Assembly (NCBI RefSeq): GCF_003641145.1
Contig: NZ_CP032744.1
Location: forward strand, 2,046,001-2,110,000
Reading direction: 5' to 3'
DNA from: Lactiplantibacillus paraplantarum
GTDB taxonomy: Bacteria; Bacillota; Bacilli; Lactobacillales; Lactobacillaceae
Length of the DNA stretch: 64,000 nucleotides
The position numbers and the translations under genes are program-made. A model generated the notes under the pieces. It worked only from the letters and a program-made list of their open reading frames with translations, did no database searches and was not told where the DNA came from. Of the stretch, positions 1 through 64,000 are shown piece by piece (the first letter of the stretch is position 1; every line of letters begins with the position of its first letter).

Positions 1-1397
1 CCGGCTTGGATGGCATAACTCTTCTTGACCCCATCCTCATTATTAGCGATCGCTTCTAGCTTTTCGAGCCGATGAATATAATTCTCCAGCGACTCGCTCC
101 GAGCACCTGGCCGGGCGGCTGAAATCGAATCAGACGTCGCAACCAATACCGCAATGATCGACTTAGCTTCCACATCACCATGATGGGACGCAATCGTGTT
201 AATCACGACGGGACTCTCTTTGTACTTCGTTGTTAATTCCACGCCAATTTCAACGTGGGATCCTTCGACCTCATGATCGACGGCCTTACCAATATCGTGT
301 AATAATCCTGCGCGTTTCGCGAGTGTAACATCTTCACCAAGTTCAGCGGCCAACACGCCCGCCAACTTCGCAACTTCAATTGAGTGATTCAAAACATTTT
401 GACCATAACTGGTCCGATAATTTAACCGACCAACTAGCTTGATTAAATCAGGATGCATCCCATGCAAACCTAAGTCAAAGACGGCTTGTTCACCGGTTTC
501 ACGGATTTTTTCGTCCATTTCCTTACGTGCTTTTTCAACCATTTCTTCAATCCGAGCTGGATGAATCCGCCCGTCTTGAATCAGTTTTTCAAGCGCGATC
601 TTTGCGATTTCACGACGAATCGGATCGTAACCACTTAAAACGACGGCTTCTGGCGTGTCATCGATAATTAAATCAATCCCCGTCAAAGTTTCCAACGTTC
701 GAATGTTACGACCTTCCCGGCCAATAATCCGGCCTTTCATGTCGTCATTCGGCAAAGCAACGACCGATACCGTGGTCTCTGAGACCATATCGGCGGCACT
801 TTGCTGAATCGCTTGGACAATTAAGTTTTTGGCTTCTTTTTCAGACTGCGCTTTCACTTCGTCCGTATTTTCTTTAATTAATACGGCCCGTTCATGCGTT
901 AATTGTTCGCGCGTTTGGGTCAAAATCTGTTCGCGAGCTTGTTCTTGTGACAAGGCCGCGACCCGTTCTAACTCAGCTTGACGTTGCGTGATTAGTGAAG
1001 CTGCACTTTGTTGCTGTTGTTCAACACGTTTTTGCTCATTGGCAATTTTATCTTCTTTTTTGCCTAAAGCATCCTCGCGCTTTTCAAAAGTATTCTCTTT
1101 GTGATCTAAAGTTTCTTCACGTTGAAGCAACCGGTCTTCTTGCTTTTGCACTTCATTCCGGCGTTGCTTTAACTCTGTTTCAACTTCAGCCCGGTAACGG
1201 TGACTCTCTTCCTTAGCCTCAAGGACTTTTTCTTTCTTGTGAGTCTCCGCTGCCCGTTTGGCCTCAGAAATAATACCTTCGGCTGTGTTCTTGGCAACGT
1301 CCAATTCTTTTTCATGGACGTTCTTGCGTACATAGTAACCAATCCCATAACCGACAACAATTGCGATGACTGCGAGGATTATACCGAAAACATTCAT
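1..1397 (-). CDS. rny: Ribonuclease Y, C-terminus cut by window edge
   Basis: Membrane-anchored endoribonuclease that starts mRNA turnover in Firmicutes. About 465 codons are present; the last ~55 of a typical ~520-residue protein lie outside the left edge. The N-terminus (MNVFGIILA) is a single membrane helix, followed by a long charged coiled coil rich in Glu/Lys/Gln (to about residue 200), then KH and HD domains; the HD signature HDIGKAVDH is read on the minus strand near 276-299. The ATG at 1397 is preceded by a strong GGAGGTGG ribosome site. It lies downstream of recA on the same strand, but a strong terminator separates them. Identification is firm from domain order and neighbourhood. 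Confidence 0.95.
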
Positions 1398-1582
1398 GTT
1401 TCCACCTCCGCATCACCAAAATCCAGTTAACATAAAATCAACTACAAATTTTCAGATGTTATATTTTGATTATTTACACACTTGTTATTCTAATGTTAGA
1501 AACGAATAGTGTCAACTTAAAGTCTTATGGCAACCGGTCTACCCGTGCTGATTTTGACTCGAAACAAGCCAAATATGTACAT

Positions 1583-1614
1583 AAAACGTCCAAAATAATT
1601 ATTTTGGACGTTTT
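1583..1614 (-). terminator. recA intrinsic terminator
   Basis: A perfect 16+16 nt palindrome, with arms beginning AAAACGTCCAAAAT, lies 12 nt after the recA stop. It reads into TTTTAT on the minus strand. The A/T-rich ends make it symmetrical, but no plus-strand gene approaches it, so it is assigned to recA. Confidence 0.85.
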
Positions 1615-1626
1615 ATAACTAACTAT

Positions 1627-2763
1627 TTATTTTTCGGTTGGCTGGTCATCAAGTTCTAGCGCTGTCTCAGTAGGTCCCGCTTTGGGTGTCTTACCTTGGC
1701 CCTTGCTAGCACTCTTAGCTGTGGCCTTATCCTTAGCTTGATCATTAGTTTCAGTCGCTTCTTCATCACCAGTTTGGTCCATGCCATACGCGTCCCGAAC
1801 CTTTTGCCGAATTTCCGTCATGATATCAGGATGTTCGTCCAGGTATTTCTTCGCATTTTCACGACCTTGACCAATCCGATCGTCGCCGTATGAATACCAA
1901 GAACCACTCTTCTTCACAATATCCTTTTCAGCAGCCATGTCGACAATTTCACCAGTTTGTGAAATACCATGACCATACATAATATCTACTTCAGCTCGCT
2001 TAAATGGTGGCGCCACCTTGTTTTTAACAACTTTGATTCGAACACGGTTACCAATAATATTGGTTCCCTCTTTAATTTGTTCAGCCCGCCGAACTTCCAA
2101 CCGAATTGTTGCGTAGAATTTCAACGCCCGACCACCCGGAGTCGTCTCGGGATTACCAAACATCACCCCGACTTTTTCACGAATTTGATTAATAAATAAT
2201 GCAATCGTCTTAGTCTTGTTCAACGTTCCGGATAGTTTTCGTAATGCCTGTGACATGAGTCGAGCTTGTAACCCAACGTGCGCGTCACCCATTTCACCTT
2301 CAATTTCGGCCCGTGGAACTAAAGCCGCAACTGAGTCAACAACCAAAATATCAACGGCACCACTAGAAACTAAGGCATCTGCGATTTCAAGCCCCTGTTC
2401 ACCAGTATCTGGTTGCGAGAGCAATAGATCATCGATATTAACCCCCAAATGTTCCGCATAAATAGGGTCTAAGGCATTTTCAGCATCAATATAAGCTGCC
2501 GTGCCACCTTGCTTTTGAACTTCAGCCACCGCGTGTAACGCAACGGTCGTTTTACCTGAACTTTCAGGACCATAGATTTCTACGATCCGGCCACGTGGGT
2601 AGCCGCCAACACCCAACGCATCATCTAAGGCCAACGATCCACTTGAAATCGTTGAAATCGTCGTCTGGGCAGCATCACCCATCCGCATAATCGCCCCTTT
2701 ACCAAAGTTCTTTTCGATCTTTTTTAGGGCAGTATCTAGTGCTGCTTTCCGTGCATCAGCCAA
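1627..2763 (-). CDS. recA: Recombinase RecA
   Basis: DNA-dependent ATPase that forms filaments on single-stranded DNA, drives homologous strand exchange and triggers LexA self-cleavage. Walker A GPESSGKT is at about residues 65-72 and the Walker B region ends [11 protein letters not shown]. The core is typical to about residue 325, followed by a variable acidic and Lys/Ala-rich tail of ~50 residues; total 378 aa. The start codon is TTG at 2763, seven bases after GGAGG; no better start is near. Its own promoter and a LexA box lie in the 91-bp gap after cinA, so transcription is partly independent of cinA. A terminator follows. Confidence 0.98.
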
Positions 2764-2801
2764 ATTATTTCCTCCTTTGGTGCTCGTTTCTAACTCTTAA
2801 T

Positions 2802-2830
2802 ATCATAGCTGTTCAAAGTCAGAATTGCAA
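2802..2830 (-). promoter_or_regulatory. recA promoter
   Basis: On the minus strand a -35 TTGCAA (2830-2825) and a -10 TATGAT (2807-2802) are separated by exactly 17 nt. They lie between the cinA stop and the recA start, just downstream of the LexA box. Confidence 0.75.
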
Positions 2831-2838
2831 GCAAAAAG

Positions 2839-2852
2839 CGAACAAAAGTTCG
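2839..2852 (-). promoter_or_regulatory. LexA (DinR) SOS box upstream of recA
   Basis: The palindrome CGAACAAAAGTTCG matches the Gram-positive LexA/DinR consensus core GAAC-N4-GTTC. It sits 8 bp upstream of the recA -35 hexamer and 2 bp from the cinA stop, which is the expected place for SOS control of recA. Confidence 0.85.
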
Positions 2853-2854
2853 TA

Positions 2855-4117
2855 TTATTTTTTTAAGTCCATATCCGCGTTTAAAGCATGCCGCAATAAG
2901 TCTAAACCAGCCATCACACTGCGCTCACGGATCTGTTGCCGGTTACCAGCAAAATGATACTGGTGAGCAACAACGGGTTGATTGCGATAGGCTAAGCCGA
3001 TCCAGACGGTCCCAGCAACTTGACCTTCAAGTGTCCCCGGCCCCGCAACACCAGTAAAGCTCACGCCCACTGCAGTATTTAATTGTTTTTTGGCTCCCAC
3101 TGCCATGGCTTGAGCAGTCGTTTTAGAAACTACCCCATCGGTATCAATAATTGCTTGCGGCACATTGACTAACTGATGCTTAGCTTCATTGGCATACGTG
3201 ACAAAGCCACCCGGAAAGATTGCTGAGACACCGGATACACTACCGATCGTGCTCTGAAATAGTCCGGCCGTTAAACTTTCCGCAGCCGTAAGACTCAACT
3301 TAGCCGCAATCATTTGCTTAATAACCGTTGTCACTAACGAATTATCATCACCATAACCGTAAAAGAAGGTCCCCACACAAGCTTTAATTTGCTGGTCCAC
3401 CGTATCAATCATCGTCTTGGCTACCCTCTCAGTCACTGCTTGGGCACTCAGGCGTAACGTCACCTCGTTAGTCTTGGCATACGGTGCGATCGTCACTTTA
3501 GTCTGGCCATCGATCAATGGCTGCAACTTAGTAACCAGTTCAGACTCACTGATACCATAAAAGCGCATCACTCGCGAATAAATTTGTGCCTGTCGCCCGT
3601 ATGCCGCGGCCAATTTCGGCTTAGCTTCAGTATCAAACATCATAGTCAATTCGCGGGGCGGTCCCGGCAGCAACAAGAAATCAGCACTATCCACAGACTG
3701 ATAAAAAGCCCCAACCGCCATCCCATTGTGATTAGTCAACGGCACCGCACCATCAGGATATAATGCTTGTAACCGGTTATTAGCAGTCATTGTCTTACCA
3801 TTAGTTGCAAACCAAGCCGTAATCTTTTGCATCGCTGATGGCGACTCAACCAACGCCACGTTTAAATATTGTGCGAGGGTCTGTTTGGTTAAATCATCTT
3901 TCGTTGGTCCTAGTCCCCCCGTCAAAATGACGAGATCATTCCGTTGGGCCGCAATTTCAATCACGGCCGATAACCGTTGCGGATTGTCACCGACCACCGT
4001 CTGATAATAACTATCAATTCCTAATTCAGCCAATCCTTGTGCGATATAAGTACTATTCGTATTTGTAATCTGTCCCAGTAAAATCTCGGTACCAACCGCG
4101 ATTATTTCTGCTTGCAT
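2855..4117 (-). CDS. cinA: CinA, competence/damage-inducible nucleotide-processing protein
   Basis: 420 aa with two domains: an N-terminal MoCF/MogA-like domain (MQAEIIAVGTEILLGQ at the start, LTGGLGPTKDDLT near residue 70) associated with NMN/ADP-ribose pyrophosphatase activity, and a C-terminal CinA/PncC amidohydrolase domain (AAESLTAGLF near 280, SFTGVAGPG near 355). In streptococci CinA recruits RecA during transformation, and cinA-recA adjacency is conserved. The ATG at 4117 has a GGAGGC ribosome site. Whether it acts mainly in pyridine nucleotide salvage or in competence here is not shown by sequence. Confidence 0.95.
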   Translation of the reverse strand: MQAEIIAVGTEILLGQITNTNSTYIAQGLAELGIDSYYQTVVGDNPQRLSAVIEIAAQRNDLVILTGGLGPTKDDLTKQTLAQYLNVALVESPSAMQKITAWFATNGKTMTANNRLQALYPDGAVPLTNHNGMAVGAFYQSVDSADFLLLPGPPRELTMMFDTEAKPKLAAAYGRQAQIYSRVMRFYGISESELVTKLQPLIDGQTKVTIAPYAKTNEVTLRLSAQAVTERVAKTMIDTVDQQIKACVGTFFYGYGDDNSLVTTVIKQMIAAKLSLTAAESLTAGLFQSTIGSVSGVSAIFPGGFVTYANEAKHQLVNVPQAIIDTDGVVSKTTAQAMAVGAKKQLNTAVGVSFTGVAGPGTLEGQVAGTVWIGLAYRNQPVVAHQYHFAGNRQQIRERSVMAGLDLLRHALNADMDLKK

Positions 4118-4265
4118 GCCAAAAGCCTCCCCGTAATCATATCGATTACATCCAGTATGGGCGCAGTTAACAACGTCCTACAATTAGTATATACGAAAAC
4201 AACGGGTGACCCCATTAAAAAGATTGCACATTTTACCTCAGTAATCCAATCCTAATCGTGAGTAA

Positions 4266-4302
4266 AAGCGCCACCCTAAGCGCAATACTCAGGGTGGCGC
4301 TT
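4266..4302 (-). terminator. pgsA terminator
   Basis: Twelve-base arms (AAGCGCCACCCT and its complement) around a 13-nt loop, followed on the minus strand by TTTTACT, 10 nt after the pgsA stop. It ends the pgsA transcription unit before cinA. Confidence 0.85.
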
Positions 4303-4312
4303 ACTATTAACT

Positions 4313-4897
4313 TTATTTAAACCCATCTGCAAAAACGTCACGATTCTGAACAAAATAATCAACGCCAGAATATATCACAAAGAATAAGCAGATATATAAC
4401 ATAATTAAGGCAAACGGAACGTGAATAGCCGCAAACAACACATTGTTCAATAACAAGAAGATAATTGCAATCATTTGTGTGGTTGTTTTAATCTTCCCAG
4501 GCATCGCAGCTGCCATCACTTGACCATTATTTTCAACGATTAATAGGCGTAATCCTGTCACAGCTAATTCCCGACACATAATAATCGCCACAACCCAATC
4601 AGGGGCTGCATTCATCCGCACTAGTATGATAAAGGCGGTCATCACTAACATCTTATCCGCCAGTGGATCCGCAAACTTCCCAAAGTTAGTCACTAAATGT
4701 TGGCCCCGCGCGATTTTACCATCCGCTAAATCAGTTAATGAAGCAATCGCAAAAATAACTGTTGCCACCACTTGGGTAACTGGAATCGTTGTTCCAGCCC
4801 ACACAACTTGCCCCCAATTAAGGGGTAGCACCATAATAAGAATAAAAACTGGAATCAGAATAATCCGAAACACCGTTAATTTATTAGGTAAATTCAA
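4313..4897 (-). CDS. pgsA: CDP-diacylglycerol-glycerol-3-phosphate 3-phosphatidyltransferase
   Basis: Integral membrane enzyme making phosphatidylglycerol phosphate, the committed step to phosphatidylglycerol and cardiolipin. 194 aa with several hydrophobic helices; the CDP-alcohol phosphotransferase motif is visible as DLADGKIARGQHLVTNFGK (residues ~57-75) with the second Asp set in FADPLADK. Start is TTG at 4897 behind GGAGGCTGGTACT. It is the last gene of the ymfF-ymfH-ymfM-pgsA string, an order conserved in Bacillus and lactobacilli, and has its own terminator. Confidence 0.95.
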   Translation of the reverse strand: MNLPNKLTVFRIILIPVFILIMVLPLNWGQVVWAGTTIPVTQVVATVIFAIASLTDLADGKIARGQHLVTNFGKFADPLADKMLVMTAFIILVRMNAAPDWVVAIIMCRELAVTGLRLLIVENNGQVMAAAMPGKIKTTTQMIAIIFLLLNNVLFAAIHVPFALIMLYICLFFVIYSGVDYFVQNRDVFADGFK

Positions 4898-4919
4898 AGT
4901 ACCAGCCTCCTCCGCAACG

Positions 4920-5792
4920 TTATTTGATGGTTAAAGTAATCGTTCGAACTTGTGACGTACTGTTTTTCGGATTAAAGTTGAACGTCTTACCATTGATGGT
5001 TACGGTCGTGGCAGTTGCGTTCCCAAACTGGAACTTAACCGTCTTAGCATTGCTTGGTAACGTTAGCGTATGTGACCCATCCGCCTTCAACGTTCCTTGC
5101 CAAGTTTGTGTTCCATTAGTGGTGACGGAGGTCCAAGCAGCCTTAGTAGACTTGATCACTACTTTATTCTTATCCGCCCCATTCGTCAAAGTAAAGGCTG
5201 TATCGCTACTACCGTCAGCTTTAATGCTTTGTTCCTTGGTAGAAGCAGCTTTAGAACTAGTTTTAGCTGACGAGCTAGCTTTCGATGAACTTGATTTCTT
5301 TTTAGAGCTCGAAACTTGTACCGAAGAGTTGTCGGCACTCGTACTAGAACTCGAACCAGCGTGGGTCCGGACCGCCATAAACCAAATAAATAACAAAATC
5401 AAAACCACGATAGCTGTGACAATGATTGTTGGTAAATAGTTGCGCACCCGACTAGCTGGTGAAGTGGGCTGTTCACGACTCGCAACCCGGGTAGGTTGAA
5501 CTTCATCAACATTTTCAACGATGTTTTCAGCGTGAACACTTGGTAATTGGTCACGATATTCCTCTAACAAGGCGTTACCATCCAAATCAACAGTATCTGC
5601 ATATTGTTTAACAAACGCCCGCACATAAAAATCACCTGGCAACTTATCAAACTGTTCATCTTCGATTGCAATCAAGTAACGCTTCTGAATCTTGGTGATT
5701 TGTTGCAAATCATCAATGGTCAGGCCCTTCGCTGTCCGAGCAGCCTTTAAGCGCGCCCCAATCGTTGTTGTTTCTTCGTTATTTTCACTCAT
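4920..5792 (-). CDS. RodZ/YmfM-like HTH membrane protein
   Basis: About 290 aa. An N-terminal helix-turn-helix_25 domain (IGARLKAARTAKGLTIDDLQ, ITKIQKRYLIAIE, residues ~10-80) is cytoplasmic. A single membrane helix follows at ~140-158, then a Ser/Lys-rich extracytoplasmic linker of ~45 residues and a C-terminal beta-rich DUF4115-like domain. RodZ links the MreB cytoskeleton to the elongation machinery; mreB paralogues are encoded elsewhere in this window. The longest frame starts with GTG at 5807, but that codon lies inside the ribosome site GGGTGGAG, so the ATG at 5792 is preferred. It lies between ymfH and pgsA on the same strand. Confidence 0.85.
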   Translation of the reverse strand: MSENNEETTTIGARLKAARTAKGLTIDDLQQITKIQKRYLIAIEDEQFDKLPGDFYVRAFVKQYADTVDLDGNALLEEYRDQLPSVHAENIVENVDEVQPTRVASREQPTSPASRVRNYLPTIIVTAIVVLILLFIWFMAVRTHAGSSSSTSADNSSVQVSSSKKKSSSSKASSSAKTSSKAASTKEQSIKADGSSDTAFTLTNGADKNKVVIKSTKAAWTSVTTNGTQTWQGTLKADGSHTLTLPSNAKTVKFQFGNATATTVTINGKTFNFNPKNSTSQVRTITLTIK

Positions 5793-5895
5793 TGACTTTT
5801 TCTCCACCCTAAGTCTATTTTCAAAATCTTACGGTTAATAGTATATCACAGCAACTAAATTTAGCAGCCCCGTGACCATTAAATTTCAGATTTCC

Positions 5896-7197
5896 TTAAC
5901 TCTTTGCCTGTGGTCGAATTTGATACTCACTAATAGCTTGAGAAGTCAGTAATTGTTCAGCAACCGTCTGCAAATCGGCCAGCGTTAAGTGATCAATTAC
6001 GGCTGGCTCATCAAAAATAGTGGCCGTCCCAAATAATCGTTGATCATACCGGTTCGCGATAGCTTCTAAGGAGTTCGCCATGAAGACAATGCGGCCAATC
6101 ATTTCCTTTTTCACTAATGCCAACGTTGCTTCTTGATCAACAACGGCTGTCCGCCAATTTTCCAACACGTCAATGATGGCCGCATCAAATTTTGCGGGAT
6201 CATCCGTCTCACCACTAAAGGTCACAAAATTAAAGCCGGACTGTAATTCGAAATCATACCCAAACGTATCATCAATGATTCCTTGATCATATAAGCGTAA
6301 ATAATCGGCCGAAGTATCACCAAATAATAACTCTAGTAAAACATTGACCGCTGCGCGATACTTTAAGGCCGCTGCGCCCGCTTCAATCGGCACTAATCCC
6401 TTGACACCAACGATTGATTTGGCCCGATTGACCGGCATATCAATCGTTCGGTAAGGAATAATATCATGCCCATCCGTAACGGTTTCAGGAATTTTACGTG
6501 CAATCGGTTGAAAGGCCGTAAAATTCTTCGCTGCTTGATTAGTCTTGATCCACCCTAATACTTCATCCGGGTCAAAATGGCCAACCACAAACAACGTCAT
6601 GTTCTCGGGATGATAAAATGTCCGATACGCCGCGTACAAGTCATCAGCTGTAATCTTAGCAATTGAATCCGTAGTCCCCGCAATATCGTACTGCAGTGGA
6701 TGGTTCGGATATAAATTGCCAATCATGCCAAAATACAACCGCCAACTTGGATCATCATCATACATCTCAATTTCTTGCCCAATAATACCTTTTTCCTTAT
6801 CAACCGTTGCTGGTGTAAAGTATGGATCCTGAACAAAATCCAGTAAGGTCATGAGATTGGCTTGCAAGTGACGGGTTGCCGAAAATAAATAACTCGTCTT
6901 CGTAAAACTCGTAAAAGCGTTTGCGCTCGCACCATACTGACCAAAAGTTTGAAAGGCATCATGATCTTCCTTTTCAAACATCTTATGCTCCAAAAAATGG
7001 GCAATACCATCCGGGAAACGTTGCATTTCAGTGCTACCCGCCGGTACAAAGGTATTGTCGATCGAGCCATAATTCGTTGTAAAGGTGGCGTACGTCTTAT
7101 GATAGCCAGCCTTAGGTAATAACGTGACGGTCAACCCGTTGTCTAACTTGGCTTGATAACAGCTTTCATTAAATTGATCATATTTTTTTACTTTCAT
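5896..7197 (-). CDS. ymfH: M16 family zinc peptidase YmfH
   Basis: 433-aa inverzincin-type metallopeptidase. The inverted zinc motif HFLEH is intact (GIAHFLEHKMFE, residues ~65-76), so this is the catalytically competent member of the pair. The downstream acidic cluster (DKEKGIIGQEIEMYDD) supplies the distal Glu ligand. The gene starts at ATG 7197, which overlaps the stop of the preceding M16 gene as ATGA, indicating translational coupling and probable heterodimer formation. Substrate unknown; the pair belongs to a conserved cell-envelope/lipid cluster with pgsA. Confidence 0.9.
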   Translation of the reverse strand: MKVKKYDQFNESCYQAKLDNGLTVTLLPKAGYHKTYATFTTNYGSIDNTFVPAGSTEMQRFPDGIAHFLEHKMFEKEDHDAFQTFGQYGASANAFTSFTKTSYLFSATRHLQANLMTLLDFVQDPYFTPATVDKEKGIIGQEIEMYDDDPSWRLYFGMIGNLYPNHPLQYDIAGTTDSIAKITADDLYAAYRTFYHPENMTLFVVGHFDPDEVLGWIKTNQAAKNFTAFQPIARKIPETVTDGHDIIPYRTIDMPVNRAKSIVGVKGLVPIEAGAAALKYRAAVNVLLELLFGDTSADYLRLYDQGIIDDTFGYDFELQSGFNFVTFSGETDDPAKFDAAIIDVLENWRTAVVDQEATLALVKKEMIGRIVFMANSLEAIANRYDQRLFGTATIFDEPAVIDHLTLADLQTVAEQLLTSQAISEYQIRPQAKS

Positions 7198-8459
7198 GCG
7201 GTTACCCCACTCAAGAAGAACCCATTATTCAGGGTCACCATCTTTGCGACTGCAATAATCTGCTCACGCGTAACATTTTGAATCTGCGTTAACCATTCAG
7301 TATCCGTGACATGCTGTTGCGTTAAATCATCGATTAATGCCTGAACTGCGAATGTCCGCTGACTATCTAAGCTCGATTCAAAATCATTAATCAAGCCCAG
7401 TTTAAGTTGCGCTACTAAATCATCTGTAAAATCGCCAGTCTGAATCGCCGTCAGTTGGGCCGCAATAATTGCCAGTACTTGATCATGATTCTTACCATCA
7501 ATCCCAGCTTGCACCTTGAGAACACCACGGAAGGTATCTAACGAACTGCTAGCATAGTACGCGAGACTTGCTTTCTCACGTACATTCATGAATAGCTTAG
7601 ATAGTGGGGACCCACCAAATAATTCGTTAAAGACCAAGGCCGCGTAATAATGATTACCACGATAAAAGACTGGTAAGTCATAACCTAAATTCAGTTTGGC
7701 CTGACTAAGCGCTTGTTGTTCACTTACTTCAACGTATTGCTTCGTATTATGATGTTGATAAAATGGCCGGGGCCGTCCAGTTGGGCGGTCTTCAAAGCCA
7801 GCCTGTTGCCACTGCGTCAAAATAGCTGCCTCATCAATATCACCCGTTACAATAATATCAATTTGATCATCTTGAATCATCATTTGATAGTAATTATATA
7901 AGCTGTAAGCATTAATTGCCGTCAAATCATTAACTGTGCCGTAACTTGGAACTTGTTGAGCTGGTTCATCAGCAAACAGTGCTGCATTGAGCTGTTGGGC
8001 AGCATAATACTGTTTGTCATCCGCAACCGACTTAATAGCCGCTTCCAAGTTCGTCTTTTGGCGATCAAACGTTGCTTGGTCAAATTGGCCACCAGCAGCC
8101 AGTGGTCGTAAAATGACCCGTTGCAAAAATTGAATGGCTTGATTCGTCAACGGCTGATCAGTCGCCAAATAGCGTTCATTAGCAACGGTAATGGCTAATT
8201 GTAAATTATGTGTTGGTCCCTTACGACTAACACCCGCACCAAACGCAGCGCCATACATGGCAGCCAATGCATTGGCTAACGCCCGTTGATCCGGATAATC
8301 GGCAGCGCTCGTTTCTAATAAGTTCGATAGTAACGCCCGCTGGGTAATTGTCTCACGCGCAAGCGGTGCGCGGAAATTAATAATAATTTGGTTGGTTTTA
8401 AATTGATGACTCTTAACCGTCGTCAATTGGACCCCTTTTGCTAACTGAGTTTGCAACAT
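7194..8459 (-). CDS. ymfF: M16 family peptidase-like protein YmfF (non-catalytic partner)
   Basis: 421 aa with the M16 fold, including the C-terminal half motifs (FNELFGGSPLSKLFMNVREK, SLAYYASSS). No HxxEH zinc motif is present in the N-terminal half, as expected of the inactive partner in such pairs. The longest frame begins at 8474, but the segment just before codon 6 is AAGGAGGAAAC, so the ATG at 8459 is the start. It overlaps ymfH by 4 nt. Confidence 0.88.
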   Translation of the reverse strand: MLQTQLAKGVQLTTVKSHQFKTNQIIINFRAPLARETITQRALLSNLLETSAADYPDQRALANALAAMYGAAFGAGVSRKGPTHNLQLAITVANERYLATDQPLTNQAIQFLQRVILRPLAAGGQFDQATFDRQKTNLEAAIKSVADDKQYYAAQQLNAALFADEPAQQVPSYGTVNDLTAINAYSLYNYYQMMIQDDQIDIIVTGDIDEAAILTQWQQAGFEDRPTGRPRPFYQHHNTKQYVEVSEQQALSQAKLNLGYDLPVFYRGNHYYAALVFNELFGGSPLSKLFMNVREKASLAYYASSSLDTFRGVLKVQAGIDGKNHDQVLAIIAAQLTAIQTGDFTDDLVAQLKLGLINDFESSLDSQRTFAVQALIDDLTQQHVTDTEWLTQIQNVTREQIIAVAKMVTLNNGFFLSGVTA

Positions 8460-8606
8460 GTTTCCTCCTTGCATATGTAATAAATAATAAGCGAAAGGCC
8501 GGATTGACGCAACTTTCCGTCCTATTGTTTTTTAAATTTAAGCATTCTGGTCAGTAAATGATCTATTCTCGCAATTAAATTAAATTCTCGTGAGTGGCAA
8601 ATATCA

Positions 8607-8635
8607 TTGCCAAGTCGCGTTTTGTCTGCTATTCT
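8607..8635 (+). promoter_or_regulatory. Promoter of the aspartokinase gene
   Basis: -35 TTGCCA (8607-8612) and -10 TATTCT (8630-8635) with 17-nt spacing. The predicted leader is only about 25 nt, too short for a lysine riboswitch or T-box. Confidence 0.65.
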
Positions 8636-8668
8636 TTTCATTATTGATTAAATTAAGGAGCGGTTAAT

Positions 8669-10021
8669 GTGAAAGTAATTAAATTTGGTGGCAGTTCACT
8701 CGCTAGTAGTCAACAACTGCAAAAAGTCCTCTCAATCGTCGAAGCTGATCAACAACGTAAATATGTAATTGTGTCAGCACCAGGTAAACGGTTCGATGGC
8801 GACACCAAGGTCACCGATTTGCTTATTCAATATGCGCGTCAAACGATTCATCATCAGGATACACAGGCAGTCGTTGCGTCCATCATTGACCGTTATGCCG
8901 AAATTGGCCACGGCTTTAACGTGCCCGAAACCCAATTGACCCCAATTTTTGAAACCATTCGTAATTTACCGAAGCAAACATACGCTGATAATACCTATTT
9001 AATGGCCACTTTCAAGGCGCATGGTGAACGGCTCAACGCGCAACTGGTCGCCGCCGTCTTTCAGCGAAGCGGCCTCAACGCGCGCTATCTTGATCCTAAA
9101 GAAGCTGGCATGGTAGTCACTGATGTTCCCGACGATGCTCAGATTATCAAGAGTAGCTATGACCAACTTGCTAAGTGGGCCGACAGTGAACAGATTTTAG
9201 TGATTCCTGGTTTCTTCGCTTACAATCGCAACGGCCAAATTTGTACTTTTTCACGTGGTGGCTCCGATATTACCGGTGCGATCGTTGCCCGGGGGGTTCA
9301 CGCCGAACGTTACGAGAATTTTACCGATGTCGATGCGATATACGCAGTCAATCCTAACTTGGTCGCTAAGCCAGCAGCCATTAATGAAATGACGTTTACC
9401 GAAATGCGTGAGCTATCCTATGCCGGCTTTTCCGTTTTTCACGATGAAGCCTTGATTCCTGCTATCGAAGGTAACATTACTGTCAATGTCAAAAATACAA
9501 ATCATCCTGAGGCACCAGGAACTTTGATTAAATCAACTCGTGAACCCAATCCCCACTACCCCGTCACAGGGATCGCCAGTTCCTCTAGCTTTTGTTCACT
9601 ATACTTACGTAAGTATTTATTAAATAAAGAAGTTGGCCTGGGCCGTAAAATTCTGACAATTTTAGAAAACCATCATATCAGTTATGAACACATGCCATCT
9701 GGGATTGATGATTTAACCATTATTTTTGATGAACACCAGTTAACACCTGAATTAGAAAAAACACTAGTTGCCGAAATTTCAGCGGCAATTAATCCTGATG
9801 AAATCTACTTTACCCACGACTATTCAATCTTGATGTTGGTTGGGGAAAACATGCGTAACCGTGTCGGCATTATGTCACGTGCCGCAACTGCATTAGCCAA
9901 CGATGACATTAAATTGATTATGGTCAACCAAGGTGCTTCCGAAATTTCCATTATGTTCGGGGTCCACGATAACGATGCTAATCAGGCCGTAATTGCGTTA
10001 TACAAAGAATTTTTTAATTAA
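8669..10021 (+). CDS. Aspartokinase (AK III / YclM type)
   Basis: Phosphorylates L-aspartate with ATP, the first step to lysine/diaminopimelate, threonine and methionine. 450 aa; the kinase begins with KFGGSSLAS, with FSRGGSDITG near residue 190, and two C-terminal ACT domains (from ~300) form the allosteric part. It resembles the monofunctional ~450-aa class III enzymes such as B. subtilis YclM. GTG start at 8669 follows AAGGAG by 8 nt; an ATG two bases earlier is out of frame. It is a single-gene plus-strand unit with its own promoter and terminator, and no riboswitch is visible. Confidence 0.93.
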   Translation: MKVIKFGGSSLASSQQLQKVLSIVEADQQRKYVIVSAPGKRFDGDTKVTDLLIQYARQTIHHQDTQAVVASIIDRYAEIGHGFNVPETQLTPIFETIRNLPKQTYADNTYLMATFKAHGERLNAQLVAAVFQRSGLNARYLDPKEAGMVVTDVPDDAQIIKSSYDQLAKWADSEQILVIPGFFAYNRNGQICTFSRGGSDITGAIVARGVHAERYENFTDVDAIYAVNPNLVAKPAAINEMTFTEMRELSYAGFSVFHDEALIPAIEGNITVNVKNTNHPEAPGTLIKSTREPNPHYPVTGIASSSSFCSLYLRKYLLNKEVGLGRKILTILENHHISYEHMPSGIDDLTIIFDEHQLTPELEKTLVAEISAAINPDEIYFTHDYSILMLVGENMRNRVGIMSRAATALANDDIKLIMVNQGASEISIMFGVHDNDANQAVIALYKEFFN

Positions 10022-10034
10022 TTCATCATAAATA

Positions 10035-10067
10035 AAATATCCGACTGGCAATTGCTAGCCGGATATT
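10035..10067 (+). terminator. Aspartokinase gene terminator
   Basis: Hairpin with 9-bp outer arms AAATATCCG/CGGATATTT extended by an inner CTGGC/GCTAG stem, ending in a run of six T, 14 nt after the stop. Confidence 0.85.
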
Positions 10068-10442
10068 TTTTGCCATCATGTTTTAACCATTAGTCATTGT
10101 TAAGGGCGCCTGTGAGTTAGATTGTTATTCCTCAGCAATGATTCGGCTATTTCAACTTCCAAGACTAGGTGGCAAATGGGCTAGGCCTTGATATTAGTCC
10201 GTTGTCGTAGCAAGCACGGGGACATTAACACCAAACAAGTTGTGATTGCCACACGAATGGCTACTGAATGGCCACTACTAGCGATATCGATTGGTCGAGC
10301 AACCATCTGAACAAACGTCCAAATAGGCTTTCCAAGAACCTGCTACATTCTTAGAAAGCCCATTCACATTGCTGTTAAGAACCCAATGTTAGCTTTTTGA
10401 CTCATACCGGTTGCACTTAACAACTGTTACCACCCATGGTTA
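10068..10442 (+). other. Gene-free stretch with a repeat fragment and a stem-loop
   Basis: No convincing reading frame. Around 10190-10222 there is a ~30-bp segment (26 of 31 bases) resembling part of the structured repeat at 45.99 kb, including GTAGCAAGCAC. A stem-loop with 13-nt near-complementary arms (10326-10338 with 10348-10360, GGCTTTCC/AGAAAGCC) may help end the ABC-transporter transcript arriving on the minus strand, though it lacks a T-run. Confidence 0.4.
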
Positions 10443-11282
10443 TTAATTCTCAACCTTCTGATTTCCAAACCATTTCTTATTAATTTTATCTAACGTTCCG
10501 TTAGCCTTCAATTTTTTTAAGCCCGCATTGATTTTACGCTGCATCGTTTTATCACCCTTACGCATTCCGACTGCAAAATCTTCCGACTTAAAAGTTCCCT
10601 GGGTTTCTTGGTAATCTGCCGAGTTAGCTTCATGTTTAATGTAATAGTTCGCATAAACACTATCAATCAAAAGTCCTTTGATTCGGCCCGCATTCAGATC
10701 GAGAAACGCATTCGTGAAGGTATCATATTGAACCGGTGTCTTTTTGGCAATCTTATCCTTCAACAATTTGGGATTGTTTTCCAGTGACTCATAGCCTGAA
10801 GAACCTGACTGAACCCCCAGCGTCTTACCCGTCATATCATTAAATGAACTAATATGATTTTTCTTTAAAGAAACGAGTACCTGCTTATTCTTTAAATAAG
10901 TATTACTAAAAGCTACAACTTTTTCCCGCTGCGGATTTTTCGTATAACCATTCCAAATCAAATCAATCGTGCCATTACGTAGCTCAGTTGCATTCATGGA
11001 CCAATCAATTGTTTGGAAACTGACCTTAATACCGTATTGTTTAAAGACTGCCCGAGCAAGGTCGATATCATAACCGACCAGCTTACCAGATTTCTCTCGG
11101 AACCCCATCGGTACAAAGCTATCGTCCAAACCAACCACCACGTAGCCTCGTTTTTTGATCTTAGCCCACGTATCTTGTGTGTCAGCTCGCTTGGTCACAC
11201 TTTGACCACAGCCACTTAACGTCGTTGTCATCCCTAAGAGCATCACGACAAGCAGACTTAGTACGAATAATCTTTTCTTCAT
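10443..11282 (-). CDS. Amino acid ABC transporter substrate-binding lipoprotein (probable histidine)
   Basis: 279-aa extracellular solute-binding protein family 3. An N-terminal signal sequence ends in the lipobox LSGC (Cys ~25), so it should be lipid-anchored. Family 3 signature regions are clear: GKLVGYDIDLARAVFKQYG, a SGSSGYES segment and WFGNQKVEN at the end. It is the last gene of a permease-ATPase-binding protein operon led by a T-box with a CAC (His) specifier. The family covers polar amino acids; the histidine assignment rests on the T-box, not on the protein. Confidence 0.9.
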   Translation of the reverse strand: MKKRLFVLSLLVVMLLGMTTTLSGCGQSVTKRADTQDTWAKIKKRGYVVVGLDDSFVPMGFREKSGKLVGYDIDLARAVFKQYGIKVSFQTIDWSMNATELRNGTIDLIWNGYTKNPQREKVVAFSNTYLKNKQVLVSLKKNHISSFNDMTGKTLGVQSGSSGYESLENNPKLLKDKIAKKTPVQYDTFTNAFLDLNAGRIKGLLIDSVYANYYIKHEANSADYQETQGTFKSEDFAVGMRKGDKTMQRKINAGLKKLKANGTLDKINKKWFGNQKVEN

Positions 11283-11293
11283 CCTGACGCCCC

Positions 11294-11935
11294 CTACTGC
11301 TTATTGGTTGGTTCAACGTGGAACATTTCATCCGCAATATTTTCAGCAAAGGTCAAATCATGAGTGACCACGATTTGGGTCATACCATCAGCTTTTAAAC
11401 CTAAGATCAACTTTTCAACTTCTTGCCGTAAGTTCGGATCAAGTGCCGAGGTTGGCTCATCATAACATAAAACATTCGGCTTCATTGCTAACGCTCGGGC
11501 AATGGCGACTCGCTGCTTTTGCCCCCCAGATAGCTGATATGGATACTGGTCAGCATGATCACCTAAGTCCAACCGGTCTAATAGCGTCTGAGCCTGTTCT
11601 TCGGCGGCCGCAGCCGACTGCTTTAATACCGTTGTTGGTGCTAAGGTAATATTTTGCATCACCGTTAAATTTGGAAACAGTTCAAAATTTTGAAAAACGA
11701 CGCCGATAACACTATCGTTGCTCCGATTAGTATACGGGTCAAATGGTTGCCCATCGACTAAAAATTCACCGGCATTGACCTTTTCAAGTCCCGTAATACA
11801 ACGCAATAACGTCGTCTTACCTGCACCAGAAGGACCCACAATACTCAGAATCTCACCATCTTTTACGGTTAAATTCAAATTCTTAATAATCGTTCGCGTA
11901 CCAAAACTTTTTGTAATATTTTTGAGTTCTAACAT
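11294..11935 (-). CDS. Amino acid ABC transporter ATP-binding protein
   Basis: 213-aa ATPase of the polar amino acid uptake family. Walker A GPSGAGKTT (~34-42), Q-loop VFQNFELFPNLTV, ABC signature LSGGQKQRVAIARAL (~134-148), Walker B VLCYDEPTSALD and the switch His in VVTHD. At 213 aa it is slightly shorter than the usual ~240, ending soon after the H-loop. ATG at 11935 follows GGGAGGCC. It lies 12 nt downstream of the permease and 11 nt upstream of the binding-protein gene, so all three share one transcript. Confidence 0.93.
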   Translation of the reverse strand: MLELKNITKSFGTRTIIKNLNLTVKDGEILSIVGPSGAGKTTLLRCITGLEKVNAGEFLVDGQPFDPYTNRSNDSVIGVVFQNFELFPNLTVMQNITLAPTTVLKQSAAAAEEQAQTLLDRLDLGDHADQYPYQLSGGQKQRVAIARALAMKPNVLCYDEPTSALDPNLRQEVEKLILGLKADGMTQIVVTHDLTFAENIADEMFHVEPTNKQ

Positions 11936-11947
11936 GTGATGGCCTCC

Positions 11948-12589
11948 CTATTTCCAGTAACTGTAGTGTTTTTCAACTCGTCCAAGGACAAACGTTGTCA
12001 CGGCTGTCAGTGCTAAGTAAATGACCCCAACTAGCACTAAGGGTACTAAGGTGACGTCTCGCGCTGTCGCTACGTTACCAGCTCGTAATAAGTCCCCTAA
12101 ACCAATGACATAAACTAACGAAGAATCTTTGACTAAGTTAATCACTTCATTACCCACTGACGGTAAAACAATTTTAATCACTTGGGGAATTACGATCTTA
12201 CGAATAGTTTGCCAATAACTCAACCGCAAAACCCGGGCACTTTCATACTGACCGTTATCAATTGACTGTAAGCCCCCCCGGAAGATTTCCGCAAAGTAAG
12301 CCGCGTAGTTTAAGATAAATGCGAACAACGCCGCGTAATAACGAGGAAAGACGATTCCAATCAACGGTAAACCATAAAAAACGAAAATCAATTGTAGCAG
12401 TAACGGCGTCCCCCGCATTAACCACACGTAGAAGTGCAACAACCATTGCAGTGGTTTGAAATTAGACATTAGTCCGAGACCAACAACTAACCCTAACGGT
12501 AGTGACCCAATCAAGGTCCAAATAAAGATTTTCAGTGTCATAATGGCACCTGATAGTAATGATGGCAAAATTTCTAAAATATAGTGCAT
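11948..12589 (-). CDS. Amino acid ABC transporter permease
   Basis: 213-aa inner-membrane component of the HisM/GlnP type with about five hydrophobic helices. The conserved cytoplasmic loop binding the ATPase is present as GQYESARVLRLSYWQTIRKI (residues ~97-116). ATG at 12589 follows GGGAGGG. First gene of the operon, directly after the tandem T-box leader. A homodimer of this subunit with two ATPases is the normal arrangement. Confidence 0.92.
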   Translation of the reverse strand: MHYILEILPSLLSGAIMTLKIFIWTLIGSLPLGLVVGLGLMSNFKPLQWLLHFYVWLMRGTPLLLQLIFVFYGLPLIGIVFPRYYAALFAFILNYAAYFAEIFRGGLQSIDNGQYESARVLRLSYWQTIRKIVIPQVIKIVLPSVGNEVINLVKDSSLVYVIGLGDLLRAGNVATARDVTLVPLVLVGVIYLALTAVTTFVLGRVEKHYSYWK

Positions 12590-12654
12590 GTGCTTTCCCT
12601 CCCAAATTTACAGTTCACATGATGCTGCGTCCACTAATCCGTCATAATCCGCCC

Positions 12655-12762
12655 CAACAAAAAAGTCCCCTTGAGTCGAATACTCAAGAGGACGGTTATC
12701 CGTGGTGCCACCTCACTTCGTAATAACTTCACAGTTACTACCTCAGGGAGTTTTGTGATAAC
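12655..12762 (-). promoter_or_regulatory. Second, truncated T-box element (no Stem I)
   Basis: Downstream of the first T-box terminator a second set of distal T-box parts appears: a Stem III-like hairpin (GTAGTAAC/GTTATTAC), the T-box GGTGGCACCACG (12712-12701), a GAGG...CCTC antiterminator pairing, and a terminator hairpin with T-run (12694-12659). Only about 50 nt separate the first terminator from the second T-box, too short for Stem I, so no specifier codon exists. It looks like a partial tandem duplication; whether it still binds uncharged tRNA is unknown. Confidence 0.75.
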
Positions 12763-13026
12763 AAAAAAATCGTCCTTAGGCCAAATTACCTAAGAGGACG
12801 ATTTAATCGCGGTTCCACCTCATATTCACTAGTTGCTCACACAACTAATCTCAACGAGTTTATCACTAAACTCCGCCGCTAACGAGGCCAACCGGAACAG
12901 CTTACTAACTTCAGCCATTCAACTCACAGATGTGGTTCGTTGTAAACCTTGGTTATCTTTCCATCACCGATAACTCGCTAGACAAGATCTTCACAACTAC
13001 TCTTCTGTTCCCTGTTTTTTTATGTT
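12763..13026 (-). promoter_or_regulatory. T-box leader, His specifier
   Basis: Complete T-box riboswitch on the minus strand. The Stem I base pairs GGAACAG with CTGTTCC. The specifier region reads GAA-C-CAC-A, placing CAC (His) at 12934-12932 in the same register as the Val and Met specifiers of the other two T-boxes in this window. A Stem III hairpin, the T-box GGTGGAACCGCG (12819-12808) and a terminator with arms AAATCGTCC...GGACGATTT plus T-run (12804-12763) follow. It should raise expression of the ABC transporter when tRNA-His is uncharged. Confidence 0.88.
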
Positions 13027-13032
13027 GCATTC

Positions 13033-13061
13033 ATACTAATCGAAAATGAAGCAACCGTCAA
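13033..13061 (-). promoter_or_regulatory. Promoter of the His T-box/ABC transporter operon
   Basis: -35 TTGACG (13061-13056) and -10 TAGTAT (13038-13033), spacing 17. The -35 lies 8 bp after the minD stop, leaving no room for a minD terminator. Confidence 0.8.
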
Positions 13062-13069
13062 GGTTTTTT

Positions 13070-13876
13070 TTATTTATTACGGTGAAAAATTCCAGCAATC
13101 CGCGACCACACCCCTGGTTTAGGAGTATCTAAATTCATTAATGGCACCGTTTCGCCTTCAATGCGTCGCGCAATATTTCGGTAGCCTTGTGACGCCGGAT
13201 TTTTAGGATCCAAGACAATCGGTTCCCCGTTATTCGAAGTCCGAATCACGGCATCATCATCAAAAACGATCCCTAGCAAGTCGATCGACAGGTGATGCGT
13301 AATTTCATCAATATCCATCGTCTCACCGTCTTGCATCATGCGCGTCCGAATTCGGTTAATTACTAATTTGGGCGCTTCCGCTAACGGATACTGTTCCAAC
13401 AAGCCGACGACCCGATCCGCATCTCGAATAGCTGAGATTTCGGGTGTCGAAACGATAATGGCCGCATCAGCCCCCGCAATCGCATTCATGAAGCCTTGTT
13501 CGATCCCCGCTGGACAATCTAGCAAGACATAGTCAAAATCTGGTTTCAACTCGTCTACAATCGTCCGTACTTGGTCTGGATTAAGCGAATCTTTATCCGC
13601 ATTTTGAGCAGCTGGCAATAGGAACAATAAGTCATCAAACCGCTTATCTTTCACTAAAGCTTGTCGTAACTGAGCTCGACCGGCAACTACATCCACAATA
13701 TCATAGAGGATCCGGTTGTCGAGGCCTAAAATAACATCCAAATTTCGTAATCCAATATCTAAATCTACTAAGCAAACTTTCTTGCCCATCAAAGCAAGGG
13801 CCGTCCCTAAATTGGCCGTTGTGGTCGTTTTACCGACCCCACCCTTACCAGAGGTGATGACAATTGCTTTTCCCAT
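13070..13876 (-). CDS. minD: Septum site-determining ATPase MinD
   Basis: Membrane-associated deviant Walker A ATPase that positions MinC to block division away from midcell. 268 aa; the deviant P-loop GKGGVGKTT is at ~10-18, and the C-terminus carries a basic amphipathic stretch (WSRIAGIFHRNK) typical of the membrane-targeting helix. A longer frame begins with TTG at 13879, but the ATG at 13876 is the natural start. It overlaps the minC stop as TGATG. No MinE or DivIVA gene is in the window. Confidence 0.96.
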   Translation of the reverse strand: MGKAIVITSGKGGVGKTTTTANLGTALALMGKKVCLVDLDIGLRNLDVILGLDNRILYDIVDVVAGRAQLRQALVKDKRFDDLLFLLPAAQNADKDSLNPDQVRTIVDELKPDFDYVLLDCPAGIEQGFMNAIAGADAAIIVSTPEISAIRDADRVVGLLEQYPLAEAPKLVINRIRTRMMQDGETMDIDEITHHLSIDLLGIVFDDDAVIRTSNNGEPIVLDPKNPASQGYRNIARRIEGETVPLMNLDTPKPGVWSRIAGIFHRNK

Positions 13877-14544
13877 CAAACACGTCCTCCATTTCGAGTA
13901 AATAGCTTCGGTCGTACCCGTTTTAATTGCTGGAGCGGCTGGTAGTCTAACGCCTGAATATCATTAATGTAGACCACGTTGGTCCCATCAACAACTTTTT
14001 CAAGGTCAACTAATTCTAACAATTCACCAACTCGGACTCGCGGTACGGTCGCTAAGGGACTGACGATTACCGCATCATTATGATCTGGATAACCGGCTTC
14101 AAGGGCACCATTAACCTCACCCATCACAAAGATACTGCCGGTTGCCCGGAGTACCCCACCCTCATGAATCTTACCGAAGAACAACACGTCCCCCGTAATC
14201 TCAACGACCTGACCATTACGAATGATCTGATTGACCAGATGCACCGTATCACGTTCAATCATCGCTAAAGCATCCGCCGTCAAAATAACATTAGCCGTTA
14301 ATTTATGAATGCTAAATAACGGGTATTGTTGAATCAACTGCGTTACTTTTTGATTTTGTTCCGCCGTCAATAACCGACTAGCCGTATCTAGATCAAACGA
14401 GATTTGTTTATCAGTCGTATTATCGGCCTGTAACCGATCCAACAAGACTTTCAAGTCGACCATAATATCATCGAAACTTGCTTCTTGCCGTAAGATCAAT
14501 TCGTAGCCATCATTACTGGCCTTTAAAACCACACTCTGCTGCAT
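13876..14544 (-). CDS. minC: Septum site-determining protein MinC
   Basis: 222 aa. An N-terminal FtsZ-inhibiting domain (~1-100) is followed by the C-terminal right-handed beta-helix that binds MinD (GDVLFFGKIHEGGVLRATGS, FVMGEVNGALEAG, ~118-160). ATG at 14544 follows AAAGGAATTC. Last but one gene of mreB-mreC-mreD-minC-minD, an order conserved in Firmicutes; stop and minD start overlap. Confidence 0.95.
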   Translation of the reverse strand: MQQSVVLKASNDGYELILRQEASFDDIMVDLKVLLDRLQADNTTDKQISFDLDTASRLLTAEQNQKVTQLIQQYPLFSIHKLTANVILTADALAMIERDTVHLVNQIIRNGQVVEITGDVLFFGKIHEGGVLRATGSIFVMGEVNGALEAGYPDHNDAVIVSPLATVPRVRVGELLELVDLEKVVDGTNVVYINDIQALDYQPLQQLKRVRPKLFTRNGGRV

Positions 14545-14565
14545 GTTAGAATTCCTTTCTGCCGA

Positions 14566-15084
14566 CTAATTAACACTCAGATATAACCGACGCATTGGAT
14601 AATATAATATGACAAAGATTGCTAGGTTGACCGCAATTGTCGGTCCTAGCGTGTACACGGCAAAGTCCGCTAAGCCACTTGAAATCACGTGACTCATGGT
14701 ATACCAAATGTACGTAAATGCTTCTAAAATGGTCAAATTAATAATATAAATCATTAGTAACGTCAAAAAATTCAAATCCAACCATGGTTTGATTTGCCGA
14801 CATAAATAAACCACTAGCGGTAAACCAATCATGTAAACACCCAAAATTCCAGTATAATACCAGTCAAATACCAAGCCCACGAATGCCGACCAAATTCCAA
14901 CCGATAGATTATCACGATCATCCAAAAAGACAGCAAATACGATCCACAATAAGACTAAGTGTATGACACTGGCATATGGATAACTAAATAGTTTACTAGC
15001 AAAAACGTTTGAAATTGATCCATCTAAAAAGAGTGCAACAAATAACCCAATTGGAAAAATAATCTTTAATCTTGAGTAACGCAC
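14566..15084 (-). CDS. mreD: Rod shape-determining membrane protein MreD
   Basis: 172 aa, highly hydrophobic with about five to six membrane segments, weakly conserved in sequence as usual for MreD. Its position 11 nt after mreC and before minC supports the identity. Start is GTG at 15084, placed 7 nt after GGAGG. MreD works with MreC, MreB and the RodA-PBP2 synthase in lateral wall growth. Confidence 0.92.
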   Translation of the reverse strand: MRYSRLKIIFPIGLFVALFLDGSISNVFASKLFSYPYASVIHLVLLWIVFAVFLDDRDNLSVGIWSAFVGLVFDWYYTGILGVYMIGLPLVVYLCRQIKPWLDLNFLTLLMIYIINLTILEAFTYIWYTMSHVISSGLADFAVYTLGPTIAVNLAIFVILYYPMRRLYLSVN

Positions 15085-15095
15085 CGTTGCACCTC

Positions 15096-15941
15096 CTATT
15101 GCTCAGCAACCGTCACAACTGTCAAATCGCTGAGGTCCGCTGCGGGTGTGATCTCGACTTCAGATGCCAGTCCATAATCATCTTGCTTAACACTGGCAAC
15201 CGTTCCGACATACAGGCCCTTTGGTGTATTACCACCTAACCCACTAGTCACAACCTTATCGCCCTTTTTAATTTTAACATTGGACGTCACGGAACCCATC
15301 TCTAAGAGATTACTACTCTTATCATAGCCTGAAATAATTCCGTTAACCGTTTTACCAGCACTATTGGTGATTTGAATGGCAAACTTGTTCGAAGACGAAC
15401 TGGTATTTGAAATCAATTCAACTTTAGAATTCGTTTGGTTAACTTCCACGACCCGGCCAATCAAGCCCTTTTGCGACATTACTGGCATATTCTTCTTCAC
15501 ACCGGCCGTCGCACCTTTTGAAATCACGAGTTGATTCATCCAAGAAGAAGGCGTCCGTGTCAAGACATTGGCAGTCACCGTCGTGTAATCGGATAACGAA
15601 TTATTTAATTTCAATTGCTGACGTAATTGCTTGTTTTCCGCACGTGTCGTCTGCGCACTAACTTTGGCTTGCGCTAATTGGTCAACTTGCTTCTTCAATT
15701 TCTGATTTTCTTGATAGGTGTTCAGCAAATCAGAAACTGAGTTGGTCGCACTTTGTAAGCCATTGACTGGCCAAGCAATCACCCGGTCAACCGCACCGGC
15801 CACATCGTTACCAAATTGTTGGATTAACGGTGGTGTCGATTTTTTATCACGAATGGCTACTGAGACACTCATCAAGCCGAAACTAATAATGAACACGACG
15901 ATCGCAATCACTAGTTTTCGGTTAGAAAAAAACTTTTGCAT
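15096..15941 (-). CDS. mreC: Rod shape-determining protein MreC
   Basis: 281 aa, bitopic: an N-terminal membrane helix (~10-30), an extracytoplasmic coiled coil (~70-115, with ENQKLKKQVDQLAQAK), then the two beta-barrel domains of MreC (SSWMNQLVISKG, MPVMSQKGLIGRV, GDKVVTSGLGG). It activates the elongasome synthase. ATG at 15941 lies after GGGGGTTCATT. Located between mreB and mreD. Confidence 0.95.
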   Translation of the reverse strand: MQKFFSNRKLVIAIVVFIISFGLMSVSVAIRDKKSTPPLIQQFGNDVAGAVDRVIAWPVNGLQSATNSVSDLLNTYQENQKLKKQVDQLAQAKVSAQTTRAENKQLRQQLKLNNSLSDYTTVTANVLTRTPSSWMNQLVISKGATAGVKKNMPVMSQKGLIGRVVEVNQTNSKVELISNTSSSSNKFAIQITNSAGKTVNGIISGYDKSSNLLEMGSVTSNVKIKKGDKVVTSGLGGNTPKGLYVGTVASVKQDDYGLASEVEITPAADLSDLTVVTVAEQ

Positions 15942-16011
15942 AATGAACCCCCGGTCGAAAATTCAATGATTTAACAATAAATAAGCGGGAAGACGTCTTC
16001 CCGCTCACCTG

Positions 16012-17025
16012 TTATCGCTTTTTCATAACGTCGATGCTCTTGAGTGATTCACCCGTCCCAACGGCAACACAGTCGAGGGGTTCGTTCGCGATGAAAACTG
16101 GTACTTTGGTTTCATCTGCAATCACTTCAGAAAGATTCTTCAATAAGGCACCACCACCGGTCAAAACAATCCCGTGGTCAATTACGTCAGAGGCAATTTC
16201 TGGAGAAGTTTCTTCGAGGGTTTCTTTAATAGCTGAAATAATCTCGGAGACGACTTCTTGAATGGCTTCCGAAACATCTACAGATGAAATCTCAACCGTT
16301 TTTGGTAAACCAGATAAGAGGTCACGCCCACGAATCGTTGAGCCTTCTAAGTCCTCAGCAGCTTCTAAGGAAGCAGAGCCACAGTCAATTTTGAGTTGTT
16401 CAGCTGTGCGTTCACCGATCAAAAGGTTAAACTTCTGCCGAACATGATAAATAATTGAGTCGTCAATTTTATCACCGGCCATTCGAATTGAACGGCTTGA
16501 TACGATGCCACCTAATGAAATCGTGGCAACATCCGTCGTTCCACCACCAATATCAACCACCATGCTACCCGTTGGATCCATGACTGGTAACCCAGCGCCA
16601 ATTGCAGCAGCAAATGGTTCTTCAATGACGTACGCATCCCGGGCACCGGCTACCCGCGTAGCATCGATGACAGCACGCTTTTCAACTTCCGTCACACCAC
16701 TTGGTACACAGACCATCACGTATGGCTTACCGTTAGAACGGCCAAGTGTCTTTTGAATAAAGTATTTCATCATCGCAACGGTCGTATCGTAGTCCGCAAT
16801 GACCCCATCTTTCATTGGTCGAATTGCCACAATACTTGCTGGTGTTCTCCCAATCATATCCCGTGCTTCAGAACCGACTGATACAATTTCGCCAGTCTTC
16901 GTGTTCTTCGCAACTACGGACGGTTCCCGTAATACGATGCCCTTGCCGTCAACGTACACAATTGTGTTGGCAGTACCGAGATCGATCCCGATATTTTTTG
17001 TCCCAAATCCGAACACTACATTCAT
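16012..17025 (-). CDS. mreB: Rod shape-determining actin homologue MreB
   Basis: 337 aa. Actin-fold nucleotide motifs are present: phosphate 1 [10 protein letters not shown] (~13-22), phosphate 2 [11 protein letters not shown] (~168-178) and the adenosine motif LTGGGALL (~300). It polymerises beneath the membrane to guide wall synthesis. First gene of the mre-min cluster; a minus-strand extended -10 (TGCTATAAT, 17083-17075) lies about 50 nt upstream. A second paralogue is encoded at 52728-53729. Confidence 0.96.
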
Positions 17026-17240
17026 CCCTTCATCATTAACAAATTTAATTTTTTATTTAGTCATAATAGTAAGTATTATAGCATAGTCGCACTGCATTAA
17101 AAAAGCATTGCCTGAATCCTAGCATACCGTAAATTAATGAAAAATACAGTCCCACTATTTAACTTAGATAAAATTTAACAAAAAACGCGATCAGGCCGAA
17201 TAAATTATCGGTCCTAACCCCGTTATTTTACCACATTCTA

Positions 17241-17876
17241 TTACGAATCCGTATTACAATTTAACAACCCCTGTTCGGCAAAGCTGAAGTAATCGGTTAC
17301 ACCGATAATGAAGCTGTCCAGAAGTGGTAACCCGACGACTTCACAAGCTAGTTGTAGCCGCTTTGTAAATTCAACGTCTTTTTTCGACGGCGTCACATCC
17401 CCACTCGGATGGTTGTGTGCAATCACGATGCGGGCTGTCAACGTTGTCAGCGCCACCTTAATAATTTCCCGTGGCTGCGCTGGACAACTATTAAGAGTCC
17501 CTTGAAAGATAACTTGCCGCTTGATAATTTGATTTTTAGTATCTAGACATAATAATTGTAACTGCTCCTGTTCTAAGTTAGCAAAATCTCGGGCTAACAC
17601 AGCTCCCAACTGCTCGCTTCCATAAACTTGACCTAAAATCAAACGACTCGGTCGCGGTAATAACTGACCACAGCGAAGTGCAATGATCAGACCATGCCAC
17701 AACGGATTTTCTGATGATTCGTGTAACCACTCCACAGCGTCTTCGAGTGGATACTCACGCTCAAAGGCTTGCGTAGCAGCACTGACCGCATCCCTTGGTA
17801 AGAATGTTGTAAAGTAGGCCCGCACTAATTCACGAACTTGGATTGTTGGTAATTGTTCTTCACTAATAACCGTCAT
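17241..17876 (-). CDS. radC: RadC family (UPF0758) JAB-domain protein
   Basis: About 211 aa. The C-terminal RadC/JAB1-MPN domain has the metal motif HNHPSGD (IVIAHNHPSGDVTPSKKD, ~150-167) and ends with the typical LLDSFIIG...YFSFAEQGLL; a helix-hairpin-helix-like N-terminal part precedes it. The historic repair role is disputed, so function is open. The longest frame starts at 17885 with GTG, but the ATG at 17876 sits 8 nt after AAGGGG and is preferred. It lies immediately upstream of the mre cluster, a conserved position. Confidence 0.92.
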   Translation of the reverse strand: MTVISEEQLPTIQVRELVRAYFTTFLPRDAVSAATQAFEREYPLEDAVEWLHESSENPLWHGLIIALRCGQLLPRPSRLILGQVYGSEQLGAVLARDFANLEQEQLQLLCLDTKNQIIKRQVIFQGTLNSCPAQPREIIKVALTTLTARIVIAHNHPSGDVTPSKKDVEFTKRLQLACEVVGLPLLDSFIIGVTDYFSFAEQGLLNCNTDS

Positions 17877-18034
17877 TGAAACCACCCCTTCTAACTAGTA
17901 GTTTCGCAAACTGTCGCGGTAACCATTTTTCCCCGCTATTTTTATGACATTTTATTAACGTCACTATCGGTCCATGAGAACTTTTCCTTACTATGTCAGA
18001 CTTGCTTCTGTTCAAACACTAGTCACGATACAGC

Positions 18035-19369
18035 TTAGTCGGTAGTCTGATCATCATTATCTTTAAAGTAGGCCCGCACCTCACTAATAAAATACAACGA
18101 ACCTGTCAGTAGCAGCGCATCCTCACTCGACATTTCTTGCAACGTCTGCATCAGTGCCGTCTGCCAATGATCAAAAATTTCAGCCGTCCGTCCACCTGGC
18201 ATTTCATCGGCCAACATTGCGGGGTCAGTGGCTTGACGCTTGGCATTAGGGCCTTCAAATTGAGTCAACCGTAAGCGGACATTAGGTAGCGCTCCTAACG
18301 TCTGTATCATTTGCCGATGTTGTTTATCCGCTAGAACCGCAAAGATGACATAAACAGTTTGTTGCCCAAAACGCTCACTCAGGGTGGTCGCGAGTTCCGT
18401 TATCGCCGGCTCATTATGGGCGCCATCGATCATAATCAGTGGCTCCTGATTCAATCGCTCAAAGCGACCGGGCCATCGCGTCTTAGCCAAAGCTGTTTTG
18501 ACGTCACGGACTACCACGGGGACCTGGACCCGTTGATGATAAGTCAAATAAGCCGCGATGGCTACTGCCGCATTATCAACTTGATAATCTCCAAGCAGTG
18601 GTGTGGTCAGGTCCTTAAAATGTTCGTCTAAACCGTCAAAGTTAAACCGTTCTTGCCAACCTTGAGGCGGTAATAATTTGGTTCTAAAGTCCACTCCCAA
18701 CGTCTGCAACGGCGCTTGTTGCTTCTTCGCCGTTGTAACCATCACTGCCTGCGCCTCAGCGGGTAGCTTACCGACGACTACTGGCACCTGCGTTTTTATA
18801 ATTCCTGCTTTTTGAGTTGCAATGGCCGTCAACGTATGACCTAAAATCTGCATGTGATCATAACCAATTGTCGTAACCACACTAACTACGGGTGTCCAGA
18901 CATTGGTAGAATCATACAGACCACCCAAACCGACTTCAACAATGGCAATATCAATGGGCTGTGACGCAAAGTACAGGAACATCATCGCCGTTATAATTTC
19001 AAATTCTGTCGGTCCCCCACTTGGCAATGTTGCGTCAAGCTTAGTAACGACCGGTTGAATCCGTTGTACCAAGCTGACTAGTTCTTCATCGCTAATCGGG
19101 ATCCCATCAACACTAATCCGTTCATTGAAGCGCACAATAAATGGTGACGTAAAGGTTCCCACCGTTAACCCATCCGCCATGAACAATTCGCGCAAATTAG
19201 CAACTGTTGAGCCCTTACCATTGGTCCCGGCCACGTGGATTCCGGTTACTTTTAACTGTGGATCGCCTAACTCGTGTAAGAATTGGCGCATCCGACTGAG
19301 CGTCGGGGCCTTTTTAAATTGCGTTCGGCCGTGAATAAATGCCAGCGCTGCCGAATAAGTCTCAATCAT
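18035..19369 (-). CDS. folC: Folylpolyglutamate synthase / dihydrofolate synthase
   Basis: 444-aa Mur-ligase-like enzyme adding glutamate to (tetrahydro)folate and possibly dihydropteroate. ATP-binding GTNGKGSTV (~48-56), the folate loop TSPFIVRFNERI (~77-88), the LGGLYDSTNV segment (~148) and the C-terminal GAHNEPA motif (~316) are visible. ATG at 19369 follows AGGAAGG. It lies downstream of valS, an order conserved in Bacillales and Lactobacillales, but a strong terminator after valS separates the units. Confidence 0.95.
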   Translation of the reverse strand: MIETYSAALAFIHGRTQFKKAPTLSRMRQFLHELGDPQLKVTGIHVAGTNGKGSTVANLRELFMADGLTVGTFTSPFIVRFNERISVDGIPISDEELVSLVQRIQPVVTKLDATLPSGGPTEFEIITAMMFLYFASQPIDIAIVEVGLGGLYDSTNVWTPVVSVVTTIGYDHMQILGHTLTAIATQKAGIIKTQVPVVVGKLPAEAQAVMVTTAKKQQAPLQTLGVDFRTKLLPPQGWQERFNFDGLDEHFKDLTTPLLGDYQVDNAAVAIAAYLTYHQRVQVPVVVRDVKTALAKTRWPGRFERLNQEPLIMIDGAHNEPAITELATTLSERFGQQTVYVIFAVLADKQHRQMIQTLGALPNVRLRLTQFEGPNAKRQATDPAMLADEMPGGRTAEIFDHWQTALMQTLQEMSSEDALLLTGSLYFISEVRAYFKDNDDQTTD

Positions 19370-19466
19370 GTTGGTCTTCCTTCCTATAAATCAGCTTTAA
19401 TCATCATTTAACTAGTCGCTCATCATCTATCTGACTAATGAGCCTTTATATTTAAAAATTAACAAT

Positions 19467-19507
19467 AAAATGGTAACCATCCCGAGAACAGGGACGATTA
19501 CCATTTT
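19467..19507 (-). terminator. valS terminator
   Basis: 17-nt near-perfect arms AAAATGGTAACCATCCC / GGGACGATTACCATTTT with a 7-nt loop and a T-run on the minus strand, 38 nt after the valS stop. Confidence 0.88.
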
Positions 19508-19544
19508 ACCAGTAACAAACATTTCAGTTAACTTTTATTATGAA

Positions 19545-22214
19545 TTAAGCTTGCGCCTTAATATCAACTAAGCGTTGTTTCAAGGCTACTAGCTTGGTTT
19601 GATTATCCGCTAACTTTTCTTTTTCACTATTAACGACATCTTCAGGGGCATTGGCAACAAAGCGTTCATTACCTAACTTCTTCGTCGCCCGTGCGACTTC
19701 GCTCTCAAATTTAGCTTGTTCTTTTTCAAGTTTTTTGACTTCTTCGTCGAGGTCAACCAGTTCAGCTAACGGAATGTAAACTTCCGCATCACTGATCACT
19801 TGCGTCATCGCCAGCTTCGGTGCAGCCACGTCAGCGCCAATTGAGAGTGTCTTCGGGTGGGCAAACCGTTGAATATAATCTTCATTAGCTTTGAAAACGG
19901 CTTGTAACCGGGTGTTGTCCGTCTTAATTAATAGGTCAACCGCTGATAACATCTTCGCGTTAGCTTCTGCTCGAATGCTCCGAACGGCCGTAATTAATTC
20001 AATAAGTGAAGCCATATCACTTTCAGCCGTCTCATCATCAAATTCTGGATGGTCAACGGGATAAGCGGCCACCACTAAGGATTCACCAACGTGTGGCATC
20101 GATAACCAAATCTTTTCGGTCACAAATGGCATAATTGGGTGCAATAACCGTAAGATTTGATCCAAGACATACGCTAACACATTTTGGGTATTAGCCTTAG
20201 CTTGCGCATCATCACCGGTCAAGACTTCCTTACTCATTTCAATATACCAGTCACAGAAATCGTTCCAGATAAAGTTATATAGGGCCCGACCAGCTTCACC
20301 AAAGTCAAACTTATCAAAGGTGGTCGTCACTTGTTTGACCGTTGCATTCAAGCGACTTAAGATCCACTTGTCCGCTAACGTCCAGTCACTGGCAGCTGGT
20401 AATTCCGGTTTGGCCATGGTACCCAGATTCATGATAACGTAACGACTGGCGTTCCAAATCTTGTTAATGAAGTTCCAGGCAGCATCCATCTTCGTGTAAC
20501 TAAACCGCACGTCTTGTCCAGCCGTCGAGCCGTTGGATAGGAACCAGCGTAACGCATCGGCCCCATACTTTTCAATCACATCCATTGGATCGATCCCGTT
20601 ACCGAGCGACTTACTCATCTTACGACCTTGTTCATCACGGATTAAACCGTGTAAGAGTACGTGCTTAAATGGTCGTTTGCCAGTAAATTCCAAACTCTGG
20701 AACATCATCCGTGATACCCAGAAGAAGATAATATCATAGCCGGTAACCAGCGTATCCGTTGGGAAGTAACGCTTAAAGTCTTCCGCATCAGTGTTTGGCC
20801 AGCCCATCGTTGAAAATGGCCAGAGTGCACTTGAGAACCAAGTGTCCAACACGTCTGGATCCTGTTCCCAGTTTTCTGGATCTTTTGGCCCATCAACACC
20901 GACATACGTTTCACCGGTCGTCTTATTATACCAGGCCGGAATCCGATGTCCCCACCAGAGTTGCCGTGAAATAACCCAATCATGAACATTATCCATCCAT
21001 TGATTGAATGTGTCCTCAAACCGATCAGGCACAAATTCTACCTTATTATCAGTCTTTTGATTCTTCAACGCTTGCTCAGCAAGTGGCTTCATCTTAACAA
21101 ACCATTGTGTTGACAGGCGCGCTTCAACCTGAACGCCAGTCCGTTCTGAATGCCCAACACTATGCACAATTGGGTCGATGTTAATCATCAAATCTTGGTC
21201 TTCCAAATCCTTGACCATCGCTTTACGGGCTTCAAACCGGTCCATACCTTCATACTTACCCGCGTTGGCATTCATTGAGGCATCGTCATTCATGGTGTTA
21301 ATCCGCTTCAAGTCATGCCGATTGCCGACTTTAAAGTCATTCGGATCATGGGCGGGCGTGATCTTCACCATCCCAGTTCCAAACTCTGGATCAACGTACG
21401 CATCGGCAATAATTGGAATTTCACGTTCGGCTAATGGCAAGATGACTTTTTTGCCAACCAATTCCTTATAACGGTCATCACTCGGATTAACCGCAACGGC
21501 GGTATCGCCCATCATGGTTTCAGGACGGGTCGTGGCAATTTCAATGTAATGCTTACCATTGAAAGTATAGTCTTTGTCAGCAAATGGGTACTTGACGTGG
21601 TAGAACGCACCCTTATCATCCTTATGAATCACTTCAATATCAGACAAGGCCGTCCGTGCTTGAGGATCCCAGTTGATGATATATTCACCACGATAAATCA
21701 AGCCCTTGTTGTAAAGATCAACGAAGACTTTCTTAACCGCATCGGAAAGACCATCATCCATGGTGAACCGTTCACGAGAATAGTCTAATGACAGTCCCAT
21801 CTTGGCCCACTGTTGCTTGATAATTGACGCGTATTCGTCTTTCCAATCCCAAACTTGTTGAATAAACTTCTCACGGCCAAGATCATAACGGCTGATCCCT
21901 TGTTCGCGCAGTTTGGCTTCAACCTTCGCCTGCGTGGCGATTCCGGCATGGTCCATCCCTGGTAACCATAAGGTGTCAAAGCCTTGCATCCGTTTTTGAC
22001 GAATAATAATATCTTGTAATGTGGTATCCCAGGCATGGCCTAAATGCAACTTACCCGTAACATTTGGCGGTGGAATCACAATTGAATATGGTTTAGCTTG
22101 CTTGTCGCCCGAAGGCTTAAATAAATCTTGGTCTAACCAAGTCTGATAACGGCCCGCTTCCACGGCGGTCGGATCATACTTAGTTGGCATATCAGTCGTT
22201 GGTTCTTCTGACAT
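19545..22214 (-). CDS. valS: Valyl-tRNA synthetase
   Basis: 889-aa class I synthetase charging tRNA-Val. The HIGH-type motif is [12 protein letters not shown] (~50-61), the KMSKS motif is in [11 protein letters not shown] (~525-535), a CP1 editing domain lies between ([13 protein letters not shown]), and a C-terminal coiled coil ([20 protein letters not shown]) binds tRNA. ATG at 22214 follows AAAGGATG. A T-box with a GUA (Val) specifier precedes it. Length and motifs are normal. Confidence 0.98.
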
Positions 22215-22240
22215 TGGGGCACATCCTTTCTCTTGGCACT

Positions 22241-22498
22241 AAAAAAGTCCACTCATCCTATTAGACTAGGACGAATAGACTTCGCGGTACCACCTAATTT
22301 TAAAGCCATCACAAGTGATTGCTTTACAACTTAAACATCGTTGTTAACGAACGGTGTATCCCGTCCGGCTATTCCTACTAAAACAGTTCAGAATAGCAGC
22401 TCGCAAGTTACCTTCACGCTAAACCGCCAAGCGTGTCCCACTCATCACGCTCTCTCTGTTGACGTTAATTACCGCTACTCTCTTGCTCATTGCTAGTT
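22241..22498 (-). promoter_or_regulatory. T-box leader of valS, Val specifier
   Basis: The specifier region GAA-G-GTA-A puts GTA (Val) at 22411-22409. The T-box GGTGGTACCGCG is at 22294-22283, followed by a terminator (arms 22281-22267 and 22260-22246, then a T-run at 22246-22241). Specifier and downstream gene agree, which validates the register used to read the other two T-boxes. Confidence 0.95.
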
Positions 22499-22504
22499 GT
22501 CACT

Positions 22505-22533
22505 ATTGTAATGAATTTCCTGAGTGCCGTCAA
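22505..22533 (-). promoter_or_regulatory. valS T-box promoter
   Basis: -35 TTGACG (22533-22528) and -10 TACAAT (22510-22505), 17-nt spacing. The -35 begins 3 bp after the tpx stop codon. Confidence 0.85.
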
Positions 22534-22536
22534 TCC

Positions 22537-23031
22537 TTATTCGAATTGTTTTAAAGCATCGAGGGCCGCCACATAATTTGGTTCATGACTAACATCTGGC
22601 ACGATTTCATGATAAACGATTTTACCGGCCGCATCAGCAACGTAAATCGCTCGCGTCAAAGTACCATTATTGGGCAAGTAAAGATTCGTTGCGTAACCAA
22701 AAGATAATTCTTCGTCAGAAGCCACCGTTAAGTTCTTAACACCTTCCTTAGCACACCAGCCAGCTTGATCCGCAACCGCGTTATTGGAAATGGCTAAGAA
22801 TTGAACATGGGGGTACTTGTCAGCCTGTTGATTGAACTTCTTCGTTTGAATAGAACAAACGCGCGTATCAATATCTGGCATCACACTTAATAAGACTGGT
22901 TTGCCCAATAAGTCTTTGGTCTTAATTTTCTCATCATGGGTGGTAAATACTTTGAACTTCGGTAATTGGTCACCATCTTGCAACGGTTCACCGACTAAGT
23001 CTAACGCTTGATCATGAAATAATACTTGCAC
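22537..23031 (-). CDS. tpx: Thiol peroxidase Tpx
   Basis: About 164-aa atypical two-cysteine peroxiredoxin reducing hydroperoxides with thioredoxin. The peroxidatic Cys is in DTRVCSIQT (~residue 57) and the second Cys in AGWCAKEG (~91). The longest frame begins with GTG at 23040, but the next in-frame GTG at 23031 lies 8 nt after AAGGGG and yields MQV..., matching usual Tpx N-termini. No terminator follows before the valS promoter. Confidence 0.93.
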   Translation of the reverse strand: MQVLFHDQALDLVGEPLQDGDQLPKFKVFTTHDEKIKTKDLLGKPVLLSVMPDIDTRVCSIQTKKFNQQADKYPHVQFLAISNNAVADQAGWCAKEGVKNLTVASDEELSFGYATNLYLPNNGTLTRAIYVADAAGKIVYHEIVPDVSHEPNYVAALDALKQFE

Positions 23032-23040
23032 GTAAAACAC

Positions 23041-23551
23041 CCCTTCGATAACTAATGGTTTTCTAATATTGTGATAGAACTAGTATAGCTTAAATTTAAC
23101 GCAATTTCAGTTATCGCGCAAATAATCGTCTCACAAATTATCATTTTGAGCACCACACTAATTATTTAGGATTAATCATGCTTAAAACAGGCCATTAAGT
23201 TGGCTGAGTATGCTGGCGCAATCAAGACAGATCTCAGTGTCATTGAATACGTTTCAGTCAGCCACTCGAATAACTAATAAACAACCACTTACCTCGGTAT
23301 CAGTAGTCATTGCGGGTTTAGTACCGGGCTTTATTTTGAACATCCAATCGTTTGGCCACATTTTAGTACTGAAAGCTTAATTTACCGTCAACTGAATGCC
23401 AGTATTCGATTCAAACTGAATTTATCGTCACCAAAGGCACACAGTCGATTGGCTAATCATGGCCCACAATTCAGCTTGACTTTACACGACAAGCTGATGT
23501 TGTCAATAGCAAGCACTTGCTTTAATAACAAGTCGGCTTTGAGTCGTCCAA
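23041..23551. other. Gene-free stretch with possible degenerate repeat copy
   Basis: About 510 bp with no plausible coding frame. The segment starting near 23178 (TTAAAACAGGCCA) resembles the left end of the structured repeat at 45.7 kb (24 of 28 bases over the first stretch). An inverted counterpart (TGGCCACATTTTAG) occurs near 23351-23365, so a shrunken, diverged copy is possible. Nothing else recognised. Confidence 0.3.
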
Positions 23552-23586
23552 AAAACGAGCAGCCCTTATCACGGCATACTCGTTTT
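23552..23586 (-). terminator. thiI terminator
   Basis: Arms AAAACGAG/CTCGTTTT with additional imperfect inner pairing, followed by TTTTTTGG on the minus strand, 30 nt after the thiI stop. Confidence 0.75.
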
Positions 23587-23615
23587 GGGTATTACTGATT
23601 TAATTGATCTTTGAC

Positions 23616-24833
23616 CTATAGTAGTTCAGCAAAAACATCTTCTTGGGCATTTAAATAATTTTCGCCTGGTTTGATCTCAGTCGTTTTAACGCCGGCTAAA
23701 GCTCGTTCCATCAAGCCTTCGACATCAATCCGTTCTTCGTAGGACCGTGAACGGTCTAGCTTGGGGTGCGTCTTTGGTGCTGGCGGTGCAAAAATCGTAC
23801 AACAATCTTCAAATGGCATGATCGACAAATCATAGGTATCGATATCTTCGGCAATTTTGATAATTTCCGTCTTATCCATGGAAATCACTGGACGCAAGAC
23901 GGGTAAGGTGGTCACATCATTGATGGCAATCATACTATCCATCGTCTGTGAGGCCACTTGCCCTAATGATTCACCATTAAAGATCGCCTTACCATGCCGT
24001 TGACGCGTGATAGCGTCCATCAAACGCATCATCAGGCGCCGTTGAACGGTCATCAGATAACCTTCAGGCACTTTTTCTTTAATTTCTTCTTGAATCTCAG
24101 TGAATGGAATCTGAATAAATTTCACACTACCCGAATAACTCGCTAGCGTTGACGCTAACTGCTTAGCCTTCGCTAACGCCTGTTCACTCGTGTATGGTGG
24201 ACTGAAGAAATGGACCATTTCCATGTCCACACCACGCTTCATGCCAAGGTAGCCGGCAACTGGTGAATCAATCCCACCAGAAAGCATCAGCATACCCTTG
24301 CCGGCTGTGCCGACGGGCAATCCACCGGCGCCCTGAATCGTTTCTGATGATAAGAAAATACCGTTTAATCGAACCTCGACCCGCAACACAATGTCCGGAT
24401 TTTTCATCTTAACTTGAATCCCGTCAACGTGGTCTAAGATCTGACCCCCGACCATATCATTGATCTGATTTGTATCGTATTCAAAATGATGGTCAGAACG
24501 CCGTGTATTGATTTTGAAAGTCATGCCCGGTTCAAACTGAGCCTTGACCATCGCGATCGCCGTTTCATAAACGGCATCCATCTCGGCATCAACGCGAATA
24601 CTTGGTGAAAAGTTCTGAATTCCAAAAACTAACTTCAAACGTCCCATGACCTTATCGGCATCCTCACCATTTAACATGATGTGCATCCGGTCACGGTTCG
24701 CGTGAACCTTTAGTTCTGGAAAGTCGTGCAACGCTTTGCGTACGTTACGGCCCAAACTATCAATAAAGTTCCGCCGGTTTTTACCCTTGGTCGATAGTTC
24801 ACCATAACGCACCATAATTTCAGTGTACTGCAT
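23616..24833 (-). CDS. thiI: tRNA 4-thiouridine synthase ThiI
   Basis: About 405 aa. N-terminal ferredoxin-like and THUMP domains (~1-165) bind tRNA; the adenylation domain has the PP-loop [10 protein letters not shown] (~182-191). The C-terminal rhodanese extension of enterobacterial ThiI is absent, as usual in Firmicutes. It transfers sulfur, supplied by the cysteine desulfurase encoded just upstream, to U8 of tRNA. A TTG at 24839 is in frame, but the ATG at 24833 sits correctly after AAAGGAAC. Confidence 0.95.
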
Positions 24834-24850
24834 GAACAAGTTCCTTTCCG

Positions 24851-26005
24851 TTATGCGTCTGCATTAATTTTAGAGAATTTTTGGTAAAGCTGATCAAAGA
24901 CTTTAATAAACTGATCAGCTTCTGCCAACGTATTATGCTCATCAAGACTCACCCGCACAGCACTCGTCGCAATGTTTTCTTGCACATGCATCGCCATTAG
25001 CGTACTAGAAGCTAAGTGTTTCTTCGATGAACAAGCACTCGTCGTTGAGATATAAATACCTTGGTCTTCAAATGCGTGAACGATGGTTTCACCCCGCACG
25101 CCATTGATTGTGAAACATAAAATGTGGGGTGCAAAACCAGCTGTTGGTTGGCTAAAGATGGTCACTTTCGGCAATGACTTAATGTGCTCGTAGATTCGCT
25201 GCTTGATGGCCCGTTCACGTGCCACCTTATCCGCTTCATCCGTGAGTAACAGCCGCAGGGCCTTTGCCATGCCGGCAATTGCTGGTAAGTTTTCAGTTCC
25301 AGAACGCCAGTTACTTTCCTGGCCGCCACCATTCATTAATGGTGCTAGCTTCCGACCATTGCGAGCATAAATAAAGCCAACACCACGCGTCGCATGAAAC
25401 TTGTGGCCGGAAAAAGTCACGAAATCAACCCGGTCATTCATGATCATGTTCTGAATTCCCTTGCCAATACCTTGAACCGCATCAATGTGATAATGAATCT
25501 TCGGGTATTGTTTCAGTAGTTCAGCCACCTCAAGTAGGGGTTGAATCGTACCAATTTCGTTATTGACCGCCATCGTTGACACTAAAATCGTGTCAGGTCG
25601 AATTGCCGCTTTCAAGTCCGCCACGTTGATGCGGCCTTCCTGATCGACGGGTAGATAAGTCACTTCATAACCGAGTTCTTTTAATTGTTCCATCGAATTA
25701 TGAATAGCAGGATGCTCTACCGCCGTGGTGATCAGATGTTTCCCAAAGGCCCGCTTTTCAATCGCGGTCCCTTTCAAGACCCAGTTGTCGCCTTCCGTCC
25801 CACCAGATGTGAAGAATATTTCGTGGCCCTGCACACCTAATAAATCAGCAATTTGCTGCCGTGATTGTTCCAACAAATGAAAGGCCGTTTCACCAAAATT
25901 ATGCAAACTAGACGGATTACCCCAGATTTTCTGGGAAACCGTTGTATACGTCTCAAGTACGGCGGGAGCAGCTTGCGTCGTCGCACTATTGTCAAAATAA
26001 ATCAT
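24851..26005 (-). CDS. Cysteine desulfurase (NifS/IscS-like)
   Basis: 384-aa PLP enzyme releasing sulfur from cysteine as a protein persulfide. PLP lysine is in [13 protein letters not shown] (~residue 200) and the catalytic Cys in [13 protein letters not shown] (~322). Seventeen nt separate it from thiI, the NifZ-ThiI arrangement of Bacillus, so it is probably the dedicated sulfur donor for thiouridine. The frame extends to a TTG at 26026, but the ATG at 26005 has AAGGC at proper distance and starts [10 protein letters not shown], the normal N-terminus. Confidence 0.93.
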
Positions 26006-26208
26006 TACTACGCCTTCTCTTTCCAAGAAAGTGTGCTTTGCACTTACTTTCGATAAGAATTCTTTGCAATTATACCAAATATTACTAGTGAAACAAGAGC
26101 TTTTGTTCCAAAACTAAGATTAACTGACTGGTGGTCGCCAATTTAGTTAGTTTTGACTTACCTGCCCAGCTTAGCTGGCAAACAGTCCCTAGCTTGTTAG
26201 TGGCCATC

Positions 26209-26256
26209 AAAAAACAGCTGGTAGTTGTTATCTAACAATCACCACCAGCTGTTTTT
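26209..26256 (-). terminator. ezrA terminator
   Basis: Long hairpin: AAAAAACAGCTGGT...ACCAGCTGTTTTTT arms with further pairing (GTTGTTA/TAACAAT) and T-runs on both sides, about 30 nt after the ezrA stop. Confidence 0.85.
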
Positions 26257-26286
26257 TCAACCCACTAAAATCAAACGAACACTTTA

Positions 26287-28008
26287 CTAAGCCTTGTCAG
26301 TGCCCTTATCAGCTTGCTTATTAGCATAGTAGCTGTCTTCAATCCGTTTATAAGACCCCGGATCAACTTTATCGACCGCCGTTGCAATTACTTCTAAACT
26401 CCGGGCATAGTCATGCGTTTCTGTGAATAACCGTTGGGCCTCCACACTCGCAGCTTGCACCTCTTCATGGTTCGTTTTATAACGATTAGCGTATTGCAGA
26501 AGTTGTTCCGCCATGACGGCAGCATCCGTTAAATCGTTGGTCTTTTCTTTCAAAGTCGCCATGTCCGCCTGAATCACAATCAACTGCTTCGTGATATCGT
26601 CCATGTTAATCACGAGTTTATTAATATCATGATTGAGCCGTTCAATCTCCTTAGCCACAACTTTGAAATAGTCCAAGTAGTCTTTCGGCAAACCGGGCAA
26701 GTTTAAGTTTTCAACTTGCCGCTTGATCGCATGAATTTCGAAGTCGAACCGTTGCAACGTTTCATGTGCTTTGGATTCCTCAGCAGTTAAACTCGCAACT
26801 CCTTTATTAATCGCAACCTGCTCTTCTTCAATTCCCTTCAGTTGCTCATCTTGTTCCGCAAAGTGGGCCGCAATCTCACTAAAAATGGCTTGCTTACTAG
26901 TAATGGCCGTTGTGTCCGCCTGATAAACAGATTCAATCGTCTTTAATTGTTCATTTAGTTCACGCGTCCGTTCGACTTCGCCATTATTTAATGTATAGCT
27001 TTGAGCTAACCGATCCAACTCGATTTGTAAGTGATGATTCTGATTCATAGCGTGCGTCAAAAACTTACTAATCTCTGCTTGTCGCTGATCAACAATGGCC
27101 TTAGCATCGATTTCCGCTTGCATCACATCATACAAATGATCAATGCGCTTTTCAATCGCATGATTGCCGTTTTCAGCATCCGTTACTTTCAATTCACCAA
27201 GTAACGCTGTGTTATCCTCAATTGCTTGCTTTAACGCCTTAATTTCCGGCTCAATTGAATCAATTTCAAAGTGAAAATGCTGGGCCGTTAATTGTTGATA
27301 ACCACTAGCAAGTTCAGCTAATTGATCAGGAAAGCCACTCACCAAGTCCTTATAAATTGGCGGAATCCGATCTATGTCCATTTCAAGGGCTCCGGTATCA
27401 TGATGCAACTGATCAAGGACCTTTTCAGCCGCATCGTGATCACCGGCCTTGGCTAATTCAGAGAAGTGATCAAAATCACTTTCCAAATTTGCTAACTGAT
27501 CCTCTAGTTTATCGATGCTCGGACCAAATGAAAAGTTTTGTGATAGTAATGTTTTCCGCAAATTCTGATATTTCTTTTCTAAACTAGCCACTGCTTGCCG
27601 ATGGGCTGCATCCGCATCATCTAATGCCTGCAACCCTTGACGAATTTCTGCTTGCCGCTGTTCGATCGTATCCAATGTGGCCGCTACTTTTTTCAAGTTT
27701 TGTTGCGCATCTAAGAAACGAACGCCCCGGGCTTGCGTGGTAATGGCCGCCAACTGCTCACTAACGGCGGGTAACTGGTCATTTGCCACTTCTTGACCAG
27801 CGCTCTGCAACGCTTCCAACTTCGCTAACGAACCGCCTGTTAGTCCGAGTTGTTCAATTTTTTCGAAATCCGTGGTTTGCGATTGCTTACTTAACGCTTG
27901 TTGCCGGGTCGTCAATTGTCGAACCTGCTTATCAATATACAATTGAAAGCCTTTGACCGCCGCGTAGATGACAATCGCAACCACAACAATGCCGATTGCT
28001 ACTTGCAT
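26287..28008 (-). CDS. ezrA: Septation ring formation regulator EzrA
   Basis: 573 aa; one N-terminal membrane helix (MQVAIGIVVVAIVIYAAVKG) followed by a continuous spectrin-like cytoplasmic coiled coil to the end, the EzrA layout. It interacts with FtsZ and prevents Z-rings at wrong sites, also linking division with wall synthesis. ATG at 28008 follows TAAGGGG. It lies upstream of the cysteine desulfurase gene and diverges from the GAF-domain gene, as in Bacillus (ezrA-nifZ-thiI). Confidence 0.95.
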   Translation of the reverse strand: MQVAIGIVVVAIVIYAAVKGFQLYIDKQVRQLTTRQQALSKQSQTTDFEKIEQLGLTGGSLAKLEALQSAGQEVANDQLPAVSEQLAAITTQARGVRFLDAQQNLKKVAATLDTIEQRQAEIRQGLQALDDADAAHRQAVASLEKKYQNLRKTLLSQNFSFGPSIDKLEDQLANLESDFDHFSELAKAGDHDAAEKVLDQLHHDTGALEMDIDRIPPIYKDLVSGFPDQLAELASGYQQLTAQHFHFEIDSIEPEIKALKQAIEDNTALLGELKVTDAENGNHAIEKRIDHLYDVMQAEIDAKAIVDQRQAEISKFLTHAMNQNHHLQIELDRLAQSYTLNNGEVERTRELNEQLKTIESVYQADTTAITSKQAIFSEIAAHFAEQDEQLKGIEEEQVAINKGVASLTAEESKAHETLQRFDFEIHAIKRQVENLNLPGLPKDYLDYFKVVAKEIERLNHDINKLVINMDDITKQLIVIQADMATLKEKTNDLTDAAVMAEQLLQYANRYKTNHEEVQAASVEAQRLFTETHDYARSLEVIATAVDKVDPGSYKRIEDSYYANKQADKGTDKA

Positions 28009-28179
28009 ACGAATACCCCTTACATTATTTTATTCCGTTTTAATTGCGTTGCGCCTCACCCTGCTGAGAACCGTAACCTTGCTTTTTTCTGAAAATCCAA
28101 TTAAAATCTATCTTAAATTATAACATAGACGTAACTAACGGACAGTAACAATTTGTTAACATTCAAGGAGGATTTTTAC

Positions 28180-28641
28180 ATGGCTACCACGGAAACATCA
28201 CTTATGAACCAACAACTAGACGCCCTGCTTTTTCAAGAAACCAACCTGGTCGCGAACTTAGCTAACGCGAGCGCCCTCCTCAACAGTACGTATACTGACC
28301 TCAACTGGGCCGGCTTTTACTTATTCAACGAGCAAACTGGTGAACTGGATTTAGGGCCCTTTCAAGGTAAAGTCGCGTGCATGCACATTAAAGTCGGTGC
28401 CGGTGTGGTCGGGACTGCTTTTGAAACGCAGACAAATCAACGGGTGGCTGATGTCCATCAATTTCCTGGTCACATTGCCTGTGACAGTGCTAGTAATTCT
28501 GAAATCGTCGTCCCAATTACCAAGAATGGGCACCAAATCGGCGTTCTCGACGTGGATTCTCCATCGTTAGACCGATTCAATGCCGATAACGAAGCCGAAT
28601 TAACTGAGTTTGGGGCTATCTTAACGTCTCATATTGACTAA
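28180..28641 (+). CDS. Free methionine-(R)-sulfoxide reductase (GAF domain, YtsP type)
   Basis: 153-aa single GAF domain. Family landmarks are LNWAGFYLF, GPFQGKVACMHI and VADVHQFPGHIACDSASNSE. The family normally has three Cys; here the first (ACMHI) and the catalytic last (HIACD) are present but the middle one (family GVCG) is Val (GVVGTA). The frame runs back to a TTG at 28153, but AAGGAGGAT precedes the ATG at 28180. It is divergent from ezrA and precedes rpsD, as ytsP does in other Firmicutes. Confidence 0.88.
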   Translation: MATTETSLMNQQLDALLFQETNLVANLANASALLNSTYTDLNWAGFYLFNEQTGELDLGPFQGKVACMHIKVGAGVVGTAFETQTNQRVADVHQFPGHIACDSASNSEIVVPITKNGHQIGVLDVDSPSLDRFNADNEAELTEFGAILTSHID

Positions 28642-28663
28642 TCATCATTAAACGTGGTATGCT
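28634..28663 (+). promoter_or_regulatory. rpsD promoter
   Basis: -35 TTGACT (28634-28639), overlapping the stop of the preceding gene, and -10 TATGCT (28658-28663), 18-nt spacing. It gives a leader of roughly 170 nt before rpsD. Confidence 0.65.
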
Positions 28664-28670
28664 ACTCTTT

Positions 28671-28831
28671 GTGTAAAATAATGCAGCAGTGAGTGGGTAA
28701 GCTCGTCAACAGATTGGTGCCAATATTTTGGTCAGTTAGTAACCTGCGGCTGCAATGGTGAAACCTGCAGTCCAATCTGAACGAATATCGAACTTACATC
28801 GGATTATTTTACTCCAACTAAAATTATTGGA
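28671..28831 (+). ncRNA. Structured rpsD 5' leader, possible S4 autoregulatory element
   Basis: The leader contains paired segments: CAGATTGG (28710-28717) with CCAATCTG (28772-28779), and CTGC/GCAG repeats inside. In Bacillus S4 represses its own mRNA through a leader pseudoknot, and position and length here suit that role. I cannot confirm the Rfam-type pseudoknot by eye. Confidence 0.4.
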
Positions 28832-28842
28832 GGAAACATTTT

Positions 28843-29451
28843 ATGTCTCGTTATACAGGTCCAAGTTGGAAAATTTCCCGTCGTTTGGGAATGTCCCTTT
28901 CAGGTACTGGTAAAGAATTAGCTCGCCGCCCTTACGCTCCTGGTGATCATGGCCAAGGTCGTCGTGGTAAGTTATCTGAATACGGTACACAATTACGTGA
29001 AAAGCAAAAGTTACGGATGATGTACGGTTTAACTGAACGTCAATTCGCTAACTTATTCCTTAAAGCTGGTAAGATTCGCGAAGGTAAGCATGGTGTTAAC
29101 TTCATGATCTTACTCGAACGTCGTTTGGATAACATGGTTTACCGTTTAGGCTTAGCTACGACTCGTCGTCAAGCGCGTCAATTAGTAAACCATGGTCACA
29201 TCACTGTTGATGGCAAGCGCGTTGACATTCCTTCATACGAAGTTAGTGTTGGCCAAGTTGTCTCAGTTCGTGAAAAGTCCAAGAAGTTGGCTGTTATCAC
29301 CGGCGCTGTTGAAGCCGTTGTTGCACGTCCTAACTTCGTTCAATTCGATGCTGATAAGCTGGAAGGCTCATTGACTCGTTTACCAGAACGTGAAGAACTT
29401 GAAGCAGATATCGACGAATCATTAATCGTTGAATACTACAACAAACTTTAA
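28843..29451 (+). CDS. rpsD: 30S ribosomal protein S4
   Basis: 202 aa; primary 16S rRNA binder and nucleator of the small subunit body. The N-terminus ([16 protein letters not shown]) and S4 RNA-binding domain ([20 protein letters not shown], ~92-111) are unmistakable. The cysteine zinc motif of some S4 proteins is lacking, so this is the Cys-minus form. Ribosome site TTGGAGGAAAC. Single gene between promoter and terminator. Confidence 0.98.
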
Positions 29452-29463
29452 TTTCCGGTATTG

Positions 29464-29492
29464 AAAAACCGTCGCATTTGCGGCGGTTTTTT
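29464..29492 (+). terminator. rpsD terminator
   Basis: AAAACCGTCGC/GCGGCGGTTTT hairpin with a 4-nt loop and T6, 12 nt after the stop. A-rich on the other side, so it may also stop the convergent gene at 29508. Confidence 0.9.
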
Positions 29493-29507
29493 GTGTCTCA
29501 GTTAAGT

Positions 29508-30143
29508 TTAAGGCTCACGCTCGGCACTCACGGCGGCCATGACCGGCTGGTAAATTGGCAACAATTGTTTGAACGTTGTTATGATCAATCTGTTCAACAT
29601 ATCAGCATCTTCAAATAACGGATCGCCAGCTAAGACTGCGCGCCCCACGACCAATTCGCTGTGCTTATACTGGTCAAACTTCTGAATGGCCTGCATAATA
29701 TGCGCCGGTGTCGCGGGTTGTGTGGACGGTACGCCATGATTATTACTAATAACATAGTCTGCCGGTAAGGCTGTCAGCAATGGCGCCAGGTCTGTGAGTC
29801 GCATGCGCGCCTGCACGGCTGGCTTACATTCATCTAAAATATCAAAATAGATAAACAAGCGGTCAGGCCATAGCCCTAATTCAAAATGCGGCCAAGCCTT
29901 ATAACTACGTTTATTTTGGCTAAACGCGACCCAAGTATCTACCGGTGGGTTTTTAAATCGGCGCAAGTGTTTGGCAACATGCGCATAAAAGGCCGGCTTC
30001 CCAGGAGTTTGTAAACTCGTAATAATCGTTGGTGCGAGCTGCTCGAACTTAGGATCAATCACTGTTTTAATCAAACGCATGCGTCCCGCCAACGTTTGAT
30101 CATTAAAAATTTCAAAGTCTTGATTTGTAAACACGCTTATCAT
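29508..30143 (-). CDS. DUF1054 / UPF0637 family protein (YktB-like)
   Basis: About 211 aa, cytoplasmic. Recognised by the family pattern FTNQDFEIF at the start, FYAHVAKHLRRFKNPPVDTW (~50-69), PHFELGLWPDRLFIYFDILDE and the late ELVVGRAVLAGDPLF segment. Function unknown. Start is uncertain: the frame runs to 30155, ATG at 30143 has GGGG directly against it, and a GTG at 30134 has GGGG at 9 nt; either is possible. Convergent with rpsD and divergent from the YueI gene. Confidence 0.85.
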   Translation of the reverse strand: MISVFTNQDFEIFNDQTLAGRMRLIKTVIDPKFEQLAPTIITSLQTPGKPAFYAHVAKHLRRFKNPPVDTWVAFSQNKRSYKAWPHFELGLWPDRLFIYFDILDECKPAVQARMRLTDLAPLLTALPADYVISNNHGVPSTQPATPAHIMQAIQKFDQYKHSELVVGRAVLAGDPLFEDADMLNRLIITTFKQLLPIYQPVMAAVSAEREP

Positions 30144-30204
30144 CCCCAAAACCAATTTGCATTAACCATACCGCATTCACCATCACAACGCTAGCCCCCC
30201 CTCT

Positions 30205-30234
30205 TTCGCTATTATTGCTAGAACATGCTACAAT
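30205..30234 (+). promoter_or_regulatory. Promoter of the YueI-family gene
   Basis: -35 TTCGCT (30205-30210) and -10 TACAAT (30229-30234), 18-nt spacing, about 30 nt before the start codon. Confidence 0.5.
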
Positions 30235-30266
30235 GATAATTACTATCTAGGAAAGGATGTTAGACA

Positions 30267-30731
30267 ATGGCTGAAACAGATAAACAACCGGTCGACCGTA
30301 TCGAAACGGCCATGCACGGGACGCCAAAGCTGCATCCCGATGAGCAGCGAAAGTATCTTGGCACGTTTCGTGAACGCGTCGAAGTCGCCATAACTGTTGC
30401 CCAAGTCAAACAGGCTAGTTATGTTGACGCGCTCAACCAAGCATTTGCAGCGCATCCCGATGACCAGCTGTATATTAATGGTAATTTAGAACAGGAACTG
30501 ATTGGGCCGTACATTAAGGCCGCTAGTCAAGCCAATATTAAATTCACCATTAAAACAGACGATATCTACCGAACTGCCGATGACAATTATGCACTGGTAT
30601 TTACCGCTGCAACTGCCATTAACCAAGACGTTATTGACATTGCACAACGTTATCCATCCCAGACATCACCAGCAACACCGAAGGCCGATAAAGCGCCCGG
30701 TTTGCTAGATAAATTCAAAAAGTTACTTTAA
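30267..30731 (+). CDS. DUF1694 (YueI-like) protein
   Basis: 154 aa, acidic, soluble. Matches the YueI family by the pattern HGTPKLHPDEQRKYLGTFRE (~17-36), LYINGNLEQELIGPYIKAA and DIYRTADDNYALVFTA. The predicted fold is ribosomal L7Ae-like, but no function is established. AAAGGATG precedes ATG by ~8 nt. Monocistronic; followed by a very long inverted repeat. Confidence 0.85.
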   Translation: MAETDKQPVDRIETAMHGTPKLHPDEQRKYLGTFRERVEVAITVAQVKQASYVDALNQAFAAHPDDQLYINGNLEQELIGPYIKAASQANIKFTIKTDDIYRTADDNYALVFTAATAINQDVIDIAQRYPSQTSPATPKADKAPGLLDKFKKLL

Positions 30732-30797
30732 ATGTTGTTTATGACACTGAAGAGAACGGAACAAACCTGCATGTGCTAACACGCACCCAAAAGATAC

Positions 30798-30860
30798 AAA
30801 CAAACGACCACTAATTCTTTAATGATAAAATATCATTGAAGAATTAGTGGTCGTTTGTTT
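30798..30860. terminator. Bidirectional terminator or long hairpin, 30-bp arms
   Basis: Arms 30798-30827 and 30831-30860 are complementary over all 30 positions except one G-T pair, with a 3-nt AAA loop. The arms begin AAACAAACGACC. It lies between the convergent YueI-family and SdpI-like genes. The stem is far longer than usual terminators and lacks a long T-run beyond GTTTGTTT. Confidence 0.55.
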
Positions 30861-31011
30861 CTCGTTATTCTTCGTTCCTGAGAAACAAACTGATCTCCCA
30901 ACTTGCCCCTCCGAAATATCGCTAACGTACATGCTATAAAAGTACCGTTCCTTAAATTGATAGAAGAATCGTGCTCAGTTTCGTCCCAGAATATTTTACA
31001 TTTGACCGCGT

Positions 31012-31638
31012 TTAACTATGCACCAAAGTTCCATAAAGACTGGTTATGAACAAAGCTACAACAATAATGCCCATAAGACTGACCGATATCCATGGCGTTG
31101 TGGCGATACTCAGTAGTAACAATATCCCACCACCAACTAGCGTATAGCCTAACCAATAACGAACACGTCGCCAAATCATTGGCCGAATTGCTTGACCACC
31201 TCGATGTAGCTGGGCATACTGGTTTGCACTGATCGTCGGCAAGTAGTTGCCAATGGCCATAAAGATAAACGCAATTAAACTAATGGCAATGCGCCAGATA
31301 TCTAACTGGTGGCCTAACCCATAACTGATCGTCGTTGTATAGATCACGCCTGAAAGCACGGGTACGATCCAAATAATCATCCGTTCAAAGCGCGGTGCTG
31401 GCCCCTTATGGTTCGCATTAAGACGCGTGACTCCCACGCAGATGAGCTGAAACACCATCATCATTACCGGAAATCCAAAGACCACCAGTGATTTGGCGGC
31501 CATTCCATTGGGTTGATTATCTAAATTAAAATGAATCGCCATTTTAGCGGGTAACGCCGTATAGTTCACGATACCATAGCCTATTGGTAATAAAATGACA
31601 ATGTAACTCAGCCACAACTGCAGATTTCTTTTCATCAT
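31012..31638 (-). CDS. SdpI/DUF1648 family membrane protein
   Basis: 208 aa with six predicted membrane helices. The N-terminal DUF1648 box is seen in LPAKMAIHFNLDNQPNGMAAKS (starting ~29), and an SdpI-type second half contains GNYLPTI (~129). SdpI of B. subtilis is an immunity/signal protein against the SdpC toxin that sequesters SdpR. Here the gene sits 2 nt after an ArsR-type regulator, the same pairing, but no toxin gene is in view. ATG at 31638 or the adjacent one at 31635. Confidence 0.82.
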   Translation of the reverse strand: MMKRNLQLWLSYIVILLPIGYGIVNYTALPAKMAIHFNLDNQPNGMAAKSLVVFGFPVMMMVFQLICVGVTRLNANHKGPAPRFERMIIWIVPVLSGVIYTTTISYGLGHQLDIWRIAISLIAFIFMAIGNYLPTISANQYAQLHRGGQAIRPMIWRRVRYWLGYTLVGGGILLLLSIATTPWISVSLMGIIVVALFITSLYGTLVHS

Positions 31639-31640
31639 CC

Positions 31641-31916
31641 TTATTCATCCCCCTGCTTTGGACTGAAACGATACAGCCACGTCAACATTTCCTCGAATAC
31701 GCTAGCGTTTAACTCATAATACAAATAGTTTTTCTCCTTAGTGACGGTGACTAAGCCTGCCTCCTTCAAAAGCTTAAGGTGATAAGAAACCGTTGCGTGG
31801 CTTAGCTTAAAATGTGCCGCAATCTCGCCAGCTGATTGCCGATCTTGACGTAGTTCTTCTAGGATCTGACGTCTGACAGGATCGGCAATTGCTTTGAAAG
31901 TCGTATTCAATGCCAT
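31641..31916 (-). CDS. ArsR/SmtB-family autorepressor (SdpR-like)
   Basis: 91-aa winged helix protein: FKAIADPVRRQILEELRQ (~7-24) and the recognition helix region SHATVSYHLKLLKEAGLV (~39-56). No Cys-rich metal site is present, so it is the metal-independent SdpR class. ATG at 31916 follows GGGAGGC. It should repress itself and the coupled SdpI-like gene. AT-rich repeats of ATTTAGATA/TCTAAATAGA type around the promoter may be its operators. Confidence 0.88.
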   Translation of the reverse strand: MALNTTFKAIADPVRRQILEELRQDRQSAGEIAAHFKLSHATVSYHLKLLKEAGLVTVTKEKNYLYYELNASVFEEMLTWLYRFSPKQGDE

Positions 31917-31959
31917 AGATCGTGCCTCCCAAAAACTATTTCGATATGTTTCTAAATAG

Positions 31960-31988
31960 ATTATAACAGCCCTTGAAAATTCTCACAA
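31960..31988 (-). promoter_or_regulatory. Promoter (and likely operator) of the SdpR/SdpI-like pair
   Basis: -35 TTGTGA (31988-31983) and -10 TATAAT (31965-31960), 17-nt spacing. Related AT-rich motifs TCTAAATAGA (31951-31960) and TATTTAGATA (31992-32001) flank the core promoter, consistent with ArsR-type operator half sites. Confidence 0.6.
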
Positions 31989-32037
31989 GAAGTATTTAGA
32001 TAAAGCTCGAAATAGATATATTCTAACCAGTTCGTAT

Positions 32038-32094
32038 GAAGATTGAGAATCAAAAAAGCCGGTCAAGAGACCAGCTTTTTAATTCTCAATCTTC
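32038..32094 (-). terminator. gshF terminator overlapping the stop codon
   Basis: The core hairpin AAAAAGC-CGGTC/GACC-AGCTTTTT (about 32053-32080) is enclosed by a second 13-nt complementary pair, GAAGATTGAGAAT with ATTCTCAATCTTC. The right outer arm includes the last codons and stop of gshF. Minus-strand T6 follows the core. Confidence 0.8.
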
Positions 32095-34341
32095 ATTTCC
32101 AAACAACGCATCCAACAACTGCCCCGCCACTGGTTGGGCAGTGCCAAACATTGGGAACAAGTGCGGATACAAGTACGGTGCCGCATGAATACCTAAGTAT
32201 ACTGCCATTTCAGGATGCTCCGGCACTAGTTCTGCGTAAAGATTAGGAATCATCACGTCGACCCCGGCTATCGATAGATGTAAATCCGCCACCAGTTTTT
32301 CAACTGCTTGTACATAGGACTGATGCATGTCATCGGTCGCATCCAGCACATCAGCACCATTACCAAAGGTGGCATCTTCTCGTAATAAGATCTGCGTGCC
32401 ACGACTGACGACTGAATCTAATGTCAGATGATACGAGTCCAAGCGATAACGCTCGACTGTCCCTAACTGTAGCGCTGATTGGGGCCACTTAAAGGCAGTT
32501 CCCCGCAATGCGCGACCATTCTTACGATCTAATAAAGTCTTGACCGTTGAACGCCCATCGCCAACAATATTAGCGGGAATTCGTTCAACAATCGCTTGTA
32601 CCCGACCATCAATAACCAGAAAACGGTAACTTGATGCAACCACCACTTCTTCTGCCATCACCGCGGGAGTTTGCTCAAATAACTGCCGGACAACCTGTTC
32701 AAATAATTCTCGTTCTGGCATTATCCGAAAAACGGCCACTTTATGCGACTCATCCGCCGCCTTTAATACAATCCCACCCGCTTGAACATACCGATCATAA
32801 TCAGCAATCAATTGATTCGCCGTATGATATGTTTGCGAAGCTGGTACCTGAACGCCATGCTCAGCTAAGACTTGTTTGGCGGCTGCCTTATTAGTCAATA
32901 CGGTCGTTAGCGCCTGTGGATTTAAATCTGTCCCACTACCGTTGACCACTAGCTGCGAACGCCCTAACTTGGTTAATCTTAAAATGTTAGCGGGCGCGTC
33001 AACAACGTCTACCCGCACACCACGCGTCAGTGCTTGCTGGACTAATTGCTGACTCGATAAATCTAACGTGGTAAAACCAGCAAGTTCAAAGGGCCGTTCA
33101 TTGATAGCATTCTGGTAACGCGTAGCCTGTTTGAGTGCCCATGCCAACGGATCAGCTTGCATGGCGATTTGTGCGCTCAACGTCGTCTTGGGGTCTGTGA
33201 CCCGCTTCTTCAACTGTTTGAGTAAGACCGCATCTTCATTCGGTAAGTTATAAGCCTTAACAAAATCAGCAAGTGCCTCTAAGACTTGGGCCGCTGGTAC
33301 GGCTTGAGCACTAGCCGTTGTCGGATTTTCAGCCAATACTTGTTGGGTCAACTGCTCAGCTTGTACGTTGACCTGTGGCACCATCTTGACTGGAAGTGCC
33401 GGCATCATCACAAAGTAACTCGCTAGCAAACGAAGGAATGCCACCGCGTTAGCATCCACTCCAACTGGGCTAGTCGGGTCGAGATCTAATCCCCGGTATT
33501 CGAGATAATAAACGCCTTGACGGGTCATCGTGGCTAACTGACCGTTGCTCCGGAAACGAACTGGCCCATCAAAGTCGCTGACTGATAAGAGCTGTTTATC
33601 GCGCACTGCCGCAGTTAACTTAGCTACATAACGATCAATCGATGTGTAATCGCCTGTCACTTGACTGTAACGACCATCGGGATGTTGAACACTGCTACGC
33701 TGATGCCGACTAGTCGTATCAGTAACGGCGAGGGATGGCGAGGCGCCAAACAAATACTGAATCAGCCAATTCATTCGAACCAATCCTTGAGCAACTTTTA
33801 GATAGACTGCATTGCGAAAATCGACGTAACTGTGATACTGCTGATGAAACGTTTCGGTGTATAACCGAGTAAATAAAGTTTCATTCAAGCTGAGGTTCAC
33901 ATGACTTCCAGTAGTCATTAACTTCTGTATATCATACTTACGTGCTAAATCCCGGCGACGTTGATAGCCGACCTGATCAACATCAGCTAATGGGATTGTT
34001 GCCAAATCAGTCGGCAATACTGGCGTACTCGATAATGGCCATAATTGCTCTCCCTCACCGAGCGTTCGGCGTGCCGCTGTATTCAACCCATTCAGATAAG
34101 CCATTAATGCTGGAATATCACGACGAACCGGCGTACTAAATTTTAAAGCACTCGCTGAAAAGCCAGGGCGCAGTTGCTGATTTTGTTGTGCTGAGCCCAA
34201 CGCGTGAGGATGACGTGTTGCGGCTAAGCAGCCATGACTGTCCACCCGGTGCATGGTCACCTCGAGTCCTAAATTAGCCTGATGAACGAGTGGGACTAAC
34301 TGATACTGTACAATTGCCTTACCAACGGCATCTAATTCCAT
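32086..34341 (-). CDS. gshF: Bifunctional glutamate-cysteine ligase / glutathione synthetase
   Basis: About 751 aa, one polypeptide making glutathione. The N-terminal ~440 residues are a GshA-like glutamate-cysteine ligase (VTMHRVDSHGCLAATRHPHA, EYRGLDLDPTSPVG). The C-terminal part is an ATP-grasp domain (GGIVLKAADESHKVAVFR, LLREDATFGNGAD, IAGVDVMIPNLYAEL). This fusion is known from streptococci, Listeria and some lactobacilli. The frame includes a TTG at 34350, but the ATG at 34341 is placed 9 nt after AAAGGA. Single-gene unit, divergent from rarA. Confidence 0.94.
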   Translation of the reverse strand: MELDAVGKAIVQYQLVPLVHQANLGLEVTMHRVDSHGCLAATRHPHALGSAQQNQQLRPGFSASALKFSTPVRRDIPALMAYLNGLNTAARRTLGEGEQLWPLSSTPVLPTDLATIPLADVDQVGYQRRRDLARKYDIQKLMTTGSHVNLSLNETLFTRLYTETFHQQYHSYVDFRNAVYLKVAQGLVRMNWLIQYLFGASPSLAVTDTTSRHQRSSVQHPDGRYSQVTGDYTSIDRYVAKLTAAVRDKQLLSVSDFDGPVRFRSNGQLATMTRQGVYYLEYRGLDLDPTSPVGVDANAVAFLRLLASYFVMMPALPVKMVPQVNVQAEQLTQQVLAENPTTASAQAVPAAQVLEALADFVKAYNLPNEDAVLLKQLKKRVTDPKTTLSAQIAMQADPLAWALKQATRYQNAINERPFELAGFTTLDLSSQQLVQQALTRGVRVDVVDAPANILRLTKLGRSQLVVNGSGTDLNPQALTTVLTNKAAAKQVLAEHGVQVPASQTYHTANQLIADYDRYVQAGGIVLKAADESHKVAVFRIMPERELFEQVVRQLFEQTPAVMAEEVVVASSYRFLVIDGRVQAIVERIPANIVGDGRSTVKTLLDRKNGRALRGTAFKWPQSALQLGTVERYRLDSYHLTLDSVVSRGTQILLREDATFGNGADVLDATDDMHQSYVQAVEKLVADLHLSIAGVDVMIPNLYAELVPEHPEMAVYLGIHAAPYLYPHLFPMFGTAQPVAGQLLDALFGNED

Positions 34342-34399
34342 AATGATCAATCCTTTGTAATTATTTTGACTGCTAAACTGATTATTCGGTGTCCTTCAT

Positions 34400-34414
34400 T
34401 GTAAATGCTATAAT
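34400..34414 (+). promoter_or_regulatory. rarA promoter (extended -10)
   Basis: TGCTATAAT (34406-34414) gives an extended -10 element about 37 nt before the rarA start; no good -35 is seen at 17 nt. Confidence 0.5.
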
Positions 34415-34450
34415 AGTTGGGACTAGTTTTGCAAGGAGGGATTTCAAACG

Positions 34451-35731
34451 ATGCAACAACCTTTAGCTTATCGGATGCGGCCAAAAACATTGGAAGACGT
34501 TGTTGGCCAGCAGCAACTGGTTGGTCCGGGCAAGATCATCGCACGAATGGTCAAGGCCAAACGTCTATCATCAATGATTTTATATGGGCCACCGGGTACT
34601 GGCAAGACCAGCATTGCCAGTGCCATCGCTGGTTCGACCAAATACGCTTTTCGCATGTTGAATGCCGCCACTGATAGCAAAAAGCAGCTTCAAATCGTCG
34701 CTGAAGAAGCCAAAATGAGTGGGACGGTTATTCTGTTACTGGATGAAATCCACCGGTTGGATAAAACCAAACAGGATTTTCTATTACCCCACCTAGAGAG
34801 TGGCCGCATCATTTTAATTGGTGCCACCACCGAAAACCCATATATTAGTATTAACCCAGCCATCAGGAGCAGAACTCAGATCTTTCAAGTCTTTCCACTA
34901 ACAGCTGAGGATATTCAGCACGCTGTTGAACGGGCCCTTGCTGATGAAACAAACGGTCTTGGTCGTTACCGAGTTGACTTAGCGCCCGCCGCCTTGCACC
35001 ATCTTTGCACGGCAACTAATGGCGATTTACGAAGTGCCCTCAATGGTTTAGAGTTGGCTGTACTGTCATCAACCCCCGCCGACGATGGCACCATCACCAT
35101 TTCACAACAAACGATTGAAGAATGTTTGCAGAAAAAGGCCCTGTCTGCCGACAAAGATGGCGATGCCCATTATGACGTGATTTCGGCATTTCAAAAGTCC
35201 ATTCGTGGTTCCGATGCCAACGCCGCTCTGCACTATTTGGCACGATTAGTCGAAGCTGGCGATTTAAAGAGTATTATGCGTCGACTGATGGTGATTGCTT
35301 ATGAAGATATCGGCTTAGCAAACCCAGCAGCTTGTGCCCACACGGTTGCCGCTGTTCAGGCCGCCGATCAACTTGGCTTTCCAGAAGCACGAATTCCGTT
35401 AGCTGATGCCGTGATTGAATTAGCCTTGTCACCAAAGTCAGATTCAGGAATCAGTGCCGTTGATGCCGCCCTCACAACGGTTCGTAACGGGCATTTCGGT
35501 GACATTCCAGCCGATTTAAAAGACGCCCATTATCAGGGCGCTGCCAAACTCGGGCACGGTGTCGGCTATGATTTTCCGCACGACCATCCGGGCGACTGGG
35601 TTGCTCAACAATATTTACCAGATGCCATCAAATCGGCCAAGTATTATGAGCCCAAAACAAATGGGCGCTACGAAACGGCGCTTGCTCAACAATACGAAAA
35701 ATTATTAAAAGCAAATGCGCGAAACCGTTAA
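34451..35731 (+). CDS. rarA: Replication-associated recombination ATPase RarA (MgsA/YrvN)
   Basis: 426-aa AAA+ ATPase of the clamp-loader type acting at stalled replication forks. Walker A GPPGTGKTS (~47-55), Walker B LLLDEIHRLD (~98-107), sensor 1 GATTENP, then the MgsA C-terminal tetramerisation domain (SIMRRLMVIAYEDIGLANP, LKDAHYQGAAKLGHG). GCAAGGAGGG precedes ATG at 34451. Placement beside a 6S RNA-like gene is common in Firmicutes. Confidence 0.95.
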   Translation: MQQPLAYRMRPKTLEDVVGQQQLVGPGKIIARMVKAKRLSSMILYGPPGTGKTSIASAIAGSTKYAFRMLNAATDSKKQLQIVAEEAKMSGTVILLLDEIHRLDKTKQDFLLPHLESGRIILIGATTENPYISINPAIRSRTQIFQVFPLTAEDIQHAVERALADETNGLGRYRVDLAPAALHHLCTATNGDLRSALNGLELAVLSSTPADDGTITISQQTIEECLQKKALSADKDGDAHYDVISAFQKSIRGSDANAALHYLARLVEAGDLKSIMRRLMVIAYEDIGLANPAACAHTVAAVQAADQLGFPEARIPLADAVIELALSPKSDSGISAVDAALTTVRNGHFGDIPADLKDAHYQGAAKLGHGVGYDFPHDHPGDWVAQQYLPDAIKSAKYYEPKTNGRYETALAQQYEKLLKANARNR

Positions 35732-35754
35732 CAACACCTCGGTTGTGCTTATAA

Positions 35755-35783
35755 TTGCAACTTTTATTTTTATATGCTAGACT
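35755..35783 (+). promoter_or_regulatory. Promoter of the 6S RNA-like transcript
   Basis: -35 TTGCAA (35755-35760) and -10 TAGACT (35778-35783), spacing 17, about 25 nt after the rarA stop. Predicted start is near 35790. Confidence 0.5.
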
Positions 35784-35789
35784 AAGAGT

Positions 35790-36022
35790 CGAAATTACTA
35801 AGGTGTGCGCATTGCTCTAAACAAAGTGTTGCCGAACAATTAATACTACTTTGGGATGTCCGTTAGCTAATTCCATAACATGCCTTATCCTTTGGTAGTT
35901 AGCGAATTAGTCAGAACGTCCCACCTGCCTTAAAGCGGGTCAATACTGAAGGGCGATTAACGGCACCACTAGTTTTTCCGGAAGTTTACTTCCGTTGGTC
36001 AGGACTTGTTCCTGGCCTTTTT
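35790..36022 (+). ncRNA. ssrS: Probable 6S RNA
   Basis: A ~230-nt non-coding transcript unit between promoter and terminator, immediately downstream of rarA. It folds as a long rod: a closing region pairs GTGTTGCCG..TTAAT with ATTAACGGCAC, and the central part pairs GGGATGT with ACGTCCC and CTAATTC with GAATTAG around a large single-stranded bubble. An open-complex-like central bubble plus the rarA neighbourhood are the hallmarks of 6S RNA, which binds sigma-A RNA polymerase. Sequence identity to known 6S was not tested. The mature ends are approximate. Confidence 0.62.
35997..36022 (+). terminator. Terminator of the 6S RNA-like transcript
   Basis: GGTCAGGA/TCCTGGCC stem (one G-T pair), 4-nt loop, T6. 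A second small hairpin GGAAG/CTTCC lies just before it. Confidence 0.85.
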
Positions 36023-36281
36023 TGTTGCGTGAAATTACCGCCAACCAACAGCCACAGTTTGTTGGATCCGTTAATGAGTCATTATTTGAAGGTGCCCAAC
36101 GGTTGGTTCACGATCTATCAACAGGCGTACATCTTAAGCTATACTAACTAGGCAAGCTTACGCTGAATTTAGCGCATTTAAAGTCTCCGTACTAGTTGTT
36201 AATATTATTGCTGGCATTGAATTTGTCTTCTCTTCCAGAATCGACTAAAATAATACCAACATCACCTTTTGGAGGTTTATT

Positions 36282-36566
36282 TTGATTACACTACTGCTTG
36301 TCGTTTACACACTCATTGCGGGATGGCTCAGTTACTACCTACTGACCCACCAATCGCGACCGTTTCTCTTTTTTGATCCCAACAAAGCGCCCACCATCAA
36401 ACATGTGGCTCGTTATGGCGGCGGTTTAATGTTACTAGTCACCATTGCTTGTCTCGTGACCATCTTTATCCAAGCAACAATGCTAATTGCCATCGTGTTA
36501 GCAAGTGGCTCGCTCATCATGATGGCAATTGCACTAATTTTAGTGAGTTTTATGCAAATCTCATAG
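36282..36566 (+). CDS. Small hypothetical membrane protein
   Basis: 94 aa, not recognised. Three hydrophobic segments: ~1-21, ~50-67 and ~70-91, with a short polar loop (THQSRPFLFFDPNKAPTIKH) between the first two. Start is TTG at 36282, placed 7 nt after GGAGG, which is what makes this small frame convincing. It precedes uspA by 64 nt on the same strand; a separate promoter for uspA is likely. No function can be proposed. Confidence 0.7.
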   Translation: MITLLLVVYTLIAGWLSYYLLTHQSRPFLFFDPNKAPTIKHVARYGGGLMLLVTIACLVTIFIQATMLIAIVLASGSLIMMAIALILVSFMQIS

Positions 36567-36583
36567 AAAACGCTTTTTATTTA

Positions 36584-36613
36584 TTGCGAAAACCTTTACA
36601 ATATAGTTATAAA
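36584..36613 (+). promoter_or_regulatory. Putative uspA promoter
   Basis: -35 TTGCGA (36584-36589) and -10 TATAAA (36608-36613), 18-nt spacing, 17 nt upstream of the start codon; the leader would be very short. Confidence 0.4.
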
Positions 36614-36629
36614 GTAATGAGGGGTGAGA

Positions 36630-37115
36630 ATGATGTTACAACAATACCAACACATTTTAGTTCCTGTTGATGGTTCTTATGAAGCAGAATTAGCATTTAA
36701 AAAGGCGGTTGCCGTCGCGAAACGGAACGGCCCTAACGCCTCAGTTCACATGGTCCACGTGGTTGATACCCGTGCTTTCCAAAACATTTCTAGTTTTGAT
36801 ACGACGATGGTCGAACAAGTGACGGATACTGCTCAAAAGACGCTAGATAAATACGTTGCCGAAGCTAAAGCGGACGGCTTAGATAACGTTGATTACTCCA
36901 TCGAATATGGGGCACCAAAGACGATTATCGCTCGTGACGTTCCTAAGGACATGGGGACTGACTTAATTATGATTGGGGCTACTGGCCTCAACGCAGTCGA
37001 ACGTCTGTTGATTGGTTCGGTCACTGAATACGTCACTCGAATGGCTGTTTGCGACGTGCTGGTTGTCCGGACTGACTTAGAGAATAAGCCAGCACCTAAA
37101 CCAAAGAAAAAGTAA
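36630..37115 (+). CDS. Universal stress protein UspA family
   Basis: About 162 aa, alpha/beta nucleotide-binding fold. Family start HILVPVDGSYEAELAFKKAV and the ATP-binding signature GATGLNAVERLLIGSVTEYV (~122-141; G-2x-G-9x-G-S type) are intact, so an ATP-binding member is expected. Role is general stress; the particular stress is unknown. Start is one of two adjacent ATGs (36630/36633) after GAGGGG; a GTG at 36624 lies within the ribosome site region. A Lys/Pro-rich tail ends the protein. Confidence 0.92.
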   Translation: MMLQQYQHILVPVDGSYEAELAFKKAVAVAKRNGPNASVHMVHVVDTRAFQNISSFDTTMVEQVTDTAQKTLDKYVAEAKADGLDNVDYSIEYGAPKTIIARDVPKDMGTDLIMIGATGLNAVERLLIGSVTEYVTRMAVCDVLVVRTDLENKPAPKPKKK

Positions 37116-37136
37116 TATTTTAATGCACTGACTACC

Positions 37137-37185
37137 AAAGTCGAGCCAATGAAGTTATGAAACTTCATTGGCTCGACTTTTTATA
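37137..37185 (+). terminator. uspA terminator, 20-bp perfect stem
   Basis: Arms 37137-37156 and 37161-37180 are perfectly complementary over 20 nt with a 4-nt ATGA loop and T5 after. The stem starts AAAGTCGAGCCAATG. Symmetry allows bidirectional use, as the next gene is convergent. Confidence 0.9.
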
Positions 37186-37233
37186 TTGTTCTCTAGTATT
37201 GCTTATTTAACCAGCCTAGTCAGTACTGGCTCA

Positions 37234-38355
37234 TTATTCCAAAATGACACGGTAGAGTTTCTGACCAAGATCATTCAAAGCCGTCGTTTGTGCTTCACGT
37301 TCCCCATCAGCAGCCATCACAGTCATGATAAAGGTGCCTTGCCGATTTTTGACAATGGCCGCATCATTTTGAACACCATACGCTTGATAATCTCCAGTCT
37401 TATTGTAAATCGTTGCCCGTTTTGGCAAATTTTTGACTAACTTGCTGTGATCAGTATTAGCCTTTAAAATCGTTAACATGGCTTGATCAACCCTTTTAGA
37501 AATCAACCGATAGTTAGCCAGCCGTTGCAGTATCGTTGCGACATCCCGAACTGAAGTATAGTTATCACGACCCGCTTTTAGTGCCGCGGTGTCCATTAAT
37601 CGACGTGCCATTGTGGTATCTTTTAAGTCCAATTGAGCAACTTCACTGTTGATTGCAGACACACCGCCCACTCGATCCAACATAATATTAGCAGCGGTAT
37701 TATCGCTGTCCGTAATCATCCGCTTAGCGATCTCCGCGTAAGTCAGCTGACTACCAGCAGGTAAAGTATGTAACGTTCCCGTACCACCGACCTTATCTTC
37801 AGCACGTAATGTGTACCGATTCTGCATTTGCCAATTGTTTTGATGAACTTGATCATAGGCTGTCACTAAAATAAATAATGTAATTAAACTCCCAGCGCGC
37901 TGTGCGCCATTATTAACGATTACAGTCTGACTGCCCGTCAACGGCATGACTGCTATCGAAGTTCGCCCGGCCACGTCTTGCATTGTTTGCTCAACAAGCT
38001 CGGAGACCGTCTTAGTTGGAAACGTCGCCAGCGGCTTCCCAGTCGCCACAGGTTGCGCTGTAGACGTGGTCCCACTGGCCGCCGACTTAGCAGTGGTTGG
38101 CGCCATGGACGACCAGAATAGCTGACCAATGATATAGCCACCACCAATTAGCAGTAACAGTGCAACTAGCCCACTAAGCAACCACTGCTGATTAAATCGG
38201 GTTGAGAATATGGCTAGTCGTGATTGTGATTGTCGCCGTTGCACGCGACTTGGTTGGATTGCAGCACGCTTAGTCAACACGTCTAAGCGTTGACCACATT
38301 CCAAACAAAATTGGACGTTCGGTGCATTCTGATAACCACAATTTTGACAACTCAT
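37234..38355 (-). CDS. Zinc-ribbon, membrane-anchored class A beta-lactamase-fold protein
   Basis: 373 aa. An N-terminal zinc ribbon (CQNC at 3-6, CLEC at 17-20) is cytoplasmic, followed by a membrane helix (~59-80), a Ser/Thr/Ala-rich linker, and an extracytoplasmic serine-hydrolase domain (~125-373). SDN (217-219) and KTG (319-321) motifs of class A enzymes are present. The nucleophile motif reads S156-L-I-T159 instead of SxxK: the codon at 37881-37879 is ACA. Loss of that lysine should abolish normal acyl-enzyme chemistry. It may be a wall-binding or sensing protein; resistance is not implied. Confidence 0.82.
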   Translation of the reverse strand: MSCQNCGYQNAPNVQFCLECGQRLDVLTKRAAIQPSRVQRRQSQSRLAIFSTRFNQQWLLSGLVALLLLIGGGYIIGQLFWSSMAPTTAKSAASGTTSTAQPVATGKPLATFPTKTVSELVEQTMQDVAGRTSIAVMPLTGSQTVIVNNGAQRAGSLITLFILVTAYDQVHQNNWQMQNRYTLRAEDKVGGTGTLHTLPAGSQLTYAEIAKRMITDSDNTAANIMLDRVGGVSAINSEVAQLDLKDTTMARRLMDTAALKAGRDNYTSVRDVATILQRLANYRLISKRVDQAMLTILKANTDHSKLVKNLPKRATIYNKTGDYQAYGVQNDAAIVKNRQGTFIMTVMAADGEREAQTTALNDLGQKLYRVILE

Positions 38356-38471
38356 CTTAACATTCCCCCCAGTAATAAAAATGGGCCAGTCAGCAGCGTG
38401 CCGTGCTCAATCAGGTTGAGAACACCCAAATCAAGCGCGGCCACTCACCGCTAACTGTCCCACTGCACAAT

Positions 38472-39368
38472 TTAAGCTTCGTTAGCCACTTGCAACGGTG
38501 CAATGTGGTACTCGGCCATTTCTTTCGTGATTTTTTCAGTCAAACTACTGTTGTGCGTGACTAAACTCAACGCGTATGCCACATAGTAATGGTCATGTGC
38601 TGACTGAATATTATTTAAAACAACTTCATTGGCCGCTTTCTGCGCATACAACCGATCTAATAAATAAAGTGACTGACTTTCCTGGGCCTTTTTAAGTGCC
38701 AAATCAATTAGCTCCAAGGCTTCTTCGGGGAAGTTGATTTTGGCATAAAGTTGCGCAGCCGAGGCATAAATCAGGATTTCATTTTGTAAATAATCATCGT
38801 CACCCATCGGCATTGCTTGCGCATCCATTGTGTGTAAGGTGGCAACTGCCTGCTTGACGAAGATCTCAGCCTTGTCATAAGCCTGTTTACGTTCATAAGC
38901 TAATCCAGTCCCCAACGTTGCTAAGATGGCAAACATATCATGACTAGATTTAACAAACTGATTTAGCAACATCCCAAAGTTAAAAATAGCTTCGTCAGCA
39001 TTGTCATTAAGAACTAGCTGCAAATAGCCCTCATAGTAGTAATACTGTTTCTTGTCGGTATTACTACGTAGCTGTTTGGGCCGGATGTGCTGGAAGACGT
39101 CTTGCGCTTCTTCCAGTTGCATATGTCGAATCAATAAATCAATTTTTTTAAAGGTCCGATATAACTGGTCATCATTTTCAATGATAACTTCTGACAAACG
39201 AATTCCTAATCGATTACAAATTTTCATCATAATCTTCATACTTGGGATCTTGCTTTTTTTCTCAATCAAACTAATCGTTGCCTGAGTACAAATACCATCT
39301 GCCAGTTCTTTTTGCGACATGCCCTTCCGTTTTCTGAACTGCCGCACCTTTTCTCCTAATATTCTCAT
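38472..39368 (-). CDS. XRE-family HTH regulator with TPR domain (Rgg/PlcR-like)
   Basis: 298 aa. N-terminal HTH_3 (LGEKVRQFRKRKGMSQKELA, CTQATISLIEKKSKIPS, ~4-48), then about 230 residues of helical repeats of TPR type (EDAQDVF.., EEALELIDLALKKAQES). This layout is shared by peptide-responsive RRNPP regulators. No short hydrophobic peptide gene was recognised within 250 bp on either side, so the signal is unknown. The IS element begins 250 bp upstream of its start codon. ATG at 39368 follows AAGAGGGG. Confidence 0.85.
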   Translation of the reverse strand: MRILGEKVRQFRKRKGMSQKELADGICTQATISLIEKKSKIPSMKIMMKICNRLGIRLSEVIIENDDQLYRTFKKIDLLIRHMQLEEAQDVFQHIRPKQLRSNTDKKQYYYYEGYLQLVLNDNADEAIFNFGMLLNQFVKSSHDMFAILATLGTGLAYERKQAYDKAEIFVKQAVATLHTMDAQAMPMGDDDYLQNEILIYASAAQLYAKINFPEEALELIDLALKKAQESQSLYLLDRLYAQKAANEVVLNNIQSAHDHYYVAYALSLVTHNSSLTEKITKEMAEYHIAPLQVANEA

Positions 39369-39627
39369 GCTTAACCCCTCTTTTATTCAATTGCCTTAAA
39401 CCCAACTCAGTTGTTTGTTGCTGTCCTTGCTCGACCCCACTTAGTGAACAAGGCTATCGTGACACCTAATCAATCCTCATTAATACGTTCGAATAATTGA
39501 GCACTAACCAATTGGACAATACCAATCACGCATATAATTATATTCACATAACGGAATTTTAGCAAGAAATACGCGTAATTCTTATTTAATATTAAGTTTA
39601 TACCATGCTTTAACACTAAGAATGTGT

Positions 39628-40148
39628 TTAGAATCTTTTCAAGAGTATTCGCAGGAAGGCTAAGCTAATCATCATCTTACTGGTGTTCAGCTTTCGCTCA
39701 CAATTGCGCCAGAGGCGCCGATATTTTCCTAGCCAGCTAAAACTGCGTTCGATAACCCAGCGTTGCGGGGTCACTTGACCGTGCCTAAGGTCACTCTGTT
39801 TAGCAATAATGACTTCAGCGTTAATCATTGCCTGAACTGATTGAGCAAAGTTGTTACCAGTATAACCACCATCGGCCATTACTCGTTGAACCAGGTCAAA
39901 CTGTGATTTGTTTAACGCCAGTAGCGCATTGGCGCCATCACGCTCAGAAACATTGGCGGTTGTCACATGGACTGCCATCGGCAGCCCATTGATATCTACA
40001 GCAAGATGGCGCTTAATCCCACTCACCTTTTTACCACCATCGTAGCCGCTACTTTCAGCAGGATCGGTATTCTTGACACTTTGAGCATCTAGAATGATGA
40101 ACGATGTATAAACTGAACGCTTCTGAGCCAACCGATGTTGGCTGACAA
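39628..40148 (-). CDS. IS5-family transposase, catalytic part (orfB)
   Basis: DDE domain. Visible catalytic residues are Asp in FIILDAQSVKNTD, Asp in VMADGGYTGNNF and Glu in RWVIERSFSWLGKYRRL (the YREK-like region of IS5 enzymes). The frame has only a TTG start at 40131, and it is open further upstream to the A7 tract in orfA, so expression is expected by frameshifting, giving ...KKIVSQHRLAQKRS. The domain is uninterrupted to its stop near the IS end. Confidence 0.88.
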
Positions 40149-40427
40149 TTTTTTTAAAACCTTATCCAGAGGAGTGATACCAGTAGGAGATGGCGTTTTA
40201 GTCCAAAGTAACCAGTAATAATAGACGGTTTCCCATTTAGGAAAATCGCTGGGTAAATCACGCCAAACGCACCCATTTTTCAAGGTATAAAGCAGGGCAC
40301 AAAAGATATCATATAAATCAACCTTTCTTGGCTTAGTCCGCTTACGTATGCCTTCTAGATCTGTCCGGATTAGTTCAAATTGTTCACGAGAGATGTCGCT
40401 ACTATAATGGTGTGCAAAGCTTTTCAT
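40089..40427 (-). CDS. IS5-family transposase, N-terminal part (orfA)
   Basis: 112 aa with the DUF4096 N-terminal domain (FELIRTDLEGIRKRTKPRK, LKNGCVWRDLPSDFPKWETV). A run of seven A on the minus strand (40155-40149), in the context TTA AAA AAA, allows a -1 slip into orfB; without it translation ends at 40089. Overlapping frames and the slippery site are typical of IS427-type members of IS5. Confidence 0.85.
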   Translation of the reverse strand: MKSFAHHYSSDISREQFELIRTDLEGIRKRTKPRKVDLYDIFCALLYTLKNGCVWRDLPSDFPKWETVYYYWLLWTKTPSPTGITPLDKVLKKLSANIGWLRSVQFIHRSSF

Positions 40428-40706
40428 GGATTAAAAACTCCTGTTTTTGATTTAATTTAACTAAAATCAAATCGAATGTCAAAGTATCCAAACACGTTCT
40501 AAGGTCATTTATTAATTATCCAGTACTCCAGTTCGTTAACCGGCCTAATTAAGGACTTGTTTATTAAAAGTGAGAACTACTGAAAGCGATTCAAAAGGCA
40601 ATAAATAAACGTTATTTACAGCTCATATTACTTGTCATGACACCCTCGTCTAGAACGCTATCGCGGCTTAATAATCAAGCTTGGTTCTCATACTTCTTTC
40701 AGTAGA

Positions 40707-42266
40707 TTATAACCAACTCAGTAGCCAATTTATCAATTGATAAAAATAATAATGTTTAGACCTCGTTTGCAGTTGTTTTAATTGACCAGGTCGATTCGTG
40801 ATGAGTCCATCCGCCCCCATAGCAGCCAGCCGTTGCATGGCGAGTGGCCGATCAACTGTCCAAAAATATACGGCATGATGCTGACGATGAGCCGCGCTAA
40901 CCTGTTCACGAGTGGCCGTTAGGGCTTGCAGTGAATAAAAACTGGCTACTGAATCCGAAAAATCGGTCAGATAAAATGGCGCAATTAATCCTACTGGCAG
41001 TTGAACATTTCGTTGATGCAATTGTTCAATGATCCGGTAGTCTAACGAATGGACGGCCCCTTTTTGACGCACCAGTGTCTGGCCATAGCGCTCCGCAAAA
41101 GCGCCCATCAATTGATTGGCTGCTCCTACTGATTTAATTTCGACTAACAAGGGTTGTTGTAAGTTACGTGCCACCGTAAAGTACTGATTAAACGTGCTTA
41201 AACGCCCCTTTTGACCATGCTCATGCAAGGGTAACCCACTCAATTCATCGACTGGATAATCATGGACTGGCCCCGCTTGACCAGCCAGGGCTGTCAACGT
41301 GAGATCATGCATCACGACCCAGTGCCGATCCGCAGTCGGCTGAATATCCATCTCAACCATGTTAGGTCGGGTCTGTCTAACCGTCCGTTTAAGCGCTGCT
41401 GTCGTGTTTTGAACACCATCATGACCATTGACACCTCGGTGCGCAATAATTGCTGGTGTCGCAGTTGTCGGCGCACCTAACCACCAACCCGAATAACTGC
41501 TTATGGCCACCAAGCTAATCAATATTATTAGTGCCGTCTGCCATTGAGACCTTACTGAGGTCACCCGTTGTGGCCGCCATTGTGCCCATTCACCCATGAG
41601 CAACAACCAGCCAATTAATTGTAATCCTGTCATACTGATTATTGCCACCAGTCGACTCACAATCTGGCTGTAATTCCCACAGATCCAAACGATTCCCACA
41701 CTAAGGCCGGCTAAAATTCCCCAGCCAATTAGTACCATCCAGCCATAACGCGTTCTTTTAATAGCCGCCCACCACGATGTTTTCCAACCAGCCTGCCAGT
41801 AGTTTTTCCAATTGGCAGGGTTCAGCAATTGTTGTCGGAGTGCCGGTAACCACTTCCAGCTCAACAACCAACCAAGCGCCCATAACGGTGCCGCTACGGG
41901 TAACCAGTCATAACGCGTATTAAAGATCACATTCTGAATAGCTGCCGGCAACTGTAAACTTGCTTGTAAGGTTGCTAGATAGCCTAACCAGCCGAGTGGC
42001 AGCCACCACACTGCCATTACTAGCAACATTGACCAGCGACAAATAAATTGACCAACCTGCAATGGCTCGTGATTACTACGGACCGCTAATGCTGGTAGCC
42101 AAGCACTCAACACAATTAGTCCAATCAAACTCATTCCGCCACCAACTTGAATGCCCAGTACCTTAACAAGCACTGCTAGTAACATGCCAGTTAACCACCA
42201 GATGGCTAGTGGCCCAGTTAATTGCTGTCCACCACGAATAATTAGTTGCCATCCGCGACTTAACAA
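40707..42266 (-). CDS. Membrane-anchored glycerophosphodiester phosphodiesterase
   Basis: 519 aa. The N-terminal ~265 residues hold about seven hydrophobic helices; the C-terminal GDPD TIM barrel starts at AIIAHRGVNG (~274) with metal/catalytic positions in MVEMDIQ and VVMHD, and ends ...WTVDRPLAMQRLAAMGADGLITNRPG. The usual ENT after HRG reads QNT, which I believe is common in this membrane subgroup. It probably acts on glycerophospholipid head groups or lipoteichoic acid turnover at the membrane. TTG start at 42266, 7 nt after GGAGGG. Confidence 0.88.
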   Translation of the reverse strand: MLSRGWQLIIRGGQQLTGPLAIWWLTGMLLAVLVKVLGIQVGGGMSLIGLIVLSAWLPALAVRSNHEPLQVGQFICRWSMLLVMAVWWLPLGWLGYLATLQASLQLPAAIQNVIFNTRYDWLPVAAPLWALGWLLSWKWLPALRQQLLNPANWKNYWQAGWKTSWWAAIKRTRYGWMVLIGWGILAGLSVGIVWICGNYSQIVSRLVAIISMTGLQLIGWLLLMGEWAQWRPQRVTSVRSQWQTALIILISLVAISSYSGWWLGAPTTATPAIIAHRGVNGHDGVQNTTAALKRTVRQTRPNMVEMDIQPTADRHWVVMHDLTLTALAGQAGPVHDYPVDELSGLPLHEHGQKGRLSTFNQYFTVARNLQQPLLVEIKSVGAANQLMGAFAERYGQTLVRQKGAVHSLDYRIIEQLHQRNVQLPVGLIAPFYLTDFSDSVASFYSLQALTATREQVSAAHRQHHAVYFWTVDRPLAMQRLAAMGADGLITNRPGQLKQLQTRSKHYYFYQLINWLLSWL

Positions 42267-42282
42267 CCTGATCCCTCCTCAC

Positions 42283-42325
42283 AAAAAGTGGTGGTCGTGA
42301 TGAATTGCTTCATCCCAACCACCAC
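42283..42325 (-). terminator. ddl terminator
   Basis: GTGGTGGT..GATGAA/TTCATC..ACCACCAC hairpin with T5 on the minus strand, 16 nt after the ddl stop and just before the GDPD ribosome site. Confidence 0.88.
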
Positions 42326-42340
42326 AAATTAATTACGGTT

Positions 42341-43453
42341 TTATTCTGCGTCTAACGCGACAAAATCATAGTGAATGCCAGACTGACGTTTGAATTCATC
42401 AAATCCAAGTTGGATCAATTGATCAATCAAGTCCGTGTAGCTAATACCTGAAACTTCCCATAACTTTGGATACAAACTAATATTAGTAAAACCAGGCAAC
42501 GTGTTAATTTCGCCCAAATATGGTTCGCCATCTTCAGAAACTAAGAAGTCAACCCGTGCCATCCCTTTCAAACCAAGGGCTTTAAATGCGTCTAGTGACA
42601 TCTGCTGAATCCGTTTGGTTAACTCAGCCGGTAATTCGACTGGTAGCTCAAAAGTCACACCACTAGCATCCACGAATTTATTATTATAATCGTAGAACGT
42701 ATCCGTCTTTGGAACATCGATTGCACCAAGCTTAGAGGCCTTAGGATTTTCATTACCTAATATTGAACATTCTACTTCTCGCGGATTATCAATTGATTCT
42801 TCAACCAAAATCTTATAGTCATACTTGAAGGCATCCGCTAAGCCGTCCAAATATTCCTGTTCATTCTCAGCCTTATGAATTCCGATTGATGATCCCTGGT
42901 TCGCTGGCTTAATGAATAAATGATCACCGACATGGGCTTGCAAATAAGCATATGTCATCTGATCCCGATTTTCAGGCGTGACCACCACGTACTTCGTATT
43001 TTGAATATGGTGATGGGTTAGAATCTGCTTCGTAATGTCTTTGTCAAAGCTGGCCGCCGACGCTAACACACCACTACCGACATAGGGCTTCTTCAATAAC
43101 TTGAACAGCCCCTGTAAGGTGCCATCTTCCCCCAAGTTACCATGCACCACTGGGTAAAAGATATCAATATCCTTAGCTAGTGTCAGGTTCTTGATGGGTG
43201 CTAATGGATCACGCATGTCCAACTTGGGCATTTCTTCAGCAACCACTTGATCTTCTGGTTCGCCATCAAATACCCGCCGCGTTGCGGCATCACTCAAGAC
43301 CACTCCGTCCTTTGTGATTAAAAACAAGTCAACATCATACTTATTCTTGTCCATGGCATCATAAATGTTATGCGCTGAACGCTTCGAAACATCGTGTTCT
43401 GAAGAATTCCCGCCAAATAACATACCAACGTGGATCTTTTTTTGTGTCTCCAT
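42341..43453 (-). CDS. ddl: D-alanine-D-lactate type ligase (Ddl)
   Basis: About 370 aa ATP-grasp ligase joining D-Ala to a second D-residue for the peptidoglycan stem. N-terminal GGNSSEHDVSKRSA (~18-31), ATP region FIKPANQGSSIG, and C-terminal GEINTLPGFT. The omega-loop reads FYDYNNKFVDASG with Phe (codon 42676-42674) where D-Ala-D-Ala ligases have Tyr. Known lactobacillus/Leuconostoc enzymes with this Phe make D-Ala-D-Lac, giving natural vancomycin insensitivity. The frame begins at 43465, but AGGATGA positions the ATG at 43453. Confidence 0.93.
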   Translation of the reverse strand: METQKKIHVGMLFGGNSSEHDVSKRSAHNIYDAMDKNKYDVDLFLITKDGVVLSDAATRRVFDGEPEDQVVAEEMPKLDMRDPLAPIKNLTLAKDIDIFYPVVHGNLGEDGTLQGLFKLLKKPYVGSGVLASAASFDKDITKQILTHHHIQNTKYVVVTPENRDQMTYAYLQAHVGDHLFIKPANQGSSIGIHKAENEQEYLDGLADAFKYDYKILVEESIDNPREVECSILGNENPKASKLGAIDVPKTDTFYDYNNKFVDASGVTFELPVELPAELTKRIQQMSLDAFKALGLKGMARVDFLVSEDGEPYLGEINTLPGFTNISLYPKLWEVSGISYTDLIDQLIQLGFDEFKRQSGIHYDFVALDAE

Positions 43454-43555
43454 AATTTTGTTCATCCTATCAAGGTTTATTTCATACTACGGCTTAGTTA
43501 ATTCTACAATATCTGAGCACAATTGAAAACATTTTTGCAATAAAATCATTGGTTT

Positions 43556-44584
43556 TTACGCATTAAATGGTGCAGTTAAGACCACTTTACCTAACATTTG
43601 GCCCGTTTCCACAATTTCATGAGCGCTTCGTAAATTAGCTGCATTAATCCCTGCTAATATCCGCTTGGTCGTTGGTACAATGACCCCAGCATCCGCCAAT
43701 TGGGCTACTCGGGCTAGAATAATCCCCTGTGTTGCCATCGATGGTAACCGATAGTTAGCTTTCGTAAACATAAACTCCCAAGCAAAGTTCAAGCTCTTGG
43801 GCTTTAATAATGCCATTGGCAATGGTTGCTGATTCGTGACGACCGCCACGATCGTTCCGAGTGGCCGTACCAGTGGCGTGACTAACGGTAAATATCGATC
43901 CGTTGAATGCAATAAAATCACATGATCAACGGTCGTCAAACCCGCCGCTGTCAATTGTGCGGCCAAATCTTGATGGTAATCCAAAACAACATCGGCACCT
44001 AGCTGTTTGACCCATTCAGTGGTAGCGGGCTTACCAGTTGTCGTAATAACTTGGAGTCCCGCCCACTTAGCCAACTGAATAGCCATCGACCCCACACCAC
44101 CGGCACCATTGATAATTAGGACACTATGTCCAAGATTAGCATTGGCAGCCGCTATAAACGGTAACTTTTCAAACAATGCTTCCCAAGCCGTTAACGTTGT
44201 CAGTGGTAATCCGGCTGATTGTGCCGCGGTCCACTTTTTGGGCGCACAAGCGACTAACCGCTCATCCACCAATTGGTACTGCGCGTCACTGCCTGGCCGG
44301 TCAACGGCGCCGGCATAGTAAACAAGATCATCAGTCATAATCGTCGTTACCGCTTCACCCACGGCCAAGACTTTCGCTACCGCATCAAAACCTAGTATCC
44401 TAGGATGCTCAACTTGCGGTTGAACCTGCCGCTGTTTAGTATCAATTGGATTAACCGACGTTGCGAGAACTTCCACTAAAATATCACGCCCGCGTGGTTG
44501 ATCGATTTCAATCGTGACATCTTGTAAACTTTGCGGATCACTTACCGGTAATCCTTGCGTTAAGCCAATTGCTTTTGCTTGCAT
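43556..44584 (-). CDS. Zinc-type alcohol dehydrogenase / quinone oxidoreductase family
   Basis: 342 aa MDR-superfamily enzyme: N-terminal GroES-like domain (VLATSVNPIDTKQR, ILGFDAVAKV) and Rossmann NAD(P) domain (LIINGAGGVGSMAIQLAKWA, ~152-171). The structural zinc Cys cluster is missing, as in the zinc-free quinone-oxidoreductase group, and FDAVAKV replaces GHE. It probably reduces quinones or enones with NADPH; substrate unknown. ATG follows AAAGGAAG. Its gene lies 21 nt downstream of the DUF2785 gene, likely co-transcribed. Confidence 0.88.
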   Translation of the reverse strand: MQAKAIGLTQGLPVSDPQSLQDVTIEIDQPRGRDILVEVLATSVNPIDTKQRQVQPQVEHPRILGFDAVAKVLAVGEAVTTIMTDDLVYYAGAVDRPGSDAQYQLVDERLVACAPKKWTAAQSAGLPLTTLTAWEALFEKLPFIAAANANLGHSVLIINGAGGVGSMAIQLAKWAGLQVITTTGKPATTEWVKQLGADVVLDYHQDLAAQLTAAGLTTVDHVILLHSTDRYLPLVTPLVRPLGTIVAVVTNQQPLPMALLKPKSLNFAWEFMFTKANYRLPSMATQGIILARVAQLADAGVIVPTTKRILAGINAANLRSAHEIVETGQMLGKVVLTAPFNA

Positions 44585-44605
44585 TCAAAAGACTTCCTTT
44601 CAAAT

Positions 44606-45580
44606 CTAGCCTAAAAATTCCAATTCATCATCCAAATAATCAACAACTGCAGTTGGTAAATCATCGTGCAGTGCTAACGCCTCTAGCAATCGATTACGAT
44701 TAAAAATCTGCGTCCATTCAGCCTCACTTGATGGGCGCGTATGCATCATTAACTGCCGATGCCATTCCTTTAATGCCGCTAACAAATAGTCACAGTACAG
44801 TTCGTCCTTATTCGTAATCAGCGTCAAATAAGTTGATAACCGCTCCGGCTCCCCAAAAATTAAAGGTGTTGTTAACTTTTGATACCGACTCAACAACGCC
44901 GCCAATAATAATAATTTATCCGCACGAGCTAATTTTGACTCATCGGCCAATTCATCCAAGATATTCCCAATGTGCGTATAAGCGTGGGCCCAACCGGTCG
45001 TTCCCACAAAACCACGAGTATCCGTTTCTAACAAAATATAAATCGTCATTTGGGTAACAATCAAGTCAAGCCGAGCAGGCGTCATGAATTTTAGACCCGC
45101 ATGATCCGCGTACAGTAATACTGATAGCAACAACACCGCAAAGGAACGCTGATAGACGGCATCATTTTGTGGCTCGTCAATATGGGCAAATAATAGCTGA
45201 TCTTGAATCAACTGATCAAAAATAGCACCTAATTGTGCCGGCGTAAGCACCTGCTGTTGCAGGGCTTCATTTAACAAATAGTAGACGCCCTGATCACGAA
45301 CCTGTGGATTACGCGAGCCAATGTGCGCCATTAAGAGCTTGACCTGCTCACTACTAATGGCCGTCAGCGTACCTTTCTTCAACTGTTCATGCAACGTTGC
45401 AATCAATGGCAGAACTTCTTCATCACCCGGAAGCGTCACCGTCGTTGCCACAGTGCTCGGCAACTGTTTGATCAGCGCATCCATCCGGGCCGGTAATGAT
45501 TGATAAACCTGTCCCGCACGAAGTTGCTGTCTTAATTTCAATACTGCATTTTTAACCTGCATCAATTTCTCTGCTTGCAT
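44606..45580 (-). CDS. DUF2785 family protein
   Basis: 324 aa, all-helical, soluble. Recognised by the region DTRGFVGTTGWAHAYTHIGN (~194-213) followed by ILDELADES and preceded by the QVRDQGVYYLL repeat-like helix. Function is unknown. ATG at 45580 follows ACGAGGTC. It is the first gene of a two-gene unit with the dehydrogenase. The upstream 880 bp hold no gene but include the structured repeat. Confidence 0.8.
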   Translation of the reverse strand: MQAEKLMQVKNAVLKLRQQLRAGQVYQSLPARMDALIKQLPSTVATTVTLPGDEEVLPLIATLHEQLKKGTLTAISSEQVKLLMAHIGSRNPQVRDQGVYYLLNEALQQQVLTPAQLGAIFDQLIQDQLLFAHIDEPQNDAVYQRSFAVLLLSVLLYADHAGLKFMTPARLDLIVTQMTIYILLETDTRGFVGTTGWAHAYTHIGNILDELADESKLARADKLLLLAALLSRYQKLTTPLIFGEPERLSTYLTLITNKDELYCDYLLAALKEWHRQLMMHTRPSSEAEWTQIFNRNRLLEALALHDDLPTAVVDYLDDELEFLG

Positions 45581-45683
45581 AATGACCTCGTAATCTCCAA
45601 TTTACCTTCTATTTTAGCATGTCAGTGCCCGTCTTGCCCAAAGGAACCCATTCAAACATAAAACGTAACGCATTGTGCTCGTT

Positions 45684-46185
45684 AATTTGGCATGAGTCAT
45701 GATTAAAACATGCCAGTTAGTTGGATTATTGTTCGTCAGCATATGCGCGTCTGGTGCCGACCTCCGGGGCTGGGTGCCAATCGCTGGAACGTAGCTGACG
45801 TCGATTTGAGCTAACGCCCAACCCGCGTCATCTCAAATACGAGTCTTATTCTAAGCCGGAAGAAATTCACTTCCAGCTAAGAATAATTTGGCTACTGAGC
45901 ATTGTCACCCAGCCCCTCCAGTCTAAAAGAGTGTTCGGGGCCACGGGTTGAAGCCGAGTATTGCCTAGCCAACGGATTAATGCGATCTTGGCATTAGTCC
46001 GTTGGTGTAGCAAGCACAGGCTTCAGTGGCCCCGAACACGTTTCGACAGCATTTCCTTGAAGCATGGAAGACCAGTATTTGAGACGTGGACTTTCGGCTC
46101 AAATCTGCATTGAAGTGCCCTACAATTAGCAGAAATGATTGGAAGCCAACGTAGGACGAACTAATCAAATGATTTTCGCCAAATT
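45684..46185. repeat. Structured interspersed repeat, copy A
   Basis: About 500 bp homologous to copy B at 56369-56761. Shared blocks in order are GCATATGCGCGTC, GGGCTGGGTGCCAAT, ATCTCAAATACGAGTCTT, GAGCATTGTCACCCAGCCCC, GGCCACGGGTT and GCAAGCACAGGCTTC. Outer ends are inverted (AATTTGGC at 45684, GCCAAATT at 46178). Internal complementarity: 45766-45781 with 45901-45916 (15/16), 45931-45944 with 46026-46039 (14/14), 45969-45982 with 45992-46005 (13/14). No credible protein is encoded. It looks like a MITE-like element or a multicopy structured RNA; class not recognised. Confidence 0.75.
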
Positions 46186-46284
46186 GCATACTTTTCAGTA
46201 GGATTCAGATGGTAGCTTTTAAACTTAGAAATGACTATTTTTAATCACGATTCATACTAAATAATAACTAGCACAATGCATAAA

Positions 46285-46364
46285 ACGTGGCCTAATTATA
46301 GCCGTTATGATGCCACCCTGAGCCTTACTCTGGTTGACATCATAACGTCCTAATTAGGCCACGT
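46285..46364 (-). terminator. Long bulged terminator hairpin after the hydroxyacid dehydrogenase gene
   Basis: Outer arms ACGTGGCCTAATTA (46285-46298) and complement (46351-46364), inner arms CGTTATGATG (46302-46311) and CATCATAACG (46338-46347); the minus strand ends in ACGTTTTATG. An 80-nt hairpin about 100 nt after the stop. Confidence 0.65.
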
Positions 46365-46460
46365 CTAAACATCGATACGCTAATTCACGTGCAATTAATG
46401 CATTCTCACGAATGATGATTAAAATAAGTACAATGTGCTTCAATCATGCTAAATCAATAC

Positions 46461-47378
46461 TTATGGTTGTGGCAAAACGTCTACTTGTGATTTGATAAAC
46501 GTCGCAGATGCAGCTAATGAAGCTTGTTCATCGGCAGTTAAATCCAGTTGAATTAACGACTCAATGCCATGCTTACCAATTACAGCTGGCATGCCGACAT
46601 AAGTCCCGAACTGCGGATCAAATGCCGAAACTGGGCAAGCTAATTGAGCGTCCGCACTGACCGCTTCTGCTAATCGCACCCCACAAGTAGCAATCGCAAA
46701 GTTGGTATAGTGTTTACCAGCCATGACCGCAAATGCCCCCTGCCGAGCGTCTTCTTCAAGTTGATCAAGATTCAGGCCAGGGAAATTCTTGATTGGCTGC
46801 CCGTTAACACTGACCGTTGACCAAGCAACAAATTGTGAGTTACCGTGTTCACCGTAAACATAGCCCGAAACATTTTTGCCATTCGTCCCAGCTGCTTGCC
46901 CCACATACTTTTGCATCCGGGCCGTGTCTAAAAAGGTCCCCGTACCAAAGACCCGCTGACGTGGAAAACCGGTCATTCGTTGTAAATAATCCGTCATCAC
47001 ATCACACGGGTTCATAATATCAATCAAAATGCCTTTAAAGCCAGACGCCACAATTTTAGGCGCAATATCCCGAACTATAGCTTGATTCAAATCATACTCA
47101 CCAAAGCGGCCTTTAGAACTGTTCATGTCAATCGCACCAATATTACCGGAAGCCACGATCAAAACTTCAGCATCTGCTAAGGCTGAATAATCATTTAAAA
47201 TAATCTTAGTGGTTGAGCTTAGACGCGGTGAGGCATCGTCTAAATCGAGTTTTTGGGCCTTCGCCAAGGCCTCATTCTTGTCAATTAATACTAATTCATC
47301 AACGGTTCCTTGTTGAACCAACGTATAGGCCACCGTCGCACCGACTTGGCCTAACCCGATCACACCATATTTACGCAT
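46461..47378 (-). CDS. L-2-hydroxyacid (L-2-hydroxyisocaproate type) dehydrogenase
   Basis: About 305-aa member of the LDH/MDH superfamily. Rossmann GLGQVGATVAYTLV (~6-19), acidic NAD-selecting LIDKN, proton-relay His in YVYGEHGNSQF (~180) and substrate Arg in FLDTARMQ. The substrate loop ASGNIGAIDMNSSKGRFG differs from true L-LDH and resembles HicDH enzymes reducing branched 2-keto acids. The open frame extends 17 codons upstream, but MRKYGVIGLG at 47378 is the normal N-terminus. Physiologically linked to amino acid catabolism and redox balance. Confidence 0.88.
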   Translation of the reverse strand: MRKYGVIGLGQVGATVAYTLVQQGTVDELVLIDKNEALAKAQKLDLDDASPRLSSTTKIILNDYSALADAEVLIVASGNIGAIDMNSSKGRFGEYDLNQAIVRDIAPKIVASGFKGILIDIMNPCDVMTDYLQRMTGFPRQRVFGTGTFLDTARMQKYVGQAAGTNGKNVSGYVYGEHGNSQFVAWSTVSVNGQPIKNFPGLNLDQLEEDARQGAFAVMAGKHYTNFAIATCGVRLAEAVSADAQLACPVSAFDPQFGTYVGMPAVIGKHGIESLIQLDLTADEQASLAASATFIKSQVDVLPQP

Positions 47379-47545
47379 GCTGTAAACCCCAATCTGTAGT
47401 TTATTTAACTTGGTAAGCGTACATTGCAACCGCTACAAAGTCAAGCAGGACGCTGTCTCATTAGATTTTAATCAATTGTTATATTTCGTGACAAATCAGC
47501 TTATATAACTTCATCAATACCGAGTGCCGGCAATCCTAAAGAATG

Positions 47546-47585
47546 AAAAAACTAGCTTCAAGGAACGGATCCCTAAAACTAGCCT
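47546..47585 (-). terminator. metNIQ operon terminator
   Basis: CTAGTTTTAGGGA pairs with TTCCTTGAAGCTAG (with G-T pairs) followed by TTTTTTC on the minus strand, about 33 nt after the metQ stop. Confidence 0.75.
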
Positions 47586-47617
47586 AGTCAAACGATATTT
47601 TAATTTAAAGTGCCCGC

Positions 47618-48448
47618 TTAGTCAGTTGAAACTGGCAAAATCGCACCTTTATATTTCTTTTCAATCCATTGTTGAGTACTCTTAGAACGTAACGCCTTCA
47701 TTAACTTCTTAATAGCTGGTTTGTTCTTGTCACCCTTACGAACAGCCACAATATTAGCGTATGGCGAATCTGATTTTTCGAGCGCAATTGCGTCCTTCTT
47801 GGGATTCAAACCAGCTTGCACGGCGTAGTTCGCATTGATTACGACCGCGTCACCTTCATTGTTCTTGTAAAATGTTGGCATTAACTTAGCTTCGTATGAA
47901 TGCTTGAACTTCAGATGCCGTTTGTTAGTTTTAATATCATTGAAGGTTGCTGAAGTCAAATCAGTCCCCTTCTTCAGGGTAATCAAACCAGCGTCCTTGA
48001 ACAATGTCAAAACCCGACCATAGTCAGCAACGTTGCTGCTAACTAACACTGTCGCACCATCTTTCAAGTCTTTCAAACTCTTAACCTTCTTGGAATAGAC
48101 ACCGATTGGTTCCAAGTGAACTTTACCGGCAGATACTAGACTACCATTATTTTCTTTGTTCCAGTTATCCAAAAACGGAATATGCTGGAAGTAATTAGCG
48201 TCTAATTCTTTAGATGCCAACGCTTTGTTAGGCAAGACGTAATCTTGGAAAACTTTGATTTTTAAATTAACGCCTTCCTTTTTCAATTCTGGTTGCACAT
48301 GCTTCAAGATCTGGGCATGTGGTACTGACGATGCCCCGACCGTGATGGTTGTTGTCTTAGTCGATGACGATGATGATTTACCACAGCCAACTAATAAAAT
48401 CGCCGTCGCGGCAACTGCTAGTAATCCTAAAATCCGCTTTTTTTGCAT
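47618..48448 (-). CDS. metQ: Methionine ABC transporter substrate-binding lipoprotein MetQ
   Basis: About 276-aa NlpA/MetQ family lipoprotein: signal peptide with lipobox LLVGC (Cys ~21), Ser-rich linker, then the family domain (ITVGASSVPHAQIL, LDANYFQHIPFLDNWNKENN). The open frame reaches 48562 in overlap with metI, but TTAGGAGG precedes the ATG at 48448 and the signal peptide begins there. Last gene of metN-metI-metQ behind a Met-specific T-box, so methionine (or its sulfoxide) is the likely ligand. Confidence 0.94.
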   Translation of the reverse strand: MQKKRILGLLAVAATAILLVGCGKSSSSSTKTTTITVGASSVPHAQILKHVQPELKKEGVNLKIKVFQDYVLPNKALASKELDANYFQHIPFLDNWNKENNGSLVSAGKVHLEPIGVYSKKVKSLKDLKDGATVLVSSNVADYGRVLTLFKDAGLITLKKGTDLTSATFNDIKTNKRHLKFKHSYEAKLMPTFYKNNEGDAVVINANYAVQAGLNPKKDAIALEKSDSPYANIVAVRKGDKNKPAIKKLMKALRSKSTQQWIEKKYKGAILPVSTD

Positions 48449-48473
48449 AACCCTAATTCCTCCTAAATTAACT

Positions 48474-49166
48474 TTAATTAACTCGCTTATCGATATGTCG
48501 AACTGCAATATCCCCGATAAATTGGAAAATGAACACGATGATAACAATAATAACCGTCGCAACTAGCGTAATCGCGTTGTTATTAGACTGGAAGCCATCT
48601 TGGTATGCCAAGTTACCTAGGCCACCAGCCCCAATGGCCCCGGCCATCGCGGTATAACCAATCAAAGAAATCGTCGTCACTGTGATTCCGGAAACCAAAG
48701 CTGGCATGCTCTCTGGTAACAAGACCTTGCGAATAATTTGCCACCGCGTCGCACCCATTGATTCAGCCGCTTCAATCACCCCATGATCTAATTCATGGAA
48801 CGCTAACTCCACCATCCGGGCGTAAAATGGCGCTGCTGAAATGATGAGTGATGGTAAAGCTGCTCGTGGCCCAATAATCGTCCCAACTAATTTGGATGTT
48901 ACTGGCAATAATAGCACGATCAAAATAATGAAAGGAATCGACCGGAAAACGTTCACGAATAACGCGACAATCCAATTCAACGCCTTAGCCAGTGGATTCT
49001 GACTACCGGCTGTCTCATAAAGTAACAAACCTAAGGCGATTCCCAAAATGGCAACAACGACCATTGAAACGATCGTCAGCCAAATGGTTTCCCAAGTTGC
49101 CGACATCATGCTACCCCAATCAACATTTGCAAATTTAAAGTATGAATCCAATCCTTGATCATTCAC
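48474..49166 (-). CDS. metI: Methionine ABC transporter permease MetI
   Basis: 230 aa, five membrane helices. The ATPase-contacting loop is HGVIEAAESMGATRWQIIRK (~132-151). GTG start at 49166 overlaps the metN stop by 8 nt and uses the GGAGG found inside the metN end, implying translational coupling. Confidence 0.94.
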   Translation of the reverse strand: MNDQGLDSYFKFANVDWGSMMSATWETIWLTIVSMVVVAILGIALGLLLYETAGSQNPLAKALNWIVALFVNVFRSIPFIILIVLLLPVTSKLVGTIIGPRAALPSLIISAAPFYARMVELAFHELDHGVIEAAESMGATRWQIIRKVLLPESMPALVSGITVTTISLIGYTAMAGAIGAGGLGNLAYQDGFQSNNNAITLVATVIIVIIVFIFQFIGDIAVRHIDKRVN

Positions 49167-50190
49167 GATTTAAGACCTCCGTTTCTACCCGCATCGTTTG
49201 TAGGTACGCCAGAGCGCCCTTGATCTGTTCCTGGTCACCCGTTAGTTGCAAGTACAGTGAACCGATTGCGCCTTCTTGAGTTTGGTGAATTCCACCCTCA
49301 ATAATATTTAAATCTAACGGGTATTTCTTTAACATCTCTGAAACAATTGGCAACTGGGCCTGATCACCATGGAACGTCAATTGGACGATGGTTCCTTTAG
49401 GATACTTCGCTAACAGCTGATCAACGACCACCGTCGTGTCATTCAGAGACGGCGTGACTTCTTCATTAACAAACCGCTTCGTCACTGCTTGTTGTGGTCG
49501 CTTGAAAACTTCTAATACCGGTCCCTGTTCCACAATTTTACCGGCTTCCATCACCGCGACGTGATCGGCAATCTTACGAATCACGTGCATTTCATGCGTA
49601 ATCAATACAATCGTTAAATGTAACTTCTGATTGATCGATAGTAGCAGGTCCAACACTTCATCGGTCGTTTGAGGATCTAAGGCACTCGTTGCTTCATCCG
49701 AAAGTAGGATTTGCGGATCATTCGCAAGTGCCCGAGCAATCCCGACGCGTTGCTTCTGCCCCCCAGATAATTCGGACGGATAAGCCGTTTCTCGTCCCGC
49801 TAACCCGACTAAATCAGCCAAGTGTTCCGCCTTTTTACGAGCATCCGCTTTGGACTGACCCGCAATCTCAAGTGGAAACATAATATTTTCCAAAACAGTC
49901 CGCGACCATAATAGATTGAAATGTTGAAATATCATGCCAATCTTTTGCCGTTGAGCCCGCAACTTTGCCCCGCTCAGCGTTGTAATATTGACATCATCAA
50001 TTACCACTGACCCACTCGTGGGGGTTTCCAGGCCATTCAACATCCGTACCAAGGTACTTTTACCAGCACCCGAATAACCGACGATGCCATAAATGTGACC
50101 ATCTTCAATCTTTAAATTAACATCTTGGACGGCATGCACCGCTCCCTGTTTGGCATCAAAGGTCTTCGTCACATCTTTAAATTCAATCAA
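49159..50190 (-). CDS. metN: Methionine ABC transporter ATP-binding protein MetN
   Basis: About 343 aa. Walker A GYSGAGKSTL (~38), signature LSGGQKQRVGIARAL, Walker B ILLSDEATSALD, and a C-terminal NIL regulatory domain (~270-340) that in E. coli MetN binds methionine for transinhibition. The frame extends upstream to an ATG at 50214, but AAGGAGG lies exactly 8 nt before the TTG at 50190, giving MIEFKDVTKTF, so that is the start. Confidence 0.95.
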   Translation of the reverse strand: MIEFKDVTKTFDAKQGAVHAVQDVNLKIEDGHIYGIVGYSGAGKSTLVRMLNGLETPTSGSVVIDDVNITTLSGAKLRAQRQKIGMIFQHFNLLWSRTVLENIMFPLEIAGQSKADARKKAEHLADLVGLAGRETAYPSELSGGQKQRVGIARALANDPQILLSDEATSALDPQTTDEVLDLLLSINQKLHLTIVLITHEMHVIRKIADHVAVMEAGKIVEQGPVLEVFKRPQQAVTKRFVNEEVTPSLNDTTVVVDQLLAKYPKGTIVQLTFHGDQAQLPIVSEMLKKYPLDLNIIEGGIHQTQEGAIGSLYLQLTGDQEQIKGALAYLQTMRVETEVLNRE

Positions 50191-50212
50191 GTCAAATTCC
50201 TCCTTACACATC

Positions 50213-50511
50213 AAAAAAGCTCCTCATCCTAGACGATTATGACAATAATCATCAACAGGACGAGAAGCTTAGCCTCGTGGTACCACCCATCTTCACAACC
50301 AGCTCGCACCAGTTGTCTCAAGAGTTACTATGAACTCCGCATGATAATGGGTGCGACCCAAACTTAGCTTGTTGATACTCACTAAGCTTCATTACTTCAA
50401 GACCATCTTCAGTTTCACGATCAATCCCCTTACACCAACTAGGGACTCTCTAGGTAATCGTTACCACGTACTCATCTTTTCAAAATGATATTTTTTTAAT
50501 CAATTGTTAAT
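50213..50511 (-). promoter_or_regulatory. T-box leader of metNIQ, Met specifier
   Basis: The specifier region GAA-G-ATG-G puts ATG (Met) at 50406-50404. The T-box GGTGGTACCACG is at 50287-50276; the terminator pairs AAGCTTCTCGTCCT with AGGATGAGGAGCTT (50270-50213) with an inner hairpin GATGATTAT/ATAATCGTC, then T6. Specifier and operon agree. Confidence 0.94.
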
Positions 50512-50517
50512 GTACCG

Positions 50518-50546
50518 AGTATACCGAGCCTGTTTCTAATTGTCAA
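50518..50546 (-). promoter_or_regulatory. metNIQ T-box promoter
   Basis: -35 TTGACA (50546-50541) and -10 TATACT (50523-50518), spacing 17; a near-consensus promoter. The -35 lies inside a 25-nt palindrome. Confidence 0.88.
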
Positions 50547-50560
50547 GGCCTGACAATTAG
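50536..50560. promoter_or_regulatory. 25-nt palindrome over the metNIQ -35 and gcvH stop
   Basis: CTAATTGTCA, 5-nt spacer AGGCC, TGACAATTAG: arms perfectly complementary over 10 nt. It includes the -35 hexamer and the gcvH stop codon. No T-run follows, so it is a candidate operator rather than a terminator. Confidence 0.5.
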
Positions 50561-50853
50561 TCCACGTCAATTAACCAAGCAACGCCGTCTTCCGCACTAT
50601 TCAACGCGTCAAAATTATCCGTTAAAGCTGGGTTAACTGCAACCACGGTGCCATTAATTGGACAATTAAATTCTGAGACGGCCTTAGTGGCTTCAACACT
50701 TAGAAAAGCGCTGTTTTGACTAACTTTATCGCCAATAGCTGGTAATTCGGCATATTTAACTTCACCAAGGGCTTCATGAGCCGCCTTAGTTAGACCTAGC
50801 CGAGTATGCCCATCAACATCTTTTGTCCAAAAATAAGTTGCATCTTCACTCAT
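50557..50853 (-). CDS. gcvH: GcvH-like lipoyl carrier protein
   Basis: About 98 aa, lipoyl/biotinyl-like fold; the lipoylation site is the Lys in SVEATKAVSEF (~residue 58). No GcvP or GcvT gene is nearby. In Firmicutes a stand-alone GcvH serves as the lipoate relay to 2-oxoacid dehydrogenases. The frame runs to an ATG at 50865 too close to AAAGG; ATG 50853 is preferred, with the spacing somewhat long. It lies directly upstream of the metNIQ promoter. Confidence 0.88.
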   Translation of the reverse strand: MSEDATYFWTKDVDGHTRLGLTKAAHEALGEVKYAELPAIGDKVSQNSAFLSVEATKAVSEFNCPINGTVVAVNPALTDNFDALNSAEDGVAWLIDVD

Positions 50854-50883
50854 ATTAAACACCATACCTTTACATTGATTTTA

Positions 50884-52089
50884 TTATTCAAACCGGTCGT
50901 TACGACTGAACATGTAGGACTTGTAATGATACCGCATTGACATCATTAATCCGATCCCAGCCATGTTAGCGATCAACGCCGACCCCCCTTGACTAATGAA
51001 CGGTAACGGGATCCCAGTCATTGGTAACAGTCCGATACTCATCCCAATATTTTCGAATACGTGGAAGAGAATCATCATAATGACCCCGGTTGAAATGTAA
51101 GCGTAGAATTCGTTCTTCGTATCAAACGTCACCCGGATCATCTGATAAATCAATAAGAAATATAACAAGATGACCACGGCGCAACCAATAAAGCCAAAGT
51201 TCTCACCAATGACTGAGAAAATCATATCAGATTCGCGTACGGGGACGGTCACGTGTGAGACGTTAAACCCCCGCCCGGTAATCTGACCTGAACCAATCGC
51301 CTTCATACTCTGCCAAACTTGATAGGCATTGTTCGACGTGTCCGTCGACGGGTTCAACCATGTATCGATCCGCGCAAACTGGTACTGCTTAAAACCGATG
51401 GCTTCCAAAATATGTCGGCCACTTGGTGCAATCACTAAATATAGTGCCGTACCGGCAATCGCAGCAACGGCTGCAAACGTTGGTGCCAGTAACCGCCACG
51501 AAATCCCGGAAACTAAAATCACGCCGCCTAAAATCGCGAAGAATACCAACATCGTCCCAAAGTCATTTTGTAACTTTAAGAGAACCGCTACCGGAACCAT
51601 GTACGCAATCAATTTACCGATTAACTGCCAGTCGCTCGCCATGGTGTGAGTGGGGTGTTCTGTATTGTGCATCGTTACCACCCGCCCCAGCATCAAGATA
51701 AAGGCGGGCTTCATAACTTCCGATGGCTGCAGCGTTAGCGAACCAACTGCAAACCAACTCTTAGCCCCGGTACTGGTATACAGCGATCTACTGTATAGGA
51801 CTAAAACCGCCGCTAACAGGAAGATCCCGAACCAATACGCAATCGGCGCCACCCGCCACAACTGTTCGGAATCGAATTGCATCACGATCACAGCAATTGC
51901 GGTCCCAATCACGAACCACATGACTTGAGAAATCACCTGCTTCGTGACGTTCACCGAACTAGAATCGTGCACTGCGGCGACGTAAATCGACGCCAGCCCG
52001 ATTAGTCCTAGCATCATCACTGAAAATATGATACCCCAGTCAATTCTTGAATCCTCGTCTTGACTGCGGAGTCTAGATTCTTCTGCCAC
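50884..52089 (-). CDS. rodA: Rod-shape peptidoglycan glycosyltransferase RodA
   Basis: About 401-aa SEDS protein with ten membrane helices. Family signatures VWQSMKAIGSGQITGRGF (~230-248), SDMIFSVIGENFGFIGC and PMTGIPLPFISQGGSALIAN (near the end) are intact. It polymerises glycan strands with a class B PBP under MreBCD guidance. The frame extends to 52128, but TAGGAG lies 8 nt before the GTG at 52089. Grouped with mbl, a natural functional link. Confidence 0.94.
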   Translation of the reverse strand: MAEESRLRSQDEDSRIDWGIIFSVMMLGLIGLASIYVAAVHDSSSVNVTKQVISQVMWFVIGTAIAVIVMQFDSEQLWRVAPIAYWFGIFLLAAVLVLYSRSLYTSTGAKSWFAVGSLTLQPSEVMKPAFILMLGRVVTMHNTEHPTHTMASDWQLIGKLIAYMVPVAVLLKLQNDFGTMLVFFAILGGVILVSGISWRLLAPTFAAVAAIAGTALYLVIAPSGRHILEAIGFKQYQFARIDTWLNPSTDTSNNAYQVWQSMKAIGSGQITGRGFNVSHVTVPVRESDMIFSVIGENFGFIGCAVVILLYFLLIYQMIRVTFDTKNEFYAYISTGVIMMILFHVFENIGMSIGLLPMTGIPLPFISQGGSALIANMAGIGLMMSMRYHYKSYMFSRNDRFE

Positions 52090-52192
52090 AAATAACGCTC
52101 CTAACCTGTTTGGATTAGTCCACCGCATTCGGCAGACTAACCCTATTCACAATATCATTTTGTACTCTTTAAGATAGTCTTTATTATACAAC

Positions 52193-52222
52193 AACCTGGT
52201 GCCGAATTCTCGGAACCAGGTT
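52193..52222 (-). terminator. Hairpin after the mbl-yidD-DUF2969 unit
   Basis: AACCTGGT..CCGA/TCGG..ACCAGGTT stem, 17 nt after the DUF2969 stop; only a weak T-run (GTTGTTGTAT) follows. A TATAAT (52188-52183) just after may start rodA transcription. Confidence 0.55.
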
Positions 52223-52238
52223 GAAGGTTTACTAAAAA

Positions 52239-52466
52239 TTAGCCTTTGTGTAGATGGTAAGCCGACAAGATTTCTTGCAAACTTTCATCAAAAGATTTGG
52301 TATGTGCAAATGGTTGGTTATCGCTAACCATTTCAGCCTCAAATCGTTCACCAACTTGTGTCACTTGCCCAATCATCTGCTTACCGATCAAAACCTCGGT
52401 AACTGGTTGACCGTTGACCTTGGTTTCATTTAAAGTAACCGAAATTGCCTTATCTTTTCTTGCCAC
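52239..52466 (-). CDS. DUF2969 family protein
   Basis: 75-aa basic-start protein ([13 protein letters not shown]...), found in lactobacilli/enterococci beside rodA and yidD; function unknown. The frame extends upstream inside yidD, but GGAGG precedes the GTG at 52466. It overlaps the end of yidD by 17 nt, so co-translated. Confidence 0.8.
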
Positions 52467-52722
52467 GGTGGTCTTCCTCCTTGTATTGCGGGTTACGACG
52501 CAATGAAAAATGGGCTGGCACGGGATCAAAACCGCCCTTAACCAAAGGATGACACCGCAAGATCCGTGCCATCCCCATTAGACTTCCCTTCACTGCGCCA
52601 AACCGTTCGATTGCCTCTAACGTATAATTAGAACAGGTTGGATAGTACCGACAATGGGCCGGACTAAACGCAGAAAAGGCCCGCTGATAAAAGCGGATGC
52701 CTTTCATTAATAACCGTCGCAT
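52450..52722 (-). CDS. yidD: Membrane protein insertion efficiency factor YidD
   Basis: 90 aa. DUF37 signature [19 protein letters not shown] (~24-42, two Cys) and [17 protein letters not shown] (~53-69) are complete. Amphipathic peripheral membrane protein aiding YidC. Six nt after mbl. Confidence 0.93.
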
Positions 52723-52727
52723 CGTAA

Positions 52728-53729
52728 TTATTTCTTGTTCTTAGCGGTCTTTTGCATATGTTCAAGTAAGATACCAGCACCCTGAGCAACGTTGTTCAAT
52801 GGATGTTCAGCAACCATTACCGGAACCTTTAAGTTTTCACTGATCAACTGATCGAGCCCACTCAAGAGTGCGCCCCCACCAGTTAGCGTGATCCCCCGGT
52901 CAATAATATCGGCCGCAATTTCAGGCGGTAAAGTTTCCATCACATGATGAGCGGTGCTAACAATCTGCATCAACGTTTCATGGATAGCTTCTTCAACTTG
53001 ATTAGAATCAATGTCGATTGACCGTGGCATTCCAGTCACCGTATCGCGGCCACGGACCTGGGTGACCTTATCATCGTCGCCATCCTGTTTGAAGACTTGG
53101 GCGATTTGAATCTTAACTTGTTCCGCACTGCGTTCACCAATCAACAAGTGATGTTGATCCTTGACGTAGTTCACGATGTCTTGGTTCATCCGGTCGCCAG
53201 CCATTCGTAACGAACTGCTGGCCACAATATCACCTAACGATAGGACTGCAATATCACTAGTCCCGCCACCAATATCAATCACCATGTTACCGCGTGGCTG
53301 GAAGATATCCATGCCAGCACCAATGGCTGCCACTTTTGGTTCAACTTCCAAGAAGACTTTACTACCACCAGATTTTTCAGCAGCTTGCAAAATCGCTTTG
53401 CGTTCAATTTCAGTAGTGTTCGTTGGGGTACAGATCATAATACTTGGCCGTGACATAATACCACGAACATTTAATTTTTTAATAAAATAAGACAACATTT
53501 CTTCGGTGACGTCAAAATCCGAAATCACCCCGTCTTTTAATGGTCGAATTGCCCGAATGTTACTAGGCGTCTTCCCAACCATTTGGTAGGCTTCGGACCC
53601 GACTGCCAACACTTGATTCGTGTTTGTATCGATAGCGACCACGGATGGTTCATTAAGGACGATGCCCTTGCCCGATACGTAAATTAAAACATTGGCAGTA
53701 CCTAAGTCAATACCAATATCTAAAGCCAT
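52728..53729 (-). CDS. mbl: MreB paralogue (Mbl type)
   Basis: 333 aa, second actin-like protein of the window. Phosphate 1 [14 protein letters not shown], phosphate 2 [15 protein letters not shown] (~158), adenosine [11 protein letters not shown] (~288). It clearly differs from the 16 kb MreB (for example an insertion [14 protein letters not shown]). Shape role shared with RodA, encoded downstream. The frame starts at 53750, but GAGAGGAG precedes the ATG at 53729. Confidence 0.92.
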
Positions 53730-53852
53730 GTTTTTGCTCCTCTCAAACATACAATTATACGACTAATCATTATACCATACTCTACAGTTGATGAGAACTG
53801 ACGGTAGTACTAGTCACCCATTCACTTGCTAATACCAATCAGTTAATTGCGA

Positions 53853-54407
53853 CTAATCATCACGGCGCTTAGACCACTCATCGACCGTCAATGAATAAAT
53901 TACTTCATCACGATACTGACCATTCAGCAAGATATTTTCTGGTAAGGTCGCATCTAAATGATATTTACGGCGTTCAGCAACGGCCCGACTTGCCTTGTTA
54001 GCAATATCCGCCCCTAAGGTCACCTTATGCAGATCGAGTTCTGTAAAGGCAATTTCTTCTAGCCGTTCAAGGGCCTTCGTCATAACTCCGTGCCCAGTAA
54101 ATGTCTGCCCTAGCCAATACCCAATCTCGCCATTATGATTAATGGCACTAATATTATGCAAGTCCAACATACCGGCAACTTCCCCATCCACAATGATGGT
54201 CGTAATAAAGACCTGCCCGTGCGCCTGCTTGGTCAACATGGATTCAATAAAATGCCGTTCGTCAGCAACAGTGGCGGTCGCATCGACCCATGGCATCCAT
54301 GGCTTTAAATAGTCGCGGTTATGATCAACTAAGTCGAAAAGCGGCTCCGCGTCAGCCACTTCGGTTGGTTTCAATGAAATGTGTTTGTCGATAATATTAA
54401 TAAACAT
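53853..54407 (-). CDS. GNAT acetyltransferase, RimJ/RimL-like
   Basis: 184 aa. Acetyl-CoA fold with the family pattern LFDLVDHNRDYLKPWMPWVD (~24-43), GEIGYWLGQTFTGHGVMTKAL (motif A, ~91-111) and LGADIANKASRAVAERRKYH. Resembles ribosomal-protein-serine N-acetyltransferases of the YdaF group; substrate unknown. ATG follows CAGGAGG. It sits between mbl and murA with its own gaps, possibly inserted into the otherwise conserved wall cluster. Confidence 0.88.
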   Translation of the reverse strand: MFINIIDKHISLKPTEVADAEPLFDLVDHNRDYLKPWMPWVDATATVADERHFIESMLTKQAHGQVFITTIIVDGEVAGMLDLHNISAINHNGEIGYWLGQTFTGHGVMTKALERLEEIAFTELDLHKVTLGADIANKASRAVAERRKYHLDATLPENILLNGQYRDEVIYSLTVDEWSKRRDD

Positions 54408-54455
54408 AAGTTGTCCTCCTGAATGATTGGCGTCGGGTTACCCCGCTGCGCCACA

Positions 54456-54498
54456 AAAAAGCCTTCAAACACGAGTTTATCGCACTTTGAAGGTTTTG
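54456..54498 (-). terminator. murA terminator
   Basis: AAAAGCCTTCAAA/TTTGAAGGTTTT arms with a 16-nt loop and T6 on the minus strand, 18 nt after murA. Confidence 0.85.
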
Positions 54499-54515
54499 TA
54501 AGCAATTATTTATAT

Positions 54516-55832
54516 TTATTCCACTGCTTCATGCGCAAAATCAGGATTCAGCGCATAAACGGTGCCATCGGGAATATCGACCCGTTTAATCTCAGCACCT
54601 AACTTGGCTAACTTACCATGAAAATTAAAATAGCCCCGGTCGAGATACTTTAAGTTAGTGATTTCAGTATACCCGCGACTAACTAACCCAGCAATTACCA
54701 GTGCAGCGGCAGCCCGTAGATCAGTTGCCGTGACTTGAGCGCCATTGAAGTCGGTTGGCCCATACATAATAACTGAGCGACCCTCGACCTTAAAGTCAGC
54801 GTTCATCCGCCGTAGCTCATCGAGATGCATAAAGCGATTTTCGAAAACGGTTTCGGTTAGCAAGCTTGTTCCCTGCGCGCATAACTGTAAAATGGTCATT
54901 TGCGGTTGCATGTCTGTTGGAAAGCCAGGATGTGGCAAAGTCTTGACGGAAGTTGGTTTTAAATGTTCTGGACCAATAACTCGAATACCAGCTGGCTCTT
55001 CGGTAACCGTCACACCCATCTCACGCATTTTTGAAATCAGTGGCTTATTATGTTCAGCGATGGCGTCTTCAACTAAGACGTTTCCCTGTGTCACCGCAGC
55101 GGCAACCATAAATGTCCCGGCTTCAATCCGATCTTGGACAATACCGTGGTCACAACCGTGCATCGCCTTAACCCCTTTGATCCGGATGGTTTCGGTACCG
55201 GCACCAGTAACCTTAGCCCCCATCTGATTCAAGTAATTGGCGAGGTCCACAATTTCAGGTTCACGAGCGACGTTTTCCATCGTTGTGACGCCATCAGCAA
55301 GTGTCGCAGCCATCATAATATTTTGAGTAGCACCGACACTTGGAAAATCTAAGTAAATTGCAGCACCATGTAATCGGGACGCCGTAGCCTCAACATAGCC
55401 GTCGTGGCGTTCAATTTCAGCTCCCAAGGCACTTAAGCCTTTCAAATGTAAATCGATTGGTCGTGAGCCGATCGCACAGCCACCAGGCATAGCGACCTTA
55501 GCATGGCCTAACCGGGCTAACAATGGTCCCATGACGACAATCGAAGCCCGCATTTTAGACACATATTGAAACGGTGCTTCGGATGATAACTGACGGCTAG
55601 CGTCAATATCAATTGTTTTATTAATTTCATCAAAATCAATTTTAGTATTCAAAAACTTTAAGACGTTATTCATTGTGAATACGTCTGACAACACTGGTAC
55701 ATTTGATAAATGCGTTTGTCCCGAACTAGCCAATAAGCTTGCGGCTAGAATCGGTAACACTGCGTTTTTAGCGCCCTCAATATGAACATTTCCTGTCAAA
55801 CGTTGACCGCCATGAACTACAATTTCCTCCAT
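54516..55832 (-). CDS. murA: UDP-N-acetylglucosamine 1-carboxyvinyltransferase
   Basis: 438 aa; first committed enzyme of peptidoglycan synthesis, target of fosfomycin. Start region [20 protein letters not shown], the catalytic Cys in [19 protein letters not shown] (~116), and [11 protein letters not shown] near the end. Cys, not Asp, is present, so the usual fosfomycin-reactive form. The frame extends 30 codons upstream through the remains of a small gene, but GGAGGG precedes the ATG at 55832. Confidence 0.96.
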
Positions 55833-55849
55833 GGATAAACCCTCCATCA

Positions 55850-56072
55850 CTAAACGATAATCAACAAACAAGTTACGTGAGATTTCAGATTGCGTAAAAA
55901 GTACGCTTATCAAGAACTTCACCGAGCCAAGTGCACGCGCACCTACTCAGATTTCGATGTTCATCGCGATACTTAGCTTGTGTCACGCGATGTGCAATCC
56001 AAACACTAGCTCCACCGTTAATACAACCTGAACACACTGTGACAACTGTCCAATAACAGCGTCCAAGCTCAA
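55850..56072 (-). pseudogene. Decayed small membrane protein gene (DUF1146 position)
   Basis: Between atpC and murA many Lactobacillales have a ~75-codon DUF1146 membrane protein gene. Here one frame reads MSLDAVIGQLSQC... from a TTG at 56072 (AGGA six nt before), is hydrophobic, meets TGA at 55985 and again at 55949, then continues as [20 protein letters not shown] and runs into murA without a stop. Two stops, the lost terminator codon and the syntenic position suggest a dying gene. Similarity to DUF1146 is by eye and weak. Confidence 0.45.
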
Positions 56073-56368
56073 ATCGGTTCCTAATCATCATAACATAGAA
56101 CACTAGCGGATAAATATTACATTTTACATTTTCGTTACAATTTCAACACAAATATTAAATACTTATGATTAGTTAACTAATTAGCGAATTGCGCACGTAA
56201 TGAATTGACAACGCGTGAATAATTTGACTGATAACAGCACTCATTTGTAATCGTTTCCTTTATTGTAATCTCAATATAAGTTGCATTCTACCATTCAAGT
56301 TATCGAGTTGCCCCTAATACGCTCAGTTAATTAGTAAAATCTTGTTCGCAAGCAATTCAGTAACGACT
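56073..56368. other. AT-rich gene-free stretch upstream of murA
   Basis: About 300 bp, AT-rich, no coding frame with a ribosome site. It probably contains the murA promoter on the minus strand (TATGTTATGAT-like sequence near 56088-56101). Nothing else recognised. Confidence 0.35.
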
Positions 56369-56761
56369 ATTGTTAAAATGCAGCGATTAGTCGAGTTGTT
56401 GTTTATCAGCATGCGCGTCCGATCCGGCTTGCGGGGCTAGGTGCCAATTGCTGGAACCAGGCGGACATCGATTTGAACTCACGCAGAAAATCACGGCGCA
56501 ATTTCAAATACGAGTCTTCTGCTAGCCTAGGAACACCACCCCGACAAGAAGAACTTCCCCCTTGAGCATTGTCACCCAGCCCCGCCAATCTCAGGCTTTT
56601 GCAGGCCACGGGTTAATACCTAGTCAACGGATGGCAGTAGTCGATTGGCGTTGCAAGCACAGGCTTCCGTGGCACCGTGTACGTTTATAGGCAATTCCAC
56701 TTTTTGCCGCAGATCTAAATTGACTATACTCGACTTCGACTAATCGGCACATTTTAACAAT
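56369..56761. repeat. Structured interspersed repeat, copy B
   Basis: 393 bp bounded by inverted repeats 56369-56394 and 56736-56761 that match at 23 of 26 positions (outer end ATTGTTAAAATG, inner part CGATTAGTCGA). Same block order as copy A at 45.7 kb. The long-range stem 56433-56448 with 56568-56583 is kept, but the second stem (GGCCAC/GTGGC) is shorter than in copy A. No protein, no target duplication seen. The TIR-bounded form suggests a non-autonomous mobile element; a transposase source is not identifiable here. Confidence 0.75.
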
Positions 56762-56836
56762 GTTTTCTGCCGATACCATGATTCCATGATATGTGTTAAA
56801 GGTTTAATAGTGTGCAATATTGAATCGACAAAACAA

Positions 56837-56868
56837 AAAAGCACCCGCAAATAATTGCAGATGCTTTT
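56837..56868 (-). terminator. atp operon terminator
   Basis: AAAAGCACCCGCAA/TTGCAGATGCTTTT arms with a 4-nt loop and T6 on the minus strand, 16 nt after atpC. Confidence 0.88.
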
Positions 56869-56883
56869 CAGAATTTTAAGTTG

Positions 56884-57312
56884 TTAATGCCGAGCAACGT
56901 TCAAACGGTTCATGGCACGCCGCAAAGCGACTTGGGCCCGCGCCAACTCCGCATCATCATGCTTCTGTTGAGCGTCTTGAATCCGTGTTTCAGCGCGTTT
57001 CCGTGCATTTTCAGCCCGGGCAACATCGATGTCATTCTGACGTTCAGCACTATCCGCAACAATCGTTGCTGTATTATTGCTGAACTCAACAAAACCACCG
57101 TTAACGGCAATTTCGTCATCTTCCTGATCACTCTCAAGTTGCTTGATCCGAACCTCATCGATTGCAAGTGACGCAATCACAGGAATATGGTTCGGTAAAA
57201 TCCCGAGTTCGCCATCAATCGTTCGCACGATCAACATTGGCGTCTTATTTTCATAGACCTGACCGTCTGGAGTTACGATGCTAACGGTTAATGATTTTGC
57301 ATTGTCAGCCAT
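56884..57312 (-). CDS. atpC: ATP synthase epsilon subunit
   Basis: 142 aa: N-terminal beta-sandwich (TPDGQVYENKTPMLIVRTID, GILPNHIPVIA) and C-terminal two-helix regulatory domain. Part of the F1 rotor stalk; can inhibit ATP hydrolysis. Eleven nt after atpD, last gene of the operon. Confidence 0.96.
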   Translation of the reverse strand: MADNAKSLTVSIVTPDGQVYENKTPMLIVRTIDGELGILPNHIPVIASLAIDEVRIKQLESDQEDDEIAVNGGFVEFSNNTATIVADSAERQNDIDVARAENARKRAETRIQDAQQKHDDAELARAQVALRRAMNRLNVARH

Positions 57313-57323
57313 GTAAACCCCTC

Positions 57324-58733
<1,410 letters not shown>

Positions 58734-58751
58734 TTAATTCCTCCCACTTCG

Positions 58752-59696
58752 TTATTCTTGCGCAACCAAACCACCAGTGATTTCAGTGATCTCAGTGGTA
58801 ATAGCAGCTTGACGTGCGCGGTTATATTTCAGATTCAACTTATCGATTAAATCGCCAGCGTTATCTGATGCAGCCTTCATCGCGGTTGACGACGAAGCAT
58901 GTTCAGCAGTCTTGGCATCCAAGATTGCACCATAAACTAGGCTTTCAGCATATTGTGGCAACACAGCCGACAATATCGCTTCTTCTGACGGTTCCATTTC
59001 ATACTCAGGACCGACATCCACCCGACTATCCTTGGCTTTACGATTATCCGACTCACTTTGTTCAAAAGTTTCTTCAGAAATTGGCAGCATTTTAACTGAC
59101 CGAAAGCCCGAGGAAAGTCGATTGATAAAGTGGTTATAGAATACGTAAAGTTCATCAAAGACTTCGTTGTGGTACATTGATGTGACTGTCTTAACGATTT
59201 CACGAACTTCCTTAAAAGTCGGCACGTCTGAGACACCGCGGTATTCATACGCCACGTTTAAGCCGTTCTTTTTATAGAAATCCGCACCAGTGCCACCAAC
59301 CGCCAAAACGACCGCGTCATCGGCATCAATCTTATGTGTCCGCATGAAATCGTTAGTTTGTTTCAACACATTACTGTTGTAACTGCCAACGAGACCACGG
59401 TCCGAAGTGATCACCAATAAACCAGTCTTTTTAACGGGGCGTTGTGCAAGCAATTCACTAACTGAAATTGTATTGGAATTACTATTAGCAACACCGGCAC
59501 TTGCTGACATCAGATGAGCTTTGGCAAGATGTGAAACGATGCTTTCAACTTTAGAAGCGTACACCTGATACGTACTGGTATGCTTTTGAATCTGGTTTAA
59601 CTTAGAAGTTGAAACCATTTGCATTGCCGACGTAATTTGATGGGTCTTCTTCGTTGAGTCAATTCGGCGCTTGACATCCATTAATGATTCTGCCAT
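58752..59696 (-). CDS. atpG: ATP synthase gamma subunit
   Basis: 314 aa, central rotor. N-terminal helix [37 protein letters not shown] (~92-108) and C-terminal helix [17 protein letters not shown]. It includes an acidic insertion after the [11 protein letters not shown] region, common in Gram-positive gamma subunits. Confidence 0.97.
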
Positions 59697-59725
59697 GCAC
59701 TACTCACCATCCTTTTCAGCCATAA

Positions 59726-61803
<2,078 letters not shown>

Positions 61804-61814
<11 letters not shown>

Positions 61815-62319
61815 GCTTTCCCAACCCTTCAATATACGAATTAATTAATGCCTGTTGGCCTTCCGGATCCAATTGCTTCTTAATAATCTTCGTAGCAATG
61901 GCAACCGAAATGTCAGCGACGTCTGATTGGACGTTCTTCAAGGCATCTTGACGCTCCTGTTCAATATCCTTACGTGCGTTTTGTTTATACTGCGTTGCTT
62001 CGTTTTGCGCATCGGCAACGATGGTTGACCGTTGCTTCTCGCCACTCTTCTTCGCATCCGCCACGATTTCACTGGCTTCAGCGTGTGAGTGTGACAATGC
62101 GTCACGACGTTGATCCGCTAAATCACTAGCTTCTTGCCGCGATTTTTGCGCTGAATCAATATCATTTGCAATTTTGTCTGCCCGATCAGCCATCATTTTC
62201 GTGATGGGCTTCCAAGCAACCGCTGAGATCAACGCCATCAAGACGATGAAACTAATCCCAATAAACAACATATCACCAAGGTAGAGACCGGATGCACCGA
62301 TAATTAAATGCGAGAGCAT
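61804..62319 (-). CDS. atpF: ATP synthase b subunit
   Basis: 171 aa: one N-terminal membrane helix (LGDMLFIGISFIVLMALISAV) and a long charged coiled coil, the stator stalk. ATG at 62319 follows AAGGAGGTG. Confidence 0.96.
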
Positions 62320-62372
62320 CTAATGACACCTCCTTCTTTCATTTTCATTAAAATGAACTCGTTGACCAATGA

Positions 62373-62615
<243 letters not shown>

Positions 62616-62622
62616 CTAGAAA

Positions 62623-63336
62623 TTATTCCTCGTCGTTAACCTTCTGAGAAATATAAACTGAAGTCAAGGTTACGAACACGAACGCTTGAATGCTCCCGAT
62701 AAACACTGAGAAACCTTGCCATAAGAGTTCAATTGGAAATGAGTAAACATAGCTCAACCAACCGTTACTCTTTGCCAAATCAGCAACCTTCGTTAGTAAC
62801 ATTTCACCAGCAAAGATGTTCCCGAACAGCCGAAGCCCTAAAGTTAGGAAATCGGTAAATTGTTCAAAGATGTTAATAACCGAGAATACCGCGAAAGGCT
62901 GCGTATATTCTTTCAAATAACCGCCCATACCTTTCTTACGAACACCAGCGGCATGCGCAAGTGCCACGGTCATAAACGATAACGTCAAAGTCACAATCGG
63001 ATCGGCGGTTGGACTCTTCAGATACGTGTACTGCCCGACCTGAACATGAATGAACAATCCAAGTTGGTTAGCAATGAAGACGAAGAGGAATAACGTAAAT
63101 GCGTACAAACCGAAGTTAGCCGCTTCATTCCCCTTAATCGAACCTTTGACAATGCCATTCGTGAACTCGATGAGCCACTCCAGCACATTTTGTCCACCCT
63201 TGGGCTTCATAGTTAAATGTCGCGAAAGTAAAAAGACAAACAAGAACACAATCAGACAAGTCACGATTACTGAAATGTCATTCGCGATATTAAACGTCAG
63301 TCCAAGGAATTTGACTGTAGGAACTGGATCACCCAC
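62623..63336 (-). CDS. atpB: ATP synthase a subunit
   Basis: 237 aa, five to six membrane helices, proton channel half of Fo. The essential Arg lies in LGLRLFGNIFAGEML (~166-180). GTG start at 63336 after AAAGAGGTGA. First gene of the operon; no atpI precedes it. Confidence 0.96.
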   Translation of the reverse strand: MGDPVPTVKFLGLTFNIANDISVIVTCLIVFLFVFLLSRHLTMKPKGGQNVLEWLIEFTNGIVKGSIKGNEAANFGLYAFTLFLFVFIANQLGLFIHVQVGQYTYLKSPTADPIVTLTLSFMTVALAHAAGVRKKGMGGYLKEYTQPFAVFSVINIFEQFTDFLTLGLRLFGNIFAGEMLLTKVADLAKSNGWLSYVYSFPIELLWQGFSVFIGSIQAFVFVTLTSVYISQKVNDEE

Positions 63337-63369
63337 TGAATATCACCTCTTTCCTTTAATTTCGGTGCT

Positions 63370-63398
63370 ACGATAACCTTAACCTTTGAGTCAGTCAA
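63370..63398 (-). promoter_or_regulatory. Candidate atp operon promoter
   Basis: -35 TTGACT (63398-63393) and -10 TATCGT (63375-63370), spacing 17, about 33 nt before the atpB start. Farther upstream a small dyad ATTGGGG-TCA-CCCCTAAT (63430-63447) could be an operator. Both are by-eye predictions. Confidence 0.45.
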
Positions 63399-63518
63399 CG
63401 TCAATTTTATCGTAACCTGAAATGGTAGATTGGGGTCACCCCTAATCAAAATACAAAGGTAATAATACCACCACCGTCGAAAAAATTCAAAATAATTTCA
63501 ACTTTTCATCAATCAATA

Positions 63519-63569
63519 AAAATCCAACGATACCAAGCTTTCATTAAGCTTTCAAATCATTGGATTTTC
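63519..63569 (-). terminator. Uracil permease gene terminator
   Basis: AAAATCCAACGAT/ATCATTGGATTTT arms with an inner AAGCTT pair, followed by TTTTTATTG on the minus strand, 44 nt after the stop. Confidence 0.8.
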
Positions 63570-63613
63570 ATCATCTCGACTTTATTTTCATCTTGGTACC
63601 GACATATTATCGG

Positions 63614-64000
63614 CTACTTCTCATTAACCGCCGTCTTTGGCAGTACAAGGTTCATCGCAATTCCTAATACCGTCGCAACTGCTAGACCACTAAATTGAAA
63701 ACTTCCCATTTGTAAGTAAGCATTCCCAATTCCAATTACTAGAATGGCTGATGCAATCATTAAATTGCGCTTTTGGTTAAAATCAACTTTATTATCAATC
63801 AAGATTCGCATCCCACTAGAAGCAATCACCCCGAATAATAGAAAACTAACACCACCAATAACTGGGGACGGAATACTTTCAATCAACGCCGATAGTTTAC
63901 CAACAAAGCTGAAAACAATCGCAAAGAAGGCCGCGCCACCGAGAACATAAATGCTATGGACCCGCGTGATAGCCAGCACGCCAATGTTTTCACCGTAAGA
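63614..64000 (-). CDS. pyrP: Uracil permease (NCS2), N-terminus outside window
   Basis: C-terminal ~128 codons of a uracil/xanthine permease. It is open to the right edge, reading SYGENIGVLAITRVHS, the conserved NCS2 segment of UraA/PyrP. Membrane helices follow, with SPVIGGVSFLLFGVIASSGM. A GTG at 63979 within it is not the true start. Adjacent to the atp operon as in other lactobacilli. Confidence 0.9.
   Translation of the reverse strand, partial: SYGENIGVLAITRVHSIYVLGGAAFFAIVFSFVGKLSALIESIPSPVIGGVSFLLFGVIASSGMRILIDNKVDFNQKRNLMIASAILVIGIGNAYLQMGSFQFSGLAVATVLGIAMNLVLPKTAVNEK

Follow-up and report, generated by a model that had tools for sequence, protein, structure and literature searches.

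The 64,000-nucleotide stretch of the Lactiplantibacillus paraplantarum genome analysed here (the window) carries, on its plus strand at positions 45668-46281, a non-coding element of 614 bp whose ends were placed by alignment of its terminal inverted repeats (TIRs) of about 46 bp (left TIR 45668-45714, plus strand; right TIR 46235-46281, minus strand). The element starts with ACGCATTGTGC and finishes with GCACAATGCAT, and is flanked on both sides by the direct repeat ATAAAACGT. The left copy of this repeat (45658-45666), read as a target duplication, may alternatively be taken as 8 bp with one mismatch, while the right copy (46280-46288) shares the last two bases of the aligned right TIR. An earlier note on this DNA had described a self-complementary, protein-free repeat with inverted ends at 45684-46185. 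The repeat is real and its inverted ends were recovered (45670-45684/46265-46279 plus 45685-45708/46239-46262), but the interval was too short. So far as examined it is also free of protein genes, as the sole ORF of at least 60 aa within the element is a mechanical one of 70 aa spanning the palindromes, and no transposase gene is present in the window copy. Between the element and a dehydrogenase-like gene, at 46285-46364, lies a perfect 14-bp inverted repeat around a second inverted repeat.

The window copy is an internally deleted version of an element of about 1036 bp, of which two full-length relatives (L002 and L003) occur in the same genome (G000; other G numbers denote other genomes and L numbers loci). 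The interior of a complete element holds two inverted modules of about 150 bp, each predicted to be able to fold as a three-way junction. In the window the left module (45766-45916, plus strand) matches the covariance model R1 with 169.9 bits, and its predicted fold, supported by covariation, comprises an outer helix A (45766-45781/45901-45916; 16 nt, 94% matched), a helix C arm placed by fold and alignment A1 (45797-45845) and a palindromic helix B arm (45846-45886), which R1 matches on both strands, all given on the plus strand. It is followed by a middle hairpin, M (45931-46039), recognized by inverted-repeat search and folding and aligned over 24 copies, with a perfect 14-bp base stem (45931-45944/46026-46039; 100%). 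The inverted right module persists as a remnant (46066-46160, minus strand), identified from an inverted repeat and consensus alignment; its other half falls within the internal deletion, and R1 does not match the remnant separately in the window. The three nested stems reported earlier were all found as repeats, including the perfect one, but the third (45831-45847/46068-46084; 17 nt, 88%) is read here, from the sequence, as the left module matching the inverted right-module remnant and not as a local stem. In the module consensus GGAAC and CTGAG are conserved in helix A and GTGGGCA and GCCTT at the junction, with an arm TTCTAAGC...GCTAAGAA, and modules are frequently found in convergent inverted pairs.

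The self-complementarity is beyond chance. Folded as single-stranded DNA, the module 45766-45916 reaches -39 kcal/mol compared to -16.7 (sd 2.75) for 200 shuffles (z = -8.1), the whole element gives z = -9.2 (20 shuffles), and in neither case does any shuffle fold as well as the real sequence. The homologue noticed 10 kb away proved to be a second, more decayed copy, with a left module at 56433-56583 (plus strand; R1 124.7 bits) inside a relic delimited by eye to about 56320-56800. A third, strongly decayed relic with pieces of M and its flanks was recognized by eye alone at 10080-10330 and has no match to the R1 covariance model.

In the genome as a whole 43 copies were read, 40 of them scored by DNA search and three (L048, L050 and L051) obtained via the TIR search, while R1 gives 84 matches at E <= 0.001, left and right modules being counted separately. 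In an alignment of the 40 copies about 350 consensus columns are missing from the window copy, while other copies are without M or have lost stretches of spacer. The copies are intergenic, with no evident bias of orientation relative to genes among the 38 of 40 having both neighbours called (mechanical ORFs, no significance test), and no replichore bias was seen by eye. Evidence of mobility comes from the flanks. Among 49 elements of several Lactiplantibacillus genomes with both TIRs recognizable, 11 are flanked by an exact repeat of at least 7 bp and nine of these by one of at least 8 bp, lengths that include bases shared with the TIR, whereas shuffled flanks yield a mean of 0.15 elements with a repeat of at least 7 bp (maximum two in 500 shuffles); the remaining 38 have no 7-bp flanking repeat. 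The copy L050, bounded on both sides by AGATTATT, is the one copy tested for an empty site: its flanks, split by the element in L. paraplantarum, are contiguous when joined in the sister genome G015 (positions 1-528 of 530, 95%). Two further loci are unusual in their make-up. L048 (G000 C1 2701937), of 211 bp, has a TIR at each end and a flanking repeat of 8-9 bp but no R1 match, and may have lost its module before or after insertion, while a 55-bp site with two facing TIR cores (G000 C1 958904-958958) is apparently a TIR-only mini-copy.

The ends point to insertion sequences of the IS982 family. The first 20 nt of the left TIR in the family consensus, ACGCATTGTGCTAGTTAATT, from which the window copy differs by one base, are identical to the left end of L445 in G016, a 977-bp insertion sequence with a 9-bp duplication, encountered in a TIR-core search of four genomes (G000, G012, G015 and G016). 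Its own ORF is broken into two in different frames, both matching the IS982-family transposase model NF033520, and relatives of the first are present in nine of the 21 genus genomes at E <= 1e-20. In these four genomes the TIR cores listed (at most one mismatch) form facing pairs 0.05-1.1 kb apart, as paired by eye, and among those listed and opened L445 is the only one free of modules. One of these relatives, in the own genome, is an intact 286-aa ORF on contig C4 (L469), whose protein is 48% identical to that of L445; it lies between perfect 16-bp repeats (ACCCGTTGTGCTAGTT) that have two mismatches to the ends of the element, and has no recognizable target duplication. More generally, ten of the 13 IS982 loci examined have ends of the form GTGCTAG or near it, ends of this type not being found at L466, L467 and L470, and six (L445, L465, L468, L474, L479 and L480) show a 6-9-bp duplication. 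Together with the target duplications and the empty site, these same or near-same ends make the repeat a MITE-like element of IS982 in Lactiplantibacillus, one of the two possibilities the earlier note had raised. A deletion derivative of that insertion sequence was considered and ruled out, since the full-length L002 has no BLASTN match to L445 at E 1e-4.

The other possibility raised was a family of structured RNAs, and the stems do covary strongly. Alignment A1 consists of 56 of the 135 available left modules, chosen for diversity from six Lactiplantibacillus genomes and three plasmids. Over its 53 pairs 94.0% of cells are paired (28-46% in slid controls), both sides have changed in 28 pairs (14.7 in shuffles) and 198 cells are doubly changed (54.7 in shuffles, 16-35 in slid controls). 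In A3, 143 modules (123 of them distinct) were aligned by fitting to the model, a procedure that itself favours the structure; here 95.4% of cells are paired and 48 of 53 pairs have double changes, with no excess over shuffles in further pair types (150 compared to 152.4). Searches of Rfam at gathering and relaxed thresholds produced no module match, only scores far below gathering or ribosomal leaders outside the modules.

The type of pair can separate pairing in DNA from pairing in RNA: where the stems of a genuine RNA covary, its transcribed strand often shows G.U but seldom A.C. An RNA control of this kind was prompted by two minus-strand T-box leaders in the window (22264-22499 and 12791-13021, Rfam). 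In T-boxes of the same genus (n = 30, 54% mean identity) variable pairs are G.U in 14.2% and A.C in 1.4%, whereas modules treated in the same way (n = 119, 56% identity) have 1.9% G.U and 2.4% A.C. With one module per locus at 42 loci (intended as one per genome, the genome of the ten loci L206-L215 being assigned from list order), the 44 variable pairs are 94.4% Watson-Crick, 0.9% G.U and 2.2% A.C, and all four Watson-Crick types are used at 20 of them. This count leaves out three junction-side pairs with frequent G.T, which fits a strand-specific feature. The TIR pairs, which we take as a DNA-only reference, lack asymmetry (75 G.U, 79 A.C). In module orientation the 123 distinct modules hold 91 A.C and 44 G.U among 5481 cells; four pairs account for about half of this A.C, and without them the figures are 46 and 39. 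Such an A.C surplus makes an RNA from the opposite strand with very low tolerance of G.U possible, though neither strand of the module approaches the G.U value of the T-boxes. Read on the plus strand of the own genome, the left module has 4 G.U and 25 A.C and the right module 25 and 12. The M hairpin, with 104 G.U and 37 A.C in its 24 aligned copies, is intermediate and nearer to RNA. As G.U is no commoner than A.C, pairing in the module looks conserved at the DNA level, and we read it as maintained in DNA and not in RNA. The MITE interpretation is thereby supported and the RNA interpretation weakened.

The distribution of changes over the element indicates that this pairing is preserved in copies already inserted. 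In 35 of the 40 own-genome copies (five poorly matching ones were dropped), divergence from the consensus is 1.2% at paired and 11% at unpaired columns of the left module, and 6.6% and 16% in the right module. The TIRs (about 20%) and the spacer (24%) have diverged more. For private changes alone the values are 0.40% at left paired columns, 1.2% at left unpaired columns, 1.5% for spacer and 2.3% for TIRs. Thus no part of the element is as well conserved as the paired positions of the left module, whose stems appear to be preserved after insertion while the ends decay. A comparison to G015 adds a second dimension, as ten of the 22 G015 copies examined have flanks in common with G000 copies. Ranked among the 40 by spacer and TIR, the copy at the same site comes 1, 2, 1, 1, 4, 4, 2, 1, 2 and 23 (first to fourth in nine of ten cases), while ranked by the left module it comes 35, 4, 22, 1, 15, 28, 39, 18, 20 and 14. 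The module ranks are individually noisy owing to few informative positions and variable loops, yet the contrast is large. In the pair L102/L020 the TIRs agree, yet the modules differ by an entire block of helix C with compensated changes; L105 and L027, by contrast, have identical modules. In this one species pair, modules at fixed sites are shown to be reshuffled between copies, with spacers and flanks inherited, and modules seem to exchange between sites.

Further copies are found well beyond the window and its genome. Within the genus R1 matches occur in 17 of 21 genomes, 1012 in total with at most 144 candidates scored per genome; 14 of the positive genomes have 20-142 matches each and the other three have 3-5. 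When the best candidates per genome were scored, BLASTN matched at least 36 of 397 family genomes and R1 at least 26 of 151, each in nine of 40 genera, which combined gives at least ten sampled Lactobacillaceae genera. The loci listed (at least 80) include Companilactobacillus, Lapidilactobacillus, Levilactobacillus, Pediococcus ethanolidurans, L. modestisalitolerans and L. plantarum EGD-AQ4. A class-wide scan with stricter filters and the ten best candidates per genome returned the own genome only (one of 299), and neither phages (one 631-base query) nor viral contigs (one exact pattern) gave a match. Pieces of the element are carried by plasmids of L. plantarum and Ligilactobacillus salivarius. 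In two of the latter (L041, L433) a right-half and a left-half match about 4 kb apart enclose an ABC-transporter/oxidoreductase gene cluster. On plasmids of Pediococcus acidilactici and L. reuteri (L430, L431), a lone TIR-region fragment adjoins a gene for glutamate-cysteine ligase, a hint of gene transfer out of Lactiplantibacillus; in neither of these two records, the ones opened, is the fragment part of a matching insertion sequence.

In at least one further species the modules have other ends. The IS982-type TIR was not found at 17 loci of G127, G150 and G068, where the best sites have 5-7 mismatches of 16. In G008, three of 22 loci are elements of about 380 bp ending in GGYTCTRTACYAATTGRTGT (GGYTCTRTAC...), with 13-15 of 20 positions common to both ends and 7-8-bp duplications, and in G144 one locus of 20 (L222) has a perfect 20-bp repeat, GGTTCTTTCTTAAGTTAGGT, and a 7-bp duplication. 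This evidence amounts to four loci without a shuffle control. The ends resemble, as we presume, those of the ISL3 type. Modules are hence not tied to one transposon and behave as an independent unit instead of a component of a single insertion sequence. As to local context, the modules around L246 in G150 are clustered, those of L246 itself in the order +,+,-,-, and at L231 in G144 the terminator hairpin of a gene seems, by eye, to hold the element within its loop (AAAAGCAATCTCAC ... GTGGGATTGCTTTTT). Terminator-like hairpins with a T-run and differing stems were seen by eye just after the left module in G144 (for example L222, L223, L228, L231, L232, L235, L236 and L238) and G127 (for example L248, L249, L251 and L254), and not in the copies examined of G000, G150 and G068.

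The repeat is probably a non-autonomous transposable element moved by an IS982-family transposase, with modules that act as folded DNA as its payload. In Lactiplantibacillus the transposase would move the element in trans, and with it an inverted pair of modules able to fold as three-way junctions. The module could take shape as a cruciform, or as a hairpin in DNA made single-stranded at replication or repair. Breaks or template switches at such folded DNA might then drive conversion between copies, a process that would homogenise the modules and preserve the match between the arms of every stem. Going one step further, the module itself may be an independent selfish piece of folded DNA, hitchhiking between unrelated transposon ends (of the IS982 type in one species group, of the GGTTCT type in others) and preserving itself through the recombination that its fold provokes, which would copy it from site to site. 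This reading we regard as possible but rather doubtful; the conservation of stems in fixed copies could have its source in a host function instead.

That the module is a structured non-coding RNA, transcribed and acting in trans or as a leader while the element merely spreads it, is unlikely in the light of the pair types, where G.U does not rise above A.C at an identity like that of the T-boxes. It could account for the strong covariation across many genera, the motifs conserved outside the pairs (GGAAC and CTGAG, for example), the conservation of modules in place and the G.U surplus of M. It also receives some support from G144, where by eye a -10-like TANNAT precedes the module and terminator-like hairpins follow it, and from the hairpins with T-run in G127. 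Against this, such signals were not seen in G000, G150 and G068, a sequence scan of the window copy found no more promoter-like sites than chance would give and nothing resembling a terminator, no Rfam match exceeded threshold, and the copies have no evident orientation relative to genes (without a statistical test).

We consider it quite improbable that the modules are sub-terminal sequences for transposase binding or enhancement of transposition, kept for the sake of active source copies, with inserted copies dead on arrival. The family is mobile and the inverted, convergent module pairs do resemble transposon ends, but the TIRs have diverged by about 20% compared to 1.2% in the left-module stems, a disparity repeated in the private changes (2.3% in TIRs and 1.5% in spacer against 0.40%). 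Conservation merely as part of a transposon end was rejected on the same grounds, the TIRs being far less conserved. Modules also occur with other TIR types, and L048 has TIRs and a target duplication without a module fold, although its module was possibly lost after insertion. Least probable of all is a host function at the DNA level, as a BIME/REP-like nucleoid or gyrase site or a recombination site, which would suit stems kept in place, intergenic copies and the tens of matches in most positive genomes of the genus, but not their absence from four of 21 congeneric genomes and scarcity in three more, their presence in ten genera of 40 sampled, or the lack of evident orientation bias.

Several known systems resemble the element in part. 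REP/BIME sequences, associated with RAYT, are palindromic units based on short hairpins and arranged in intergenic inverted pairs; the present units are likewise palindromic, paired and intergenic, but measure about 150 bp and have three arms. A Y1/RAYT partner was sought and rejected, Y1 being absent from the module-bearing G000, G001, G004, G007, G010 and G015 and present in G018 and G019, both without modules. ROOL, GOLLD and OLE are large structured bacterial RNAs with an elaborate conserved fold, a description the module shares, although it differs from them in lacking an Rfam match and a G.U excess and in its high copy number and transposon ends. ERIC, BOX, bcr1 and RUP are intergenic, non-autonomous and foldable and occur in tens to hundreds of copies, as does the present element, which is longer, is built of modules with two three-way junctions in inverted order, covaries in nearly pure Watson-Crick fashion and exchanges its modules from copy to copy. 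Structured interspersed repeats of these types are named in a survey (PMC2267715) from which the word plantarum is absent. MITECca01 of Cardinium cOegib is an IS982-derived MITE of about 240 bp with 169 copies, mostly intergenic (PMC9769881). It shares with the present element the lack of a transposase, IS982-like inverted ends, a high copy number and a mostly intergenic location. It is derived from its parental insertion sequence, whereas the present element reaches about 1 kb, has in L002 a full-length form unmatched to L445, and contains covarying three-way-junction modules that are found with other ends elsewhere. No published description of the repeat family was found, but subscription journals were thinly covered and it has possibly been described already.

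The finding places in lactobacilli, the food organism L. plantarum among them, a repeat family that reaches 142 model matches in a single genome of the genus, and bears on genome assembly, annotation and rearrangement in these bacteria. It also carries a caution for RNA discovery, as covariation so strong that it would usually pass for proof of an RNA is here met without a G.U excess, and the ratio of G.U to A.C offers a cheap test for separating DNA from RNA pairing. If the modules are indeed selfish, covariation on a large scale would have arisen from the structure of DNA and not of RNA. That DNA structure can drive the concerted evolution of dispersed repeats is a claim that can be tested.
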